DNA of 64,000 nt from Pseudoruegeria sp. HB172150 (GTDB lineage: Bacteria > Pseudomonadota > Alphaproteobacteria > Rhodobacterales > Rhodobacteraceae), in assembly GCF_013184805.1 (NCBI RefSeq), contig NZ_JAATNG010000001.1, positions 2,170,001 through 2,234,000 of the forward strand. The letters are read 5' to 3'. The position numbers were made by a program, and so were the translations under genes. The notes under the pieces are model-generated. The model was given only the letters and a program-made list of their open reading frames with translations. It made no database searches and was not told the DNA's origin. Positions 1-64,000 of this stretch are shown here, piece by piece (position 1 is the stretch's first letter; the number at the start of each line of letters is the position of its first letter).

Positions 1-611
1 TAGACCGGCACTACCGTAGCGTTTGATTTCGCAATCATCCGTGCGGTAAAGCTGCGCCAAAGCGGATCCATCGGCTGGGCGAAGGGCTTTGGTGCGGTGG
101 CTACGGTTCCACCCGGGAAGACCCCGATAGCGCCGCCGTTGGCCAGGTAGTCGAGTGCTGTCTTGCGTGTCTCGACATTCTGGCGGATCGCTTCCTTCGT
201 CTCGTCGAAGGAAATCGGCAGGATGATCCGGTTCAGCTCTTCTGCCTTGCGGAAAATTCGGTGTGCCAGGATGCGGAAATCGCCGCGCACGAGGCTAAGA
301 ATGTGGCCCATCATCAGCCCGTCCAGAATACCGTAGGGATGGTTGGCGATCAGGATCAGCGGCCCGTCATGCGGTATGTTGCTGAGGCTGCCTGAAACGA
401 CATCAAGGCTAAGACCGTAGCGCTCAACCATGACTTCCCAAAAGTCGCGCCCACCGGAGACCTCCATCTCGTAACCGTCGGCGCGCTTGATCAGTTTCAG
501 TCGTCCTGTCGCGTTTTCCAGCAGCCGGATCACCGCGCGCCCGCTTTTGGACTGTGCTGAACTGGCGTAGCTTATATCCCTTGCGATATGGCGCTTCGTA
601 GCCATCCGCAT
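1..611 (-). CDS. Lysophospholipid acyltransferase family protein (3' end outside window)
   Basis: The reading frame starts at an ATG at 611 (GGGGAA just upstream; a second in-frame ATG at 605) and runs off the left edge without a stop, so about 203 residues are visible. Around residue 90 the motif NHPYGILDG is the histidine-aspartate acyltransferase box in the H-x5-D form seen in hemolysin-like PlsC relatives. Near residue 170 VFPGGTVATAPKP matches the conserved glycine/proline block that binds the acceptor phosphate. Such enzymes acylate lysophospholipids or related lipids at the inner membrane. Substrate cannot be told from sequence. It is transcribed away from the Ior gene to its right, which lies on the same strand upstream, about 100 bases away. 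Confidence 0.8.
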   Translation of the reverse strand, partial: MRMATKRHIARDISYASSAQSKSGRAVIRLLENATGRLKLIKRADGYEMEVSGGRDFWEVMVERYGLSLDVVSGSLSNIPHDGPLILIANHPYGILDGLMMGHILSLVRGDFRILAHRIFRKAEELNRIILPISFDETKEAIRQNVETRKTALDYLANGGAIGVFPGGTVATAPKPFAQPMDPLWRSFTARMIAKSNATVVPV

Positions 612-707
612 TTCCCCTTTAGAAACACTGCTCAAAGTTTACCACGACTCTCATCCCGTGATGTCCATTGTGTAACGGAAACACTAAGGAAATGTGACGA
701 ATACCAG

Positions 708-3700
708 CTATTCTGCCGCGCTGCGCAGCGAGGCATCGCCATGGCGGATCGCCGCCCAAAGCTCTTCCCTGCGTTTTGCCGCCTTCTCTTCATTCGCCGC
801 CTTTACAGGACCGAAGCCCCTGATCTGCAGCGGCAGTTCTGCCAGAGCGACCGCGGCGTCAAGGGGAATTTCGGGCCCCTCTTTCAAGAGCGCGTCCATA
901 TCCGCCTCGAACTGCCGGATCAGGGAGCGTTCCATGCGGCGCTCGGCGCTGTATCCGAATGGGTCCAATGGCGTGCCGCGGAGAAATTTCAACCGGGCGA
1001 GACCGGCGAGAACCCGCCGCATGCCCGGGCCGAATTCGCGTTTCCTGGGCCGTCCGTCCGGCCCTTTGCGCGCCATGATTGGCGGTGACATGTGGTAGGT
1101 CAGCCGCAGGTCACCGCCGAATGCCTCACGTGCTCTTTCCTCGCTGTCGAGCAGCAGTCGAGCGACCTCGTACTCGTCCTTGTAGGCCAACAGCTTGTAA
1201 TAGCCCTTCGCGACGGCCTCTTTCAGGCGAGGTGTTTCGAACCGTTCCAGAAAAGCCTTATACCGTTGAGCCAGAGCCCTCGATTGGTAAACTTCTAGGT
1301 TACCGGCACGGTAGGAAATCTTTTCTTCCAGAGATTTTGGCAGCTCCACGACACTCGGCTTTGCCAGACGCTCTGCTTCGACAGGATACAGCACCGCCCA
1401 GCGCCCGACTTCGAAAGCGCGCTTGTTCCTTTCCGGAGCTGCACCATTCATCTCGACCGCCCGCAGGATCGCTTCATGCGAGATCGGCACCAGTCCCCGC
1501 TGCCATGCCGCACCGAAGACGATCATGTTGGAATAGATCGTATCGCCAAGAACCGCGCCGGCTAGATCGCTGGCGTCGAACAAGACCAAGCCATCCCGCA
1601 ATTTCGCTTCAAGTGACAACTCCAACCTATCCGAAGGAATACGGAATTCGGTGTCGCGAGTGAACTGACCAGTGATGATCTCGTGGCTGTTGACCACAGC
1701 GCCGGTGCGCCCCGTCTGAGTCAAACCGAGCGTCTTTGCCCCGGCCGACACCACCAGGTCCCCGCCAATCAGTGCATCACATTCGCCCGTTGCCACGCGG
1801 ATCGCCGAGATATCCTCGGGCCGCTCCGCCAGGCGGCAATGGATATGAACTGCACCGCCCTTTTGCGCCAGTCCGGCCATCTCCATCATGCCGGCGCCCT
1901 TGCCATCCAAGAAAGCGGCCATGGCCATCACAGCGCCGATAGTCACGACACCGGTGCCGCCGACGCCGGTGATCACGACGTTATATGTGCCGTGTATCTG
2001 TGGTAGAACGGGATCCGGCAATTCGCCAATGTCCAGATCCACTGTGGCGGACTTCTTTAGCTTGGCACCCGTCACGGTAACAAAGGACGGGCAGAAGCCG
2101 TTGAGACAGCTGAAATCCTTGTTGCAAGAGGATTGATCGATAGCGCGCTTGCGGCCGAGTTCGGTTTCGACCGGAACGATTGACACGCAATTCGACTGTA
2201 CACCGCAATCACCGCAGCCTTCGCATACGTCTGTGTTGATGAAGACGCGCTTGTCGGGATCGGGGAAGGAACCACGCTTGCGCCTGCGTCGCTTCTCCGC
2301 TGCGCAGGTCTGCATGTAAATTATGGCGGACACGCCTTTGTAATAGCTGAACTTTTCCTGAACCTCCTGCATCTCCTCACGTTCGTATCGCGGCACATCG
2401 TTTGGGAAGAGGCTAAGATCCACTTCTTCCTTCTTGTCATAGACCAATGCGACATTGCGAACGCCCATCGCCCGCAGTTCGCGCGCGATCTGATCCGCCG
2501 TCAGCCCGCCGTCATTGGGTTGTCCGCCTGTCATCGCTACCGCGTCGTTGTAAAGAATCTTGTAGGTAATGTTGGTGCCGGCCATCAGAGCGAAGCGGAT
2601 CGCCTGCACACCGGAATGGTTGTAGGTGCCGTCGCCGAGGTTCTGGAATACATGCTCGCGGGTCGAGAACGGAGCTTCGCCGATCCAATTTGCGCCCTCG
2701 GCACCCATATGGGTAAAGCCGACCGTCTCTCGCTCCATCCACTGAACCATAAAATGGCAGCCGATCCCGGCATAGGCGCGGCTGCCCTGCGGCAGCTTAG
2801 TTGATGTGTTGTGCGGGCAACCGGAGCAGAAATAGGGAAGGCGCGCCGCGATTTCCTCCGCATTGTCGGCTTTCTTCGCTTCCTCAATGCCTTGCAGCGC
2901 AGACTTCATTCGATCGGTGCCGCGCCCCTCTTCGATGAGGATGCCACCGATCTTCTCCGCGATCATCACCGGGTCCAGCGCGTAGCGCGTCGGGAAGAGT
3001 TCGTCGCGGTGCATTCCGCCGGCGCCGCCCTTGTACCAGCCATAAACGCGGCGGCCGCGCCGGTCGTCGAAAATCGCTTCCTTGATCTGAACCTCGATCA
3101 GCTTCCGCTTTTCCTCGACGACCACGATCAGTTCCAGGCCCTCCGCCCAGTCGTGGAAGCCCTTCATGTCCATCGGCCAGGTTTGACCGACCTTGTATGT
3201 GGTGATGCCCAGCCGTTCTGCTGCCGCCTCGTCCACGCCCAGCAGTTGCAGCGCATGTACCAGGTCCAGCCAGTTTTTGCCCGCAGCGACGAACCCGACT
3301 TTCGCGCCAGGCTTGCCCCAGACGCGCCTGTCGATGCCATTCGCTCGAGAGAACGCCTCTGCCGCGAAGCGTTTGTAGTCAATCATCCGCTCTTCCTGCG
3401 GGATCCAGTGATCGGCAAGGCGGATATTCAGTCCGTCCTCGGGCATCGCAAAATCCGGTTGGACAAATGACATGCGGCCGGAACGTCCGTCGACCACCGC
3501 TGTCGCCTCCACCGTGTCTTTCATCAGTTTCAGGCCGGCCCAGACGCCCGCGAAGCGACTGAGAGCATAACCGTATAGCCCGTAATCAAGGATTTCCTGC
3601 ACGCCCGCAGGTGACAGCACCGGCATGTAGGCGTCCACCATCGCCCAATCGGACTGATGGCAGACGGTGGAGCTTTCGCCGGTGTGGTCATCGCCCATCG

Positions 3701-4124
3701 CCATCAGCACGCCGCCATGCGCCGAGCTGCCCGCCATGTTGGCATGCCGCATTGCGTCGCCGGATCGGTCAACACCGGGGCCCTTACCGTACCAGAGCCC
3801 GAAGACACCGTCGAAGCGCCCTTCCCCGCGCAGTTCCGCCTGCTGCGTGCCCCACAGCGCGGTTGCGGCCAGATCTTCGTTCAGGCCCGGTTGAAACCGG
3901 ATATCCGACGCTTCCAGCAAGTCGCGAGCACGCGTCATCCACTGGTCGACCGCGCCCAGCGGCGAGCCGCGGTAGCCGCTGACATAGCCTGCCGTGTTCA
4001 GCCCCGCCGCCCGGTCCCGTGCCTTCTGCATCAGCATAAGCCGGACAAGTGCCTGCGTTCCGTTGAGCAAGACCGGGGATTTTTCCAAATCGAACCGGTC
4101 GCGTAGCGATACATCCTGCCGCAT
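708..4124 (-). CDS. Indolepyruvate:ferredoxin oxidoreductase, fused alpha/beta form
   Basis: This 1138-residue protein joins the parts that are separate IorA and IorB subunits in archaea. The N-terminal and central parts carry the pyrimidine-binding and thiamine diphosphate domains; a cysteine-rich iron-sulfur segment follows at about residues 630-690 (DVCEGCGDCGVQSNC, then further cysteines), and a gamma-type domain begins near 715 with VVITGVGGTGVVTIG. The family oxidatively decarboxylates aryl- or branched 2-oxoacids from amino acid breakdown to acyl-CoA, reducing ferredoxin. The start has a strong GGGAGG ribosome site 10 bases upstream. The gene stands alone, divergent from a LysR regulator. 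Length fits the proteobacterial fused family. The exact oxoacid substrate is not known. Confidence 0.93.
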   Translation of the reverse strand: MRQDVSLRDRFDLEKSPVLLNGTQALVRLMLMQKARDRAAGLNTAGYVSGYRGSPLGAVDQWMTRARDLLEASDIRFQPGLNEDLAATALWGTQQAELRGEGRFDGVFGLWYGKGPGVDRSGDAMRHANMAGSSAHGGVLMAMGDDHTGESSTVCHQSDWAMVDAYMPVLSPAGVQEILDYGLYGYALSRFAGVWAGLKLMKDTVEATAVVDGRSGRMSFVQPDFAMPEDGLNIRLADHWIPQEERMIDYKRFAAEAFSRANGIDRRVWGKPGAKVGFVAAGKNWLDLVHALQLLGVDEAAAERLGITTYKVGQTWPMDMKGFHDWAEGLELIVVVEEKRKLIEVQIKEAIFDDRRGRRVYGWYKGGAGGMHRDELFPTRYALDPVMIAEKIGGILIEEGRGTDRMKSALQGIEEAKKADNAEEIAARLPYFCSGCPHNTSTKLPQGSRAYAGIGCHFMVQWMERETVGFTHMGAEGANWIGEAPFSTREHVFQNLGDGTYNHSGVQAIRFALMAGTNITYKILYNDAVAMTGGQPNDGGLTADQIARELRAMGVRNVALVYDKKEEVDLSLFPNDVPRYEREEMQEVQEKFSYYKGVSAIIYMQTCAAEKRRRRKRGSFPDPDKRVFINTDVCEGCGDCGVQSNCVSIVPVETELGRKRAIDQSSCNKDFSCLNGFCPSFVTVTGAKLKKSATVDLDIGELPDPVLPQIHGTYNVVITGVGGTGVVTIGAVMAMAAFLDGKGAGMMEMAGLAQKGGAVHIHCRLAERPEDISAIRVATGECDALIGGDLVVSAGAKTLGLTQTGRTGAVVNSHEIITGQFTRDTEFRIPSDRLELSLEAKLRDGLVLFDASDLAGAVLGDTIYSNMIVFGAAWQRGLVPISHEAILRAVEMNGAAPERNKRAFEVGRWAVLYPVEAERLAKPSVVELPKSLEEKISYRAGNLEVYQSRALAQRYKAFLERFETPRLKEAVAKGYYKLLAYKDEYEVARLLLDSEERAREAFGGDLRLTYHMSPPIMARKGPDGRPRKREFGPGMRRVLAGLARLKFLRGTPLDPFGYSAERRMERSLIRQFEADMDALLKEGPEIPLDAAVALAELPLQIRGFGPVKAANEEKAAKRREELWAAIRHGDASLRSAAE

Positions 4125-4164
4125 TTTTGTGCGCCTCCCTTACCGGGACTTTATAACATGATTA

Positions 4165-4185
4165 TAGGTCAATCAAACTGACCTA
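4165..4185. promoter_or_regulatory. Inverted repeat between Ior gene and lysR (candidate operator)
   Basis: TAGGTCA and TGACCTA form a perfect 7-bp inverted repeat around a 7-base centre, in the 161-base divergent promoter region. A second symmetric pair, TTACCGG at 4196-4202 and CCGGTAA at 4234-4240, lies nearer the lysR start, with a partly overlapping TTACC-N4-GGTAA at 4227-4240. Arms of this size and position suit a LysR-type or other dimeric regulator. Which protein binds is inference. Confidence 0.45.
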
Positions 4186-4285
4186 CAAAATCAATTTACC
4201 GGTATGGGCGGGTTTGCATGTTAAGCTTACCTGCCGGTAATAGAGCGCAACTAAACACACAGGCATCGAGGCATTTGGATACGCC

Positions 4286-5191
4286 ATGGATTGGGATAAG
4301 CTAAGAATATTTCACGCGGTAGCCGACGCGGGCAGCCTCACGCATGCGGGAGACACGCTGCATCTGAGCCAGTCGGCGGTTTCGCGTCAGATCCGCGCGC
4401 TGGAAGAGAGCCTGAATGCAACCCTGTTTCATCGACACGCCCGCGGACTGATTCTCACCGAACAGGGAGAGCTTCTGTTCGACGCCACGTCTGCCATGGT
4501 GCGCCGCCTCGACACCGCAGAGGCCCGGATCCGCGATTCCAAGGAGGAAGTATTTGGAGAACTGCGCGTGACCACCGCCATCGGCTTCGGGTGCCTGTGG
4601 CTGGCACCACGGCTGCCTAAGCTTTACGACCGCTATCCGGATCTAAAGATCGACCTGATGCTGGAAGAGCGGGTACTGGATCTGCCGATGCGCGAGGCGG
4701 ACGTGGCGATCCGTATGAAGGAACCGAGCCAGGCTGACCTGATACGCCGCAAGCTGATGAGCGTACGCATGCGGCTTTATGCAACCCGCGACTACTTGGA
4801 ATCTGCTGGAATGCCAACGACCCTGGCGGATATCTCGAAGCACCGTCTTATCTGTCAGAGCCCCAGTGCCTTCCAGGTCGCCGCGGGTGCAAGCTTGGTT
4901 CAGGAACTGATCGCCAACGACGTCCGCTCGCTGCTGACCGTGAACAACTATTTTGGCGTGTTGCAGGGAGTGGTCAACAACCTCGGCATCGGCGTCCTAC
5001 CCGACTATCTGCTGGACGATTTCCCGGAGATGGTCCGCGTGCTTCCTGACGTGGAATCGAACGAGGTACCCGTGTTCCTCGCCTACCCGGAAGAATTGCG
5101 CAATTCCAAGCGCATTGGCGCTTTCCGCGACTTCGTCACGGAAGAGATTTTTGCTTACCGAAAACGCAAAACCGAGGAGTCGGCAGCCTAA
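4286..5191 (+). CDS. LysR-family regulator of the VtlR/LsrB type
   Basis: A 301-residue LysR protein. Residues 1-60 hold the winged helix-turn-helix (DWDKLRIFHAVADAGSLTHA, then SQSAVSRQIRALE), followed by HRHARGLILTEQGELL and a periplasmic-binding-like effector domain. The N-terminal half closely resembles what I recall of VtlR of Brucella and LsrB of Agrobacterium and Sinorhizobium, which activate AbcR small RNAs and DUF1127 mini-protein genes and affect envelope and oxidative-stress traits. It is divergent from the Ior gene. A predicted AbcR-like RNA follows immediately 3', and a DUF1127 gene with a similar upstream motif lies near 16.9 kb, both supporting the assignment. It could instead regulate only the Ior gene. 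Confidence 0.85.
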   Translation: MDWDKLRIFHAVADAGSLTHAGDTLHLSQSAVSRQIRALEESLNATLFHRHARGLILTEQGELLFDATSAMVRRLDTAEARIRDSKEEVFGELRVTTAIGFGCLWLAPRLPKLYDRYPDLKIDLMLEERVLDLPMREADVAIRMKEPSQADLIRRKLMSVRMRLYATRDYLESAGMPTTLADISKHRLICQSPSAFQVAAGASLVQELIANDVRSLLTVNNYFGVLQGVVNNLGIGVLPDYLLDDFPEMVRVLPDVESNEVPVFLAYPEELRNSKRIGAFRDFVTEEIFAYRKRKTEESAA

Positions 5192-5216
5192 CACCTGTGG
5201 CAGTTATGCACCTGCA

Positions 5217-5232
5217 GCATAGCGGCCATGCG
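5217..5232 (+). promoter_or_regulatory. Candidate VtlR/LsrB box upstream of sRNA
   Basis: GCATAGCGGCCATGCG fits the gap-free pattern GCATNNCGGCNNTGCR, which recurs at 16854-16869 upstream of the DUF1127 gene. ATGC/GCAT arms repeat at about 11-base spacing in this stretch (5206-5231). A TACTAT -10-like hexamer sits at 5241-5246, so an RNA would begin near 5253. Seen directly: the shared pattern. Inferred: binding by the adjacent LysR protein. Confidence 0.5.
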
Positions 5233-5252
5233 ACGCACCGTACTATTTCTGC

Positions 5253-5371
5253 TTGATCCGCAGGCACTCGAAGCATATCTGCCCATTGAAGACGCGAGGC
5301 TTGATCATACCGCCTTCGCGTTTTTACCTCCCTGTTGGACTTGGCCGGGCTTCGCGCCCGGCCTTTTTTTG
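5253..5371 (+). ncRNA. Candidate AbcR-like trans-acting small RNA
   Basis: No convincing gene occupies this stretch, but it has the build of an Hfq-type sRNA of about 119 nt. A hairpin (5292-5300 with 5312-5321, one bulged T) is followed by a single-stranded UUUUUACCUCCCUG containing an anti-Shine-Dalgarno run, then a perfect GC hairpin with a T tract. AbcR (alpha-r15) sRNAs of Rhizobiales have this size, a CUCCC-type anti-SD motif and a place near VtlR, and repress ABC and other transporter mRNAs. The 5' end is inferred from the TACTAT hexamer at 5241. A 105-codon frame crosses the region and runs through the terminator; I reject it as a gene. Confidence 0.55.
5343..5370 (+). terminator. Rho-independent terminator of the sRNA candidate
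   Basis: GGCCGGGC at 5343-5350 and GCCCGGCC at 5356-5363 form a perfect 8-bp stem with a TTCGC loop, followed by seven T residues. It also could end lysR read-through. Confidence 0.9.
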
Positions 5372-5716
5372 TCGTTTGACTGCCCGGGGCACGCCCAGAC
5401 CGTAAGAACCGTCTTTCATTCTGTCCTTTTCGGGGATCAGCCAAACCATCTGATCGGGCCGTTTAGGCTGAGGTCCCGCAAAATCCGGCGCGGTGGCAAG
5501 TTTTTGCGAGATCTCCTTGGGTCACGCTGGCGGAGTTCCACCTAAATTGTGGATCGTGAACTTGCTTTGCGAATTCCTGCGCATCTCTCACTGGGGTCTC
5601 CAGCGGCATTCTGCCGGGTTCCATCGGAATACTTGTGACTTCGCTCGCAAGCTCCACCTCCTTTGCCACGCAGCCGGCCCGAGAAGGGTCTGGCGAAACA
5701 CTCCAAGGAGGCACAT
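5372..5716. other. Intergenic stretch without a recognisable gene
   Basis: Between the sRNA terminator and the secreted PRC-type protein I see no plausible start with a ribosome site and no repeat. The promoter of the next gene should lie in the last 150 bases, but I could not pick out clear -35/-10 elements. Confidence 0.5.
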
Positions 5717-6220
5717 ATGATGACCGGTAAGAACATTCTCACGGGCGTGGCACTTTCGGCACTGATTGCGGGTACCGCGGTCGCCGCATCGCTGACAGAC
5801 AATGCCGGTGAAGCCGTCGAAGGCACGACCGGCGCAATCGGCAGCACCATCGCTCAGACAGGCGACACGATGGGCGATGCAGTCACTGACAGCGGCGAAA
5901 CCGCTGGAGAGGCAGTTCAGGACACGGGCGACGTGGTCGCCAATGCCGGCGAAGCCGACCAAGCCGGCGCAGAGGGCACGGTAGTGCTTTCTTCGGATGA
6001 CCAGACCATCGGGACCGTCCAATCCGTCGAGACCACGACTGAGGGCAGCACCCAGGTGATCGTCGCTGTTGATGACAGCCTCGAGTTGCCGGTTCAGCAC
6101 GTTAAAGTCGGCGCCGAAACGGACGCGAACGGCGAATACGAGCTGGCGATGTCACGCGACGAATTCGTTGCGGCGGTCAACGCCCAGCTCAAAGCGATGG
6201 GGAACGTCCAGTCTAACTGA
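5717..6220 (+). CDS. Secreted PRC-barrel-like protein
   Basis: The start ATG at 5717 follows a strong AAGGAGG at 5705-5711, giving 167 residues. Residues 1-24 are a Sec signal peptide ending AGTAVAA. Residues 25-85 are a low-complexity, hydrophilic stretch rich in Gly, Ala, Asp and Thr with short recurring units such as TGDTMGDAV and TGDVVANAG. The C-terminal half, from about residue 88, has the beta-strand pattern of a PRC-barrel domain (VVLSSDDQTIGTVQSV). Such small envelope proteins are common in Rhodobacteraceae and often respond to stress, but their function is unknown. A terminator follows directly, so it is probably a single-gene transcript. Confidence 0.75.
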   Translation: MMTGKNILTGVALSALIAGTAVAASLTDNAGEAVEGTTGAIGSTIAQTGDTMGDAVTDSGETAGEAVQDTGDVVANAGEADQAGAEGTVVLSSDDQTIGTVQSVETTTEGSTQVIVAVDDSLELPVQHVKVGAETDANGEYELAMSRDEFVAAVNAQLKAMGNVQSN

Positions 6221-6260
6221 CGCCACTCACGGGCAGCACAGGCGCTGCCTGCCATCGCGG

Positions 6261-6292
6261 CGCCCCGCCCATCCCTTCGGGCGGGGCGTTTT
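6261..6292 (+). terminator. Rho-independent terminator after the PRC-like gene
   Basis: CGCCCCGCCC (6261-6270) pairs perfectly with GGGCGGGGCG (6279-6288) around an 8-base loop, then TTTT. Confidence 0.9.
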
Positions 6293-6415
6293 GCTGCCGG
6301 AACGATCTTGCGCTGTAATATTTCCCTCGATGGCGCGGCTTACCGCCGTCGCCGCCTTTCATCTCGCTTCGCCCTGCCCTAAAAGCGCGCTCAACCACGC
6401 ATGCAGGGGAATATG

Positions 6416-8575
<2,160 letters not shown>

Positions 8576-8723
8576 AGGCCAAAATGTTCAGCCCGAGCGA
8601 ACCGAGAGCAATTGTCGTGTTTGGAAATCCCCGGGCTGGCCGCTTCTGTAAGCGCAGAAAAGCGAACCCTGATGATGGGTGCCCCACACTCCGGCTGTAC
8701 GGTTTGCATGGACGATCTGAACC

Positions 8724-9227
8724 ATGACAACGCTTCCTGACCTCGCATCTGACTGTAACGCCTGCGCCGCGCTGTGCTGCGTCGGCCTAGCCTTCGACGA
8801 AGGGGATGATTTCGCGATCGATAAGCCCGCCGGCCTACCCTGTCCGCATCTGGGCACCCGGCACGACTGTACGATCTACGAGTATCTCGAGGAGGAAGGC
8901 TTTCCCGGTTGTGTACGCTACGAGTGCGAGGGGGCCGGCCAGCGTGCTATTACCCTTCATGGCGGCGAAAGCTGGCGAGACGACCTGGAACTGCTGGCGC
9001 CGATGCTGGAGACCTTTAGGCACCTGCGCACCATTCACAGCCTGCTTACGCTGCTCGATACCGCACGCCGACTGCCGCTGGAGGAAGAAGAGGAAGACCG
9101 CTGGGAACACCTGATGGAAAGCCTCTGCCCTGACGAGATGACGCCAGACGTCGCCGCCGAAATCGCTTCGGGGACAATTCTCGCGGAGGCACGCGATTTC
9201 CTTCGTTCGCTCGCCCATCACGTGTGA
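8724..9227 (+). CDS. Cysteine-rich protein of unknown function (CxxCxxLCC)
   Basis: A 167-residue protein. Residues 10-22 read DCNACAALCCVGL, followed by CPHLGTRHDCTIYEYL and GCVRYECEGAGQR, so about eight cysteines lie within the first 75 residues. This arrangement resembles the cysteine-rich N-terminal module found ahead of pentapeptide repeats and, more loosely, the YkgJ-type metal-binding family; no pentapeptides follow here. Metal or iron-sulfur binding is inference. The C-terminal half is helical and acidic (an EEEEED run near residue 125). It sits between purL and the bolA-grxD group on the same strand; proximity to iron-sulfur trafficking genes is suggestive only. Confidence 0.75.
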   Translation: MTTLPDLASDCNACAALCCVGLAFDEGDDFAIDKPAGLPCPHLGTRHDCTIYEYLEEEGFPGCVRYECEGAGQRAITLHGGESWRDDLELLAPMLETFRHLRTIHSLLTLLDTARRLPLEEEEEDRWEHLMESLCPDEMTPDVAAEIASGTILAEARDFLRSLAHHV

Positions 9228-9239
9228 AATCTTGCGGCT

Positions 9240-9266
9240 TTCCTGAACGCCACATACATCTATAAT
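9240..9266 (+). promoter_or_regulatory. Candidate promoter of the bolA-grxD group
   Basis: A consensus TATAAT at 9261-9266 stands 21 bases before the bolA start. The -35 is weak (TTCCTG at 9240-9245, 15-base spacing), so strength is uncertain. Confidence 0.4.
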
Positions 9267-9287
9267 ACAAGGATCGGAGCAACCCAC

Positions 9288-9530
9288 ATGGCAATGCAGG
9301 CACAGGAAATCGAAGAACTGATCCGCGCGGCGTTTCCGAACGCGGCGATCACGATCACCGACCTGGCCGGCGATGGGAACCACTACGCGGCCGAGGTAAT
9401 CGACGAGAGTTTCCGCGGCCAGAACCGGGTTCAGCAGCAGCGCGCAGTTTATGCCGCTCTGAAGGGAAAGATGGACGGGGCACAGGGTGAGTTGCACGCT
9501 CTGGCACTGACTACGAAGGCACCCGGATGA
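9288..9530 (+). CDS. BolA family protein
   Basis: An 80-residue protein covering the single BolA domain (class II KH-like fold). The tail-end signature GELHALALTTKAP and the central histidine in DGNHYAAEV match the IbaG/BolA group, where the histidines take part in [2Fe-2S] binding with monothiol glutaredoxins. Its stop overlaps the start of the next gene by four bases, and a CGFS glutaredoxin lies one gene further, so the pair BolA-Grx is encoded together, as in many alphaproteobacteria. The probable role is iron-sulfur cluster trafficking or iron sensing. Start: ATG 9288 with GGATCGGAG upstream; an ATG two codons later is possible. Confidence 0.92.
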   Translation: MAMQAQEIEELIRAAFPNAAITITDLAGDGNHYAAEVIDESFRGQNRVQQQRAVYAALKGKMDGAQGELHALALTTKAPG

Positions 9531-9811
9531 CTCTCGCATTCTGGATCCTGGCCGTCATCGGTGTGCTTGTAGCGCTTGCGATTCTGATCGAATACAGCAT
9601 GAAGCGCGGCCGGTATCGCCCGCTTTCGACCTATGCCGTGAACCAGCGGCGCTGGGATGATCCGGCGAGCGACCGCAGTCCGGTCTCAGTCACCGGTGGA
9701 ACATGGGTCCGCAAAGACCATGAAATGAACGATGGCCGCACCTACATGGTGTCGAAAGACCCGCAGGTTCAGGCGATAGAGTTGATGCCCAGCAAGGCGC
9801 GAAAGGACTGA
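9527..9811 (+). CDS. Small single-pass membrane protein of unknown function
   Basis: A 94-residue protein starting at an ATG that overlaps the bolA stop (ATGA). Residues 4-22 form one hydrophobic transmembrane helix; the rest is soluble and basic to neutral (YRPLSTYAVNQRRWDDP and further). I recognise no domain. Its tight placement between bolA and grxD, with 3 bases to grxD, makes co-transcription likely. A link to iron-sulfur biology rests on position only. Confidence 0.75.
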   Translation: MTLAFWILAVIGVLVALAILIEYSMKRGRYRPLSTYAVNQRRWDDPASDRSPVSVTGGTWVRKDHEMNDGRTYMVSKDPQVQAIELMPSKARKD

Positions 9812-9814
9812 CGA

Positions 9815-10183
9815 ATGACCATGACCGACACCAAGAACCAGATCGACGAAATCGTGAAAACGAACGATGTCGTCCTGTTCATGAAGGGCACAAAGACAAT
9901 GCCGCAATGCGGCTTTTCCAGCCGTGTCGCTGGCGTGCTGAACTTCATGGGCGTCGACTATGCGGACGTGAACGTGCTGGCCGATGACGATGTTCGCCAA
10001 GGCATAAAGGATTATTCCGACTGGCCGACAATTCCACAGCTTTACGTCAAAGGCGAGTTTGTCGGCGGCTGCGATATCGTTACCGAGATGACCTTGTCCG
10101 GCGAACTTGATCAGCTATTCGACGACAAGGCTGTAAGCTACGATAAGGCGGCCGCGGAAAAGATCCGCGAAGCGAACGGCTAG
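9815..10183 (+). CDS. grxD: Monothiol glutaredoxin, CGFS type
   Basis: The 122-residue protein carries the monothiol active site CGFS ([12 protein letters not shown], around residue 32), the cis-proline segment [19 protein letters not shown] and glutathione contacts typical of Grx4/GrxD. These proteins bind a glutathione-ligated [2Fe-2S] cluster and transfer it, often as heterodimers with BolA proteins; bolA is two genes upstream in the same operon. ATG at 9815 and a second ATG at 9821 are both usable; homologues commonly begin with the second (TDTKNQI). A terminator follows. Confidence 0.95.
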
Positions 10184-10208
10184 GACACTTCCGGTCCAGA
10201 CATCCCGG

Positions 10209-10237
10209 CACGGTGCGTTAAGCGCGCCGTGTTTTTT
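10209..10237 (+). terminator. Rho-independent terminator after grxD
   Basis: CACGGTGCG (10209-10217) pairs with CGCGCCGTG (10223-10231), one T-G pair, followed by six T residues. Confidence 0.85.
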
Positions 10238-10452
10238 GTATGTGTTGGCTCGCTTTTCAAACAAACGATACCTGTGCAACGCTCTTACACGGCCACGGCG
10301 GAACCACAAAAATCAGAACTCCAGCCTATCGGTCGTTCCCCGGTAATTGTGCCGCGCTTGGCGCTCAGCTGTGCTATTCTAGCGAATGTTATTGAGTTAA
10401 GAATCAACTATTTCGGGTACCCCTATTTGGATCAGACGCTAGGAGAATCACC

Positions 10453-12105
10453 ATGAGCGTTGTGTCAAAAACAAATCTCAACCCACTGTTTCTGTATAAC
10501 CTTTCTACATATCGGGGGACGCGCTTCGCTGATGTTCTTGCCGCACCCGGACCGGATTACCGCGTTCTCGGCCTCGGCGGCGACGACACCCTGACCAGCT
10601 TTTTCAACCGTACATTCCTATTGGGCGATAAGGGAAACGACAGCCTGACCACGGAGCTGACCATCGACGATTTTGGCGTCGAACCGCTGGAAGTCGTCGC
10701 CGTTCAAAGTGGCGGATGGGGCCGCGACAGCCTGTCGGCATATCTGGACGTTACAGCCGATGAGAGCGTTTCGACCTGGATTGTGCAGGACGGCGGCCCC
10801 GGCGACGATGTCATCAACGCGTCTAGTATCGTGGATAGCTACGGTGACGAGGTCAGCATCATCAACAAGATATGCGGCGGATTTGGGAATGATATCATCG
10901 ATGTCCTCGCCCTAAGCGACGGCCCACCCGGGTCGAGCTTTCTCTACAACGAGGTGAATGGCGGACACGGGAACGATACGATTACCGTCATCGCCGATGG
11001 CGACTTCGACGGCTCCGACAGCACAGCGATCAACAAGGTCTGGGGCGGTTTCGGAGATGACGTGATCGACGCAACTGCGATCGTCGAGTCAAATTCTCCC
11101 AACCTGGCAGCCAACTACCTCTTCGGGCAGGGAGGCAACGATCGGATCAGCGCCTTCGTTCATACCGACTCAAACGGCGCCACGCCGATCGGATTGAACT
11201 GGATCAACGGTGGAAGCGGCAATGACATCATCCATGCCGAGCATTCGACTGATGGAGAGAACTTCATCACCGACGTGACCAATGAAGTTTACGGCGGAAC
11301 CGGAGGCGACGAAGTCACGGCATACATCCTGGCACTCGCCGAGGAAGATGCCTTCGCAGCCAACAAGCTTTACGGAGGGCATGCCGACGACGTGATGGCG
11401 GCCTGGATCGAGGCCGTCGCAGATGGTACCGCCGAGGCAACGAACACGCTCAGCGGCGGCAAGGGCAATGACGTCCTGACCGCCTGGGCTTCGGCACTGA
11501 ATTCCTTTGGCACATCGAGTACGGCCTTTGCGCTGAACCTTTTGGAGGGGGGGCGTGACAATGACACGCTCGAGGCGACGATTGCCCCCGGCTCCAATGG
11601 CAGAAGCGAGCTATATGGCGGGAACGGCAATGACAGCCTGAGCGTCGTGGGCGGGGACGGAAATATCCTGGACGGCGGGGTGGGCGACGACACAGTTACC
11701 GGTGGCGACTACCAGGACTTGCTGATCGGTGGGAAAGGCGAAGACGCGCTCGAGGGCGGACTGGGCGACGACGAATACTGCGGCGGTGCCGATGCCGACA
11801 CTTTTGTTTTCACGGCCGCCGAGGATCAGGGTATCGAGACACTGCAGGACTTCAACAGGACCCAGGATCGGCTGCGTTTTCTGGACGTCGACGATTTCGG
11901 GATGCAGGGGCTTGTCGATGACCTCGATCTTATTGCGAGTTTCGCAGACAGTGGACCGGGCGGCAATGTCGAAGTGACGCTCAACTCTGGAACCGTACTG
12001 ACCTTTGTCGGGCTGGGAACCGGAACTGTCGACAGCTTTGCGGATCTTGTCGACGATCCCATGGCTCAATTGTTGGGTGCGAGCGATCCGCTGATGATGA
12101 CCTGA
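10453..12105 (+). CDS. RTX-like calcium-binding protein with long-period repeats
   Basis: A 550-residue acidic protein with no signal peptide, as expected for type I secretion. At least a dozen RTX-type nonapeptide cores (GGxGNDxI/L) are present, but through residues 100-400 they stand singly, separated by 35-45 residue inserts that begin with an IxAxx strand and end in an Asn-Lys/Leu just before the next core (for example NKVWGGFGDDVIDATAI and NEVYGGTGGDEVTAYIL). Only residues 390-450 show closely packed repeats (LYGGNGNDSL, LDGGVGDDTV, LIGGKGEDAL). The C terminus has the usual post-repeat block GADADTFVFT then DRLRFLDVD. Role is unknown; export would need a TolC-type transporter not seen here. 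AGGAGA precedes the start. Confidence 0.85.
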   Translation: MSVVSKTNLNPLFLYNLSTYRGTRFADVLAAPGPDYRVLGLGGDDTLTSFFNRTFLLGDKGNDSLTTELTIDDFGVEPLEVVAVQSGGWGRDSLSAYLDVTADESVSTWIVQDGGPGDDVINASSIVDSYGDEVSIINKICGGFGNDIIDVLALSDGPPGSSFLYNEVNGGHGNDTITVIADGDFDGSDSTAINKVWGGFGDDVIDATAIVESNSPNLAANYLFGQGGNDRISAFVHTDSNGATPIGLNWINGGSGNDIIHAEHSTDGENFITDVTNEVYGGTGGDEVTAYILALAEEDAFAANKLYGGHADDVMAAWIEAVADGTAEATNTLSGGKGNDVLTAWASALNSFGTSSTAFALNLLEGGRDNDTLEATIAPGSNGRSELYGGNGNDSLSVVGGDGNILDGGVGDDTVTGGDYQDLLIGGKGEDALEGGLGDDEYCGGADADTFVFTAAEDQGIETLQDFNRTQDRLRFLDVDDFGMQGLVDDLDLIASFADSGPGGNVEVTLNSGTVLTFVGLGTGTVDSFADLVDDPMAQLLGASDPLMMT

Positions 12106-12182
12106 GAGCTAGCCAGTAATCGCCGACACAGGCACGGGGCGGCCCTGTGCCGCCTCGGTTGCGCCGGGTATTAGGCTCTCAG
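12102..12182. other. Long imperfect hairpin between RTX gene and zapA
   Basis: CTGAGAGC at 12102-12109 and GCTCTCAG at 12175-12182 are exact complements closing an 81-base region; inside, GGCAC-GGGGC (12132-12141) pairs with GCCCTGTGCC just after it. The left arm overlaps the RTX stop codon. There is no T tract, so it is a poor standard terminator. On the minus strand it lies just downstream of zapA, where the 6S RNA gene often sits in proteobacteria, but the visible fold is shorter than 6S RNA. Nature unknown. Confidence 0.35.
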
Positions 12183-12227
12183 AGTGTCAATCGCGGGCGT
12201 TCTGTACACTGCGGTTGCCCAGCGTCT

Positions 12228-12656
12228 TTACTGCCCGACGACGGCTCCGACTTTTTTCTCGTCGACGCGCGAGGCGATGCGCTCGGCGCGGGCAGCGAGT
12301 TGCGCAAGGGCATCTTCCAGACCATCGGGAAGCACTTCGACCTCGATCCGCTCGGGCTCCGGAACCGCCGCCGGCGCGGCCTCTGCCCCATTCCGAGCGC
12401 GTTCGAGTTCCGCGGACAGGGCCGCCACCCTGGCCTCGGCTTCGCGCAGCTGTTCTTCCATTCCGGCCGTCTTGTCTGCCAGCATCAGCCCCGCCATTAG
12501 GAGCATCCGGCTCTCCGGCAGTCGCGAGACCTGGCCTGACAACGCTGCCGCCTCTGTATCCAAGAGACCTGCAGCAGAGTGCAGGTACTGCTCTTCGCCT
12601 TCCTGGCAGGCAACCGCGTAATCGCGCCCGCCGATCGTGATCTTGACCTCAGGCAT
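12228..12656 (-). CDS. zapA: Cell division protein ZapA
   Basis: A 142-residue ZapA. The N-terminal domain (VKITIGGRDYAVACQEGEEQ) is the FtsZ-binding part; residues 60-95 form the coiled coil used for tetramerisation (LADKTAGMEEQLREAEARVA). ZapA bundles FtsZ filaments at the division site. A longer C-terminal extension, rich in Ala, Pro and Glu, goes beyond the compact enterobacterial protein and is common in Rhodobacteraceae. Its start overlaps the preceding coiled-coil gene by eight bases, so the two are translationally coupled. The operon is divergent from tkt. Confidence 0.92.
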   Translation of the reverse strand: MPEVKITIGGRDYAVACQEGEEQYLHSAAGLLDTEAAALSGQVSRLPESRMLLMAGLMLADKTAGMEEQLREAEARVAALSAELERARNGAEAAPAAVPEPERIEVEVLPDGLEDALAQLAARAERIASRVDEKKVGAVVGQ

Positions 12657-13137
12657 CGCGGGCCTCCTCCAGCATCGGCTTCAGTTGGCCGAGGATCGTG
12701 TCCATCTCTGCCCGGTCGCCGTCTCGTGCAACCCGCAAACCTTCCAACTCGGACATCATCGCCTGATTGATGAGGTGGGGCTCAGTGACGCCGGCTTCTG
12801 CCGCCTCACGCAGCGCCTGGATCGACTGACGCAGCTGGGTATTCGTGCGCCGCATTCTTTGCGCCTGGATTTCCGCGTCGCCCAGCTCGCGTTTCAGCTG
12901 GTCGATTTCAAGCTTGCTCTGACGTTCGATCTTTTCCAGTTTCTCGCGCTGCGACTTCAACCGCTCTTCCAGTTGTGCGCTCGCCTCGCGTTCGGCCTGC
13001 AGTCCTTCCTGAAGCCGCGCGAATTCCTCGGGGTCTATCTGGGCGCCGCTCGAAGGGGCCTCCAGTTCCTCGACACCGCCGGCGATCCGCTCCAGCGCTT
13101 CACGCAGCCGACGCTGCAGTTCCGCGATTTCCGTCAT
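12649..13137 (-). CDS. Coiled-coil protein encoded upstream of zapA
   Basis: A 162-residue, highly charged protein in which residues 1-110 are predicted heptad-rich coiled coil (stretches such as LQAEREASAQLEERLKSQRE). The C-terminal 50 residues (TEPHLINQAMMSELEGLRVA) look globular. No known domain was recognised. It overlaps zapA by eight bases and shares its operon; a role in septum or FtsZ-ring organisation together with ZapA is a reasonable inference, not shown. The start at 13137 lies in the divergent region facing tkt. Confidence 0.8.
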   Translation of the reverse strand: MTEIAELQRRLREALERIAGGVEELEAPSSGAQIDPEEFARLQEGLQAEREASAQLEERLKSQREKLEKIERQSKLEIDQLKRELGDAEIQAQRMRRTNTQLRQSIQALREAAEAGVTEPHLINQAMMSELEGLRVARDGDRAEMDTILGQLKPMLEEARDA

Positions 13138-13358
13138 TTAATCTCCCGCTTTCGCTTCGCCTTGTAACGCATTCCGCCAAGACCAAAATTCGGCCCGGCG
13201 AATCGCGCGCCAGCGCGTTTTCCGGCAATTCTAGCCAAGCGTATCCCGAATTGCTGCCCCTCATTTCCAGCCAATGCTTTACGGGGCGTGCTTGAACTCC
13301 GCCGCAACGCTGCTATGACCCGCCGAAACCACGCCGAGACGGAAAGGACCCTCCGCAG

Positions 13359-15374
13359 ATGGACATCGCCGCGCTCAAGGAACAGCACCCCGATCACTGG
13401 AAAATGGCCTGCGCCATCCGTGCCCTGGCCATGGATGCCGTTGCCGCCGCCAATTCCGGCCATTCCGGCATGCCAATGGGCATGGCAGACATTGCGACGG
13501 TCCTGTTCGGCAAGCACCTGAAATTCGACGCCGCGAACCCCGAATGGCCAGATCGCGACCGGTTCATCGTGTCGAACGGCCACGGCTCGATGCTGCTTTA
13601 CGCCCTTCTCTACCTGACCGGGAACCCCGAGATCACGCTGGAAGAGATCAAGAACTTCCGCCAACTCGGCGCCAAAACCGCCGGCCATCCGGAGAACTTC
13701 CTTGCCCAGGGCATCGAGGTGACAACTGGCCCGCTTGGCCAGGGCATCTCCAATTCGGTTGGTTTCGCCATCGCCGAGGAAGTGCAGCGCGCGCGCTATG
13801 GCAAAAAGGTGGTCGATCACTATACCTATGTATTCGCTGGCGACGGCTGCCTAATGGAAGGCATAAGTCACGAAGCAATCGCTCTGGCCGGGCGCAACCA
13901 GCTAGGCAGGCTGATCGTCTGCTTCGATGACAACTCGATCACCATCGACGGCAACGTCGATCTTGCCGACACCACCGACCAGGTGAAGCGGTTCGAAGCA
14001 GCCGGATGGCATGTACAAGCAATTGACGGGCATGATCCTGACGCAATCGACACGGCGCTGATTGAGGCGAAAAAATCGCCGAAACCGTCGATGATTGCCT
14101 GCAAAACCCATATCGCGCTGGGGTCTTCTGCGCAGGACACCGCGAAGGGGCACGGCGCGTTGACGGATGCAAAGTTGATTGCGGACACGAAATCCGCCTA
14201 TGGCTGGGATTACGGCCCGTTCGACGTACCTGCCGACATCAAATCCGCCTGGGAAGAATTCGGCGCGCGTGGCGCATCCGAGCGGAAAGCCTGGATTGAA
14301 CGCTTTGGAACACTCTCCACCGGAAAACAGGCGCAATTCGAGCGTGAATTGTCCGGCGTCGTGCCGCCCAAGCTGTCTTCTGCCCTGCGCAAATTCAAGA
14401 AGGAGATGTCGGAAGAAGCGCCTAAACTGGCGACCCGCGCCGCTTCCCAGAAGGCGCTGGAAGTCATCAACCCGATCCTGCAGGAAACCATCGGCGGCTC
14501 GGCCGACCTGACCGGATCGAACAACACCGACACACCGGATCTCGGCGTCTTCGGACCAGATAATCGCAAGGGCCGCTACATCCACTACGGCGTACGTGAA
14601 CACGGCATGGCCGCAGCCATGAATGGCATGGCGCTGCATGGCGGGGTGAAGCCGTACGGCGGCACGTTCTTCTGCTTCACCGACTATGCGCGGCCGTCGA
14701 TGCGGCTTTCGGCATTGTCGCATATCGGCGTCACTTACGTGATGACCCATGACTCCATCGGCCTGGGCGAGGACGGCCCGACCCACCAGCCCGTCGAGCA
14801 TCTTGCCATCGTGCGCGCAACGCCCAACACGCTGGTGATCCGTCCTGCCGATATCATCGAGACAGCCGAGGCCTGGGAAATCGCGATGATGCAGAAGAAT
14901 CGCCCGACGGTACTGGTACTGACCCGACAGGGCCTGCCGACCGTACGCACCCAGCACAAGACAAAGAACTTGGTCTCGCAGGGGGCCTATGTGCTGGCGG
15001 AGGCGGAGGGCAAACGTCAGGTGATCCTGCTCGCGACCGGATCCGAGATTTCTGTCGCGCTGAAAGCCCGCGACACGCTTCAGGCTGAAGGGATCGGCAC
15101 CCGCATCGTGTCAATGCCCAGCTTCGAGTTGTTCGCTGAACAGGACGACGCCTACCGTCGGCGCATCCTGCCCGGCGGAGCGGTCCGCGTCGGCATAGAG
15201 GCAGGGGTCCGCCAGGGATGGGACCGCTGGCTGCTGGGCGAGCGCGGCCGTGAAGCCAAGGCAGATTTCGTGGGCATGTCCAGCTTCGGCGCGTCAGCAC
15301 CTGCGGGCGAGCTGTTCGAGCATTTCGGCATCACGCCCGAAGCGACCGTCGAAAAGGTCAAGGCGCTTCTCTGA
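13359..15374 (+). CDS. tkt: Transketolase
   Basis: Transketolase moves two-carbon ketol units between sugar phosphates in the pentose phosphate pathway using thiamine diphosphate. The 671-residue length is standard. The cofactor motif begins at [13 protein letters not shown] and ends about 28 residues later in [10 protein letters not shown]; the pyrimidine domain shows the catalytic glutamate region [20 protein letters not shown], and the invariant [14 protein letters not shown] is present. The start ATG at 13359 follows GACCCTCCGCAG, a modest ribosome site. It is divergent from the zapA operon, and a stem-loop follows the stop. The next two genes (47 aa protein, gap) are a common neighbourhood in Rhodobacteraceae. 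Confidence 0.97.
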
Positions 15375-15407
15375 CGGCCGCACCTGCGCGCTCAGAAAGA
15401 CCAGATA

Positions 15408-15441
15408 AAAGGGCCGGGTCACGCAAGTGGTCCGGCCCTTT
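15408..15441 (+). terminator. Stem-loop after tkt
   Basis: AAAGGGCCGG (15408-15417) pairs perfectly with CCGGCCCTTT (15432-15441) around a 14-base loop. The T run is only three, so termination strength is uncertain. Confidence 0.75.
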
Positions 15442-15512
15442 AGGTTACCGGCTTGCTCCCGGTTGCCGCAATCGCCTATCTCGTCATCAGCTCGAAGAGA
15501 TCAGAACCTGTC

Positions 15513-15656
15513 ATGTCCAATCGCGTCGCCATCGGCCTCGGCCTCTGTATCATTGCCTTCCTGGTCTACGACGCGACGATGAGGGACTGGGAGATGAGCC
15601 TCTATCTGGGGCGCAAGGGAATGGATTTCATCGAATACCTGGCCTTCTGGCGCTAA
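15513..15656 (+). CDS. Small membrane mini-protein between tkt and gap
   Basis: The preferred start at 15513 gives 47 residues: [20 protein letters not shown] as one transmembrane helix, then a conserved-looking tail ending [18 protein letters not shown] longer frame from 15453 exists but its first 20 residues look like noise and the 15453 start would sit right after the tkt stem-loop. Proteins of this size with the same GxKxxDxIEWLAFWR-like ending are, to my knowledge, common upstream of gap in Rhodobacteraceae. Function is unknown; co-transcription with gap is possible (79-base gap). Confidence 0.65.
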
Positions 15657-15735
15657 CGGTTCCTCGCCCCGGTTGACCTTTGCCGGAAAAAGCCATTCAA
15701 CCATCTCAACGCATTGCAACCGAGAGGAGGTCTTC

Positions 15736-16737
15736 ATGGCCGTGAAAGTCGCAATCAACGGGTTTGGTCGAATTGGACGCAACGTACTGCGTGCCGTCAT
15801 CGAGTCGGGCCGCACCGATATAGAGGTCGTCGCCATCAACGACCTCGGCCCAGTCGAGACCAATGCACACCTCCTGCGCTATGACAGCGTGCACGGCCGT
15901 TTTCCCGGCACCGTAACCACCACCGAAGACACCATCGACGCCGGTCGCGGCCCGATGCGGGTCACTGCGATCCGCAACCCTGCCGACCTGCCGTGGAGCG
16001 ACGTCGACATCGTGATGGAATGCACCGGCATTTTCACATCGAAAGAAAAATGCGCGCCACACTTGGAAAACGGTTCCAAGCGTGTGCTGATCTCCGCCCC
16101 CGGCGCGGGTGCCGACAAGACCATCGTCTACGGCGTCAACCATGACGTTCTGACCAGCGACGATATAGTCGTGTCGAATGCATCCTGCACCACTAACTGC
16201 CTCGCCCCGGTTGCCTATGTCCTGAACAACGCCATCGGCATCAAGCGCGGCTTCATGACGACAATCCACTCCTATACCGGCGACCAACCGACGCTGGATA
16301 CGCTGCACAAGGACTTGTATCGCGCGCGCGCCGCGGCAATGAACCAGATACCCACGTCTACCGGTGCCGCCAAGGCCGTTGGCCTGGTGCTGCCGGAATT
16401 GAACGGCAAGCTCGACGGCGTTTCGATCCGGGTGCCGACGCCGAACGTTTCTGTCGTGGACCTGACCTTCGAATCCAACCGTGACACCACTGTCGAGGAA
16501 ATCAACGACGCCATCCGCGCCGCGGGTGATGGAGAGCTGAAGGGTATTCTGGGTTATACCGACGACAAACTGGTATCGATGGACTTCAATCACGATCCGC
16601 ATTCGTCGACCTTCGCCATGCCGGAGACAAAGGTCATGGACGGCAATTTCTGCCGCATCCTGACCTGGTATGACAACGAATGGGGCTTCTCCAACCGGAT
16701 GAGCGATACGGCCGTGGCAATGGGTAAGCTGCTCTGA
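15736..16737 (+). CDS. gap: Glyceraldehyde-3-phosphate dehydrogenase, type I
   Basis: The protein oxidises glyceraldehyde-3-phosphate to 1,3-bisphosphoglycerate in glycolysis and runs in reverse for gluconeogenesis. It has 333 residues. NAD-binding start [17 protein letters not shown] and the active-site segment [18 protein letters not shown] with catalytic cysteine are intact; the C-terminal [12 protein letters not shown] is typical. The start at 15736 follows GAGGAGG; an in-frame upstream ATG at 15673 would add residues without homology. Residue 33 region reads NDLGP, usual for NAD preference. A terminator follows. Confidence 0.97.
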
Positions 16738-16767
16738 AGGCAATTACTCCATTAAAAACAGCTATCC

Positions 16768-16795
16768 GGGCGCCTGCGAAAGCGGCGCCCATTTT
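16768..16795 (+). terminator. Rho-independent terminator after gap
   Basis: GGGCGCC (16768-16774) pairs with GGCGCCC (16784-16790) around a 9-base loop, then ATTTT. Confidence 0.8.
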
Positions 16796-16853
16796 CGTTG
16801 GCTGCGCATAAGTCACAGTTACTTACCGGTTTTTTCGCTGCATTGCAGAAACT

Positions 16854-16869
16854 GCATGACGGCACTGCA
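16854..16869 (+). promoter_or_regulatory. Candidate VtlR/LsrB box upstream of DUF1127 gene
   Basis: GCATGACGGCACTGCA fits GCATNNCGGCNNTGCR, the pattern also found before the sRNA candidate at 5217. The surrounding 16838-16870 contains two further CTGCA/TGCAG arms, giving several LysR-type T-N11-A possibilities. Binding is inferred. Confidence 0.5.
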
Positions 16870-16949
16870 GAAACTCGGCTTGTTCGACGCTAACATCGGG
16901 TCCAGATGTGGGTGGTGAAATTCAACACGCCCACAGAGAGAGAACTGAA

Positions 16950-17108
16950 ATGACCTTCTTTGAAAAAGTTCGCGCCACGCGCGAGAAGCGCAAGCTCTAC
17001 AACCGCACCGTCGCTGAAATCGAATCCCTGCCGCGCGACGTTGCCCTCGACCTCGGCATCTTTCCGGAAGACGCCCGCCGCATCGCCCGCGAAGCCGTTT
17101 ACGGCTAA
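16950..17108 (+). CDS. DUF1127 mini-protein
   Basis: A 52-residue basic protein: an N-terminal segment (FFEKVRATREKRKLYNRTVA) and the DUF1127 C-terminal signature (LPRDVALDLGIFPEDARRIA). Members in Agrobacterium and Rhodobacter bind RNA or influence RNA turnover and phosphate or stress responses, and several are direct VtlR targets. The candidate box at 16854 places this gene in the same predicted regulon as the sRNA at 5.25 kb. The ATG at 16950 follows GAGAGAGAA; an upstream frame from 16908 is less convincing. A terminator follows, so it is a single-gene unit. Confidence 0.85.
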   Translation: MTFFEKVRATREKRKLYNRTVAEIESLPRDVALDLGIFPEDARRIAREAVYG

Positions 17109-17163
17109 GGTTTATGACGCGGGGGGAGCATCGAAGTCAGAACAAGAGCAGAAACAGCCGCTG

Positions 17164-17190
17164 AAAGGCCGGACCCGCGTCCGGCCTTTT
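17164..17190 (+). terminator. Rho-independent terminator after DUF1127 gene
   Basis: AAAGGCCGGA (17164-17173) pairs perfectly with TCCGGCCTTT (17180-17189) around CCCGCG. It works in both directions and can also end the convergent marR gene, whose stop is at 17197. Confidence 0.9.
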
Positions 17191-17196
17191 CGATTC

Positions 17197-17664
17197 CTAG
17201 TCGTCCGCCAATCCATTGAGAACTCGCAGGTCGCTGCGCAGACGCTCCGGCCGTTCAAGATCTCCCAGCTGTTCGTCCAGCGCGTCATGTTCCGCGCGCC
17301 ATACTGGCATCGCCTGAACGAGCAGATCCCTGCCCGCATCCGTCAACGTCAGCCTTCTGCTGCGCGCATCGGATTCGTCCACATTTGTCTGGACCAGCCC
17401 ACGCCGCGTCAGCGGCTTCAGGGCCGCGGTTAGGGTCGTGCGGTCCATTGCCAGAATCGAAACTAGGTCGGAGATACGGGGCGGATCCGGTCGATTCAGC
17501 GAAGTGAGAAGTGAGAATTGCCCATTCGTCAGGCCGAAGGGACGCAGCGCTTCATCGAAACGACGCGCCAACGCACGTGCCGCGCGCTGTACATGCAGGC
17601 ACAGGCAGCGGTCGCGCACATCATGCGTCACCTCGATTGGCAGGTCTTCTCTCATGTTTGCCAT
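17197..17664 (-). CDS. MarR-family transcriptional regulator
   Basis: A 155-residue winged-helix protein. The DNA-binding part runs from about residue 45 to 110 (LTNGQFSLLTSL, MDRTTLTAALKPLTRRGLVQ, then the wing ESDARSRRLTLTDAGRDLL). The flanking helices make the dimer interface. Two cysteines (DRCLCLHV, near residue 20) could serve redox sensing, which is speculative. It is divergent from a VOC-family gene, with a perfect inverted repeat seven bases before its own start, so autoregulation and control of the VOC gene are likely. The ligand is unknown. Confidence 0.9.
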   Translation of the reverse strand: MANMREDLPIEVTHDVRDRCLCLHVQRAARALARRFDEALRPFGLTNGQFSLLTSLNRPDPPRISDLVSILAMDRTTLTAALKPLTRRGLVQTNVDESDARSRRLTLTDAGRDLLVQAMPVWRAEHDALDEQLGDLERPERLRSDLRVLNGLADD

Positions 17665-17670
17665 ATATAC

Positions 17671-17682
17671 GTTGACATCAAC
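17671..17682. promoter_or_regulatory. Inverted repeat in marR/VOC divergent region
   Basis: GTTGA-CA-TCAAC is a perfect palindrome-like site seven bases upstream of the marR start codon and about 100 bases before the VOC gene. Size and sequence fit a MarR dimer operator. Binding is inferred. Confidence 0.5.
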
Positions 17683-17781
17683 CTTACTATCAAGCAGCCT
17701 CTCCCCGAAAATGGTGTTTCACGGGGCTTCGGGCGCATTTGCCACAGGGCGCCGCCCGAAACAAACAGGGAGTTGAGAATA

Positions 17782-18213
17782 ATGGCTAGCCTGAGCAAGT
17801 CGGAACTGATGCGGGGCGTTCTGCCCTATCTTGCGATCAAGGATGCCGCAGATGCCATCAGTTTCTACAAGGTGGCCTTCGGCGCCGAAATGATCGGCGA
17901 ACCATACGCGGACGAGCAGGGCAAGATTATGAATGCCAGTCTCGCGATCAACGATGGCACCATAATGCTGATGGACAACAACGAAGCGTATGGCATTGCG
18001 TCGGCAAAAGGCGACCGAAGCATGACCCTGCAACTCGTTGTCGATGACGGCACTGCCTGGTGGAACCGGGCGCTGGAAGCCGGCTGCGAGGTTTCCCAGG
18101 AGTACAAGCTGGAATTCTGGGGCGACTATTACGGGCGGATACGGGATCCGTTCGGATTGGAATGGGCCATACTGGAGCCCGGGGAGGAGCACAGGGCACA
18201 AGCCGCGGAGTGA
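17782..18213 (+). CDS. VOC-family (glyoxalase/PhnB-like) protein
   Basis: A 143-residue protein of the vicinal-oxygen-chelate fold, PhnB-like branch: VLPYLAIKDAADAISFYKVA at the start and RDPFGLEWAILEP at the end, the usual paired beta-alpha-beta-beta-beta units. The final glutamate-containing strand is present, while the first-module histidine typical of true glyoxalases is not obvious. Members range from metal-dependent enzymes to binding proteins, so activity is unassigned. The start at 17782 follows GGGAGTTGAG. It is divergent from marR and likely under its control. Confidence 0.85.
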   Translation: MASLSKSELMRGVLPYLAIKDAADAISFYKVAFGAEMIGEPYADEQGKIMNASLAINDGTIMLMDNNEAYGIASAKGDRSMTLQLVVDDGTAWWNRALEAGCEVSQEYKLEFWGDYYGRIRDPFGLEWAILEPGEEHRAQAAE

Positions 18214-18315
18214 CGAGTCAGACCCGCCTGGCGTTTCGCGGCTTGAGTAAACCTGCGGTTAGGAAAAAATCTTGGTCTCGGTCTCGCCCGGTTGAACTGC
18301 AGCTTTCCGACGAAA

Positions 18316-18804
18316 TCACGCGAATTTCGCGTTAAGCCGCTCGCAGACGGCAGGTGTGACAAATTTCGAGACATCGCCGCCCAGGCGAGCGATTTCCTTC
18401 ACGAGTTTGGATGCGATGGCCTGATACTTGGCCTCCGCCATCAGGAACATGGTCTCGATCCCGTCGTCCAGCGCGCGGTTCATGCCGACCATCTGATATT
18501 CGTATTCGAAATCCGACACCGCGCGCAGGCCGCGGATGATGACCGAGGCGCCAACATCGCGGGCGCAGTCGATCAGGAGGTTCTCGAACGGGTGCACGAC
18601 GATCTCGGCCCCGTTGAAACGCACTGCCTCGACTTCCGGCTGGATCATCTCCACCCGTTCGTCGAGCGTGAACAGCGGACCCTTGTCGCGGTTGATTGCG
18701 ACACCAATGACCAGCCGGTCGACCAGTTTGGATGCGCGCTGGATGATGTCGATATGTCCAAGCGTCAGCGGGTCGAATGTGCCTGCATAAAGTCCGACGC
18801 GCAT
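18316..18804 (-). CDS. coaD: Phosphopantetheine adenylyltransferase
   Basis: CoaD transfers AMP from ATP to 4'-phosphopantetheine, the penultimate step of coenzyme A synthesis. The 162-residue protein begins with the nucleotidyltransferase motif GTFDPLTLGHIDII (HxGH) and has the family segment IIRGLRAVSDFEYEYQMVGM and the C-terminal ISSxxVKE-like part (ASKLVKEIARLGGDVSKFV). Length and layout are standard. It lies on the minus strand downstream of a CBS-domain gene; the 69-base gap allows either co-transcription or separate expression. Confidence 0.97.
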   Translation of the reverse strand: MRVGLYAGTFDPLTLGHIDIIQRASKLVDRLVIGVAINRDKGPLFTLDERVEMIQPEVEAVRFNGAEIVVHPFENLLIDCARDVGASVIIRGLRAVSDFEYEYQMVGMNRALDDGIETMFLMAEAKYQAIASKLVKEIARLGGDVSKFVTPAVCERLNAKFA

Positions 18805-18873
18805 GTTCCATCCCCCCCTTTGGTGGGCGCACGCAACAATATTGCGCGGAGAATTGCAAGTCGATTAGGGGCG

Positions 18874-19308
18874 TCAGTGCCCCATGATCATCCCTTCGAG
18901 GGCTTCCTTCTCCATCGACAGTTCGGACAAGCGGGCCTTGACCACGTCTCCTATGGAGATCAGGCCGGTCATTTCCGTGCCCGCCATTACTGGCATGTGC
19001 CGAAACCGACCCTCGGTCATCTTGGTCAGGACGCTTTCGCCGGTCTCGTCCGCCGTGCAGGTGACGAGATCCCTTGTCATCAGGTCTTCGACCGTATCGG
19101 CCAGACAACCGGAACCGCGCCGGCCTAGCTCGCGGACAATGTCGCGCTCGGACAGGATGCCGAGCGGAACCTTTCCATCAGTGGAAACGACCACGGCGCC
19201 GATCTTTTTCTGGGACATCATTTCAGCGGCGGCGGATACCAGCATACCTGGTGGAATGGTGATGACATCACCACTGGGTTTCGACTGTAGTATCTGATGG
19301 ACAAGCAT
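18874..19308 (-). CDS. CBS-domain pair protein
   Basis: A 144-residue protein made of two CBS motifs. Each contains the characteristic strand-helix-D pattern, e.g. IGAVVVSTDGKVPLGILSER and FRHMPVMAGTEMTGLISIGD. CBS pairs bind adenosine nucleotides and act as energy or redox sensors; stand-alone pairs like this have no fixed partner. The start at 19308 has a strong GGGAGGAAAG ribosome site; an in-frame ATG at 19329 is less likely. coaD lies downstream on the same strand. Confidence 0.9.
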   Translation of the reverse strand: MLVHQILQSKPSGDVITIPPGMLVSAAAEMMSQKKIGAVVVSTDGKVPLGILSERDIVRELGRRGSGCLADTVEDLMTRDLVTCTADETGESVLTKMTEGRFRHMPVMAGTEMTGLISIGDVVKARLSELSMEKEALEGMIMGH

Positions 19309-19376
19309 TAATCTTTCCTCCCGCCACAATTCCTGCTCGTTACCTTATCGCAGCGTCACGCCTGCGGTGCGACCTG

Positions 19377-20276
19377 TCAAGCCAGCGATTGCTCAAGCTG
19401 CGAGACTTCGCCTTTCAGCCCTGCAGCCAATGCTTCGGCCACGCGACTCAGCCGTTCGACCCTGCGGTCATCCGGATGCCGTATCAGATAGAAACTGCGT
19501 TTAAGTGAGAAAGCCTTGGGCAGGATCCGCCGGATTCGAGGCGAGAACGGCAGCGCGAAGTCGTGCAGGATGCCAATGCCAGCGCCCTGACGCATGAGGT
19601 GGACCTGTACCATGACCGAGTTGGAGGCGAGAGCGACACGGTCGATGCCAGCCTCGGCCAGATAGTCGAGTTCCTTGTCATAGATCATGTCGGGGATGTA
19701 CCCGATCACCGGGTGATGCCGAAGGTCGGCCAGGCTCTCAATCGGGGCGGCCCGGCGGAGGTAGCTGTTATGTGCGGCAAGGTGCAGGTGGTAGTCGGTC
19801 ACCTTCTGCACGGTCAACCGGCCCGTGGCCGGCGCGCTTACGGTGATCGCCATATCGGCCTCGCGCTTGGACAAATTGACGACGCGGGGAAGCGAAACGA
19901 TCTGGATCTCCAGTTCCGGGTTGTCGGCAGAGATGCGGGCGCAGATCTGAGGCAGTAGGTAGTTGGCGCAGCCGTCGGGCGCACCGATGCGTACCTGACC
20001 GGTCAGACGGCCCGCCTGCCCGCCGATTTCTTCCGCAGCGCCAGTAACGGCCTGTTCGGCGCGTTCGGCGTGATCCAACAGACGCTGGCCGTCCACGGTC
20101 AGCGCGTATCCCTGCGGCGACTTGGCGAATAGCGGCGCGCCCATCGCTTCCTCCAGCCGCTGCATCCTCCGTCCAACAGTTGCCGGGTCGAGCCGCAACT
20201 GCCGACCGGCCCCGGAGAGGCTCTCCGACCTGGCCACGGAAAGGAAAACTTTCAGGTCATCCCAGTTGACTTCCAT
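19377..20276 (-). CDS. LysR-family regulator, probably of mmsA
   Basis: A 299-residue LysR protein: helix-turn-helix in residues 1-62 (NWDDLKVFLSVARSESLSGA, then LDPATVGRRMQRLEEAMG) and an effector domain with RIGAPDGCANYLLPQICARI. It is divergent from mmsA across a 127-base region, the classic layout for a LysR regulator of an adjacent catabolic gene, so control of valine or propionyl-type metabolism is likely. The start MEVNWDD at 20276 is chosen over 20288, as the earlier ATG adds only four non-conserved residues. Effector unknown. Confidence 0.9.
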   Translation of the reverse strand: MEVNWDDLKVFLSVARSESLSGAGRQLRLDPATVGRRMQRLEEAMGAPLFAKSPQGYALTVDGQRLLDHAERAEQAVTGAAEEIGGQAGRLTGQVRIGAPDGCANYLLPQICARISADNPELEIQIVSLPRVVNLSKREADMAITVSAPATGRLTVQKVTDYHLHLAAHNSYLRRAAPIESLADLRHHPVIGYIPDMIYDKELDYLAEAGIDRVALASNSVMVQVHLMRQGAGIGILHDFALPFSPRIRRILPKAFSLKRSFYLIRHPDDRRVERLSRVAEALAAGLKGEVSQLEQSLA

Positions 20277-20403
20277 CTGTGTACCCACATTTCTGCAAAA
20301 CCCTTTTGAGAAACTCGCTCTTTTTCCGGGATATTTGCAAGCCTATGGTCACGCGCAAGCGCCGGGCCCCACGGCCGGCACCGGGTAAGCAGGAGGAGCC
20401 CCA

Positions 20404-21903
20404 ATGGAAGAACTCAGCCACTACATCAACGGCGAGCACGTCAAGGGTACGTCGGGCCGCTTTGCCGACGTCTACAATCCCGCAACCGGCGAAGTGCAGG
20501 CCAAGGTGCCGCTTGCCACCGTCGAGGAGCTGAACGAGGCGGTCGCCAAGGCAGCCGAGGCGCAGAGGGGCTGGGGCGCAACCAACCCGCAGCGCCGCGC
20601 GCGGGTGATGATGAAATTCGGCGCGCTGATCAACGAGCACATGGACGAGCTGGCCGAGCTGGTCAGCCGCGAGCACGGCAAGACCCTGCCCGACGGCCGC
20701 GGTGACGTGCAGCGCGGGCTTGAAGTGGTCGAGGTTTGCATGGGCGCCCCTTCGCTGCTGAAGGGCGAATTCACCGATTCCGGAGGGCCTGGCATCGATC
20801 TTTACTCGATGCGTCAGCCCTTGGGCGTGGTTGCGGGCATCACCCCGTTCAACTTCCCGGCGATGATCCCGCTGTGGAAGATGGCCCCTGCCCTGTCCTG
20901 CGGCAACGCGATGATCCTGAAGCCGTCCGAGCGCTGCCCGTCGACGTCTCTGCGCCTTGCGGAGCTGCTGAAGGAAGCCGGGCTGCCGGACGGCGTGCTG
21001 CAGGTGGTGAACGGCGACAAGGAAGTGGTCGACGCGATCCTCGACAATGAGACGATCCAGGCGGTCGGCTTTGTCGGCTCCACCCCGATCGCGCAGTACA
21101 TCTATGGCCGCGCCGCGACAAACGGCAAGCGCGCGCAGTGCTTCGGCGGTGCCAAGAACCACATGATCATCATGCCTGACGCCGACATGGACAAAGCGGC
21201 GGATGCGCTTGTAGGCGCCGGTTTCGGCGCCGCTGGCGAGCGCTGCATGGCAATCTCCGTCGCAGTGCCGGTCGGTCAGAAGACCGCCGATACGCTGATC
21301 GAAAAGCTGGTGCCGCGAATCGAGAAACTGAAGGTAGGTCCGTACACGGCCGGCGAGGACGTGGACTACGGTCCTGTCATTACGGCGCAGGCAAAGAACC
21401 GTATCCTCGGGCTGATCGACAGCGGCGTCGATCAGGGCGCCGATCTTGTGATCGATGGCCGCGGCTTTGCCCTGCAGGGCTACGAAGACGGTTACTTCGT
21501 CGGCCCATCGCTGTTTGACAAGGTCACGCCGGAAATGGACATCTACAAGGAAGAGATCTTCGGCCCCGTCCTCAGCCAGGTGCGCACCGACAGTTACGAG
21601 GAGGCGCTGAAGCTGACAATGGACAACCCCTATGGCAACGGCACCGCTATCTATACGGCCGACGGCGACACGGCGCGCGACTTCGCCAACCGGGTGAATG
21701 TCGGGATGGTGGGTATCAACTTCCCGATTCCGGTACCGCTGAGCTATCACACCTTCGGCGGCTGGAAAAAGTCGGCCTTCGGGGACCTCAACCAATACGG
21801 TCCTGATGCCTTCCGCTTCTACACCAAAACGAAAACGGTCACCGCGCGCTGGTTCTCCGGCATTAAGGAAGGCGGCGAATTCAACTTCAAAGCCATGGAT
21901 TAA
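20404..21903 (+). CDS. mmsA: CoA-acylating methylmalonate-semialdehyde dehydrogenase
   Basis: The 499-residue enzyme converts methylmalonate semialdehyde (from valine or thymine) to propionyl-CoA, NADH and CO2. Aldehyde dehydrogenase family features are the NAD-binding ITPFNFPAMIPLWKMAPALS, the VGSTPIAQYIYGRA region and the catalytic cysteine in GAAGERCMAISVAVPVG. The segment INFPIPVPLSYHTFGGWKKS near the C terminus is typical of MmsA. AGGAGG precedes the start at 20404. A possible partner in valine degradation, an acyl-CoA dehydrogenase, is found at 25.8 kb. Confidence 0.96.
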   Translation: MEELSHYINGEHVKGTSGRFADVYNPATGEVQAKVPLATVEELNEAVAKAAEAQRGWGATNPQRRARVMMKFGALINEHMDELAELVSREHGKTLPDGRGDVQRGLEVVEVCMGAPSLLKGEFTDSGGPGIDLYSMRQPLGVVAGITPFNFPAMIPLWKMAPALSCGNAMILKPSERCPSTSLRLAELLKEAGLPDGVLQVVNGDKEVVDAILDNETIQAVGFVGSTPIAQYIYGRAATNGKRAQCFGGAKNHMIIMPDADMDKAADALVGAGFGAAGERCMAISVAVPVGQKTADTLIEKLVPRIEKLKVGPYTAGEDVDYGPVITAQAKNRILGLIDSGVDQGADLVIDGRGFALQGYEDGYFVGPSLFDKVTPEMDIYKEEIFGPVLSQVRTDSYEEALKLTMDNPYGNGTAIYTADGDTARDFANRVNVGMVGINFPIPVPLSYHTFGGWKKSAFGDLNQYGPDAFRFYTKTKTVTARWFSGIKEGGEFNFKAMD

Positions 21904-21982
21904 CGGCCGGTTAAGTGCTAGCTAACGGGACGCGCGGTCTGCCGGCCGGGCGTTCCCGAATTCCAGCACACGACCGTTTCCG

Positions 21983-22399
21983 ATGTCTGTCACCTATCGC
22001 ATCTATCGCGAGCTTGGCCTTGTCTATGTCCGCTATGAAGGGTTCGTCGAGTTCGACGCCACTTCTGACGCAGTGGGCCGGTACATCCAGGATCCCGACT
22101 ACCGTCCGGGGCAGAAGCAGTTTGTCGATTTGTCCGCGGCCACCGGTTACGAAAACGACTATGCCAAGCTCTTTGCGCTTCAGGCAAAGAAGGCGGATGC
22201 GTTCCTGAAGGGACTGCAATGCCTAATCGTGTATTACGCCCCGACAGAGACATCCAACACCATCGCCCGCCTCGCCGCACGGGCATGGGACGAGACGGCA
22301 TCGGTCATAGCCCGCGTGATAGATAACGAAGCCGAGGCGCTTGCAGTCGTCGGGTTGTCCGAGACAAGCATCGAAGAACTGACGAAGCGCCCCGTCTGA
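21983..22399 (+). CDS. Conserved protein of unknown function (STAS/SpoIIAA-like size)
   Basis: A 138-residue soluble protein with alternating strand-helix pattern (SVTYRIYRELGLVYVRYEGF, FVDLSAATGYENDYAKLFAL). The layout, a short beta start, a GYEN-type loop and long helices, recalls SpoIIAA/STAS-like proteins found widely in Rhodobacteraceae, but the match is weak and I assign no function. It lies 79 bases after mmsA on the same strand and convergent with the next gene. Confidence 0.65.
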   Translation: MSVTYRIYRELGLVYVRYEGFVEFDATSDAVGRYIQDPDYRPGQKQFVDLSAATGYENDYAKLFALQAKKADAFLKGLQCLIVYYAPTETSNTIARLAARAWDETASVIARVIDNEAEALAVVGLSETSIEELTKRPV

Positions 22400-22401
22400 T
22401 C

Positions 22402-23103
22402 TTATGCCCTGCGGTTCGCCGCCTGGCGTCGGGCCGGGCGTATCAGATTGGCCGGACGCGGCGGACGCATCTTCACCGGTTGGCCGTTCGCCCAGGCGAT
22501 CGACTTCGGCGGCAGGATCGGGCGAGACGGAGTAACGCGACGGCCGAGCGCTTCGGAAATGTCTCGCGAAAACCGGCTGTGCAACTCTTCCAGTTCGCGT
22601 GCGCTTCCCCGGATGGCGCAGGGCGCATCGTCCTGTCCCTGGATCCGAATGTAGAGCGAGGCACCGCTGTCCTTCCCTTCCACACGCCTGACGTAGATGC
22701 TTTCTATGTTCCGCATTGGGATCCGCCCTTTGACCGTCTGCTTGTCACCTGAATTCAGCGTCATGAGTTGCAGTTCCCGCTTTTTCCGGTCCAGTTCGAC
22801 AGCCTTGCGGAAGCCTCGTCCCGAGAACACGAGGAGACCGAAACCGGTGCCCGCGAAAGCGGTCGAAAGCATAAGGCTGGACCAGATAGGGCTCAGCTCG
22901 CCGAGCGAAGGGAAGATAAACCATACGAACCAGCCGGCGAACAGCATCGCCATCGCCAGGAAGCGCGCCGCACATTCGGCACAGCTCCTACCTTTGCATA
23001 TGCGAGCATCCTCGCTGACGCGGTATCCGGCCTTAGCCGGTTCGATTTTCAGGCTCCGCCAGTGGATGGAGGCTTGCCGCCCCGCTTTGATTTCTTGCTG
23101 CAT
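22402..23103 (-). CDS. Membrane protein of unknown function
   Basis: The frame is open back to 23352, but the preferred start is the ATG at 23103 (AAGG five bases upstream), giving 233 residues; an alternative ATG at 23157 is possible. Residues about 47-66 and 78-98 are two transmembrane helices (LAMAMLFAGWFVWFIFPSLG and LMLSTAFAGTGFGLLVFSG), preceded by cysteines in RICKGRSCAECAARF. The cytosolic part (VELDRKKRELQLMTLN, IPMRNIESIYVRR) looks like a PH- or YcxB-like beta domain. The C terminus is proline and arginine rich. No function known. Confidence 0.65.
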   Translation of the reverse strand: MQQEIKAGRQASIHWRSLKIEPAKAGYRVSEDARICKGRSCAECAARFLAMAMLFAGWFVWFIFPSLGELSPIWSSLMLSTAFAGTGFGLLVFSGRGFRKAVELDRKKRELQLMTLNSGDKQTVKGRIPMRNIESIYVRRVEGKDSGASLYIRIQGQDDAPCAIRGSARELEELHSRFSRDISEALGRRVTPSRPILPPKSIAWANGQPVKMRPPRPANLIRPARRQAANRRA

Positions 23104-23597
23104 GACCTTGTTCCGTTGTCCCGTCTTTACGTAGCGGCACTTTTCACAGCGAATCATGACCAGATTGCGTCGGGAATAGCGCGATTCTTCGGTTTGTAAA
23201 AAAATTGTTAACTTCTGAATGACCCTATTCGAAGCGTTTGCGGGTACATGATTGTATGCAATCTCAATCTCACGCTGACGTAAGGTAATATGGATGCAAG
23301 TATCTGATTTCATTTGGGCCGCATACCTGATGCCAGTCGCCAAAGGCCGCAAGCGTCACTTGTTTCAAATGAAGTGATTCGTTGCAGATCCAGCATTTCA
23401 TTTCCAGCCGAAAGCGCGTTCGGTCGTCATAATTCTGCCCAGATTAAGCGACCCATGCTACCGCTAACATATCTCGGAATCCGAATGCGGATTTCTGCCT
23501 GGCTAGTATTCTGGCGAATCCGGAGGGGCCTTCATCACCCAATTCTTGCTGTGACGTCATCGCTCTGCTTTGTTCGAGCGAAGCGAAGGGGAGAGAG
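23104..23597. other. AT-richer intergenic region
   Basis: Between the membrane protein and the ybdK-type gene lie nearly 500 bases. An A/T tract near 23195-23220 (TTGTAAAAAAATTGTTAAC) is the best promoter candidate for the minus-strand gene. I see no gene with a ribosome site here, no repeat and no RNA-like hairpin with a T tract. Confidence 0.5.
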
Positions 23598-24725
23598 TTG
23601 ACGGAACCGAGCTTCACCATAGGGATCGAAGAGGAGTATCTCCTCATCGACCGAAAGACGCTGGAACTGGCAGACGCGCCGCAGGCGCTGATGGACGAAT
23701 GCACCGAGGCTCTGGGGGGAAAGGTCTCGCCGGAGTTCCTGCGGTGCCAGGTGGAAATCGGCACCTCCGTCTGCCGTACGATTGGTGAGGCGCGCGAGGA
23801 CCTCAGGCATCTGCGCGGCACCGTGGCCGAGGTGGCGGAGCGGCATGGGCTGGCACCGCTGGCGATCTCCTGCCACCCGACGGCGGATTGGAAGAACCAG
23901 CATCACACCGACAAGGAGCGCTACAATGTGCTGGCGCATGATCTGGCCGGGGTGTCGCGACGGATGCTGATCTCTGGGATGCATGTGCATGTCGGGATCG
24001 AGGAGGACGATCTGCGGATCGACCTGATGAACCAGTTCTCCTACTTCCTGCCGCATCTGCTGGCTTTGAGCTGTTCGTCGCCTTACTGGCAGGGGCAGGA
24101 CACCGGGCTGTCGAGCTATCGGCTGACGATCTTCGACAACCTGCCACGAACCGGGCTGCCGCCGCAGATGGCGAGCTATGGCGAGTATGACCGGTCGGTG
24201 AAGGCGATCGTGGCGACGGGGGCGATCGAGGACGCGACGAAGGTCTGGTGGGACATGCGGCCGTCGTGCCGGTTCCCGACGTTGGAGAGCCGGATTTGCG
24301 ACAACTCTCCGAGGATGGAGCATGCGCTGACGATCGCAGCGCTGACGCAGGCGACGATGCGGATGCTTTGGCGGCTGCGGCTGCGGAACCAGCGGTGGCG
24401 GACTTATGATGCCTTCCTGGTGGGAGAGAACCGGTGGCGGGCGCAGAGATATGGGATGAGCGAGGGGCTGATCGATTTCGGGCGTGGCGAGGTGGTGCCC
24501 TATCCGGAGCTGCTGGAGGAGTGGATCGGGCTGGTGGCGGAGGATGCCGAGGCGCTCGAGTGTCTGGATGAAGTGGCGGGCGCGAGGGACATCGTGGACG
24601 GGGGGAACGGGGCCGACAGGCAGCGGGCTGTCTGGGCGCGGGCGCTGGCCGAAACCGGGTCAGATGAGGAGGCGATGCGGGCCGTTCTGGAGGCGATGAT
24701 GGCCGAGTTTACGGCCGATCTGTAG
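23598..24725 (+). CDS. YbdK-type carboxylate-amine ligase
   Basis: A 375-residue GCS2-family protein, glutamate-cysteine ligase-like. The start is TTG at 23598 with GGGGAGAGAG upstream, and the first residues give the family signature [18 protein letters not shown]. Further marks are [17 protein letters not shown], the ATP/metal-site histidines [20 protein letters not shown] and [21 protein letters not shown]. coli YbdK has weak glutamate-cysteine ligase activity, and the true substrate is unclear. The stop codon begins a dispersed 75-bp repeat, and the next gene is convergent. Confidence 0.9.
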
Positions 24726-24799
24726 AGCGTCCCCATGGGGACGCCATCTAAGTTATTGATTCAAGGCATGTTTGCGCTAACGTCCGACTGGGGACGCTC
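24725..24799. repeat. Dispersed 75-bp repeat, copy 1, with 10-bp inverted ends
   Basis: GAGCGTCCCC (24725-24734) and GGGGACGCTC (24790-24799) are perfect inverted ends. A GTCCCC-AT-GGGGAC palindrome (24730-24743) is at the left and the core GGCATGTTTGCGCTAACGT lies at 24766-24784. Copy 2 at 44348 shares the left end and the core. This copy lies between convergent genes and covers the last 13 codons of the hydrolase. It may act as a bidirectional terminator or be a miniature mobile or REP-like element. Confidence 0.7.
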
Positions 24800-25645
24800 C
24801 ATGGCTTCGGCAATCGGTAGATCCAGAAGTTCCTCGACGAACCAGGCCGCCTTTTGCGCGAAGCCCCGGTCGTGCCAATAGCCGTTGTGACACCACGGAT
24901 TCCAGCTTTGCAGCAGCCGCCAGCCGACATTGACCTGATAGTCGGCCAGTTCGCCCCGTGAGCACAGCTCTTCATAACCGCCGCTGAGCGGTGCCAGCGG
25001 GAAGCCGAGCGGATCGTGTCGGTCGTAGTAGTTCCGCCACCACGGATCGGACCGACGCGCCGGGTTGCCGGGAAAGGCGATTGGCTGCACCTCTTCCAGA
25101 GAGAAGGTGAAGATCGGGATATTGCAGCCGAAGGTCAGCATGCCCGACAGCGTCTCGAACCGCTGGAACGGCGTCGGCCGCTCCCGGTAGCCGTGGGTCA
25201 CGTCCCAGATGTAGTTCGACATCATGTGGCAGCCGAGCGAATGCGCCAGGATCAGAAGCGGTGTTCCTTCGGGCACGTCCCGGTCGAGGTCGGCAAGCGT
25301 CAGGTCGATGCGCTGATGCACCGCCTCGTAGGCCGAGCGCCGCTTTTCCCGCGGCGGAAAGTAGTTCGCGGCATCGGCCAGCCGGTGCATCGCGTAGCTG
25401 CGCAGCATGCCGAAGCTGGAAACCTTGCGCATCGCCTGTTCGAATTCGTCCTGCCGCTTCTGCACGATGTCGGCCCAGAACACCTCTCTCCAAGCGATCT
25501 CGGCATCGAAGCGGTGGGTACCGACTGCGGCCCGCAGCCGCTCGTGCAGGCGTGCGGAATAGGTCAGCTGGCCGGTTTCGTCCGGGTGCTGCTTGCGCTG
25601 CCGGCCCATGCCGTGAACGACCGCGATTGCGAGTTTCCGCGTCAC
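24761..25645 (-). CDS. Alpha/beta-hydrolase-like protein
   Basis: A 294-residue protein beginning LAIAVVHGMGRQRKQHPDE, a strand followed by an oxyanion-type HGMG motif, and containing the nucleophile elbow AHSLGCHM around residue 133. A late histidine is available in WNPWCHNGYWHD. The family appears as uncharacterised lipase- or PGAP1-like hydrolases in alphaproteobacteria; the substrate is unknown. Its last 13 codons (MERPQSDVSANMP) lie inside the dispersed repeat, so the C terminus was altered or supplied by that element. It is convergent with ybdK and divergent from the acyl-CoA dehydrogenase. Confidence 0.75.
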   Translation of the reverse strand: MTRKLAIAVVHGMGRQRKQHPDETGQLTYSARLHERLRAAVGTHRFDAEIAWREVFWADIVQKRQDEFEQAMRKVSSFGMLRSYAMHRLADAANYFPPREKRRSAYEAVHQRIDLTLADLDRDVPEGTPLLILAHSLGCHMMSNYIWDVTHGYRERPTPFQRFETLSGMLTFGCNIPIFTFSLEEVQPIAFPGNPARRSDPWWRNYYDRHDPLGFPLAPLSGGYEELCSRGELADYQVNVGWRLLQSWNPWCHNGYWHDRGFAQKAAWFVEELLDLPIAEAMERPQSDVSANMP

Positions 25646-25776
25646 CGCCCTGCCCCTGTGGTTGCGGGCGCACCATAAACAACCCTGTCGGGGGAGCGGA
25701 AGCCCCGGATGCGCCCTGCCCTTGCAAACCGGCAGGGCCTGTCGGAATGCTGGGCAAACGGCTTTGGGAGGAGCGT

Positions 25777-26922
25777 ATGGATTTCGCGCTGAGCGAAGAG
25801 CAAACCGCCATCTTCGACATGGCGTGCGGCTTTGGCGAAGAGCATATCGTGCCCTTCGCCCGTGACTGGGAACGCGACGGGACCATACCGAAGGAGCTTT
25901 GGCCCAAGCTGGGCGAGTTGGGGTTCGGCGGGATCTATGTGTCCGAGGAGAGCGGCGGCACCGGGCTGACCCGGCTGGATTCCACGCTGGTCTTCGAAGC
26001 TCTGAGCCGCTCCTGCGCCTCGGTCGCGGCCTTTCTGTCGATCCACAACATGTGCCTCGGCATGCTGGACAAGTTCGGCTCCGACGCGCTGAAGGCGCGT
26101 TACCTGCCCGGCGCGGTCGCGCTGGAGACGGTGTTTTCCTATTGCCTGACAGAGCCCGGTTCCGGTTCGGACCCGGCGGCGCTGCGGACGCGGGCGGAGC
26201 GGACGAACGAGGGCTGGCGGCTGAGCGGGACCAAGGCCTTCATCTCGGGCGGCGGCTATTCCGATGCCTATCTCTGCATGGTTCGGACCGGCGAGGACGG
26301 GGCGAAGGGAATATCGGCGGTGATCGTCGAGGCGGGCGCGGCCGGGCTGAGCTTTGGCGCGCTGGAAGAGAAGATGGGCTGGCGGTCTCAGCCCACCGCG
26401 CAGGTCCAGTTCGACGGTTGCGACATTGGCGCCGACGCCCTGCTGGGCGAAGAGGGCAAGGGGTTTTCCTATGCGATGGCGGGGCTGGATGGCGGGCGGC
26501 TGAATATCTCTGCATGCTCACTGGGAGCGGCGCAGGCGGCGCTGGAGGCGACGCTGGATTACATGGCCGAGCGCAAGGCGTTCGGAAAGAGCATCGACCA
26601 GTTCCAGGCGCTGCAGTTCCGGCTGGCGGAGATGGAAATCGAGTTGCAGGCGGCGCGGGTGTTCCTGCGGCAGGCGGCGTGGAAGCTGGATCAGGGATCG
26701 CCTGACGCCACCAAGTTCTGCGCGATGGCGAAGAAATTCGTGACCGAGGCAGGAAGCCGCGTGGCGGATCAGTGCCTGCAGCTGCATGGTGGCTATGGCT
26801 ATCTGGCGGATTACGGGATCGAGAAGATCGTGCGCGACCTGCGGGTGCATCAGATCCTTGAAGGGACAAACGAGATCATGCGGCTGATCGTGGCACGGGC
26901 GCTGCTGGCGGAGCGCGGATGA
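25777..26922 (+). CDS. Acyl-CoA dehydrogenase, isobutyryl-CoA type
   Basis: A 381-residue flavoprotein that introduces a 2,3 double bond into an acyl-CoA. FAD/substrate motifs are YCLTEPGSGSDPAALRT and AFISGGGYSDAYLC; the catalytic glutamate region near the C terminus is ILEGTNEIMRLIVARALL, and the segment LQLHGGYGYLADYGIEKIVR is standard. Overall pattern is nearest to isobutyryl-CoA dehydrogenases of valine breakdown, consistent with mmsA in the same window, though 2-methylbutyryl- or short-chain specificity cannot be excluded. The long frame opens at 25261, but GGGAGGAG directly before the ATG at 25777 decides the start. Confidence 0.88.
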   Translation: MDFALSEEQTAIFDMACGFGEEHIVPFARDWERDGTIPKELWPKLGELGFGGIYVSEESGGTGLTRLDSTLVFEALSRSCASVAAFLSIHNMCLGMLDKFGSDALKARYLPGAVALETVFSYCLTEPGSGSDPAALRTRAERTNEGWRLSGTKAFISGGGYSDAYLCMVRTGEDGAKGISAVIVEAGAAGLSFGALEEKMGWRSQPTAQVQFDGCDIGADALLGEEGKGFSYAMAGLDGGRLNISACSLGAAQAALEATLDYMAERKAFGKSIDQFQALQFRLAEMEIELQAARVFLRQAAWKLDQGSPDATKFCAMAKKFVTEAGSRVADQCLQLHGGYGYLADYGIEKIVRDLRVHQILEGTNEIMRLIVARALLAERG

Positions 26923-26938
26923 CGGCAGGGCGGCACCG

Positions 26939-27592
26939 GTGAGCTGGACCGCCGAAGCCCCTGCCCTGCGCGGGCTGGACCCGGACACTCTGCGCCGGCT
27001 GGACCGCCTGACGCCTGCGCAGGCCTCCAAGGGCGCGGTGCTGTTCCGTCCGGGCGACGCCGTGAAAGGCTATGTCGTGGTTCTGGAGGGGCGCGTCGGC
27101 GTCTACCTCGTCGGGCCGACCGGGCGGGAGATCCTGCTATACGACGTGGCCCCGGGCGAAAGCTGCATCCAGTCGACGCTGGGCCTGCTGGGCGAGGAGA
27201 AATACAGCGCCGAGGCGGTGGTCGAGGCGGATGCGCGGGTGGTCCTGCTGCCGCGCGTGCTGTTCCTTGAGCTGATCGACAGCGCGCCGGGGTTCCGGCG
27301 TATCGTCTTTGGCGCGCTGGCGCAGCGGCTGCAGAACGTTATGCATATCCTCGAGAACGTCGCCTTCCTGAAGATCGAGGCACGGCTGGCGCGGTATCTG
27401 CTGGATCACGCCGACGGGTCCGGCGCGGTCGCCGCGACTCAGGCGGAGCTGGCGCGCGGGATCGGTTCGGCGCGCGAGGTGATTTCTCGCCGGCTGGACG
27501 CGATGGCGCGGCAGGGGCTGATCCGGAACGAGCGCGGACGGATCGAGGTGACCGATCCGGCGGGGCTGCGGCGCCTGTCCGAAGGGATGTGA
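26939..27592 (+). CDS. Crp/Fnr-family transcriptional regulator
   Basis: A 217-residue regulator with a cNMP-binding-like N-terminal barrel (FRPGDAVKGYVVVLEGRVGV) and a C-terminal winged helix (ATQAELARGIGSAREVISRR). Only one cysteine (GESCIQ) is seen, so an FNR-type iron-sulfur cluster is unlikely. The start is GTG at 26939. It lies 16 bases after the acyl-CoA dehydrogenase and 66 bases before a DUF2892 gene. A symmetric TGTGAC-N3-GTCACA site spans its stop codon and could be its own binding site acting on the next gene. Confidence 0.85.
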   Translation: MSWTAEAPALRGLDPDTLRRLDRLTPAQASKGAVLFRPGDAVKGYVVVLEGRVGVYLVGPTGREILLYDVAPGESCIQSTLGLLGEEKYSAEAVVEADARVVLLPRVLFLELIDSAPGFRRIVFGALAQRLQNVMHILENVAFLKIEARLARYLLDHADGSGAVAATQAELARGIGSAREVISRRLDAMARQGLIRNERGRIEVTDPAGLRRLSEGM

Positions 27593-27602
27593 CCAAGTCA
27601 CA
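27588..27602. promoter_or_regulatory. Candidate Crp/Fnr-type operator
   Basis: TGTGAC-CAA-GTCACA, a perfect 6-bp inverted repeat with three-base centre, lies 56 bases before the DUF2892 gene start. The half-site TGTGA matches Crp/Fnr family half-sites, but the spacing is one base shorter than the usual Crp site. The regulator just upstream is the natural candidate. Confidence 0.45.
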
Positions 27603-27658
27603 GACCGGCTTGTGCAGCCGCGATACCTTCTGTCCGAGAGACACGGAAGGAACAAGCC

Positions 27659-27859
27659 ATGCTCAAGAAAAACGTCGGCGCCGTCGACCGCGGGCTGCGG
27701 ATCGCGGTGGGGATCGTCCTGCTTGCCTGCTATTTCATTTTCCCGGACGCAGGCTATCGCTGGGCGTTCCTGATCGGGATCATACCGCTGGCGACAGGGC
27801 TGTTTTCCACCTGCCCGCTGTACTCAATCTTCGGGCTCAGCACCTGCCCGATGAAATAG
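27659..27859 (+). CDS. DUF2892 (YgaP-like transmembrane) protein
   Basis: A 66-residue protein with two hydrophobic helices (IAVGIVLLACYFIF and AFLIGIIPLATGLFS) separated by a short polar loop, and the family ending CPLYSIFGLSTCPM. The N-terminal KKNVGAVDRGLRI is typical of DUF2892. In YgaP of E. coli the same domain anchors a rhodanese; here it stands alone. GAAGGAAC precedes the start. The upstream Crp/Fnr regulator and operator-like site suggest control by it. Function unknown, perhaps sulfur- or redox-linked. Confidence 0.88.
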   Translation: MLKKNVGAVDRGLRIAVGIVLLACYFIFPDAGYRWAFLIGIIPLATGLFSTCPLYSIFGLSTCPMK

Positions 27860-27869
27860 GCCGGACGTA

Positions 27870-27891
27870 CCCGCGCATCGATATGCGCGGG
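27870..27891. terminator. Stem-loop between convergent DUF2892 gene and dctM
   Basis: CCCGCGCAT (27870-27878) and ATGCGCGGG (27883-27891) form a perfect 9-bp stem with a CGAT loop. No T tract follows on either strand, so termination is likely but not certain. Confidence 0.6.
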
Positions 27892-27901
27892 CACGGACGC
27901 G

Positions 27902-29371
27902 TCAGTTAGTGATGATCTCCGGCCCCATCAGGCTGGTCGGCAGCCAGGTGGAGAGCCACGGGATGTAGGTCACCATGATCAGGAAGATGAAGAGGATGCC
28001 GAGGAACGGCAGCGCCGCCTTCACCACCCGCATCATCGGCATTCCCGCGACGCCGGAGGTCACGAAGAGGTTCAGACCGACCGGCGGGGTGATCATGCCG
28101 ATTTCCATGTTCACCACCATGATGATGCCGAGGTGAATCGGGTCGATGCCGAGCTGGATGGCGATCGGGAAGACCAGCGGCGCGACGATGACGATAAGGC
28201 CCGACGGCTCCATGAACTGGCCGCCGATGAGCAGGATCACGTTGACCACGATCAGGAACATGACCGGGCCGAAGCCGGCGTCGAGCATGGCGCCCGCGAT
28301 CTGCTGCGGGATCTGCTCGTCGGTCAGGACGTGCTTGAGGATCAGCGCGTTGGCGATGATGAACATCAGCATGATGGTCAGCTTGCCGGCCTCGAACAGG
28401 GTGTCCCTGGTGTCCTTGTGGAAGAAGGCCGTGATCAGCGCCCAGGGCTTCTGCAGCAGGTTGGACTTGCGCGGGATGGCCATTTCGGGCGTGGCGGCGG
28501 CGTTCAGCGAGTGGCTGCCGACCTCGATGTAGTCGGAGGTGGCCATCGTGTGGTGCTTTGCCGCCAGCGGGCCGATGTCGCGGTAGACGAACATGGCGAT
28601 GATGAAGGCGTAGACGGAGGCGACGGCGGCGGCTTCGGTCGGGGTGAAGATCGCGCCGGTGATGCCGGGGATGCCGTAGATGCCGATCATGATGATGGCG
28701 ATGAGCATCAGGCCCCAGAAGGCGTCGCGGAAGGAGCTTCCGACTTCGCTCCAGCCCAGCCATTCGCCTTTGGGCATGTTGCGGACGATGGCCATGATGT
28801 AGATGGCGACCATCAGCATGACGCCGGCGAGGATGCCGGGGATCACGCCCGCGAGGAACATGCGGCCGACGGAAACGTCGGTGGCGGAGGCGTAGACGAC
28901 CATCACGATGGAGGGCGGGATCAGGATGCCGAGGGTGCCGGCGTTACAGATGACGCCGGCGGCGAATTCCTTGGAGTAGCCGGCCTGTTTCATCGCGGCG
29001 ATGACGATGGAGCCGATAGCGACCACGGTGGCGGGAGACGAGCCGGAAAGCGCGGCGAAGAGCATGCAGGCGAAGACGCCGGCGATGGCGAGGCCGCCGC
29101 GGAGGTGGCCGACGCAGGCGATGGAGAAGCGGATGATCCGCTGCGCCACGCCGCCCGTCGACATGAAGGACGAGGCCAGCACGAAGAACGGGATGGCGAG
29201 CAGCGTGTAGTGACCGGCCATCGCCTGGTACATCGACTGCGCGATCGAGGCGAGCGAGGTATCGGAGAAGACCAGCAGGAAGATCATCGAGCTGAGGCCC
29301 AACGACACTGCGATCGGCACGCCGATCAGCAGGAAGCCGATGACCATGACGAAGAGAAGGACGACGTCCAT
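27902..29371 (-). CDS. dctM: TRAP transporter large permease subunit (DctM)
   Basis: The 489-residue integral membrane protein is the ion-coupled transport subunit of a C4-dicarboxylate-type TRAP system. More than ten hydrophobic helices are visible, with family motifs near GSSPATVVAIGSIVIAAMKQ, AGTLGILIPPSIVMVVYA and EIGMITPPVGLNLFV. It is about 60 residues longer than the common DctM; the extra part is a polar loop near residues 265-330 (around GPLAAKHHTMATSDY). It follows dctQ after three bases in the order dctP-dctQ-dctM. Substrate is inferred as succinate, malate or fumarate from the DctP type and nearby dctBD. Confidence 0.93.
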   Translation of the reverse strand: MDVVLLFVMVIGFLLIGVPIAVSLGLSSMIFLLVFSDTSLASIAQSMYQAMAGHYTLLAIPFFVLASSFMSTGGVAQRIIRFSIACVGHLRGGLAIAGVFACMLFAALSGSSPATVVAIGSIVIAAMKQAGYSKEFAAGVICNAGTLGILIPPSIVMVVYASATDVSVGRMFLAGVIPGILAGVMLMVAIYIMAIVRNMPKGEWLGWSEVGSSFRDAFWGLMLIAIIMIGIYGIPGITGAIFTPTEAAAVASVYAFIIAMFVYRDIGPLAAKHHTMATSDYIEVGSHSLNAAATPEMAIPRKSNLLQKPWALITAFFHKDTRDTLFEAGKLTIMLMFIIANALILKHVLTDEQIPQQIAGAMLDAGFGPVMFLIVVNVILLIGGQFMEPSGLIVIVAPLVFPIAIQLGIDPIHLGIIMVVNMEIGMITPPVGLNLFVTSGVAGMPMMRVVKAALPFLGILFIFLIMVTYIPWLSTWLPTSLMGPEIITN

Positions 29372-29374
29372 GGA

Positions 29375-30064
29375 TCAGGCCTCCTTTGCCCGGGCTGCGG
29401 CTTCTTCGACCGCGTCTTCGGCTTCGTGACTGGCGATCAGCGAATCCCTGCGTCCGAGGAACAGGTCCACCGTTGCCTCAATAATGCGGAACAGGATCAG
29501 TGCGGCGCCAACGGGCAGGATCGTGTAGGGTATTACGCGGGGGAGCTTTTCATACTCTTCGCCATAGTTGATGGCATCCTCCAGCCAGCGGAACATGCCC
29601 AGCATCGGCACCTGGTCGGTGACGTAGAAGGCGCGGTCGCGAACCCCTTCGGTGAACCCCGTGGGAAACCAGCGTCCCTCGGTCGGCTGCAAGGCGGCGA
29701 ACGGAGCCCAGTAGTCCCATGCGCCCTTAAGGAGCAACAGCGCGTAGACAATGCAGCATGCGGCGGCGATCAGCGCGAGCACCCTGCGGCCCGCCGGCGG
29801 AAAAACATTGGTCAGGGCATCGACGCCGAGGTGAGCGGTGACCTTGAAGCCGTAGCTTATGCCGAAGAGCACGAGCCAGGCGAAGAGGATCAGCGTGACC
29901 TCGAGCCCCCAGATCAGCGAAGTGTTGAAGCCGTAGCGCAGAACCACGTTGACGAAGGTGACCAGCGTCATCAGCCCGAGCAGGACCGCGATCAGGGTTT
30001 CTTCGATTGTATTGATGACACGTCCAAACGCCGTTCTGGCGTGATACCCGGAATGGCCGCTCAT
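29375..30064 (-). CDS. dctQ: TRAP transporter small permease subunit (DctQ)
   Basis: A 229-residue protein with four transmembrane helices (LIAVLLGLMTLVTFVNVVLR, then LILFAWLVLFGISYG and two further). DctQ couples the large permease to the system. An extended periplasmic loop (residues about 120-175, WAPFAALQPTEGRWFPTG) and a charged C terminus (VEEAAARAKEA) make it longer than the typical 160-180 residue subunit, as in other dicarboxylate TRAP systems. It lies 73 bases after dctP and 3 bases before dctM. Confidence 0.9.
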   Translation of the reverse strand: MSGHSGYHARTAFGRVINTIEETLIAVLLGLMTLVTFVNVVLRYGFNTSLIWGLEVTLILFAWLVLFGISYGFKVTAHLGVDALTNVFPPAGRRVLALIAAACCIVYALLLLKGAWDYWAPFAALQPTEGRWFPTGFTEGVRDRAFYVTDQVPMLGMFRWLEDAINYGEEYEKLPRVIPYTILPVGAALILFRIIEATVDLFLGRRDSLIASHEAEDAVEEAAARAKEA

Positions 30065-30137
30065 GGCGTGCCCCCTCCCCTGTGCAAATCACGAACGGAC
30101 CCGGCCTCCCAGTCCGGGTCCGCCCGCTGTCGTTATA

Positions 30138-31145
30138 TCACATCGAGGCGTTGATGTTCTGCGCCGCTTCGATGTTGTCGGTGCCGACATCGCCTTCGAA
30201 CTGAGTCCAGACCGGCTTCATCGCGTCGACCCAGGCCTGACGCTGTTCCGGCGACAGTTCGCGGATCTCGCCGCCCGCATCCAGGATCGCCTGGCGTGCT
30301 TCTGCATCGACCTCTCCCACGGCAGCGTTCCGCTCGGCCGTGACTTCGTGAAGGATGGTCAGGAACTGGTCGCGGACGTCCGCGTCGAGGCTGTCGAGCC
30401 AGTCGACCGAGGTCACGACGAGGTAGTCGAGAACACCGTGGTTGGTCTCGGTGGAGCCGTCCTGCACTTCGAAGAATTTCTGGCCGTAGATGTTGGACCA
30501 GGTGTTTTCCTGACCATCGACAACGCCGGTCTGCAGTGCGCCGTAAACTTCGGAGAAGGCCATCGGCTGCGGCGATGCATCGAGAGCTTCCATCTGGGCG
30601 ACCAGCACGTCGGAGGGCTGCACGCGGAATTTCAGCCCGGCGGCATCCTCGGGTGCGAGCAGCGGCTTGTTGGCCGAGAACTGCTTCATACCGTTATGCC
30701 AGAAATCGAGGCCGAGCAGACCGCGGCGAACCATGGATTCCTTCATCGCCTGGCCGGTCTCGGACGCCTGGAAGACATCGACCGCTTCGATATTCTTGAA
30801 CATGAACGGAAGGTCGAAGATGCGGAAGACCTTGGTGAAGGCTTCGAACTTGGACAGTGACGGCGCGGCGAGCTGCACGTCGCCCTGCAGCATGGCCTCG
30901 AGCACCTGGTCATCGTTGTAGAGCGTGGAGTTCGGGTAGACCTCCATGCACATCGTGCCGTCCATCTCTTCGTTCACGCGGTCGCGAAGCAGGTTCGCCG
31001 CGATGCCCTTGGGATGGGTGGCTTCGTTTGTGACGTGGGCGAACTTGACGACGATTTCGCCGTCGCCGCACGCATCCTGAGCCAGGGCAGCCTGCGCGGA
31101 CAGCACAAGAGCGACCGCGGTTGCGGCCTGGGTGAAGAATTTCAT
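30138..31145 (-). CDS. dctP: TRAP transporter substrate-binding protein (DctP)
   Basis: A 335-residue periplasmic protein with a signal peptide (residues 1-22, ending AQAALAQ). It shows the DctP fold: VVKFAHVTNEATHPKG at the start, the ligand arginine region AGLKFRVQPSDVLV and the hinge segment GVVDGQENTWSNIY. Resemblance to the C4-dicarboxylate DctP of Rhodobacter supports succinate/malate/fumarate binding. The ribosome site GGGAGGATACC is strong and complementary to the CCUCCC of the sRNA candidate at 5.3 kb. Two inverted repeats upstream may be regulator sites. No -24/-12 promoter was found. Confidence 0.93.
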   Translation of the reverse strand: MKFFTQAATAVALVLSAQAALAQDACGDGEIVVKFAHVTNEATHPKGIAANLLRDRVNEEMDGTMCMEVYPNSTLYNDDQVLEAMLQGDVQLAAPSLSKFEAFTKVFRIFDLPFMFKNIEAVDVFQASETGQAMKESMVRRGLLGLDFWHNGMKQFSANKPLLAPEDAAGLKFRVQPSDVLVAQMEALDASPQPMAFSEVYGALQTGVVDGQENTWSNIYGQKFFEVQDGSTETNHGVLDYLVVTSVDWLDSLDADVRDQFLTILHEVTAERNAAVGEVDAEARQAILDAGGEIRELSPEQRQAWVDAMKPVWTQFEGDVGTDNIEAAQNINASM

Positions 31146-31307
31146 CGGTATCCTCCCGATTGGTATGTTGTTCCTCCGAGGGCCCGTGTCGGGGCCTCGC
31201 GGCGAGTGAAATCGGCGGAGGATCGCCGGGCAAGCAAAACTTGACGGATTCGTGATCCCGGATGAATTGCGTTTCTTAACAGCGATTTAGATCGGGGCGC
31301 ACTACAA

Positions 31308-31327
31308 AATTGTCCGCCACGACAATT
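31308..31327. promoter_or_regulatory. Inverted repeat A upstream of dctP
   Basis: AATTGTC-N6-GACAATT, perfect 7-bp arms, 163 bases before the dctP start. It has the same geometry as the repeat at 31365. Candidate site for DctD or the adjacent LysR protein; inference. Confidence 0.45.
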
Positions 31328-31364
31328 GCAGTTGAGTGAAACGCCACACAGTAGAACCAGTCAT

Positions 31365-31384
31365 CTGTGCGGAAAATCGCACAG
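31365..31384. promoter_or_regulatory. Inverted repeat B upstream of dctP
   Basis: CTGTGCG-N6-CGCACAG, perfect 7-bp arms with the same 20-base geometry as repeat A, centre 57 bases further from dctP and just 3' of the lysR stop. Might also serve as an end-of-gene hairpin for lysR. Confidence 0.4.
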
Positions 31385-31406
31385 TCCCAGCTCTTAACTC
31401 TTCCGG

Positions 31407-32309
31407 TCAAAGGGTTTCCCAGTGCCGGATCGAGCATTCAAGCTCTGCCTCCAGCCAGGTGCGGAACTTGCGGACGCAGGGGCGGCGTTCCGAGAACCGG
31501 CTGGTGGCGAACCAGTAGGAAAGGCCGGTTTCCGTGCGCTGACGGAACGGCGCCGCGACCTGCCGCCGTTCGAGTGCGTCGCAGGCCAACGTTTCCCATG
31601 CCATAAACAAGCCCTGCCCCGTCATCGCGGCGTCGAGACACAGCGATGCATCGGCATAGGTGGGGCCGTTGCGCAGTTCGCGCACTGCGATCCCGTGCTG
31701 GGCGAGCCACGCGTCCCAGCCGACGAGCCTGTCGTTTTCTCGGATCACCGGGTGCTTCAGCAAGTCGGCCGGTTTCTGGATCGTCGCGGCGATTTCCGGC
31801 GAGCAGACGGGGAACACCCGCTGATAGAGAAGCTTGCAAGCGCCCAGTCCGACGGACTCTTCGCGGCCGACGCGGATGCCGATATCGACATCGGAGTGAT
31901 CCATATCCACCACTTCAACCGTCGGTATCAGGCGAACGCTGATCTCCGGATGCGCCTCGTTGAACCGGCGGATCCGCCAGATCAGCCAGCGGCTGGCGAA
32001 GATCGGGGCGACGGAGACGGTCAGGATGGTGTTCTGCGCGGCCTGCATGTCGGCGACGGCGCCGGAAAGTTCCGTCATCGCGCGGGTCACGCGCGGCGCG
32101 ATACGAGCGCAGGTTTCTGTCGGGGTGAGGCCGGTGGAGTTGCGGATGAAGAGCGGCTGGCCCAGCGCGGCCTCTGCCTTGGCGAGGCGCTGGCTGACCG
32201 CGCCGGGAGTGACGCCAAGCTCCTCTGCCGCGCGGGCGAGCGTGCCGGTTCGGGCGACGGCCTCTATCACGCGAAGCGCTGAAAGGGGAATGGCGTTGAG
32301 ATTCTGCAT
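31407..32309 (-). CDS. LysR-family regulator, GcvA-like
   Basis: A 300-residue LysR protein whose N terminus (LSALRVIEAVARTGTLARAA, GVTPGAVSQRLAKAE) and central RWLIWRIRRFNEAHPEISVR follow the GcvA/AmpR-like branch. It is upstream of dctPQM on the same strand, separated by 261 bases with two inverted repeats, so it could regulate the transporter in addition to DctBD. It is divergent from a 59-residue protein gene. No cofactor can be named. Confidence 0.88.
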   Translation of the reverse strand: MQNLNAIPLSALRVIEAVARTGTLARAAEELGVTPGAVSQRLAKAEAALGQPLFIRNSTGLTPTETCARIAPRVTRAMTELSGAVADMQAAQNTILTVSVAPIFASRWLIWRIRRFNEAHPEISVRLIPTVEVVDMDHSDVDIGIRVGREESVGLGACKLLYQRVFPVCSPEIAATIQKPADLLKHPVIRENDRLVGWDAWLAQHGIAVRELRNGPTYADASLCLDAAMTGQGLFMAWETLACDALERRQVAAPFRQRTETGLSYWFATSRFSERRPCVRKFRTWLEAELECSIRHWETL

Positions 32310-32379
32310 TTAGATTTTCTAAAGACCGGTGCTTCGAATGTCGATTCCGTTCCGGCGCCGGCGCTCCTAGATGGAGGCC

Positions 32380-32559
32380 ATGCAAAACTCAATAACAGAC
32401 ATTTTTTCATTCCTGAGACGGCCGCCGCGTTACGCGGTCGAGAATACCGGCTGTCGCGGATGGTTCCGCGATCCGCTGTCGCATCCCGACATCCTGAAGA
32501 TGTCGGAACGCGAAAGGGCAGATCTGCCATTCGACCCGAAGCGAGTCTGCGAGGACTAG
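32380..32559 (+). CDS. Small protein of unknown function
   Basis: The ATG at 32380 follows GGAGG with ideal spacing, giving 59 residues. After a short helical start (SITDIFSFLRRPPRYAVE) comes a motif DPLSHPDILKMSERERADLP that resembles a recurring ending of small Rhodobacteraceae proteins. No domain name is known to me. It is divergent from the LysR gene, and its stop overlaps the stop of the convergent secreted protein gene by four bases. Confidence 0.55.
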   Translation: MQNSITDIFSFLRRPPRYAVENTGCRGWFRDPLSHPDILKMSERERADLPFDPKRVCED

Positions 32560-32882
32560 TAGTCGTCGATCGGCTGGCCGTCGGCGCCGGTGCAATCATA
32601 GTTGCCGTCCGAGCCCGTCGACATGCCACCACCCGCATCGTTGCAGCGCTGAACCCAGACGTCGAGCTGAGCGTCGCTGTCGTGGTCGAGGCCGTTGCTG
32701 TCGCGGTCGTCGTTCTCGGTGTAGTCTTTGCCACCGCCGTGGCCACCGCCATGGCCGCCACCGCCACCGCCGCCAGTGTCGGCGGACAGGCCGCCGATAC
32801 CGCGTTCGGCCATCGAAGGGGCGGCAAGCGCCGGCATCAGGGTTGCGGCGACGAGGGCCGCGGAAATGAGTTTCTTAAACAT
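32556..32882 (-). CDS. Small secreted Gly/His-rich protein
   Basis: From the ATG at 32882 (GGAGAAAAGC upstream) the protein has 108 residues. Residues 1-26 are a signal peptide (FKKLISAALVAATLMPALAA). A glycine-histidine run (GGGGGGGHGGGHGGG) follows around residue 40 and might bind metal. The C-terminal part is aspartate rich (DDRDSNGLDHDSDAQLDVWV) with two cysteines, which could pair (VQRCNDAGGG, GNYDCTGADG). The acidic DxDxxG-like spacing hints at calcium binding. Function unknown. Confidence 0.65.
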   Translation of the reverse strand: MFKKLISAALVAATLMPALAAPSMAERGIGGLSADTGGGGGGGHGGGHGGGKDYTENDDRDSNGLDHDSDAQLDVWVQRCNDAGGGMSTGSDGNYDCTGADGQPIDDY

Positions 32883-33068
32883 GCTTTTCTCCGTCACATG
32901 ATCACTTGATGCAATCGTGGCCATGGGTCGGGTGACCGGAGATGGCGGTTCTAAAATAATCTGAAGGCCGCTCAGGAATGGTGGCGCCCCGCGCAGGAGG
33001 GCGCCGCGGGCGGAGTATGCCCGCCCGCTGAACGGCAGTTCCCGAAGCGCGGCCGGCGCGCTCAGCCG

Positions 33069-33227
33069 TCAGGCGAAGAGATTGTAGAGAAGCGAGATAA
33101 TGAAGAGCGCAACGAAAATGAAAAAGAGAATGCGCGCGATGCCTCCGAATGCGGAGGACACACGGCCGAAGCCGAAGATGCCGGCGACGACGGCGATGAC
33201 AAAGAAGACGATGGCCCAGTAGAGCAT
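33069..33227 (-). CDS. DUF1328 (YtjA-like) membrane mini-protein
   Basis: A 52-residue protein read directly from the sequence: LYWAIVFFVIAVVAGIFGFG as the first helix, then RVSSAFGGIARILFFIFV and FIISLLYNLF as the second. This is the DUF1328/YtjA signature. Such mini-proteins are widespread in proteobacterial membranes and are often induced by stress or in stationary phase; their function is not known. The start at 33227 has GAGGGATC about ten bases upstream. It is short enough to be missed by a 60-codon cut-off. Confidence 0.88.
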   Translation of the reverse strand: MLYWAIVFFVIAVVAGIFGFGRVSSAFGGIARILFFIFVALFIISLLYNLFA

Positions 33228-33449
33228 GGCACAGATCCCTCACCAAATGGCTGGCAGACCTGTTGCGGCAGCCGTTCCCGCGGCGGTGTCCCCAGCTCCC
33301 CAGCTGTTGCGGGACGGCCTTGGGGTACTGGTTACGCGCCGGCCTTCCAGCGTTTCCACAAACCCTTCACCAAACGGGTGAATATTGCCGCCAACGGTCG
33401 AAAAATGCCACGGGAAATTGCAGTCGGGTGCAGCGACGGGCGATGCCGG

Positions 33450-34673
33450 TCAGCGGTATTCCTCGGCCCGCAGGCCGTGGCGGGCGAGCTTGTCGTAAAA
33501 GGTCTTGCGCGGGAGCTTGAGGGCGCGGGCGGCTTCGGTGGCGTTGCCGCCGGCGCGGCGCAGCGCCTCGACCAGAAGGGAGCGCTCGACCTGGGCGAGC
33601 TGTTCGTTGAGGCCAAGCTCCTCCTGCCGTTCGGCCTCGCCCAGCCCCATGGCGAAGCGCATGGCGGCGTTCATCAGGGCGCGGGCGTTGCCGGGCCAGT
33701 CCTGCGCCATCAGGCGGGCGATGACGTCCGGGGTGATCTCCGGCTGCGGCAGCGCGGCCTGTTCGCAGGCGATCTGGACGTAGTGGCGGAAGAGGACGGG
33801 GATGTCCTCGGTCCGCTCGCGCAGGCTGGGGATGCGGACGCGCATGACGTCGAGTTTGTAGTAGAGATCGGGGTTGAAGCGGCCCTCGCGCGTTTCGGCT
33901 TCGAGGTCGCGGTATGTGCCCGCGATGACGCGCGCGCCTGGGTTATCCTCGAGCAGTTGCAGGGCGGCGAATTGCGCGGCGGGCGGCAGGGCGGCGACTT
34001 CGTCGAGAAACAGGGTGCCGCCCTTGGCCTTTTCGAAGGCCCCGGCGAGGTTTTCGGGGGTCTGCGAGGCGGCGGCGAGTTTCTGGAAGGGACGCTGCGC
34101 GGCGCCGGAGAGCAGATGGATGACCTCGGCCACTTTGGAAGTGCCGGTGCCGGGCTCGCCGGTGATCAGCACCTCGGCGGAGGTTCCGGCGACGGCGCGG
34201 ACGCGGCTGCGTAGCGCCTCGGCCTGCTGGGACTGGCCGTAAAGCAGGCGCGCGGCGGCGTCGCCGGTGGTAAGCTGGGCCTTGAGGCGGCGGTTTTCGA
34301 GGACGAGTGCGCGGGTCTTCAGGGCCTTTTCGACCACGGCAAGCAGGTCGGAGGGCGCGCAGGGTTTTTCGAGGAAGTCGAAGGCGCCGGAGGTCATGCC
34401 CTTGACGGCCATCGGGATGTCGCCCTCGCCCGTCAGCAGGATCACCGGCAGGTTCGGGTCCTGCTGGTGGGCGTAGTCGAGCAGGTGAAAGCCGTCGCGG
34501 CCCGGCATGCGGATGTCGGAGACGATGACGCCGTCGAACTCGGCGGTTATGTGATCCTTGGCGGCGACGAAGGAACCGGCGGTGACAGGGCGCAGGTCGG
34601 CAAGCTCCAGCGTCTGGCCGAGCGCCTCGCGCACGGCGGCATCATCATCGACGAGGAGCACGCGGTTCGTCAT
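33450..34673 (-). CDS. dctD: DctD-type response regulator lacking the GAFTGA loop
   Basis: A 407-residue NtrC-family protein: receiver domain (acidic pocket VDDDAAV, phospho-acceptor D in VIVSDIRMPGRDG, K in EKPCAP), AAA+ domain, and C-terminal Fis-type helix-turn-helix (GGNATEAARALKLPRKTFYD). The AAA+ part is unusual: Walker A reads GEPGTGTSKVAEV, with T in place of the invariant lysine, and the 20-odd residues that should contain GAFTGA are missing, as PFQKLAAASQTPENL runs directly into GGTLFLDEV. Walker B and the RERTEDIP region remain. It overlaps dctB by four bases. It probably regulates dctPQM without sigma-54, as R. capsulatus NtrC does. Confidence 0.88.
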   Translation of the reverse strand: MTNRVLLVDDDAAVREALGQTLELADLRPVTAGSFVAAKDHITAEFDGVIVSDIRMPGRDGFHLLDYAHQQDPNLPVILLTGEGDIPMAVKGMTSGAFDFLEKPCAPSDLLAVVEKALKTRALVLENRRLKAQLTTGDAAARLLYGQSQQAEALRSRVRAVAGTSAEVLITGEPGTGTSKVAEVIHLLSGAAQRPFQKLAAASQTPENLAGAFEKAKGGTLFLDEVAALPPAAQFAALQLLEDNPGARVIAGTYRDLEAETREGRFNPDLYYKLDVMRVRIPSLRERTEDIPVLFRHYVQIACEQAALPQPEITPDVIARLMAQDWPGNARALMNAAMRFAMGLGEAERQEELGLNEQLAQVERSLLVEALRRAGGNATEAARALKLPRKTFYDKLARHGLRAEEYR

Positions 34674-36424
34674 GCGACCTCTCTCGCCTCTTCGAGTTCG
34701 AGGGTAAAGACCGCGCCGCCGTCATCCGCGTTGGCGCCGGTCAGTTTTCCGCCGAAGCCCTGAACGAGGCCGTAGGAGATAGAGAGGCCAAGGCCCATGC
34801 CTTCGCCGCCGACCTCCTTGGTGGTGTAGAACGGGTCGAAGATGCGGTCGGGTTCGACGATGCCGGGGCCGGTGTCGCGGACCGAAAGGCTGACGACACC
34901 GCGCGAAGGATCGCGGTCGACGCGCAGCGTGATGCGCTTGTCCTCGGAACCGGCCATCGCATCCATGGCGTTGGACATCAGGTTGACGATGACCTGCACC
35001 AGCCGCACCTCGCCGCCCTTGACGACGGTGGTGGTCTCGGGCCGCATCCAGTCGATCTGCGTTCCGGTCTGCGCGATGCGGGGGCCCAGCATCTCTATGG
35101 CGTTTTCGACCACGGAGGCGAGGCCGACGCGGCCGGCGGGTTCGCTTTCCTGCCGGGCGAAGGCGCGGAGGTTTCGAATGATGCGCCCCATGCGCTGCGC
35201 CATCTCGGAGATACGGGACAGGCTTTCGCCCGCCTTCTCGACCTGCCCGCGTTCGATCAGGATGGCGCCGTTTTCCGCGAAAGACCGGATCGCCATCAGC
35301 GGCTGGTTCAGTTCGTGGCTGATACCGGCGGACATCTGACCGAGGGCCGAGAGCTTGCCCGCCTGAACAAGGTCCGCCTGCGCCTGTTTGAGCGCCGCTT
35401 CCGCCTCCAGGCGCTCGCCGATTTCGCGGCGGAGGTCCTCATTGAGGGCCGACAATTCCTCTGTCCGCTCCTCGACGCGCGCTTCAAGCTCGGCATTGAC
35501 GCGTTCTTCGGCATCGAGCTGTTCCGCCAGCGCACGGCGGCGTTCGGAGAAATAGAAAAGCACGGCCCCGAAGGCGAGGCAGAGCGCCGCCGCGACGACG
35601 GCCTGCAGGGTGGCAAGACGCAGGGCCGGCGTGAGATTGACGAGGATCTCGGCATTGAGGCCGATGACCGGAAGCTCCTTGGTCAGATGCAGCGCGCGGC
35701 GCGGCAGGTAGGGGCTGCCGGACATTGCCCAGAGATCGTGGCCGCCGACCTGCCATGCCTCGCGGACCGGAAAGTCGCCCTGCGGGCCAAGGCGGGTAAG
35801 AATCAGGTCGGACCGGTTGGTGACGAAAACATTGCCGCCCATATCCGTAAAGAAGACCGGCGACGGGTCGGAAGGCCAGTTCCATTCCAGCGCTTCCATC
35901 GCAACGACGGTCACGACGGCACCGGCGACGGGCCCGTAGGGTGTGAAGACCGGGGCGGCGAAGCGGTAGAGGCGCAGGCCGTTGACCGGGTCGATGCCGT
36001 GATCGGACCCAAGCGCGCCGTCCAGCGCGCGTTCGAAGGCGGGACTGCCGGAGATGTTCTGCCCTATCTCGCCATCGGAGGCGGCGATCACCTTGCCCTG
36101 TGCATCTGAGAACCAGAGCCGTTCCGCGCCGGTGCGGTCGGCATAATGCTGCAACAGCTGGTCCGCGCCATTCGTATCGCCACCCTGCGCCAGCGCCAGC
36201 GGCATCAAGCCGGGATGATCGGAGAGCAGCACCGCCAGATCGCGCACGCGCTGCAACTGGCCGGTCAGCCGGTCGGCAGCAAGGGACAGATCGGCCTGGC
36301 CGCGTTCCTCCAGCTGGTCGAGCGCGGCGTTGAAGGTCAGCCACCAGACCGCGGCGGCAAACCCGGTCACCGCCAGCAGGAATCCTCCGAAAATGAAACC
36401 GCGCCGTCCGATGGTCGATGTCAT
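34670..36424 (-). CDS. dctB: C4-dicarboxylate sensor histidine kinase DctB
   Basis: The ATG at 36424 gives 584 residues. Two transmembrane helices (residues about 8-28 and 275-300) bracket a periplasmic double-PAS sensor domain, as in Sinorhizobium DctB. The cytosolic part has a coiled coil (LEARVEERTEELSALNEDLR), the phospho-acceptor box SAGISHELNQPLMAIRSF and the ATP-binding N, G1 and G2 boxes (NLMSNAMDAM, DTGPGI, GEGMGLGLSISYGLV). It senses dicarboxylates together with the transporter and phosphorylates DctD, whose gene overlaps it. The frame extends to 36520, but no suitable start is conserved there. Confidence 0.92.
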   Translation of the reverse strand: MTSTIGRRGFIFGGFLLAVTGFAAAVWWLTFNAALDQLEERGQADLSLAADRLTGQLQRVRDLAVLLSDHPGLMPLALAQGGDTNGADQLLQHYADRTGAERLWFSDAQGKVIAASDGEIGQNISGSPAFERALDGALGSDHGIDPVNGLRLYRFAAPVFTPYGPVAGAVVTVVAMEALEWNWPSDPSPVFFTDMGGNVFVTNRSDLILTRLGPQGDFPVREAWQVGGHDLWAMSGSPYLPRRALHLTKELPVIGLNAEILVNLTPALRLATLQAVVAAALCLAFGAVLFYFSERRRALAEQLDAEERVNAELEARVEERTEELSALNEDLRREIGERLEAEAALKQAQADLVQAGKLSALGQMSAGISHELNQPLMAIRSFAENGAILIERGQVEKAGESLSRISEMAQRMGRIIRNLRAFARQESEPAGRVGLASVVENAIEMLGPRIAQTGTQIDWMRPETTTVVKGGEVRLVQVIVNLMSNAMDAMAGSEDKRITLRVDRDPSRGVVSLSVRDTGPGIVEPDRIFDPFYTTKEVGGEGMGLGLSISYGLVQGFGGKLTGANADDGGAVFTLELEEAREVA

Positions 36425-36485
36425 GCGCGTGAGAGTAGAAAGGGGCGCTTGCAAAGGCCAGATGATTTGGCCATGGCTCTTGCAC

Positions 36486-37676
36486 ATGAGCGCCCTGCCC
36501 CGTGTTTCCCAGTCGCCCACCGATCCCGGTTTCGTTCAGGATCCCTATCCGTTTTACGACCGCGTGCGCGCACTTGGACCGCTGGTGTTCTGGGAAGAAT
36601 ACAAGATGCCGGTAGCGGCGGGCGCGGCGGAGGTGAATGCCCTGCTGCGCGACCGGCGGCTGGGGCGCGAAGTGCCGCCGGAGATGGCCCCCGAGATCCC
36701 GGCGCGGCTGGCGCCGTTTTACGACATCGAAGCGCACTCGATGCTGGAGCTGGAGCCGCCGCGGCACAAGCGCCTGCGGTCGCTGGTGCTGCGGGCGTTC
36801 ACCTCGCGGCGGATCGCGTCGATGGGGCCCGAGATCGAGGCGCTGTGCCATGATCTGGTGGATGCGTTTCCGGAGGGCGATTTCGACTTGCTGCCGGCCT
36901 ATTGCACGCAGATCCCGGTGATCGTGATCGCGCGGCTTCTGGGCGTGCCGGAGGCGATGGCGCCGGACCTGCTGCGCTGGTCGAACGACATGGTGGCGAT
37001 GTACCAGGCGCGGCGCGACCGGGCTGTGGAGGATCGTGCGATGGCGGCTTCGGCCGAATTCTCGGCCTTCATGCGGGACTATGTCGAGCGTCGGCGGGCG
37101 GACCCGCGCGACGACCTGATCACCGAGCTGATCGCGGCGGAGGAAGCAGGCGAGCGGCTGTCGACGGATGAGCTGATCACCACCTGCATCCTGCTACTGA
37201 ATGCCGGGCACGAAGCGACGGTGCACACGATGGGCAACGGCGTGAAGGCACTGCTGGAGGCCGGGGTGCGGCCGGAATGGCTGTCGTCCAGGGGTATCGA
37301 GGGGACGGTGGAAGAGGTGCTGCGGTTCGACGCGCCGCTGCACATGTTCACGCGGTATGTCTATGAGGATGTTGAGCTTTTCGGGCATGCGCTGATGCGC
37401 GGGGATCAGGTGGCGTGTCTGCTGGGGGCGGCGAACCGGGATCCGGCTTTTTTTGAGGATCCGGGGCGGTTCGATCCTTTGCGGCCGGTGAAGCCGAATG
37501 CGTCTTTCGGCGCGGGTATTCATTTCTGCGTCGGGGCGCCGCTGGCGCGGCTGGAGCTGCAGATTGCCTTGCCGGTGCTGTTCTCGCGGCTGCCGGACCT
37601 GCGGTTGGCGGAGCAGCCGCGCTATGCGGATCTGTACCACTTCCACGGGCTGGAACGGCTGATGGTGCGCGGGTGA
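36486..37676 (+). CDS. Cytochrome P450
   Basis: A 396-residue bacterial P450. The haem-ligand motif is FGAGIHFCVGAPLARLELQI; the I-helix has AGHEATVHTMGNG, the oxygen-activating acid-threonine pair in the form E-A-T; the K-helix ExxR is EEVLRFDAP. The length fits soluble class I enzymes served by ferredoxin and ferredoxin reductase; no dedicated redox partner is adjacent, although fpr is at 43.5 kb. The substrate is unknown. The start at 36486 is 61 bases from divergent dctB. The protease gene overlaps its stop by four bases. Confidence 0.92.
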   Translation: MSALPRVSQSPTDPGFVQDPYPFYDRVRALGPLVFWEEYKMPVAAGAAEVNALLRDRRLGREVPPEMAPEIPARLAPFYDIEAHSMLELEPPRHKRLRSLVLRAFTSRRIASMGPEIEALCHDLVDAFPEGDFDLLPAYCTQIPVIVIARLLGVPEAMAPDLLRWSNDMVAMYQARRDRAVEDRAMAASAEFSAFMRDYVERRRADPRDDLITELIAAEEAGERLSTDELITTCILLLNAGHEATVHTMGNGVKALLEAGVRPEWLSSRGIEGTVEEVLRFDAPLHMFTRYVYEDVELFGHALMRGDQVACLLGAANRDPAFFEDPGRFDPLRPVKPNASFGAGIHFCVGAPLARLELQIALPVLFSRLPDLRLAEQPRYADLYHFHGLERLMVRG

Positions 37677-38275
37677 TCTTGCGCTGGGTTGGAGCGGCAT
37701 TGCTGGCGCTGGCGGCCGGGGCGGTTTGCGCGGAACCGGCGGATCTGACCGGGCGGCTGAACTATGCCGGGTACCGGTCGCGGACGAATTGCACGGGTGC
37801 GCTGGTGGGGGACGGGCACGTGGTGACGGCGGCGCATTGCGTGCCGGATGTCGGGGACGCGGAGATGCATCTGCTGCTGGGCTATGACCGGATGGAGTTT
37901 TCGCGCGATCTGACGGCGGTTTCAGCGGATTACGAAGTGATGCCGGGCCGGGATGTGGCGGTGCTGTGCGGTGCGGAGCCTGGGACCGAGGGACTGGCCG
38001 GGACGGACGGGATTCCGCCCGTCGGGACGCCGGTCACAGTGCTGGGCTACGGGCATCCAAGGTCGGAAATCCTGCAAGAGACGGACTGCGCGGTGATGGG
38101 AGCCGAGGCGACGCGCATGTTGCTGGATTGCCGGGTCACTTCTGGCACCTCAGGCGGGCCGGTCGTGAACGCCGCAGGTGTGTTCCTGGGTGTCACGTCA
38201 GCATCGGGGCCCGGCGTAACGGTGGTGGAAACGATCATACCGGCGGATATCGAGGCGATCTGCGGCGGAGAATGA
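37673..38275 (+). CDS. Secreted trypsin-like serine protease
   Basis: A 200-residue protein with a signal peptide (residues 1-20, VGAALLALAAGAVCA) and a complete chymotrypsin-fold triad: VVTAAHCVPD (His), GRDVAVLCG (Asp) and TSGTSGGPVV (Ser). Four further cysteines could make disulfides, consistent with periplasmic or extracellular location. The start is GTG at 37673, overlapping the P450 stop, so the two genes are translationally coupled, an odd pairing with no obvious functional link. It is convergent with the Lrp gene (6-base gap). Confidence 0.9.
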   Translation: MILRWVGAALLALAAGAVCAEPADLTGRLNYAGYRSRTNCTGALVGDGHVVTAAHCVPDVGDAEMHLLLGYDRMEFSRDLTAVSADYEVMPGRDVAVLCGAEPGTEGLAGTDGIPPVGTPVTVLGYGHPRSEILQETDCAVMGAEATRMLLDCRVTSGTSGGPVVNAAGVFLGVTSASGPGVTVVETIIPADIEAICGGE

Positions 38276-38281
38276 GCCGGG

Positions 38282-38743
38282 TCAGATCGGCAGCATTGTG
38301 GTCGACTTGATTTCCTCCATCGACAGCAGCGCCGTGACGTTGTGGATCTTCACTTCGGAAATGAGCGCCTGGTAGAACGAGTCGTAGGCGCGCGCGTTGG
38401 CGACGCGGACCTTGAGGATGTAGTCGATGTCGCCGGCGAGGCGGTGCGCTTCCATGACTTCGGGGCGGGCGCGGAGAACGCGGAGAAATTTCTCCTGCCA
38501 GTCGGCCTCGTGCTCGGATGTGCGGATCAGGACGAAGAAACAGGCCTCGAGGCCGAGCGCTTCGGCGTCCAGCAGGACGGTCTGCTGGCCGATGATACCA
38601 GCCTCGCGCATCTTGCGGATGCGGTTCCAGACCGGGGTCTTGGAAGAGCCGACTTCCCTGGCGATTTCATCCAGCGATTGACCTGCATCCAACTGCAGGG
38701 CCGAAAGGATTTTCCGGTCGAGCGCATCCAGACGGACAGCCAT
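38282..38743 (-). CDS. Lrp/AsnC-family transcriptional regulator
   Basis: A 153-residue regulator: N-terminal helix-turn-helix (LDALDRKILSALQLDAGQSL, SKTPVWNRIRKMREAGI) and the RAM ligand-binding domain (VMEAHRLAGDIDYILKVRVA). It is divergent from the cysG-led sulfite assimilation operon with 138 bases between, an arrangement common in Rhodobacteraceae, so control of sulfur assimilation, perhaps in response to an amino acid such as cysteine, is the leading idea. It ends with EEIKSTTMLPI, usual for the family. Confidence 0.92.
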   Translation of the reverse strand: MAVRLDALDRKILSALQLDAGQSLDEIAREVGSSKTPVWNRIRKMREAGIIGQQTVLLDAEALGLEACFFVLIRTSEHEADWQEKFLRVLRARPEVMEAHRLAGDIDYILKVRVANARAYDSFYQALISEVKIHNVTALLSMEEIKSTTMLPI

Positions 38744-38881
38744 TTCGTTTTCACCCTCGCTTGGTGACAGGTGTTCCCTTTTCCCCGGCAGGAGGAACGG
38801 GTGTCCTTATTCCCACCGACGCGTAGCGCCTGCAAGGGAAAATTTCCTATATTCAGAGTCAAGAAACGCGGAGTCGTGCAG

Positions 38882-40279
38882 ATGCAGCATTTTCCGATCT
38901 TCCTGGATATGGCCGGGGCCCGTGTCGTCCTGTCGGGCGGCGGCGAGGCCGCGCTGGCCAAGCTGCGGCTTCTGATGAAAACCGAGGCGGCGCTGGAGGT
39001 TTACGCCCCTGCCCCCACGCAGGATCTTGTCGATCTGGCCGCTGAGGGCCGGATAACGCTGGTGCGGCGTTCTTTGGCCACCGGAGACGTGGACGGCGCG
39101 AAGCTGTTCTACGCGGCGGACGAGGATTCGGACGAGGATGCAAGGACAGCTGCGATTGCCCGGGCCGAAGGCGCGCTGGTCAACATCGTCGACAACCTCG
39201 AAGACAGCGGGTTCATCACGCCTGCCATCGTGGATCGCGATCCGGTGACGGTTGCCATCGGCACCGAGGGTGCGGCGCCGGTGCTGGCGCGCGCCATCAA
39301 GCGGGATCTGGAAGAGCGGTTGCCGCCGGTGCTGGGTCTGCTGGCGAAGGTCGGCAAGGCGTTTCGCCCGATGGCGGAGAAACTGCCCTTCGGACGCGCG
39401 CGGCGGGATTTCTGGGCGGATTACTATTTCGGCGCCGGGCCGCGGGCATTCGAAGCCGAGGGCGCGGAAGGCGCCGAACAGGCGCTGGACGCGCTGCTGG
39501 AAACGCATCTGAAGCGTGCGGCGCGCGACGGCCATGTCGATTTCGTCGGCGCCGGTCCGGGTGACCCGGAACTGCTGACGCTGAAGGCGCGGGCCGCCCT
39601 CGATAAGGCCGATGTCGTGATCTACGACCGGCTGGTCGCGCCCGAGATCCTGGAACTGGCGCGCCGTGAGGCGGTGATGATCGAAGCCGGGAAGACCGGG
39701 TTCGGCCCGGCGACGAAGCAGGCCGACATCAATGCGATGATCGTGGAGCATGCCCAGGGCGGGGCTCAGGTGGTGCGGCTGAAATCCGGCGACCCGACAG
39801 TGTTCGGGCGGCTCGACGAGGAACTCGACGCGGTGACGGAGGCCGGGATCAGCTGGCGCATCGTGCCGGGTATCACCGCCGCGTCGGCTGCCGTCGCTTC
39901 TATCGGGCAGAGCCTGACCAAACGCGAGCGCAATTCTTCCGTGCGGTTCCTGACCGGCCATGACGTCGAAGGCTTCGCCGATCACGACTGGCGCGCGCTG
40001 GCCCGTCAGGGTGAGGTCGCCGCGATCTACATGGGCAAGCGCGCCGCGCGTTTCGTGCAGGGGCGGATGCTGATGCATGGCGCCGATCCCTCGACACCCG
40101 TGAGCTTTGTAGAGAACGCCTCTCGCCCCGATCAGCGGGTAGCCGAGGCGACTCTGGCCACGATGACCGATGTACTGGCAGGGGCCGACATGCATGGCCC
40201 GGTGCTGACCTTTTACGGCCTCGCCCCGCGCGCCGCGGCGGCCATGGCCGATGCGTGCGAGCAGGAGATTGCGTTATGA
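38882..40279 (+). CDS. cysG: Siroheme synthase CysG (fused)
   Basis: CysG makes siroheme, the prosthetic group of CysI, from uroporphyrinogen III. The 465-residue protein has an N-terminal precorrin-2 dehydrogenase/ferrochelatase half (FPIFLDMAGARVVLSGGGEA, then NIVDNLEDSGFITPAIV) and a C-terminal uroporphyrinogen methyltransferase half starting near residue 220 (VDFVGAGPGDPELLTLKARA; later RLKSGDPTVFGR). The longer frame back to 38771 is rejected; the ATG at 38882 opens directly on the conserved domain. It heads the cys operon and overlaps DUF2849 by four bases. Confidence 0.95.
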   Translation: MQHFPIFLDMAGARVVLSGGGEAALAKLRLLMKTEAALEVYAPAPTQDLVDLAAEGRITLVRRSLATGDVDGAKLFYAADEDSDEDARTAAIARAEGALVNIVDNLEDSGFITPAIVDRDPVTVAIGTEGAAPVLARAIKRDLEERLPPVLGLLAKVGKAFRPMAEKLPFGRARRDFWADYYFGAGPRAFEAEGAEGAEQALDALLETHLKRAARDGHVDFVGAGPGDPELLTLKARAALDKADVVIYDRLVAPEILELARREAVMIEAGKTGFGPATKQADINAMIVEHAQGGAQVVRLKSGDPTVFGRLDEELDAVTEAGISWRIVPGITAASAAVASIGQSLTKRERNSSVRFLTGHDVEGFADHDWRALARQGEVAAIYMGKRAARFVQGRMLMHGADPSTPVSFVENASRPDQRVAEATLATMTDVLAGADMHGPVLTFYGLAPRAAAAMADACEQEIAL

Positions 40280-40572
40280 GCCGTCAATTCACCCCCAAGG
40301 TCGTTACCGCGAACGCCCTGCTGGAAGGCGATGTCGTCTATCTTACCGAGGATGACCGCTGGACCCGCGAGCATCGCGAGGCCGAACTGATCGAGGACGA
40401 GGCCCACGCCCAGATCCGGCTGGTGGATGCCAGCGCCCGCGCCGACGAGGTTGTCGGCGCTTACCTGGCCGATGCCATCCCGGGACCGAATGGCCCCGAG
40501 CCCGTCCATTTCCGCGAGGTGTTCCGCACCCGCGGCCCGTCCAATTACGCCCACGGAAAACAAGCGGACTAG
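40276..40572 (+). CDS. DUF2849 protein of the sulfite reductase operon
   Basis: A 98-residue soluble protein beginning SRQFTPKVVTANALLEGDVV and containing LTEDDRWTREHREAELIEDE, the DUF2849 pattern. It is almost always found between cysG and cysI in alphaproteobacteria, as here (four-base overlap with cysG, three bases before cysI), so a helper role in siroheme insertion or sulfite reduction is likely, but no biochemical function is known to me. The ATG at 40276 is chosen over 40255 because it overlaps the cysG stop in the usual ATGA manner. Confidence 0.9.
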   Translation: MSRQFTPKVVTANALLEGDVVYLTEDDRWTREHREAELIEDEAHAQIRLVDASARADEVVGAYLADAIPGPNGPEPVHFREVFRTRGPSNYAHGKQAD

Positions 40573-40575
40573 CCA

Positions 40576-42246
40576 ATGTACAGCTACAACGAATTCGACG
40601 AAGCCTTTGTCCGTGAACGCGTGGCCCAGTTCCGTGCGCAGGTCGAGCGCCGCATCGACGGATCTCTGACCGAGGACGAGTTCAAGCCTCTGCGCCTGAT
40701 GAACGGACTGTACCTGCAGCTTCATGCCTACATGCTGCGGGTGGCGATCCCCTATGGCACGCTGAACCCCGACCAGATGCGGCAGCTGGCGATGATCGCC
40801 GAGCGCTGGGACAAGGGCTATGGCCATTTCACGACGCGGCAGAACATCCAGTACAACTGGCCCGCCCTGAAGGACGTGCCGGACATGCTGGATGCGCTGG
40901 CCGATGTCGGCATGCACGCGATCCAGACGAGCGGCAACACGATCCGTAACGTGACCGCGGACCATTTCGCTGGCGCAGCCGCCGACGAAATCGAGGATCC
41001 GCGGCCTTATGCGGAACTGCTGCGGCAATGGTCGACCGACCACCCGGAATTCCAGTTCCTGCCGCGCAAGTTCAAGATCGCCGTTTCCGGCGCCAAGGCC
41101 GACCGGGCCGTGGTGCGCGCCCATGATATCGGGCTGGAGATCGTGAAGAACGATGCCGGCGAAGTGGGCTTCCGCGTGCTGGTCGGCGGCGGGCTTGGCC
41201 GCACGCCGATGATCGGCAAGGTGATCCGGGACTTCCTGCCGAAGGAAGACCTGCTGCCTTACTGCGAGGCCGTCGTCAGCGTCTACAACCTGCTGGGCCG
41301 CCGCGACAACAAGTACAAGGCACGGATCAAGATCACCGTCCACGAGAATGGCATCGACGAGGTCCGCCGGCAGGTCGAGGAACGCTTTGCGCTGCTGCGG
41401 GAGCAGTTTGGCGGGGCCGATCAGGAACTGCTGACCGAGATCAGGGCAGCCTTCGCGGCGCCGGATCTGCCGGCACGGCCGCTGGATGCGTTCGAGCGCG
41501 CCTATAACAGCGACCCGGTGTTCCGTGCCTGGGCCGACACCAACGTGACCGAGCATGCCGCACCGGGCTACGGGCTGGTGACGATCTCGCTGAAGGCGCA
41601 CGGTCAGACGCCCGGTGACGCCACGGGCGACCAGATGCGGGTGATGGCGGATCTGGGCGAGGCATTCTCGCACGGCGAGCTGCGCATCAGCCACGAGCAG
41701 AACGTGATCCTGCCGCATGTCCACAAGTCGGACCTGCCGGAAGTGCATGCGCGGCTGAAGGCGGCCGGGCTGGGCACGGCGAATGTCGGCCTGATTTCCG
41801 ACATCATCGCCTGCCCCGGCATGGACTACTGCGCGCTGGCGACGGCGCGGTCGATCCCGGTGGCGCAGCAGATCGCCACGCGGTTCGACGAACTGAAGCT
41901 GGAACACGATATCGGGCCGCTGAAGATCAAGATATCCGGCTGCATCAATGCCTGCGGGCATCACCATGTCGGCCATATCGGCATCCTGGGGCTCGATCGC
42001 GCGGGCGTGGAGAACTATCAGATCACTCTGGGCGGCGACGGGACCGAGGACGCGGCCATCGGTACGCGGACAGGGCCCGGCTTTGCCTATGACCAGATCG
42101 TGCCGGCGATCGAGAAGATCATCGGCGCCTACCTGGATCAGCGCGACGCGCCGGAGGAAACCTTCCTGCAGTTCTACAAGCGCGTCGGCATGGATCCGTT
42201 CAAGGCGGCGCTCTACGACGCCGAGGAGAAACAGCGTGCCGCTTGA
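40576..42246 (+). CDS. cysI: Nitrite/sulfite reductase hemoprotein CysI
   Basis: A 556-residue siroheme and [4Fe-4S] enzyme. The coupled cluster ligands are visible in the C-terminal half as CPGMDYC and CINACGHHH; the siroheme-binding arginine/lysine region is in FTTRQNIQYNW. The two repeated ferredoxin-like halves are as in ferredoxin-dependent sulfite reductases. Position between cysG/DUF2849 and cysH points to sulfite reduction to sulfide for cysteine synthesis rather than nitrite reduction. Electrons probably come through ferredoxin and the Fpr encoded at the operon end. Its stop overlaps the cysH start. Confidence 0.94.
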   Translation: MYSYNEFDEAFVRERVAQFRAQVERRIDGSLTEDEFKPLRLMNGLYLQLHAYMLRVAIPYGTLNPDQMRQLAMIAERWDKGYGHFTTRQNIQYNWPALKDVPDMLDALADVGMHAIQTSGNTIRNVTADHFAGAAADEIEDPRPYAELLRQWSTDHPEFQFLPRKFKIAVSGAKADRAVVRAHDIGLEIVKNDAGEVGFRVLVGGGLGRTPMIGKVIRDFLPKEDLLPYCEAVVSVYNLLGRRDNKYKARIKITVHENGIDEVRRQVEERFALLREQFGGADQELLTEIRAAFAAPDLPARPLDAFERAYNSDPVFRAWADTNVTEHAAPGYGLVTISLKAHGQTPGDATGDQMRVMADLGEAFSHGELRISHEQNVILPHVHKSDLPEVHARLKAAGLGTANVGLISDIIACPGMDYCALATARSIPVAQQIATRFDELKLEHDIGPLKIKISGCINACGHHHVGHIGILGLDRAGVENYQITLGGDGTEDAAIGTRTGPGFAYDQIVPAIEKIIGAYLDQRDAPEETFLQFYKRVGMDPFKAALYDAEEKQRAA

Positions 42247-43420
42247 GGGCCCGCTTGCCCCGGTGGCGGAGCGGGTCGTTCAGCTGAACGACCGCTATCG
42301 TCACCACGGCGCCACGGCCGTACTTGAGCGGGCGCTGTCCGACGCGCAGGTCGGGCAGATCGCGCTGGTGTCGTCCTTCGGGGCGGAATCGGTGGTGCTG
42401 TTGCACATGGTGTCGGTGATCGACCGGACCACGCCGGTGGTCTTCATCGACACGCAGATGCTGTTCGAGGAGACGCTGCAGTATCAGGTCGACGTGTCCG
42501 AGAAGCTGGGACTGACCGACGTGCGGATCATCCGGCCCGATCCGGAACAGGTGAAGCGGCTCGACCGGTTCGGGGCGCTGCACCTGAGCGACCCGGATGC
42601 CTGCTGCGATTTCCGCAAGACCCAGACGCTGCAGACGGCGCTTAAGCCGTTCGACGCCTGGATCACGGGCCGCAAGCGGTTCCAGGGCGGGAAACGGGCG
42701 GCGCTGGAATTCTTCGAGAACGAGGCGGATCTGCGGATCAAGGTGAACCCGCTGGCCCACTGGGCCAAGGACGACGTGCAGGAGTACATGATCAACAACC
42801 GCCTGCCACGTCATCCGCTGGTGGCGCAGGGCTATCCCTCGATCGGCTGCAAGCCCTGCACCAGCAGGGTCGCCGAGGGAGAAGACGAGCGCGCCGGACG
42901 CTGGCGCGGTCAGAACAAGGATGAGTGCGGGATCCACTTCATCAATGGAAAACCGGTGCGGATCGGCGCCGAAGGCAATGAGGCGGCGGAGAGCGCCGCA
43001 GGAGAAGAAACCATGAGCGTGATCGTGACCGACAACGGCTTTGCCGTGGATGACTGGAACGGGAATTTCGCCGGGCCGGAAGAGGACGCTGCCGAGGCCG
43101 TTCTGCTGGCCTCCGATGCCGACCCCGAGGTGCTGCGCGAACGGGTCGGGTCGCTGTCCATGATCGCAGTGGAGTTCCCGAGCTTTGCCGACGGACGCGG
43201 GTTTACCATCGCGCGGCGGCTGCGGCTGATGGGTTATGACGGGCGGCTGCGCGCCCGTGGCCACGTGATCGCGGACCAGTACGCCATGGCGCGGCGGGCC
43301 GGGTTCGACGAGGTCGAGATCGATTCCGTTCTGGCCGAGCGTCAGCCGGAAGCGCAATGGCTGGCCCGTGCGAACTGGCAGGCCCACGACTATCAGTCGC
43401 GGCTGCGCGCGGCCGTGTGA
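42236..43420 (+). CDS. cysH: CysH (APS/PAPS reductase) fused in frame to DUF934
   Basis: The frame opens upstream, but the GTG at 42236 after GAGGAG is the likely start, giving 394 residues. Residues 1-255 are CysH: SSFGAESVVLLHMVSVIDRT, DPDACCDFRKTQTL, GCKPCTSRVAEGEDERAGRW and KDECGIHF. The double-cysteine pairs indicate the [4Fe-4S] type that reduces APS (or PAPS) to sulfite. From residue 260 (MSVIVTDNGFAVDDWNGNF) the DUF934 domain follows with no stop. In relatives these are two genes. An internal GAGAAG and ATG at 43013 may still allow separate DUF934 production. The function of DUF934 is unknown; it always travels with this operon. Confidence 0.92.
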   Translation: MPLEGPLAPVAERVVQLNDRYRHHGATAVLERALSDAQVGQIALVSSFGAESVVLLHMVSVIDRTTPVVFIDTQMLFEETLQYQVDVSEKLGLTDVRIIRPDPEQVKRLDRFGALHLSDPDACCDFRKTQTLQTALKPFDAWITGRKRFQGGKRAALEFFENEADLRIKVNPLAHWAKDDVQEYMINNRLPRHPLVAQGYPSIGCKPCTSRVAEGEDERAGRWRGQNKDECGIHFINGKPVRIGAEGNEAAESAAGEETMSVIVTDNGFAVDDWNGNFAGPEEDAAEAVLLASDADPEVLRERVGSLSMIAVEFPSFADGRGFTIARRLRLMGYDGRLRARGHVIADQYAMARRAGFDEVEIDSVLAERQPEAQWLARANWQAHDYQSRLRAAV

Positions 43421-43492
43421 CCTTTCGCAGATCCTAAAATCCGCTTAAACAGCCACGCTAGAGGCCGGACCACCGGGTCCGGGAGAAAAGAG

Positions 43493-44341
43493 ATGACTGC
43501 CGAGATGAATATTGCGAACCAGCCTTCCAAGGCCGTGCCCACCCTGCCCGACGCCCAGACCGTGACCGAGGTCCAGCACTATACCGACCGGCTGTTCCGG
43601 TTCCGCTGCACCCGTCCGGCGAGTTTGCGGTTCCGGTCGGGGGAGTTCGTGATGATCGGGCTGATGGGCGATCCGGACCCGAAGACCGGCAAGCAAAAGC
43701 CGCTGCTGCGTGCCTATTCCATCGCCTCGCCGGCGTGGGACGACGAGCTGGAGTTCTACTCGATCAAGGTGCAGGACGGGCCGCTGACGTCGAAGCTGCA
43801 GCACATCAAGGCGGGCGACCAGGTGATCCTGCGGCCGAAGCCGGTGGGGACGCTGGTGCATGACGCGCTGCTGCCGGGCAAGCGGCTGTGGTTCTTCGCC
43901 ACCGGCACCGGCATCGCGCCCTTCGCCTCGCTGATCCGGGAGCCGGAGACCTATGAGCGGTTCGACAAGATCATCCTGACCCATACCTGCCGCGAGGTGG
44001 CGGAGCTGACCTATGGCCGCGAGCTGGTGGAGTCGGTGCGGTCCGACGAGATGCTGGCCGAGGTGATCGGCGAGGGCTTTGCCGACAAGCTGGTCTATTA
44101 TCCGACGACGACCCGGGAGGAGAGCCCGAAGATGGGGCGGGTCACGGACCTGCTGAAAAGCGGCGAGATTTTCCGGGAGCTCGGGATCGAAGGGATCTCG
44201 CCCGAGACGGACCGGGCGATGGTCTGCGGGTCGATCGGGCTGAACAAGGATCTGAAGGAGATCCTGGAGGGGTTCGGGCTGCGCGAGGGGGCGAACTCGG
44301 AGCCGGCGGAATACGTGGTCGAAAAGGCCTTTGTGGGCTGA
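43493..44341 (+). CDS. fpr: Ferredoxin/flavodoxin-NADP reductase
   Basis: A 282-residue FNR-type flavoprotein. FAD-binding is shown by LRAYSIASPAWDDELEFYSI and the PLTSKLQ region; NADP-binding by WFFATGTGIAPFASLIREPE and VCGSIGLNKDLKEILEGFGL. The C-terminal YVVEKAFVG resembles subclass I bacterial Fpr. It passes electrons between NADPH and ferredoxin; as the last gene after cysI and cysH, it probably feeds sulfite reductase and perhaps the P450. A start at 43505 is possible. The 72-base gap from cysH may hold an own promoter. A dispersed repeat follows the stop. Confidence 0.93.
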   Translation: MTAEMNIANQPSKAVPTLPDAQTVTEVQHYTDRLFRFRCTRPASLRFRSGEFVMIGLMGDPDPKTGKQKPLLRAYSIASPAWDDELEFYSIKVQDGPLTSKLQHIKAGDQVILRPKPVGTLVHDALLPGKRLWFFATGTGIAPFASLIREPETYERFDKIILTHTCREVAELTYGRELVESVRSDEMLAEVIGEGFADKLVYYPTTTREESPKMGRVTDLLKSGEIFRELGIEGISPETDRAMVCGSIGLNKDLKEILEGFGLREGANSEPAEYVVEKAFVG

Positions 44342-44347
44342 TTTCCC

Positions 44348-44421
44348 GAGCGTCCCCATGGGGACGAGGGGTTAACCCACTGATTTCAGGCATGTTTGCG
44401 CTAACGTAGACCCGGGGACGG
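44348..44421. repeat. Dispersed 75-bp repeat, copy 2
   Basis: It starts with GAGCGTCCCCATGGGGACG (44348-44366), identical to copy 1, and shares the core GGCATGTTTGCGCTAACGT (44389-44407) and a closing GGGGACG (44414-44420), although the last three bases of the inverted end are lost. The segment between palindrome and core differs (GGGGTTAACCCACTGATTTCA). It follows the fpr stop, like copy 1 follows ybdK. Confidence 0.7.
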
Positions 44422-45036
44422 CCGGACGGGACAGACACCGCGGCGGTTTGGATTCGCGGGCGAATTAGATGGGTCTCCGGTCTTGAGGCGGCGGTCCGTC
44501 CGGTGAATGCGACGCCGAGCACATGGCGTCGGTTGTCCCGTGGTTGCATTCAGCGGCCGCGCAGCAATTGGGCAGATGATCCTCGAAAAGAGAGCTAAAC
44601 GCCTTGAACGGGATTGCCGGGGCCAGATGTTCGAAGAGATACCGGGGAAGCGCGGGATCGTGAGCCAGTTCACGGCGGTTCGCATGCCTGGCCCCGCGAT
44701 CATCTTACCGTGAGCCACGGATGGCCTGGGTCGACCGAATAACGAAAAACCACGTTCATCGAGTGCGGGACGCAAGGCCGTTACCGGCGCCAGAGCCAGG
44801 CCAATGTGGATTTTGTTGCCGCCGAATTGCGATTTACACGTCCACCAGCGCATTTCCGAACACACTCACATTCCGCCCTAAGCCCCGGATGCCAGTGCAC
44901 ATATCGGTCGTCTTCGCGTTGCATCGTCGGGTTGAAACGGTCATCCTGACCTGAATGCCGGTCCCGTGGGTGCAGGAGCCGGTCCAGACCAAATACGTTT
45001 CAGCCTTCCCAAATTGCCGGACCAGTGGAGCGAGTG
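44422..45036. other. Intergenic stretch without a supported gene
   Basis: Some 600 bases between the repeat and the L,D-transpeptidase gene. Frames of 65-155 codons exist on both strands but lack ribosome sites and recognisable sequence. The composition looks less biased than in the neighbouring genes. This may be eroded DNA; I identify no insertion sequence ends. Confidence 0.5.
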
Positions 45037-45723
45037 ATGAACATTAATGGATCCATTCTGGGCTTATTTTCCCTGCTGGCCCTGGCCGGATGCGGCGGAA
45101 CGGGCGACGTGACCATGGGGGTGTTTCCCGGCGGGAACCCGGTGAGCGCGGAAACCCGTGCCATGTACAGCGAAGTCCAGGATGGCGACATCCTGGTTCC
45201 CGCGATTTCGCCCGAGTATCTCTCGGAGACGAAGAAGCGCCAGATCGTCGACTATCCGACGGCCGAAGCGCCGGGAACGATCATCGTGGATCCGTTTTCC
45301 CGCTACCTTTACCACGTCAAGGAAGGCGGCCAGGCAATGCGGTACTCGATCGCTGTCGGGGAAGCGGGATACGGATTTTCGGGGAACGCAACCGTCGCCT
45401 ATACCCGCGACTGGCCGGGCTGGACGCCCACGCAGAACATGATCGAGCAGAAACCCGAGAAGTTCCTGCAATATGCCGCCGGTGTGGAGGGCGGGCTGGA
45501 AAATCCTCTGGGCGCGCGCGCGCTCTATCTCTACCGGAACGGCAAGGATACCTACTATCGCATTCACGGAACCCCGAGTCCCTGGACCATCGGTCACCAG
45601 GCCTCGTCGGGATGTATCCGGATGTTCAACCAGGATGCGATGCATCTGGCCAGTCATGTGACAAACGGGACCAAGGTAAGGGTGCTAACGCAGTCCGAGT
45701 CCGGACAAGCTTCCGGAGCCTGA
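45037..45723 (+). CDS. L,D-transpeptidase lipoprotein
   Basis: A 228-residue YkuD-domain protein. Residues 1-20 form a lipoprotein signal with lipobox LALAGCGG, so it is lipid-anchored at the envelope. The catalytic segment is HGTPSPWTIGHQASSGCIRM, i.e. HxxN-like His plus S-x-G-C-I-R with the nucleophilic cysteine. The start of the domain is IIVDPFSRYLYHVKEGGQ. It should make 3-3 crosslinks in peptidoglycan or attach lipoproteins. The ATG at 45037 is preferred to 45025 since GGAGCGAG fits and the signal is cleaner. It is one of the few clear genes in a patchy accessory stretch. Confidence 0.92.
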   Translation: MNINGSILGLFSLLALAGCGGTGDVTMGVFPGGNPVSAETRAMYSEVQDGDILVPAISPEYLSETKKRQIVDYPTAEAPGTIIVDPFSRYLYHVKEGGQAMRYSIAVGEAGYGFSGNATVAYTRDWPGWTPTQNMIEQKPEKFLQYAAGVEGGLENPLGARALYLYRNGKDTYYRIHGTPSPWTIGHQASSGCIRMFNQDAMHLASHVTNGTKVRVLTQSESGQASGA

Positions 45724-45986
45724 AGCGGACATCCGGACCGTCTGCCACAACCCGTGATGTCCTGTGAATGGCTGGCCCGCAGAAACGCGGCTACCCGTTT
45801 AATGGCGGTCTGGCGGCGGCTATGGACCGATGGTTGGCCCCCTGCGGCCGTCCGCACTGGTCACACCGTCCACAGTTCAGTCGCCCACGAGGACGGTCCG
45901 GCGAGTGCTTCGCCGGGGCGGTACCCGTCGCAGATTTCGAACGATGGATTGGATGTTGGTGCAGGCGGCCAGGGGATCTGGCTTAA

Positions 45987-47099
45987 CTACGCCGATTTCT
46001 CGTAGCCGCCATTGTAGGCCTCGCTCTTTCTACGGATCTGAGAATGCTCGACAATCCGTTCGCGTGCTATGCCCCGGAACTCTTCAATCGATGAAAAGCC
46101 TTTGCGCTTCAGATAGTCGCCGAGATCCTGTGTCAGCTCCTGAATGAGCTTGACCCCGACGCCACCGCTGCCCTTCTCTTCCATCGCGGCGGTGCAGACC
46201 TGCAGGTTGCCGGCGCCATGGACAATGAAGTTGAAGGCTTCGTGAAAGCCTTTAATTCCGCCAATGCCGGAAATCGCCTTGTCCGGATAGGCGCGCGAAA
46301 TGTCCGACACGCGCTGCAGAGCCTGGTTCAGGATGGCCAGCCCGCCCTGCCCGCCAGACGTGACGAGGCCGTCTACCTCGACCTCGAACTTCAACGTTTC
46401 CGGGTCCATCAGGGGCATGGACGGAAACGTGTTGCAGAGTGAAATCGCCGCTGCGCCCGACGCATATGCGACACCGGCTGCATCGACGAGTGAAGACGTC
46501 GACGGTGTCAGCTTCACCCAGATCGGAACGCTGACCGCGCTGGTGACCGCCTGCAGAATGGACCTGATGATATCTTCATCGTTGGCGATGTGTGCCCCCA
46601 TATCCTTGCGGTCCATGTGCGGGCAGGACATGTTCAACTCGATCGCGTCGCATCCGGCATTCACGCACGCGGTCGCAAGCTTGCGCCAGTTGTTCATTTC
46701 TTCGACATTGCCGGCGCCGGCCATGATCGAGGCAATGAGCATGCGGTCGGGATAGGTGGTCTTGATTTCTTCCAGATCAGGAAGCCAAAGCTCAAGCGGC
46801 TGATCGGAAATCAGCTCCCAGTTCCAGGAGGAATGCGAAACGGTTTCTGGCCGCTTTGCGCGCGACACGTAGGGCTTCGCCTCGCTTGCACGCTGGAAGA
46901 TGGTTTTGGGGCCGGCAACGTTTTCTACCGGATGCAGGCCGATCGTCTTGGTGACGACACCGCCCCAGCCGGATTCGAAGGCTTTCAGAATCTTGCGTTT
47001 GCTTTCCGTCGGAGGCGCAGATGCCAGGACGAATGGATTGACAAACTCTAGCCCTGTAAACGTTGTCGCAAGTGTGTTCGGCACAGCATACCCGATCAT
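45987..47099 (-). CDS. PreA-like dihydropyrimidine dehydrogenase homologue without ferredoxin domain
   Basis: A 370-residue FMN barrel protein. LEFVNPFVLASAPPTESKRK and SGWGGVVTKTIGLHPVEN are PreA/dihydropyrimidine dehydrogenase signatures; the catalytic cysteine lies in ELNMSCPHMDRKDMGAH, and the FMN phosphate site in SGIGGIKGFHEAFNFIVHGA. PreA normally continues with a two-cluster [4Fe-4S] domain; here the protein ends without any CxxCxxC, and no preT partner is nearby, so it cannot receive electrons in the usual way. It may be a family member with another substrate. A GTG at 47084 is an alternative start. Confidence 0.8.
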   Translation of the reverse strand: MIGYAVPNTLATTFTGLEFVNPFVLASAPPTESKRKILKAFESGWGGVVTKTIGLHPVENVAGPKTIFQRASEAKPYVSRAKRPETVSHSSWNWELISDQPLELWLPDLEEIKTTYPDRMLIASIMAGAGNVEEMNNWRKLATACVNAGCDAIELNMSCPHMDRKDMGAHIANDEDIIRSILQAVTSAVSVPIWVKLTPSTSSLVDAAGVAYASGAAAISLCNTFPSMPLMDPETLKFEVEVDGLVTSGGQGGLAILNQALQRVSDISRAYPDKAISGIGGIKGFHEAFNFIVHGAGNLQVCTAAMEEKGSGGVGVKLIQELTQDLGDYLKRKGFSSIEEFRGIARERIVEHSQIRRKSEAYNGGYEKSA

Positions 47100-47439
47100 T
47101 TTCGTATGTTGAAAGAGTCAGCCTGGAGCACTGAGAAGTCAATGTTTTTCCCGGCTCCCCCGAGATCACATGCGAAAGGGCGCGACCCGTGAAGCTTGGT
47201 GCCCGAAAATCGGGATGCGGTCGAGAGCTTACAAGGATCTATGTGCGATGCATCGGGGACGGGCCGCTATTTCAGCGCAGGTTCAACCATGCATTAAACC
47301 GGATGCTACCGAGCCGTTCGGCCGCGCCCTGCTCCGGTGGCACGAGAGTCTGGAAGACAATGGTGAACCTTGCCGGCAGCTTGACGGTGCGGGGACTCGG
47401 ATTAGCTCCCTTGCGACAACTGGTTCGCGTAAGAAAACG
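47100..47439. other. Divergent intergenic region
   Basis: About 340 bases between the preA-like gene and the beta-helix gene. An open frame crosses it in phase with the latter, but no ribosome site supports an earlier start and the sequence does not look like protein. It should contain both promoters; none was clear. Confidence 0.5.
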
Positions 47440-48504
47440 ATGAAGATTGTACCTCTCCTTCTCCTCTCACTGCTCGGCGCCCTGGGCGCCACGAACGTTG
47501 CTGCAAAGGAGTGCAGCCCTGCGAAAAAGGCCCGGGTGCTCGAGCCTGCGACACAGAAACACAAGGTGGCCTTTCTGGATTGCGATCTGACGCTTCTGGA
47601 AGGCGAAACCATCACGAAGCAGGTCCGCATCCGCGGCGCGAAATCGAGCGGTGTGCGGCTGATCTGTCGGGGCGGCAGGATCGGCCTTCCGGGGAAGCGG
47701 TCTCTGCTGTACCGCAAGGACATCATTCAGATCAGTTCGGTCCGGGGTAAGGACAATCGCTGGAGCCGCCCCGAGGACGTGATCATAGACGGCTGCACGG
47801 TGAACGGGGCCATTCGCGTGTCTGGGCTTGGCCCGCACGGTCAGGCGAAGTTCGTGAAAGCGTCGTCGCGCAACGGGAACCACACCGAATACGCCCAGTC
47901 AGTTGCACCCCGGGGCATCGTGCTGCGGAACCTGGTGATCCGCGGGGATGGCAGGATCCCGGTCTACTTTTCTCCCGGCGTCACCAACTCGCGTCTGGTC
48001 AACAGCAGGATCATCGGAAACTCCGTAAGTTCGGGCATCTATCTCGACGCCGAGTCCGCGCATAACGTGATCAGCGGGAACGTGTTCGAAGTCAGAACCG
48101 CCCGGGAGATCCTTTCGATCGACGGCTCTGCCCACAACGTCGTGAAGAACAACAAGTTCTACCATGCCGATCTTGGGGGCGTCTTCATTTACCGGAACTG
48201 CGGCGAAGGCGGGACCGCGCGCCACCAGAAGCCGCGGTACAACTCTGTCACCGGGAATACGTTCTACTACGACGGGGGGAGAAATGCGCGGCCGGGCGTG
48301 TGGCTCTCGTTCAAGAGCATTCAGAGGGTGCTGTTCCTTTGCCCGCAGGATGCCGGCATCCCCTATGGCAGCGGGACGGACGACCGCAACTTTGCGCGGC
48401 AGAATACGGTCTCGCAGAATACGTTTGTCGGTGCCTCGGGGGATACCGTTCTGGACTGGGGCGAAAACAACAAGGTTTTCGAGAACAGGAGAGTCGCGCG
48501 GTAG
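47440..48504 (+). CDS. Secreted right-handed beta-helix protein
   Basis: From the ATG at 47440 the protein has 354 residues with a signal peptide (KIVPLLLLSLLGALGATNVA). Repeating turns such as NSRLVNSRIIGNSVSSGIYL, HNVISGNVFEVRT and HNVVKNNKFYHADLGGVFIY have the Asn-ladder spacing of parallel beta-helices (NosD/pectate-lyase-like). Members bind or cut polysaccharides. No catalytic set could be assigned. Four or five cysteines may pair. The ribosome site is weak (AAGAAAACG), so an upstream start in the open frame from 47170 cannot be excluded. Confidence 0.75.
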   Translation: MKIVPLLLLSLLGALGATNVAAKECSPAKKARVLEPATQKHKVAFLDCDLTLLEGETITKQVRIRGAKSSGVRLICRGGRIGLPGKRSLLYRKDIIQISSVRGKDNRWSRPEDVIIDGCTVNGAIRVSGLGPHGQAKFVKASSRNGNHTEYAQSVAPRGIVLRNLVIRGDGRIPVYFSPGVTNSRLVNSRIIGNSVSSGIYLDAESAHNVISGNVFEVRTAREILSIDGSAHNVVKNNKFYHADLGGVFIYRNCGEGGTARHQKPRYNSVTGNTFYYDGGRNARPGVWLSFKSIQRVLFLCPQDAGIPYGSGTDDRNFARQNTVSQNTFVGASGDTVLDWGENNKVFENRRVAR

Positions 48505-48562
48505 CGGCCGGGTCGCCGATTGCGGCGAATCCGGCAGCAGGTATCCGACGCGATCGCTCGAC

Positions 48563-48796
48563 TCAGTTGTCTGTCGCGTTCTCGGTGTCGGCTTCTTCGC
48601 TGTCTGTTTCAGGCTCGGTCGTGTCGTCGACCGCTTCAGGCTCGGTCGTTTCGCCGGCAGTTTCCGGCGCCGCAGTTTCACCCGTTGTCTCGGGCATGGC
48701 CGCGTCATCGACGCCGCTATCATCCATGAAGTAGAAGATCGCGACGCCCACAAGTATCACTGCCAGTACGGCCAGGATTATATTTCTTGAGTTCAT
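48563..48796 (-). CDS. Small membrane-anchored acidic protein
   Basis: A 77-residue protein: residues 5-24 are one transmembrane helix (IILAVLAVILVGVAIFYFMD), the remainder is an acidic, low-complexity tail with TGETAAPETAGETTEPEAVD-type repetition. GGGGGAT precedes the start. It has the same build as the far larger protein encoded at 50.5-51.8 kb (single helix followed by Thr/Glu/Ala repeats), so the two may be related. No domain is recognised. Confidence 0.6.
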   Translation of the reverse strand: MNSRNIILAVLAVILVGVAIFYFMDDSGVDDAAMPETTGETAAPETAGETTEPEAVDDTTEPETDSEEADTENATDN

Positions 48797-49249
48797 AACT
48801 TATCCCCCGGTTACAAAAGTCGTCACACACACATTTAACACACGAGACATCGTCAACCGACATCACTCATGGTTGTAGCGCGAAAATGGTTTCTGCCAAC
48901 TGCCGCTCAGCCACGGAACGCTGGCCATTGACCGGTCCCGGCAAGATGCCTCCTGAGCTGAGCGATGAAACTCAAGACGTCCGGCGCAGGAAACAATTGA
49001 TCTGAAAAGATGAAAGAGCCGCAAGCCGAAGCATTCAGGCCGGTCAGCCATCGCCCTGTGGTGCCGGGTCAGGCCAGAGCGGCGGTTGGCCAGATTCCGC
49101 CATTCGACGCAATAGATCTGTTTGGCGATGCGCGCTGCGGATGGTTTTTGCAGCTTCCCCCCGCAGCATCGTCCGACAGTCCGCCGAGCAGTAATCACAC
49201 CACCCAACATCGCCCTTTCCCCTCCCCGCCCCGGCTGTAAGGTGGCCCG
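48797..49249. other. Intergenic stretch without a supported gene
   Basis: About 450 bases. It must hold the promoter of the acidic mini-protein on the minus strand and of ycaQ on the plus strand. Frames of up to 147 codons are present but run into ycaQ in another phase and look like noise. No hairpin with T tract seen. Confidence 0.5.
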
Positions 49250-50446
49250 ATGACTCGCCCCACACTCGACAATCAGACCGCCCGGCGCCTGTTCCTGGAC
49301 AGGCATCTTCTACTGCGCCCGACGGCCGGAACCGGCAAGGGTGGCGATCTGGACGGGGTGCTGGCCGGGCTGGGTTTCGTGCAGGTGGACAGCGTCAACA
49401 CGCTGGCGCGGGCGCATGACCTGATCCTCTGGGCGCGGCGCGGGCAGTACCGGCCCCGGGCGCTGGAGCATCTGGTGGCGCGGCACAGGACGGCGTTCGA
49501 GCACTGGACGCACGATGCCGCGGTGATCCCGATGCAGTTCTACCCGATGTGGCGGCTGAAATTCGAGCGCGACGAGGCGCGGATGCGGGAACGCTGGCCA
49601 GCATGGCGGCGCGAGGGCTGGGATGCCGAGATCGACACGGTGCTGCGGCATGTGTCGGACCGGGGGGCGACCTGCTCGCTCGATGTCGGGCCGGAAGAAG
49701 TGCGGGGCTCGTCGGGCTGGTGGGACTGGCATCCGTCGAAGACGGCGCTCGAGTTCCTGTGGCGGTCGGGGCAATTGGCGATCTGCCACCGGGAGGGGTT
49801 CCGCAAGTTCTACGACCTGAGCGAGCGGGTGATCCCGGAGGCGTACCGGGGGCTACGTCCTGAGAGGGAGGAGGTCGTGGACTGGGCGTTGTCCGAGGCG
49901 ATGCGGCGGCTGGGGTTCGGAACCAGCGGCGAGCTTGCCGCCTTCTTCGAGATCGCGACCCGGGAGGAGGCGAAGGCCTGGTGCGCGGAGGCGCTGGCGG
50001 CCGGGCGGATCGTGGAGGTCGACATCGAACTGGCGGATGGCGCGCGACGGCGGTGTTTTTCGACGCTGGGTGAACTGGAGGCAGCGGATTCGCTGCCCGA
50101 GCCGTCGAACCGGGTGCGCCTGCTGTCGCCCTTCGATCCGGTGCTGCGGGACAGGAACCGGGCGGAGCGGCTGTTCGGGTTCCACTACCGCATCGAGATC
50201 TTCGTGCCGGAGGCGAAGCGGCGCTACGGCTATTACGTTTTCCCCGTGATGCAGGGCGACCGTGTGATCGGGCGGATCGATGCGAAGCGGGATGGCAAGG
50301 TGCTGGCGGTGCGAGCCTTCTGGCCCGAGGCGGGCGTGCGGATGGGCAAGGCGCGTCTGGCCGGGCTGGTGTCGGAGCTGGAGCGCGTCGGAAATCTTGC
50401 CGGTACCGACGAAATCGTCTTTGCCGAGGACTGGCTGAGGGGTTGA
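49250..50446 (+). CDS. YcaQ/AlkX-type DNA glycosylase (HTH_42 family)
   Basis: A 398-residue protein of the family whose E. coli member YcaQ opens interstrand DNA crosslinks and removes alkylated bases. The N-terminal part contains LGFVQVDSVNTLARAHDLIL, where Q-V-D is the QxD catalytic motif of the YcaQ branch, followed by the family segment FEHWTHDAAVIPMQFYPMWR. Three tandem winged-helix units and a C-terminal beta domain (LLSPFDPVLRDRNRAERLFG) complete it. The ATG at 49250 lies after TAAGGTGGCCCG. A terminator follows that also serves the convergent acidic protein gene. Confidence 0.9.
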   Translation: MTRPTLDNQTARRLFLDRHLLLRPTAGTGKGGDLDGVLAGLGFVQVDSVNTLARAHDLILWARRGQYRPRALEHLVARHRTAFEHWTHDAAVIPMQFYPMWRLKFERDEARMRERWPAWRREGWDAEIDTVLRHVSDRGATCSLDVGPEEVRGSSGWWDWHPSKTALEFLWRSGQLAICHREGFRKFYDLSERVIPEAYRGLRPEREEVVDWALSEAMRRLGFGTSGELAAFFEIATREEAKAWCAEALAAGRIVEVDIELADGARRRCFSTLGELEAADSLPEPSNRVRLLSPFDPVLRDRNRAERLFGFHYRIEIFVPEAKRRYGYYVFPVMQGDRVIGRIDAKRDGKVLAVRAFWPEAGVRMGKARLAGLVSELERVGNLAGTDEIVFAEDWLRG

Positions 50447-50451
50447 AACAG

Positions 50452-50484
50452 AAAGGCCCCGTCCGGCATGCGGGCGGGGCCTTT
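50452..50484. terminator. Bidirectional terminator between ycaQ and the acidic repeat protein
   Basis: AAAGGCCCCG (50452-50461) pairs perfectly with CGGGGCCTTT (50475-50484) around a 13-base loop. The A and T flanks serve both strands. Confidence 0.85.
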
Positions 50485-50508
50485 GTCTGCAGTTTCAAAC
50501 TGAGACGG

Positions 50509-51837
50509 TCAGAGGTCGAGCGCCTCGCGGGCCTGTTCCAGGGCATCGGTGAGGGCTTCCTCGTCGTCGCCCGCTTCTTCGATGGCGGAGGTCAGGGTTT
50601 CCTTTTCCTCGGCCTCAAGATCTGATCTGGCGATATAGGCCAGTGCTTCGTCGCGATCGAAGCCTTCTACCGTGAATAGGATTGCCGGTTCAGGCGTTTC
50701 CGCGTTTCCGGGACCGACGTCAGTCCCCCCGGCCGTGTCGTCGCCCGCGGACTCTGCGTCCGCTTCCTCTGACGCTTCGGCACTGCCGTCTGTGGTGGCT
50801 TCGGTCTGCTCCCCGGCTGCCATCTCTTCGGCCTTTGCTTCCATTTCGTCGGCCGTGGCCTGCATGTCCTCTGCCGCGGAGGCCATGGCTTCGGCGCTGG
50901 CCGCCAGTTCCTCGGCCTCGGCCGCCATTTCTTCGGCCGTTTGCGACAGTTCATCCGCTTCGGCCTGGATGGCTTCGGCAGCGAGTTCGGAGGGCGTTAC
51001 CGACGGTTCTTCTGACGTGTCGGCAGCTTCTTCAGTACCGCTCGCGTCGGCGCTTTCTTCGGCAGCAGGTTCTGTGGCCGTATCCGCTTCTGCCGTGTCC
51101 TCGGTTGCGGACGGTTCTTCCGTTGGCTCGGATTCCGCAGCCTCTTCGGTAGCCGCAGGTTCTTCGGCCGGTTCGCTTTCCGCGGTATCCTCGGTTGTTG
51201 CCGTCTCTTCGGCAGGTTCGGCCTCGGCGGTCTCCTCGGTCGCGGCAGGCTCCTCGGCGGGCTCGCTTTCGGCGGTGTCTTCTGTCGCGGCAGGCTCCTC
51301 GGCGGGCTCGCTTTCGGCGGTGTCTTCTGTCGCGGCAGGTTCTTCGGCAGGTTCGCCCTCGGCGGTGTCCTCGGTTGCGGCGGCGTCATCGGAGCCTTCA
51401 GCCTCTTCGGTTTCATCCGTGGCGCCGGTCTCTTCCGTTGCCTCACCTTCTGCGGCGTCTTCACCGGATGCCTCGTCACCGGTGTCAGACCCCGCCATCA
51501 TCCCGGTCGCGACGCCCGCTGCGGTGCCTGCGATCACGCCGGCATTACTGTCGCCGGTGTCCTCTGCGGATGCGTCGGCGGTGTCTTCCCCGGCAGGCGT
51601 TTCGCCCTCGGTCTCGGTGGTCTCGGCTTCGGCTGCTTCGGTCTCTGCCGGCTCTTCCGCGGCCGTGCTGGTCTCGTCCGCGGTGTCGACGGCGAGTTCT
51701 TCCGGCTGTTCCACCGACTCGGTCTCTGCGCCGGCCATTTCAGTGGCCGGGTCCACGTCATCCTGCACTCTGACGAAGGCAAAGATCCCGATGACGACGG
51801 CGACCACGAGGGCCACTGCGATCCAAATTTTATCCAT
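50509..51837 (-). CDS. Membrane-anchored acidic repeat and coiled-coil protein
   Basis: A 442-residue protein, very rich in Ala, Glu, Thr and Ser. Residues 4-23 form one transmembrane helix (IWIAVALVVAVVIGIFAFVR). Residues 98-116 are a glycine-rich hydrophobic segment (NAGVIAGTAAGVATGMMAG). Residues 154-258 are seven 15-residue repeats of the type ATEDTAESEPAEEPA. Residues 285-345 form an alanine-rich coiled coil (AEEMAAEAEELAASAEAMAS). The C terminus from about 390 is globular (FDRDEALAYIARSDLEAEEK). The acidic part may hold the coiled coil away from the membrane. The opposite strand is also open over this stretch, an effect of the repeat composition. Function unknown. Confidence 0.75.
   Translation of the reverse strand: MDKIWIAVALVVAVVIGIFAFVRVQDDVDPATEMAGAETESVEQPEELAVDTADETSTAAEEPAETEAAEAETTETEGETPAGEDTADASAEDTGDSNAGVIAGTAAGVATGMMAGSDTGDEASGEDAAEGEATEETGATDETEEAEGSDDAAATEDTAEGEPAEEPAATEDTAESEPAEEPAATEDTAESEPAEEPAATEETAEAEPAEETATTEDTAESEPAEEPAATEEAAESEPTEEPSATEDTAEADTATEPAAEESADASGTEEAADTSEEPSVTPSELAAEAIQAEADELSQTAEEMAAEAEELAASAEAMASAAEDMQATADEMEAKAEEMAAGEQTEATTDGSAEASEEADAESAGDDTAGGTDVGPGNAETPEPAILFTVEGFDRDEALAYIARSDLEAEEKETLTSAIEEAGDDEEALTDALEQAREALDL
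51064..51378 (-). repeat. 45-bp tandem repeat inside the acidic protein gene
   Basis: Seven units of 45 bp encode the 15-residue repeat. Two adjacent units (51271-51315 and the one ending at 51270) are nearly identical in DNA, which suggests recent copying; the outer ones have diverged. Copy number is likely to vary between strains. Confidence 0.8.
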
Positions 51838-52028
51838 GGAAAGATCTCCCCATTCGTTTCCCGCAAAGACGATCCGCTCTGTCCGATGTGATTTGACGCG
51901 GCCGCGCGCGCTTTCAAGGGAGAAACTGCGGCTTGCACCCGGTCCGGCTGACGAATCGGAGTTGAAACACCGCGCCGTGGCCCGTATCTTCCTTGCCTAC
52001 GTTCGACACAGAAAAAGGACTAACGACC

Positions 52029-52571
52029 ATCGCTCGCAGACCTCACAATGCCCCGCCGACCCGCGAAACCGGACCACGTGTAAATGAGCGGATCAGGGCA
52101 GCCGAGATTAGATTGATCGGAGCCGAAGGCGAAAATGTCGGGGTCGTGACCCCGGAGCGCGGCATGGCACTGGCCGAAGCGGCCGGGCTTGACCTGGTGG
52201 AAATCTCGCCGAACGCGACGCCGCCGGTCTGCAAGATCATGGACTTCGGCAAGTTCAAGTACGAACAGCAGAAGCGGGAATCCGAGGCGCGGAAGAAGCA
52301 GAAGACCATCGAGGTCAAGGAAGTGAAGTTCCGCCCGAACACCGACGTGCACGACTATGACGTCAAGATGCGCAACGTTTTCCGGTTCCTTGAGGCCGGC
52401 GACAAGGTGAAGGTCACCCTGCGGTTCCGCGGTCGCGAGATGGCGCACCAGAACCTTGGCCGCGAGTTGCTGGAACGGGTTGCCGAGGACGTCAAGGAAC
52501 TCGGCAAGGTCGAGAACATGCCGAAGATGGAAGGCCGCCAGATGGTCATGATGATCGGCCCGGCGAAGTAG
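52029..52571 (+). CDS. infC: Translation initiation factor IF-3, AUC start
   Basis: IF-3 prevents subunit joining and checks start codons on the 30S subunit. The 180-residue protein has the N-terminal domain ([20 protein letters not shown]), the linker rich in Lys ([20 protein letters not shown]) and the C-terminal domain ([12 protein letters not shown]). The conserved start [10 protein letters not shown] falls on an ATC codon at 52029 with AAGGA nine bases upstream; the nearest ATG (51993) has no ribosome site and adds unrelated residues. A rare start is known for infC (AUU in E. coli), where it lets IF-3 repress its own synthesis. Confidence 0.93.
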
Positions 52572-52576
52572 GGCCG

Positions 52577-53233
52577 TTGACGCCCACCTCTTCCCATACC
52601 GCCCGGTTCCATGCCGGGAATGTAACGCAGGCGCCCGACGGGCGCCTGTTTGCGTCTGCGGCAGAGCGGAACCTGCCGCCCCTGATCGCGGCGCTGACGC
52701 CGTGGATGTCGGGCCGGGTTGGCCGTGTGCTGGAGATCGGCTGCGGCACCGGGCAGCATGCGGCGGCTTTCCGGCTGGCGTTTCCGCACCTCGAATGGCT
52801 GGCGTCGGATCCGGATGCGGGGCACCGCGCCTCGGCCGCGGCCTGGGCGGCGCATCTGCGGCTGCCGGAGCGGGAGGTTCTAGATATCGACGCCGTGGCG
52901 GACTGGGCCGGTGAGGTCGGACCTCTTAGCGGGGTGTTGTCCGCGAACGTGATCCATATCGCGCCCTTCGCTGTGGCGGAGGGGATCGTGGCGGGCGCCG
53001 GGAAGGCGCTGGTGCCCGGCGGGGTGCTGGTGTTCTACGGGCCGTTCCGGGTGGCCGGCCGGCATATCGGCGAAGGCAACGTGCGGTTCGACGCGAACCT
53101 GCAGGCCGAGGACCCCGAATGGGGCGTGCGGGACACCGACGAGATCGGCGCGCTGGCGGAGGCGGCGGGACTGAGCCTTGCGGCGCTGGTGACGATGCCG
53201 GCGAATAACCGGCTGGTGGTGTTCCGGAAGTAG
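52577..53233 (+). CDS. DUF938 SAM-dependent methyltransferase-like protein
   Basis: A 218-residue protein with the SAM motif VGRVLEIGCGTGQHAAAFRL and LEWLASDPDAGHRASAAAWA for the acidic ribose contact, followed by SANVIHIAPF and FYGPFRVAGRHIGEGNVRFD, the DUF938 signature. The start is TTG at 52577, five bases after the infC stop. The substrate is unknown. Co-transcription with infC is likely from the spacing, but no functional link is evident. Confidence 0.88.
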   Translation: MTPTSSHTARFHAGNVTQAPDGRLFASAAERNLPPLIAALTPWMSGRVGRVLEIGCGTGQHAAAFRLAFPHLEWLASDPDAGHRASAAAWAAHLRLPEREVLDIDAVADWAGEVGPLSGVLSANVIHIAPFAVAEGIVAGAGKALVPGGVLVFYGPFRVAGRHIGEGNVRFDANLQAEDPEWGVRDTDEIGALAEAAGLSLAALVTMPANNRLVVFRK

Positions 53234-53536
53234 CGGGCGGTTAAGCTGCTCCTTCGGCTTTGCGGGTCCCGCCCTTGCGAGCACTATCTTAGCTATTTTC
53301 ATCGAGCGCATCGGCGGGCCGCGGCGCGGCGATCCGACCGCGTTCGGGGGCGCTTTATGGTGCAATACCCCTCTTCGGTCCGGCCGGAGCACCCAGCCCG
53401 ACCAGATCGCCGGGCCCGGGGGCGGCCCGGCGATGCGCGGCGGCTTCGCCGCTATTTCGCGCATTGGTGCGGGGTTCCAACGGAAAACGCGCGCCCTTTC
53501 GGACGCGCGCTTGAAATCTTCAGATTATGGCGGGAG
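53234..53536. other. Intergenic region with minus-strand terminator
   Basis: About 300 bases between the convergent DUF938 and cox-type genes. Apart from the hairpin at 53483-53511 and scattered GC-rich palindromes (GGGCCCGGGGGC-like, around 53410) nothing was identified. Confidence 0.5.
53483..53511 (-). terminator. Rho-independent terminator of the cox-type operon
   Basis: On the minus strand GCGCGCGTCC and GGGCGCGCG pair around GAAA, followed by TTTTCC. It lies 26 bases after the last gene of the operon. Confidence 0.75.
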
Positions 53537-54325
53537 TCAGCCCGCCGCTTTCACCGCCCGGCCGGTCATCACATTGACCAGATGCGCGCGGTATTCGGGG
53601 GTGCCGTGGATGTCGCCCATCATGCCCGAGGCATCGACCGAGAGGCCGGAGATGGCGTCGGGGGAGAAGTTCGACGACAGCGCCTCTTCCGCTTCGGTCC
53701 AGCGGAACACGCCTTCTTCCGAAGCGCCGGTGACGGCGACGCGGACACCGTCGGAGTGTTTCGCGACGAAGACGCCGACGAGGGCGAAGCGCGAGGCGGG
53801 CTGTTCGAATTTCTGGTAATTGGACGCCTCGGGGATGTTGAACCTGACCGCGGTGATCAGTTCGCCTTCTTCCAGCGCGGTGGTGAACAGGCCCTGAAAG
53901 TAATCGTCGGCGTCGATCTCGCGTGAATTCGTGACCACGGTGCCGCCGGAGCCCAGCAGGCCCGCCGGGTAGCAGGCGGCGGGATCGTTGTTGGCCAGCG
54001 AGCCGCCGATGGTGCCCCGGTTGCGGACCGCCGGATCGCCGATATTCGCGGCCATCGCCGCGAGGCCCGGATAGGACGAGGCGGCCTCTTTCGCGACGGT
54101 GCCGTGGGTGGTTGCGCCGCCGATGGTGAGGACGCCGCCCGAGGCGCTGACGCCCTTCATCGAGGCAATACCGGTGGTCGAGACCAGAGTGCCGGGCATC
54201 GCCAGGCGCTGTTTCATGGTCGGGATCAGAGTCTGGCCGCCGCCGAGGGGTTGCGCTTCGTCGCCGGACAGCGCCTTGACCGCCTCTTCGACCGTGGAGG
54301 GTTTCACCAGTTCGAAGTCGTACAT
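53537..54325 (-). CDS. Molybdenum hydroxylase FAD subunit (CoxM type)
   Basis: A 262-residue FAD-binding subunit of the xanthine dehydrogenase/CO dehydrogenase superfamily. FAD motifs are QPLGGGQTLIPTMKQRLAMP and TIGGSLANNDPAACYP; the N terminus MYDFELVKPSTVEEAVKAL is usual. Electrons run from the molybdenum site through the iron-sulfur subunit to this FAD. It is the third gene of the minus-strand operon small-large-medium, 88 bases after the large subunit gene. Confidence 0.93.
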   Translation of the reverse strand: MYDFELVKPSTVEEAVKALSGDEAQPLGGGQTLIPTMKQRLAMPGTLVSTTGIASMKGVSASGGVLTIGGATTHGTVAKEAASSYPGLAAMAANIGDPAVRNRGTIGGSLANNDPAACYPAGLLGSGGTVVTNSREIDADDYFQGLFTTALEEGELITAVRFNIPEASNYQKFEQPASRFALVGVFVAKHSDGVRVAVTGASEEGVFRWTEAEEALSSNFSPDAISGLSVDASGMMGDIHGTPEYRAHLVNVMTGRAVKAAG

Positions 54326-54413
54326 CTCGTTCTCTCCTTGCGAAGACCCCGGGTCTTCCTTTCGTTCGAATTTCGCATGTCCGGCGGCGACCGCAAGGGC
54401 ACCGCCGGTACGA

Positions 54414-56777
<2,364 letters not shown>

Positions 56778-56857
56778 TGTTTTCCTCCCTAACGGCACGC
56801 CGGAGCGCACCTACAATGCTTGCCTACTGGACGGATTCGGTCTGTGTTCGTGGCGGA

Positions 56858-57343
56858 CTACTCCGCCGCGATTGGCGTAACCTCCTGTCCCGATGCGGCA
56901 AGGATCGCCTTGACGATATTGTGGTAGCCGGTGCAGCGGCAGATGTTGCCTTCGAGGTAGTCGCGGATCTCGGCTTCGCTGGGCTTGGGGTTGTCCTTCA
57001 GCAGGGCCGCGGCGGACATCACCATGCCGGGCGTGCAAAAGCCGCACTGCAGGCCGTGATGGTCCTGGAACGCCTGCTGGATCACCGAGAGCGAACCGTC
57101 GGCATTGGCCATGCCCTCGATCGTCTTGACCTCGGCGCCATCGGCTTCGGCCGCGAACATGGTGCAGGATTTGACGGCCTCGCCGTCGACGTGAACCACG
57201 CAAGCGCCGCATTGCGAGGTGTCACAGCCGACATGGGTGCCGGTCAGACCAAGCGTCTCTCGCAGGAACTGAACTAGGAGCGTGCGGCCTTCAGCCTCTC
57301 CCGAAACCGGTTTTCCGTTTACCGTCATGGACACTGTCGGCAT
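56858..57343 (-). CDS. Molybdenum hydroxylase [2Fe-2S] subunit (CoxS type)
   Basis: A 161-residue subunit with two [2Fe-2S] clusters: plant-type ligands in [16 protein letters not shown] with a later cysteine (KSCTMF), and the helical domain CGFCTPGMV with GNICRCTGY. The N terminus [17 protein letters not shown] is typical. First gene of the operon, so its 185-base upstream region facing the MFS gene should contain the promoter. It transfers electrons from molybdenum to FAD. Confidence 0.95.
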
Positions 57344-57528
57344 TGCGTACCTCCCTAGGATATTCGGTTTGGTGCAATCCTAATCACGCGGCGCAACGAT
57401 TGGGAACACCCTTATGATGATGCAGGAAAATTTCCGCACTGCGGCGTGAAACGGGCGGTTCCGGCACTGGCATCCGCCGCGTGCTGCGCTATTGATCGGG
57501 AAAACGGAAGACACCCGGGACAGTCATC

Positions 57529-58806
57529 ATGCGTCAGATTCTGCCGATCTCCGCCCTATTGCTGGGCTCGGCCTTTCTGCTTTTCGCGGGCGGGATCAAC
57601 GGACTGATTCTGCCGGTGCGCGGCTCGGCGGAAGGGTTCTCGAGTTTTGCGCTGGGTCTGCTGGGGACCGGATGGGCCATCGGCTATGTCTCGGGCTGCC
57701 TTGTGACGCCGCGGCTGGTGAGCCGTGTCGGGCATATCCGGTCCTTTGGCGTGATGTCCTCGCTGGCGGCGATTGCGATCCTGGCCTCGCTGCTGCTGCT
57801 GACGCCCGTCGCCTGGGTGCCATTGCGGGCGCTGTCCGGGTTCTGCTTTGCCGGCGCCGCGATGATCGTGGAAAGCTGGCTGAGCGAACGCGCGGCGCCG
57901 AAGGACCGGGGCAAGGTGTTCGGGCTTTACACGATGGTGAACCTGGTCAGTTCCACCGCCGGGCAGCTGGTGCTGACGCTGGGCGACACGACGGGGTATC
58001 TCTATTTCGTCGCCGGCGCGATGTTTTATTGCCTGGCGCTGGTGCCCACGGCGATCTCGTCGAGCGCGACGCCGAAGCCGCTGGTCAACGTGAAGATCGA
58101 TATTCCGAGCCTGTGGCGGAACTCTCCCATCGCTGTGGGTGGCGTGTTCCTGACCGGGATCTCGAACAGCGCCTTCGGAACGCTGGGTCCGGTCTATGCG
58201 GAACGGATCGGGCTGCCGCTGACGGCGGTCGCGCTGTTCGCGTCGCTGCCGGTGCTGGCGGGGGCGGTGGCGCAGGTGCCGGTGGGGTTCCTGTCGGACC
58301 GGATGGACCGGCGCAAGGTGCTGGTGGGGATCGCCGCGGTGGCAACGCTGGCGGACCTCGCGTTCATCCTGCTTCAGCCGGAGGCGCAATGGATCAACAT
58401 CGCACTGGCGGCGAGTTTCGGGGCTGCGATCTTTTCGATGTACCCTGTCATCCTGGCGCATGCGAACGATCACGCAGCCGAGGGTACGGCGATTCAGGTG
58501 TCTGGCGGGCTGCTGATGGTGTTCGGGATGGGGTCGATCCTTGGGCCGCTGGCGGCAGGTATCGGAATGACGAAGATCGGGATTTCGGGTCTCTTCATCA
58601 CCTCGATCATAGCGCATATCCTGCTGATCTCCTTCGCGATCCTGCGGATCTCGCGGCGGGCGGCGGTGGCGACGGAAGACAAGGGCAGCTTCACCGCCTC
58701 GCCCATGGCACGGAATGCGACGCCGGAGACAGCGGCGCTGGCCGCGACGGAGGAAGAGCTGATCGAGGAGCTGGAAGCGGAGCGGCTTGCAACCGCTGAT
58801 CACTAA
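57529..58806 (+). CDS. MFS transporter, YcaD-like
   Basis: A 425-residue major facilitator with twelve hydrophobic helices. The loop 2-3 signature is around SGCLVTPRLVSRVGHIRSFG and the second-half copy GFLSDRMDRRKVLVGIAA. FCFAGAAMIVESWLSERAAP and FSMYPVILAHANDHA are typical of the YcaD/UMF2-like branch, whose substrates are unknown. A long acidic C-terminal tail (ALAATEEELIEELEAERL) is cytosolic. It is divergent from the cox-type operon; whether it carries a substrate or product of that enzyme is open. Confidence 0.9.
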   Translation: MRQILPISALLLGSAFLLFAGGINGLILPVRGSAEGFSSFALGLLGTGWAIGYVSGCLVTPRLVSRVGHIRSFGVMSSLAAIAILASLLLLTPVAWVPLRALSGFCFAGAAMIVESWLSERAAPKDRGKVFGLYTMVNLVSSTAGQLVLTLGDTTGYLYFVAGAMFYCLALVPTAISSSATPKPLVNVKIDIPSLWRNSPIAVGGVFLTGISNSAFGTLGPVYAERIGLPLTAVALFASLPVLAGAVAQVPVGFLSDRMDRRKVLVGIAAVATLADLAFILLQPEAQWINIALAASFGAAIFSMYPVILAHANDHAAEGTAIQVSGGLLMVFGMGSILGPLAAGIGMTKIGISGLFITSIIAHILLISFAILRISRRAAVATEDKGSFTASPMARNATPETAALAATEEELIEELEAERLATADH

Positions 58807-58944
58807 GAACGTGATTTCGGCGCAACCCCGCCTATCTAGTCAAAAAAAGCGGGAACCGGCCTATCAGTGGTGGCCTATGGCAGCCAGTACGATTACCGTT
58901 TGAACAAAGTCCGCAGTGGGTATGTGCGGGGAAAGGGGGATGGT

Positions 58945-60753
58945 TTGCGTTTCGGGCTAGCCGCGGTTTTCGGTCAGCGGGTTCTCCCTTTTGCAGCGGC
59001 TCTGTTGATGACCTCCGGTGTCGCCAGTGCACTTGATGAGGTGCAGTTCGGTCTGGTCGGCAATAACAAGGACCTGCGCAGCACGCTGAGCGACGCGTCT
59101 CTGGTGGTCGATGCGCGCCGAAGCGGGCAGACCGCGACCTCCGAGATTTTTGCTGCCGCTTTGTCGGATTACGCGCGGCTGCTGGATGCGCTTTATGCCG
59201 AGGGCTATTACGGCGGTGTCATCAGCATCAAGGTCGACGGTCGGGAAGCGGCGGATATCCCTCTTCTGCGAACCCCGGCGAGCATTTCCACCGTCCGTAT
59301 CGTCGTAGATCCCGGGCCGCGTTTCCGGTTCGGCGATGCGCGCGTGGGGCCATTGGCGCAGGGAACGGAACTGCCGGAAGGGTTCCGTAGTGGCGAGCCG
59401 GCACTGGCGCCGCTGGTTCAGAGCTCAACACAGACAGCGGGAGATGCGTGGCGCTCGGCCGGCTATGCCAAGGTGGACGTCGCGGGCGAAAGGATCACGG
59501 CGGACCACAGGACCTCGACGCTGGACGCGGTGGTCGGACTGGAACCTGGACCGGTGGTCTATTTCGGCAAGCTGGTACAGCGGACGGAAAGCCGGGTGCG
59601 GGCGTCGGCGATCAAGCGAATCGCCGGACTGCCCGAGGGCGAGAAGTTTTCGCCGGAAGTTGCGGAGCGGGTGGCCGAGCGGTTGCGGCGGACCGGGGCG
59701 TTTGCCTCGGTCACTCTGCGCGAGGCCGAAGAACTGGGCCCCGGCAACAGCATGGACATGTACCTGAACGTGGTGGACGCCAAGCGGCGGCGGCTGGGCG
59801 TGGGGGCTGAATTCTCCTCACTCGAAGGTCTGACGCTTACCAGTTTCTGGCTGCACCGGAACATATTCGGCGGTGCGGAGCGTCTGCGGTTTGACGCAGA
59901 GATCTCGAATCTCGGCGGCTCGTACGGGACCGACTATTTCCTGGGCGGGCGGCTGGATGTGCCAGCCGTGATCGGCGCCGAAACCAATGCCTTCGTCTAT
60001 GGCGAGATCGAGCACCTGGACGAGCCCACCTATCTCTCGAACCGTGTCGAGTTCGGCGTGGGCCTCGCACGGCGCTTCGGCGACCGGATCGAGACAGAGA
60101 TTGCTCTGGCCTATACTTATTCGGAGACAGAGGACGATCTGGGCGATCGCACCTTCTCGTACCTCAGTCTGCCGATGAAGGCGTCCTACGACACACGAGA
60201 CAACGCTCTGGACGCAACCGAGGGCTTCTATGTGCAGATCGAGCCGACTCCGTTCTTCGGCCTGTCCGACGACAGCGGATCGGGGCTGAAGACCTATGCC
60301 GACGCGCGGGCCTATTACGGTTTTGGCGAAGACAACCGTGTCGTGCTGGCCGGGCGGCTGCAGTTCGGTTCGATCACAGGCGCCGAAATCAGCGAGATCC
60401 ATCCCGATTACCTGTTCTTTTCCGGCGGCTCCGGAACGGTACGTGGCCAGCCTTACCAGTCGCTGACCGTCACCACGAACGGTGTCGAGTCGGGCGGACG
60501 GAGCTTTCTGGGCCTGTCCGCGGAAGTGCGGACGCGGATCACCGACAATATCGGCGCGGTGGTGTTTGCGGATGCCGGTTATATCGGGGCAGAGGATTTC
60601 TATGACGGGTCGGGCGAATGGCATTCCGGTGCCGGGCTTGGCGTGCGCTACCTGGCCGGGTTCGGACCGATACGCCTGGACGTCGCGTTTCCGGTCGACG
60701 GCGACACCGGCGAGGGCGTACAGGTCTATGTCGGGATCGGGCAGGCGTTCTGA
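58945..60753 (+). CDS. tamA: Outer-membrane translocation module protein TamA
   Basis: TamA is an Omp85-family outer-membrane barrel that works with TamB in envelope assembly. The frame is open from a GTG at 58867, but a TTG at 58945 with AAGGGGGA before it gives a cleaner signal peptide (AAVFGQRVLPFAAALLMTSG). POTRA domains occupy about residues 25-250 (VRIVVDPGPRFRFGDARVGP), and the beta-barrel the rest, with the Omp85 motif FFSGGSGTVRGQPYQSL and the final strand VQVYVGIGQAF. Its stop overlaps the tamB start (TGATG). Confidence 0.92.
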   Translation: MRFGLAAVFGQRVLPFAAALLMTSGVASALDEVQFGLVGNNKDLRSTLSDASLVVDARRSGQTATSEIFAAALSDYARLLDALYAEGYYGGVISIKVDGREAADIPLLRTPASISTVRIVVDPGPRFRFGDARVGPLAQGTELPEGFRSGEPALAPLVQSSTQTAGDAWRSAGYAKVDVAGERITADHRTSTLDAVVGLEPGPVVYFGKLVQRTESRVRASAIKRIAGLPEGEKFSPEVAERVAERLRRTGAFASVTLREAEELGPGNSMDMYLNVVDAKRRRLGVGAEFSSLEGLTLTSFWLHRNIFGGAERLRFDAEISNLGGSYGTDYFLGGRLDVPAVIGAETNAFVYGEIEHLDEPTYLSNRVEFGVGLARRFGDRIETEIALAYTYSETEDDLGDRTFSYLSLPMKASYDTRDNALDATEGFYVQIEPTPFFGLSDDSGSGLKTYADARAYYGFGEDNRVVLAGRLQFGSITGAEISEIHPDYLFFSGGSGTVRGQPYQSLTVTTNGVESGGRSFLGLSAEVRTRITDNIGAVVFADAGYIGAEDFYDGSGEWHSGAGLGVRYLAGFGPIRLDVAFPVDGDTGEGVQVYVGIGQAF

Positions 60754-63700
60754 TGCGGTTTCTCACTTTTCTGTTGCTGATCGTCACCCTGCCCTTCGCC
60801 GCACTCGCGCAGTCCTCGGAAGAGGAGGAGCGCGACCGTGGCCTGCTTCAGAGACTGATCGAGGACAATCTTTCCAGTGCTGGCCGCGAGGTTCAGATCG
60901 AGGGGTTCCGCGGAGCGCTTTCTTCTTCGGCTTCGCTGGACCGGATGACCATCGCAGACAGCGAGGGCGTCTGGCTGACGCTGGAGAATGCGACGCTGAA
61001 CTGGCAGCGGACGGCACTGCTGCGCGGGCGGCTGCAGGTTCAGGAGCTTTCCGCCGAGCGTCTGGTGATCGCGCGGGCGCCGGTGACAGAGGAAGAAGCG
61101 CCCACCGCGGAAGCACCGGGGTTCAGCTTTGCCTTGCCCGACCTGCCGGTCGCGGTGAACATCGACCAGTTCAACATCGACCGGGTCGAGCTGGGTGCGC
61201 CGATCCTGGGCGAGGAACTGGCGCTGAACGTGACCGGGTCCGCCAACCTGACCTCCGGCGAGGGCGTGGCCGACCTGTCGATCACGCGGCTGGACGGGCC
61301 CGAGGGCGAGATCGGGATATCCGCCAGCTATTCCAATACCACCGGCGAGCTGGTGCTGGACCTGAACTTCAACGAAGGACCGGGCGGTATCGCTGCCGGG
61401 CTGATCGGTATGCCGGGCGATCCGGCGGTGCAGCTGATCGTCTCGGGTGACGGCACGCTGGACGATTTCGCCGCTGAGATCGAGCTGGCGACCGATGGCG
61501 TCGAGCGTCTGGGCGGGACCGTGAGCTTTGCTTCGGTCGAACCGGAACAGGCGCCGGCCGAGGGCGAGCCCCCTGCCCCGACGGCGAAACGGTTCAGCGC
61601 GCAGCTGTCCGGCGACATCACGCCGCTAATGGAGTCCGATTACATCGCGTTCTTCGGCGACGACATTTCGCTGAACATCTCCGGGGTGCGCCAGACGGAC
61701 GGCAGCATAGATCTGGACCGGCTTGCGCTGCAGGCCCGGTCGATTGCGCTGGACGGCACCGTATCCGTGTCGGCGGAAGGCTGGCCGGAGCAGGTCGACA
61801 TCACCGGACGCGTCGTTTCCCCCGAAGGCGGTGAGGTCCTGCTGGGTCTGCCCGGCGCGCAGACATGGATGCGCGAGGCGGATCTGTCGGTGCAATACGA
61901 TCAGGCGGCGGGCGACAACTGGACGGCAAGTTTCGAGGTGCTGGGTCTTCGTCGGCTGGACATGGCGACGGAGCGCGTGGCGCTGACCGGAAACGGCACG
62001 CTGAGCCATGGCGACGGCGTTGCCATCGGTCAGGTGGGCGGCGCCTTTGACCTGGAAGTGACGCCGGTCCAGCACACGGATCCGGGACTGGCCGAGGCGC
62101 TTGCCGAGGGAATAACCGGCGGGCTGGAGTTTTCGTATGCCGAAGGCGAGGCACTGACCTTCCCGGGCTTCGACCTGACAATCGGCGATGCGCGGCTGGC
62201 CGGTCGTGCCGAGGTCGGCGGCCTGAGCGACGGCGGCAACGTGCGCGTCGATGCCGATGTCTCGGTGACGGCGAGCGACATCGCCCGGTTCTCGACACTT
62301 GCGGGGCGCGATCTGGGCGGCTCGGCGGAACTGTCGGTGAGCGGCTGGGTCGAACCGCTGGGCGGAGCGTTCGACCTGAGCTTCGATGGTACGACGCAGG
62401 ACCTGGCGCTGGATGTCGAACAGCTTGACCCGCTGATCACCGGCGAAGGCACACTGTCGGCCAACGTGGCGCGGGGCGCGGAAGGCGTGCAGCTCGACAA
62501 TCTGGCGATCGTGACCGACGCGACGAACCTGAGCGCCAGCGGCACGCTGGCGACGGGTGCGGGCAGCGGGCGCATTTCGCTGACCGTAGCCGACGCTGCT
62601 CTGGCCGTGCCGGGGCTGGACGGGCCCGCATCGCTTAACGGCGCGTTCGCGCTGGAGGGAGATGACTGGGATCTCGATATCGCCGTCGAGGGACCGGGCG
62701 GGCTGAACGCCGACATGGACGGAACGGTCACGCTAACGGATGGCACGCCAAGGGCGTTCACCGGGGTGCTGGATCTGGCTGTGGATGCGCTTGAGCCCTA
62801 TTCGGAGCTTGCCGGGCGCAGGCTGGGCGGCGCCGCCGACCTGTCGATCCGGGGGAGCGGCGATCTGGAACAGCTGACCGGTCGCACGGAGGTCAGCGGA
62901 ACGACCAGCGATCTGATCGTCGATGTCGAGATCGCCGATGCAATCCTGGCCGGTGACGGGACTTTGGATGTTGCCGTCACGCGCGAAGCGGACGGATCAA
63001 TCATCATCGAGCGCGGACGGGCGCAGACGCCGCAACTGCGCGCAGATGTCAGCGGAAGCTACACGCCCGAATCGAGCGATCTGCGGTTCGACGTGGCGAT
63101 GTCGAATATGGGGCTGGTTCTGCCCAGCCTTACCGGACCGGTGTCGGCACGGGGGACGGCCCAGGCGACCGGCGACGACTGGACCGTCGATACCGTTCTG
63201 ACCGGTCCCGGCGAACTTGATGCGACCTTGTCGGGCAACGTGTCGCTACCCGATTGGAAGCCCACTGATTTTTCCGGCGATCTGGATATCGCCGTCGCGT
63301 CTCTGGCCCCCTATTCCGAGCTGGCGGGCCGCACGCTGGGTGGCGGCGCGGATCTGTCGATTCGTGCCAGCGGCAACGTGCCAGATCTCACTGGGCGCGC
63401 GGAAGTGAGCGGAACGACCAGCGATCTGATCGTCGATGTCGAGATTGCCGATGCCCTGTTGGCGGGGGACGGAACTTTGGACATCTCAGTCGCGCGCGCG
63501 GCGGACGGGTCGATAACTGTCGATCGCGGGCGGGCTGAGACGCCACAGCTGCGCGCCGATGTCAGCGGCAGCTATACGCCAGAGGCCAGCGATCTGACAT
63601 TTGACGTGGCAATGTCGGATCTTGGGCTGGTGGCACCCAATCTCAACGGGCCGGTCACGGCACGCGGGACCGCGCAGGCGACGGGAGACGACTGGACCGT

Positions 63701-64000
63701 CGACACATCGCTGACCGGACCGGGAGAGCTGGATGCGACGCTGTCGGGCACGGTGTCGCTGCCGGACTGGAAGCCGACAGACTTTTCGGCGGATCTGGAT
63801 TTCGCAGTCGCGTCGCTTGACCCCTATTCCGGCCTTGCGGGCCGGACGCTGGGTGGCGGGGCGGACCTGTCGATCACCGCAAGCGGCAACGCCTCTACCC
63901 TGACCGGAAGCGCCGAGGTCAGCGGCACCGCACGCAGCTTGAGCATCGGCATCCCGGATGTGGACGCCCTGTTGCGCGGCGACAGCACGGTGGACATCGC
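60753..64000 (+). CDS. tamB: Translocation module protein TamB (3' end outside window)
   Basis: A very large protein, at least 1082 residues here, running off the right edge. Residues 1-19 are a signal or anchor (FLTFLLLIVTLPFAALAQ). The rest is built of repeating amphipathic strands of AsmA/TamB style (SLDRMTIADSEGVWLTLENA, LNWQRTALLRGRLQVQELSA), which form a lipid-carrying groove across the periplasm. Overlap with tamA confirms identity. The C-terminal DUF490 domain is not in the window. From residue 673 on, the protein contains 171-residue tandem units with high identity, not a usual feature of TamB. Confidence 0.9.
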   Translation, partial: MRFLTFLLLIVTLPFAALAQSSEEEERDRGLLQRLIEDNLSSAGREVQIEGFRGALSSSASLDRMTIADSEGVWLTLENATLNWQRTALLRGRLQVQELSAERLVIARAPVTEEEAPTAEAPGFSFALPDLPVAVNIDQFNIDRVELGAPILGEELALNVTGSANLTSGEGVADLSITRLDGPEGEIGISASYSNTTGELVLDLNFNEGPGGIAAGLIGMPGDPAVQLIVSGDGTLDDFAAEIELATDGVERLGGTVSFASVEPEQAPAEGEPPAPTAKRFSAQLSGDITPLMESDYIAFFGDDISLNISGVRQTDGSIDLDRLALQARSIALDGTVSVSAEGWPEQVDITGRVVSPEGGEVLLGLPGAQTWMREADLSVQYDQAAGDNWTASFEVLGLRRLDMATERVALTGNGTLSHGDGVAIGQVGGAFDLEVTPVQHTDPGLAEALAEGITGGLEFSYAEGEALTFPGFDLTIGDARLAGRAEVGGLSDGGNVRVDADVSVTASDIARFSTLAGRDLGGSAELSVSGWVEPLGGAFDLSFDGTTQDLALDVEQLDPLITGEGTLSANVARGAEGVQLDNLAIVTDATNLSASGTLATGAGSGRISLTVADAALAVPGLDGPASLNGAFALEGDDWDLDIAVEGPGGLNADMDGTVTLTDGTPRAFTGVLDLAVDALEPYSELAGRRLGGAADLSIRGSGDLEQLTGRTEVSGTTSDLIVDVEIADAILAGDGTLDVAVTREADGSIIIERGRAQTPQLRADVSGSYTPESSDLRFDVAMSNMGLVLPSLTGPVSARGTAQATGDDWTVDTVLTGPGELDATLSGNVSLPDWKPTDFSGDLDIAVASLAPYSELAGRTLGGGADLSIRASGNVPDLTGRAEVSGTTSDLIVDVEIADALLAGDGTLDISVARAADGSITVDRGRAETPQLRADVSGSYTPEASDLTFDVAMSDLGLVAPNLNGPVTARGTAQATGDDWTVDTSLTGPGELDATLSGTVSLPDWKPTDFSADLDFAVASLDPYSGLAGRTLGGGADLSITASGNASTLTGSAEVSGTARSLSIGIPDVDALLRGDSTVDI
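62769..64000 (+). repeat. 513-bp tandem repeats within tamB
   Basis: Units start at 62769, 63282 and 63795, exactly 513 bp apart; the third is cut by the window end. Each begins with a LDxAVxxLxPYSxLAGRxLGG segment and contains AEVSGTTSDLIVDVEIADA, TPQLRADVSGSYTPE and GPGELDATLSG. A more diverged unit lies before the first (its LGG box is at 62313, 510 bases earlier). Confidence 0.9.

Follow-up and report, generated by a model that had tools for sequence, protein, structure and literature searches.

A positional ortholog of the small RNA SorY behind an lsrB gene of Rhodobacteraceae, with predicted LsrB control and TRAP-transporter targets

The stretch of DNA analysed here (64 000 nucleotides in full, hereafter the window) encodes, directly behind the gene for a LysR-type regulator, a small RNA (sRNA) that is best explained, with a probability of about 0.8, as an ortholog of SorY, ~86 nt long, which would be transcribed from its own promoter, is most likely activated by LsrB and is predicted to lower the expression of TRAP-transporter and Ior genes with GGGAGG ribosome sites. 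Under the mechanism we propose, LsrB from the adjoining gene most likely binds an operator at 5206–5232 and thereby switches on a promoter of the CTTGA type; the resulting RNA would then pair, via ACCUCCCUGUU, with GGGAGG ribosome sites, chiefly those of TRAP binding-protein genes such as dctP, as well as that of the Ior gene, and pairing at these sites would reduce the expression of the targets. The positional orthology with SorY, the linkage to lsrB, the operator-like site and the excess of target sites among the TRAP genes were all obtained by calculation.

The sRNA gene spans positions ~5286–5371 of the forward strand, as delineated by the Rfam scan, alignment, a cross-family model and folding, and begins 94 nt past the end of the LysR gene (4286–5191, forward strand). 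The first-pass annotation had described a bulged hairpin, an exposed UACCUCCCUGUUGGACUU and a terminator, and all three are borne out by folding and terminator search: the 5' hairpin at 5287–5326, with a closing stem more stable than in 60 of 60 shuffles, the exposed and conserved anti-Shine-Dalgarno seed at 5325–5342, recovered by core search and in the alignment of relatives, and the intrinsic terminator, an 8-bp GC stem followed by T7, at 5343–5370. The segment 5286–5371 as a whole folds with z = -5.6, and none of 200 shuffles is equally stable. Across the family, the closing stems, when tested singly, score better than the average of their shuffles in 44 of 57 loci; RNAalifold, run on the aligned family sequences, finds little covariation, the reason being that their 5' hairpins do not align. 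The start is taken from the published 5' end of SorY in R. sphaeroides (1,632,642; PMC6238624), which maps by alignment to ~5286 in the window. The ~119-nt extent proposed at first (5253–5371) had been read from TACTAT (5240–5245) as the -10 element, and since that hexamer lies away from the conserved promoter position, this extent is wrong and the RNA comes to ~86 nt. The expected conservation behind lsrB did hold, with the strict core UACCUCCCUGUUGGACUU found downstream of this LysR gene in 52 of the 61 family loci (the window and 60 further loci, chosen non-randomly, from the top and from lower down the similarity ranking of the 145 other family genomes that gave a match). A gene for a secreted-looking protein of 167 aa (5717–6220), in which Pfam recognises no domain at E up to 1e-5, separates the sRNA from purL; farther along, the product of 10453–12105 is rich in GGxGxD-type repeats that, by eye, look calcium-binding.

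The only gathering-level Rfam match in the 64-kb window is that of this sRNA to SorX (RF02784; 63.8 bits, E 3e-13, cut-off 46.6). The score for SorY (RF02651) is 42.6 bits, below the gathering cut-off of 111 because the hairpin sequence differs, and that for suhB/mmgR is 29.6 bits, below the cut-off of 41. Among 20 relatives scanned, a single locus, L034, taken as R. sphaeroides, passes the SorY cut-off (115 bits), and 9 of the same 20 reach that of SorX. A threshold met only by R. sphaeroides itself excludes the syntenic SorY orthologs, which are then labelled SorX or nothing. Judged by gene order and core, the window sRNA is a positional SorY ortholog that falls outside the Rfam family RF02651; its scores, under the SorY threshold and over that of SorX, tell against the SorY reading. 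The reference for synteny is genome G051, in which the SorX match lies at 2,598,225 and the SorY match at 1,632,645–1,632,727 (115 bits); the published 5' end of SorX being 2,598,224 (PMC6238624), both matches agree with the published positions, and on this basis G051 is treated here as R. sphaeroides 2.4.1. The ortholog of the window LysR in this genome, 79% identical, is encoded at 1,631,580–1,632,464, just upstream of SorY. A covariance model of SorY (A2), built from 47 of 57 family segments after we dropped ten, also yields weaker matches at G000:C12:202936-203017(-), G000:C1:1943242-1943325 and G051:C4:1721158-1721235 (29.3, 22.1 and 25.2 bits, respectively), which are possibly further seed-bearing sRNAs.

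The assignment of the LysR gene to the VtlR/LsrB type, made at first pass, stands. The product carries the Pfam domains HTH_1 and LysR_substrate, and with LsrB of A. tumefaciens (PDB 9HH1; PMC11975290) as the query, it comes first in its genome, at 241 bits versus 126 for the next protein; in G051, the same query finds the SorY-adjoining LysR first, at 250 bits versus 126. Conversely, the closest solved protein to the window LysR is 9HH1 (242 bits; next structure, 115). On these matches, the window LysR is the ortholog of LsrB/VtlR. In the tree, it falls among the short-branched LsrB rows, with the paralogs on long branches; there is no single LsrB clade in this tree, which has 3 label changes and long paralog branches, and one paralog row (L358) looks wrong-frame. 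LsrB is stated to be unique to Rhizobiales in PMC11975290; given the first-place matches of the A. tumefaciens protein to the window LysR and to the regulator beside SorY, this statement fails, by the best-match measure, for these genomes. The redox cysteines of A. tumefaciens LsrB (C144, C236, C244 and C273) are absent at each of the four positions from all 61 family proteins, and among 40 proteins of other families they are present in 1, 2, 0 and 1, respectively. In the homolog from B. abortus, no more than two of them are present (PMC11975290), so the four cysteines mark the Agrobacterium mechanism rather than the ortholog group. Redox sensing of the Agrobacterium type was rejected for the window LsrB, in which these cysteines are missing. 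Two records that carry LsrB proteins close to that of Agrobacterium, L233 (titled Bacillus subtilis SK6B4; 69% identical) and L189 (a MAG titled Arenimonas; 93% identical), appear to have wrong titles or to come from mixed assemblies. As for the neighbourhood, the sequence retrieved around lsrB includes the Ior gene in 44 of the 61 family loci; trxB occurs in the retrieved sequence (~1.2-1.5 kb upstream of lsrB) in 36 of 40 other-family loci versus 0 of 61 family loci. Going by this gene order, the link between lsrB and the sRNA outlasted that between lsrB and trxB in the Rhodobacteraceae family loci.

The promoter positions are anchored on the published SorY start. The -35 element is CTTGATC (5252–5258), presumably RpoH-like, and CTTG occupies this position in 50 of the 52 strict-core loci. 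At 5274–5279 is a weak -10-like CATATC, aligned with CTAAAT or CTAATT of the relatives; a -10-like element is present in 37 of the 52 loci, in 35 of these 16–17 nt past the CTTGNNN heptamer. A sigma-70 scan gave no promoter within 5150–5450; this result and the weak -10 of the window tell against the reading. Upstream of these elements, at ~-80 to -54 relative to where the sRNA begins, lies the predicted LsrB operator ATGC-N7-GCAT-N3-GG-CCATGC (5206–5232, forward strand), and R. sphaeroides has ATGC-N7-GCAT-N3-GG-N3-ATG at ~-82 to -56. The published VtlR box, GCAT-N3-TG-N3-T, has been confirmed for Brucella, whereas for Agrobacterium it is a proposal (PMC7486931); the window site has a G where this box has a T, which counts against the LsrB reading. 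Sites were scored with a matrix derived from Rhizobiales abcR operators only, 67 of 80 loci with an effective number of 25.8, the other 13 having been dropped as having no box or motif that fits the search expression, so that the training set is a selected one. In the window locus, this matrix ranks 5206–5232 first of 7948 positions (19.8 bits). In 49 of the 61 family loci, the best site, out of ~6,000 positions per locus on both strands, lies within 350 nt behind lsrB, compared with a mean of 4.3 and a maximum of 14 loci for 100 column-shuffled matrices; the site is not ranked first in 12 of the 61, which counts against the reading. The distance of the site is nearly constant in the family loci. 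In the other-family loci, the site comes first in 23 of 40, a number also reached by at least one of the 100 column-shuffled matrices, so that the operator signal there is suggestive only. From the site and its placement, we infer that LsrB, supplied by the adjoining gene, controls the window sRNA.

The ribosome sites of the Ior and dctP genes, which had been proposed as complementary targets from the window alone, hold up as predictions. Both are GGGAGG on the reverse strand, at 4134–4139 for Ior (gene at 708–4124) and at 31152–31157 for dctP (30138–31145); a pairing scan of the 58 six-frame ORFs of the window places Ior 3rd and dctP 6th, and GGGAGG is retained in relatives, namely in 24 of 30 dctP orthologs and in the Ior gene of 27 of the 44 family loci, versus 3 of 61 for lsrB and 0 of 26 for purL. 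Among 142 control ORFs, a set of six-frame ORFs that includes non-genes, GGGAGG is found in 9; for that reason, the comparison rests on the gene-based controls. In the window genome, 17 of 20 TRAP binding-protein genes carry GGGAGG, versus 8 of 30 SDR genes (p = 1e-4; 30 of 51 matches, those given as loci) and, for genes of ABC peptide-binding proteins, 6 of 26 (p = 7e-5), with gene starts chosen by ribosome-site strength in every group and a signal-peptide bonus for the transporters; the two control groups do not differ from each other (p = 1.0). Counting against this pattern, only 3 of 9 TRAP genes of R. sphaeroides have GGGAGG, takP included. In that bacterium, SorY is reported to act on the takP mRNA and to be Hfq-dependent. 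The takP gene, identified by PDB 2HZK (848 bits), carries AAGGGAGGAAUG, with a predicted SorY duplex of -27.0 kcal/mol, and another TRAP binding-protein gene, L278, has a leader, AGUCUCUAACAGGGAGGUAUC, that is predicted to pair with nearly the whole conserved seed (-28.4 kcal/mol). The window dctP product is nearest to C4-dicarboxylate binding proteins, and TakP chains are absent among the 60 matches listed. SorX has the same seed, so the target sites are not assignable to one RNA alone, and SorX may share these targets. We infer that the genes with such sites in this genome are targets and that repression would be the outcome.

Several other readings of the locus were weighed. It is conceivable, if unlikely, that the RNA is a SorY ortholog free of LsrB control, the two genes being kept as neighbours by history and transcription depending on RpoH-type sigma factors only. 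The near-invariant CTTG of the -35 element fits this reading, as do the reported control of SorY by alternative sigma factors (PMC8307010) and the missing redox cysteines of LsrB; against it stand the site of Rhizobiales abcR type at its steady distance and the persistence of the lsrB–sRNA pair in family loci where the retrieved sequence near lsrB has no trxB. The window sRNA might instead be another SorX, released by RNase E from the 3' UTR of the lsrB transcript; the SorX score above cut-off and the core common to the two RNAs suggest as much. SorX of R. sphaeroides is cut from the 3' UTR of the OmpR-like gene RSP_0847 (PMC6238624). A second SorX is nevertheless very improbable here: the window genome has a better SorX behind an OmpR-type gene (G000:C19:113222-113297, in L033; 78.3 bits), promoter elements are conserved upstream of the published SorY start, and SorY of R. 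sphaeroides has its own promoter (PMC6238624).

The proposal that the RNA is the Rhodobacterales counterpart of AbcR survives in part: it holds for the position, for the operator and for the logic, but in sequence the RNA is SorY rather than AbcR. A true AbcR (ar15, RF02345), homologous in sequence to that of Rhizobiales, is suggested by the same neighbour and the same form of operator, and yet is improbable on the following grounds. The covariance check suggested at first pass was run, and the ar15 model has no match to the window sRNA at E up to 10; a model of the lsrB-linked sRNAs (R1), run against a subset of 25 from the 80 Rhizobiales loci, gives no significant match (lowest E 1.2); and the window sRNA has one seed only, between hairpin and terminator, with none in the hairpin loop, whereas AbcR spans ~112 model positions and has three hairpins and two seeds, one of them in a hairpin loop. 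Membership in AbcR/ar15 was rejected on the two model searches. The ar15 model does find its RNA behind lsrB in 10 of the 11 Rhizobiales loci scanned (the exception being L230); its search of 231 genomes of the class gave 0 matches, with none in any control either, and is uninformative by itself. The notion that the stretch is a small-protein gene deserves next to no weight: a 105-codon frame is open at 5228–5545, but the terminator sits within it, the indels among relatives do not come in threes, and it is nucleotides rather than codons that are conserved, in line with the non-coding nature assumed from the start. The window sRNA is, then, AbcR-like in position and logic and SorY by identity.

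Outside the family, too, similar RNAs follow lsrB in the class. Of 40 loci sampled from the upper part of the list of 142 matches in other families (L054-L093), 29 are of this kind: in them, the motif C[CU]UCCCUGU followed by a T run is present within 700 nt behind lsrB, and 20 of the 29 have CGUCUCCCAGACGUGAAGCCUCCCUGUU exactly; examples, mostly CGUCUCCCAGACGUGAAGCCUCCCUGUU plus a terminator, are L056:2579-2660, L066:1155-1236(-) and L082:2674-2756. An Rfam scan of the 40 loci gave nothing above cut-off except one tRNA; below the cut-off, at E up to 0.1, the 13 loci tested show similarity to SorX (12), suhB (4) and SorY (3). A class model (A1) of 28 of the 29 segments (L091 was dropped by us) matches 57 of the 61 family sources in 58 hits, the worst at E 0.0096, and finds no such RNA in the other 4; its sole hit in the window at E up to 10 is 5301–5370 (E 1.1e-5). 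The reverse, family model recovers 20 of the 40 other-family sources at E below 0.01. Tandem copies are seen in two loci, L126:607-672 and 790-857 (-), and L059:2859-2944 and 3061-3137.

With slightly better than even odds, we suggest that LsrB and the seed-bearing sRNA behind it form one ancient alphaproteobacterial pair, in which the operator and the linkage were kept and the RNA changed, becoming SorY in Rhodobacterales, the form found in the other families, which is absent from Rfam, and AbcR in Rhizobiales, where it diverged beyond recognition or was replaced in place; SorX would be a copy, the silencing of transporter mRNAs the old job and thiol sensing a later rhizobial addition. SorY itself is already known, and the new part is the link between SorY and the VtlR/LsrB-AbcR systems. 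In the literature covered, we found no published link between SorY and AbcR, LsrB or a LysR neighbour, with the proviso that the original accounts of SorY and SorX may contain one; in one Rhodobacter paper, terms from both sides co-occur in the reference list only. If correct, this link joins SorY, a part of the photo-oxidative stress response of Rhodobacter, with the VtlR/LsrB-AbcR systems of host interaction in Rhizobiales. SorY gains a candidate transcription activator, LsrB of Rhodobacterales gains a candidate main job, and a TRAP-transporter regulon is predicted from a single feature of the ribosome site.

Compared with the known systems, the window sRNA has in common with SorY (RF02651) the place behind the LysR/LsrB ortholog, the core UACCUCCCUGUUGGACUU, a 5' hairpin, a terminator and the predicted CTTGA promoter, but the sequence of its hairpin is unlike, and its own predicted targets comprise dctP, further TRAP genes and Ior. 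With SorX (RF02784), it shares the core ACCUCCCUGUUGGA and the terminator, along with a score over the SorX cut-off; however, SorX lies behind an OmpR-type gene and the window sRNA behind a LysR-type one. The unnamed lsrB-linked sRNA of the other families likewise has a seed, CCUCCCUGU, upstream of its terminator and the same place behind lsrB, and differs in having an extra hairpin, ACGUCU-CCC-AGACGU, and, in the two cases folded, further hairpins upstream; its tandem copies resemble abcR1 and abcR2, which are arranged in tandem in some rhizobia. AbcR1 and AbcR2 (ar15, RF02345) have no detectable sequence homology to the window sRNA and yet resemble it in their place directly behind lsrB/vtlR, in an operator of the same form, in the anti-Shine-Dalgarno seed and in transporter targets, predicted in the present case.
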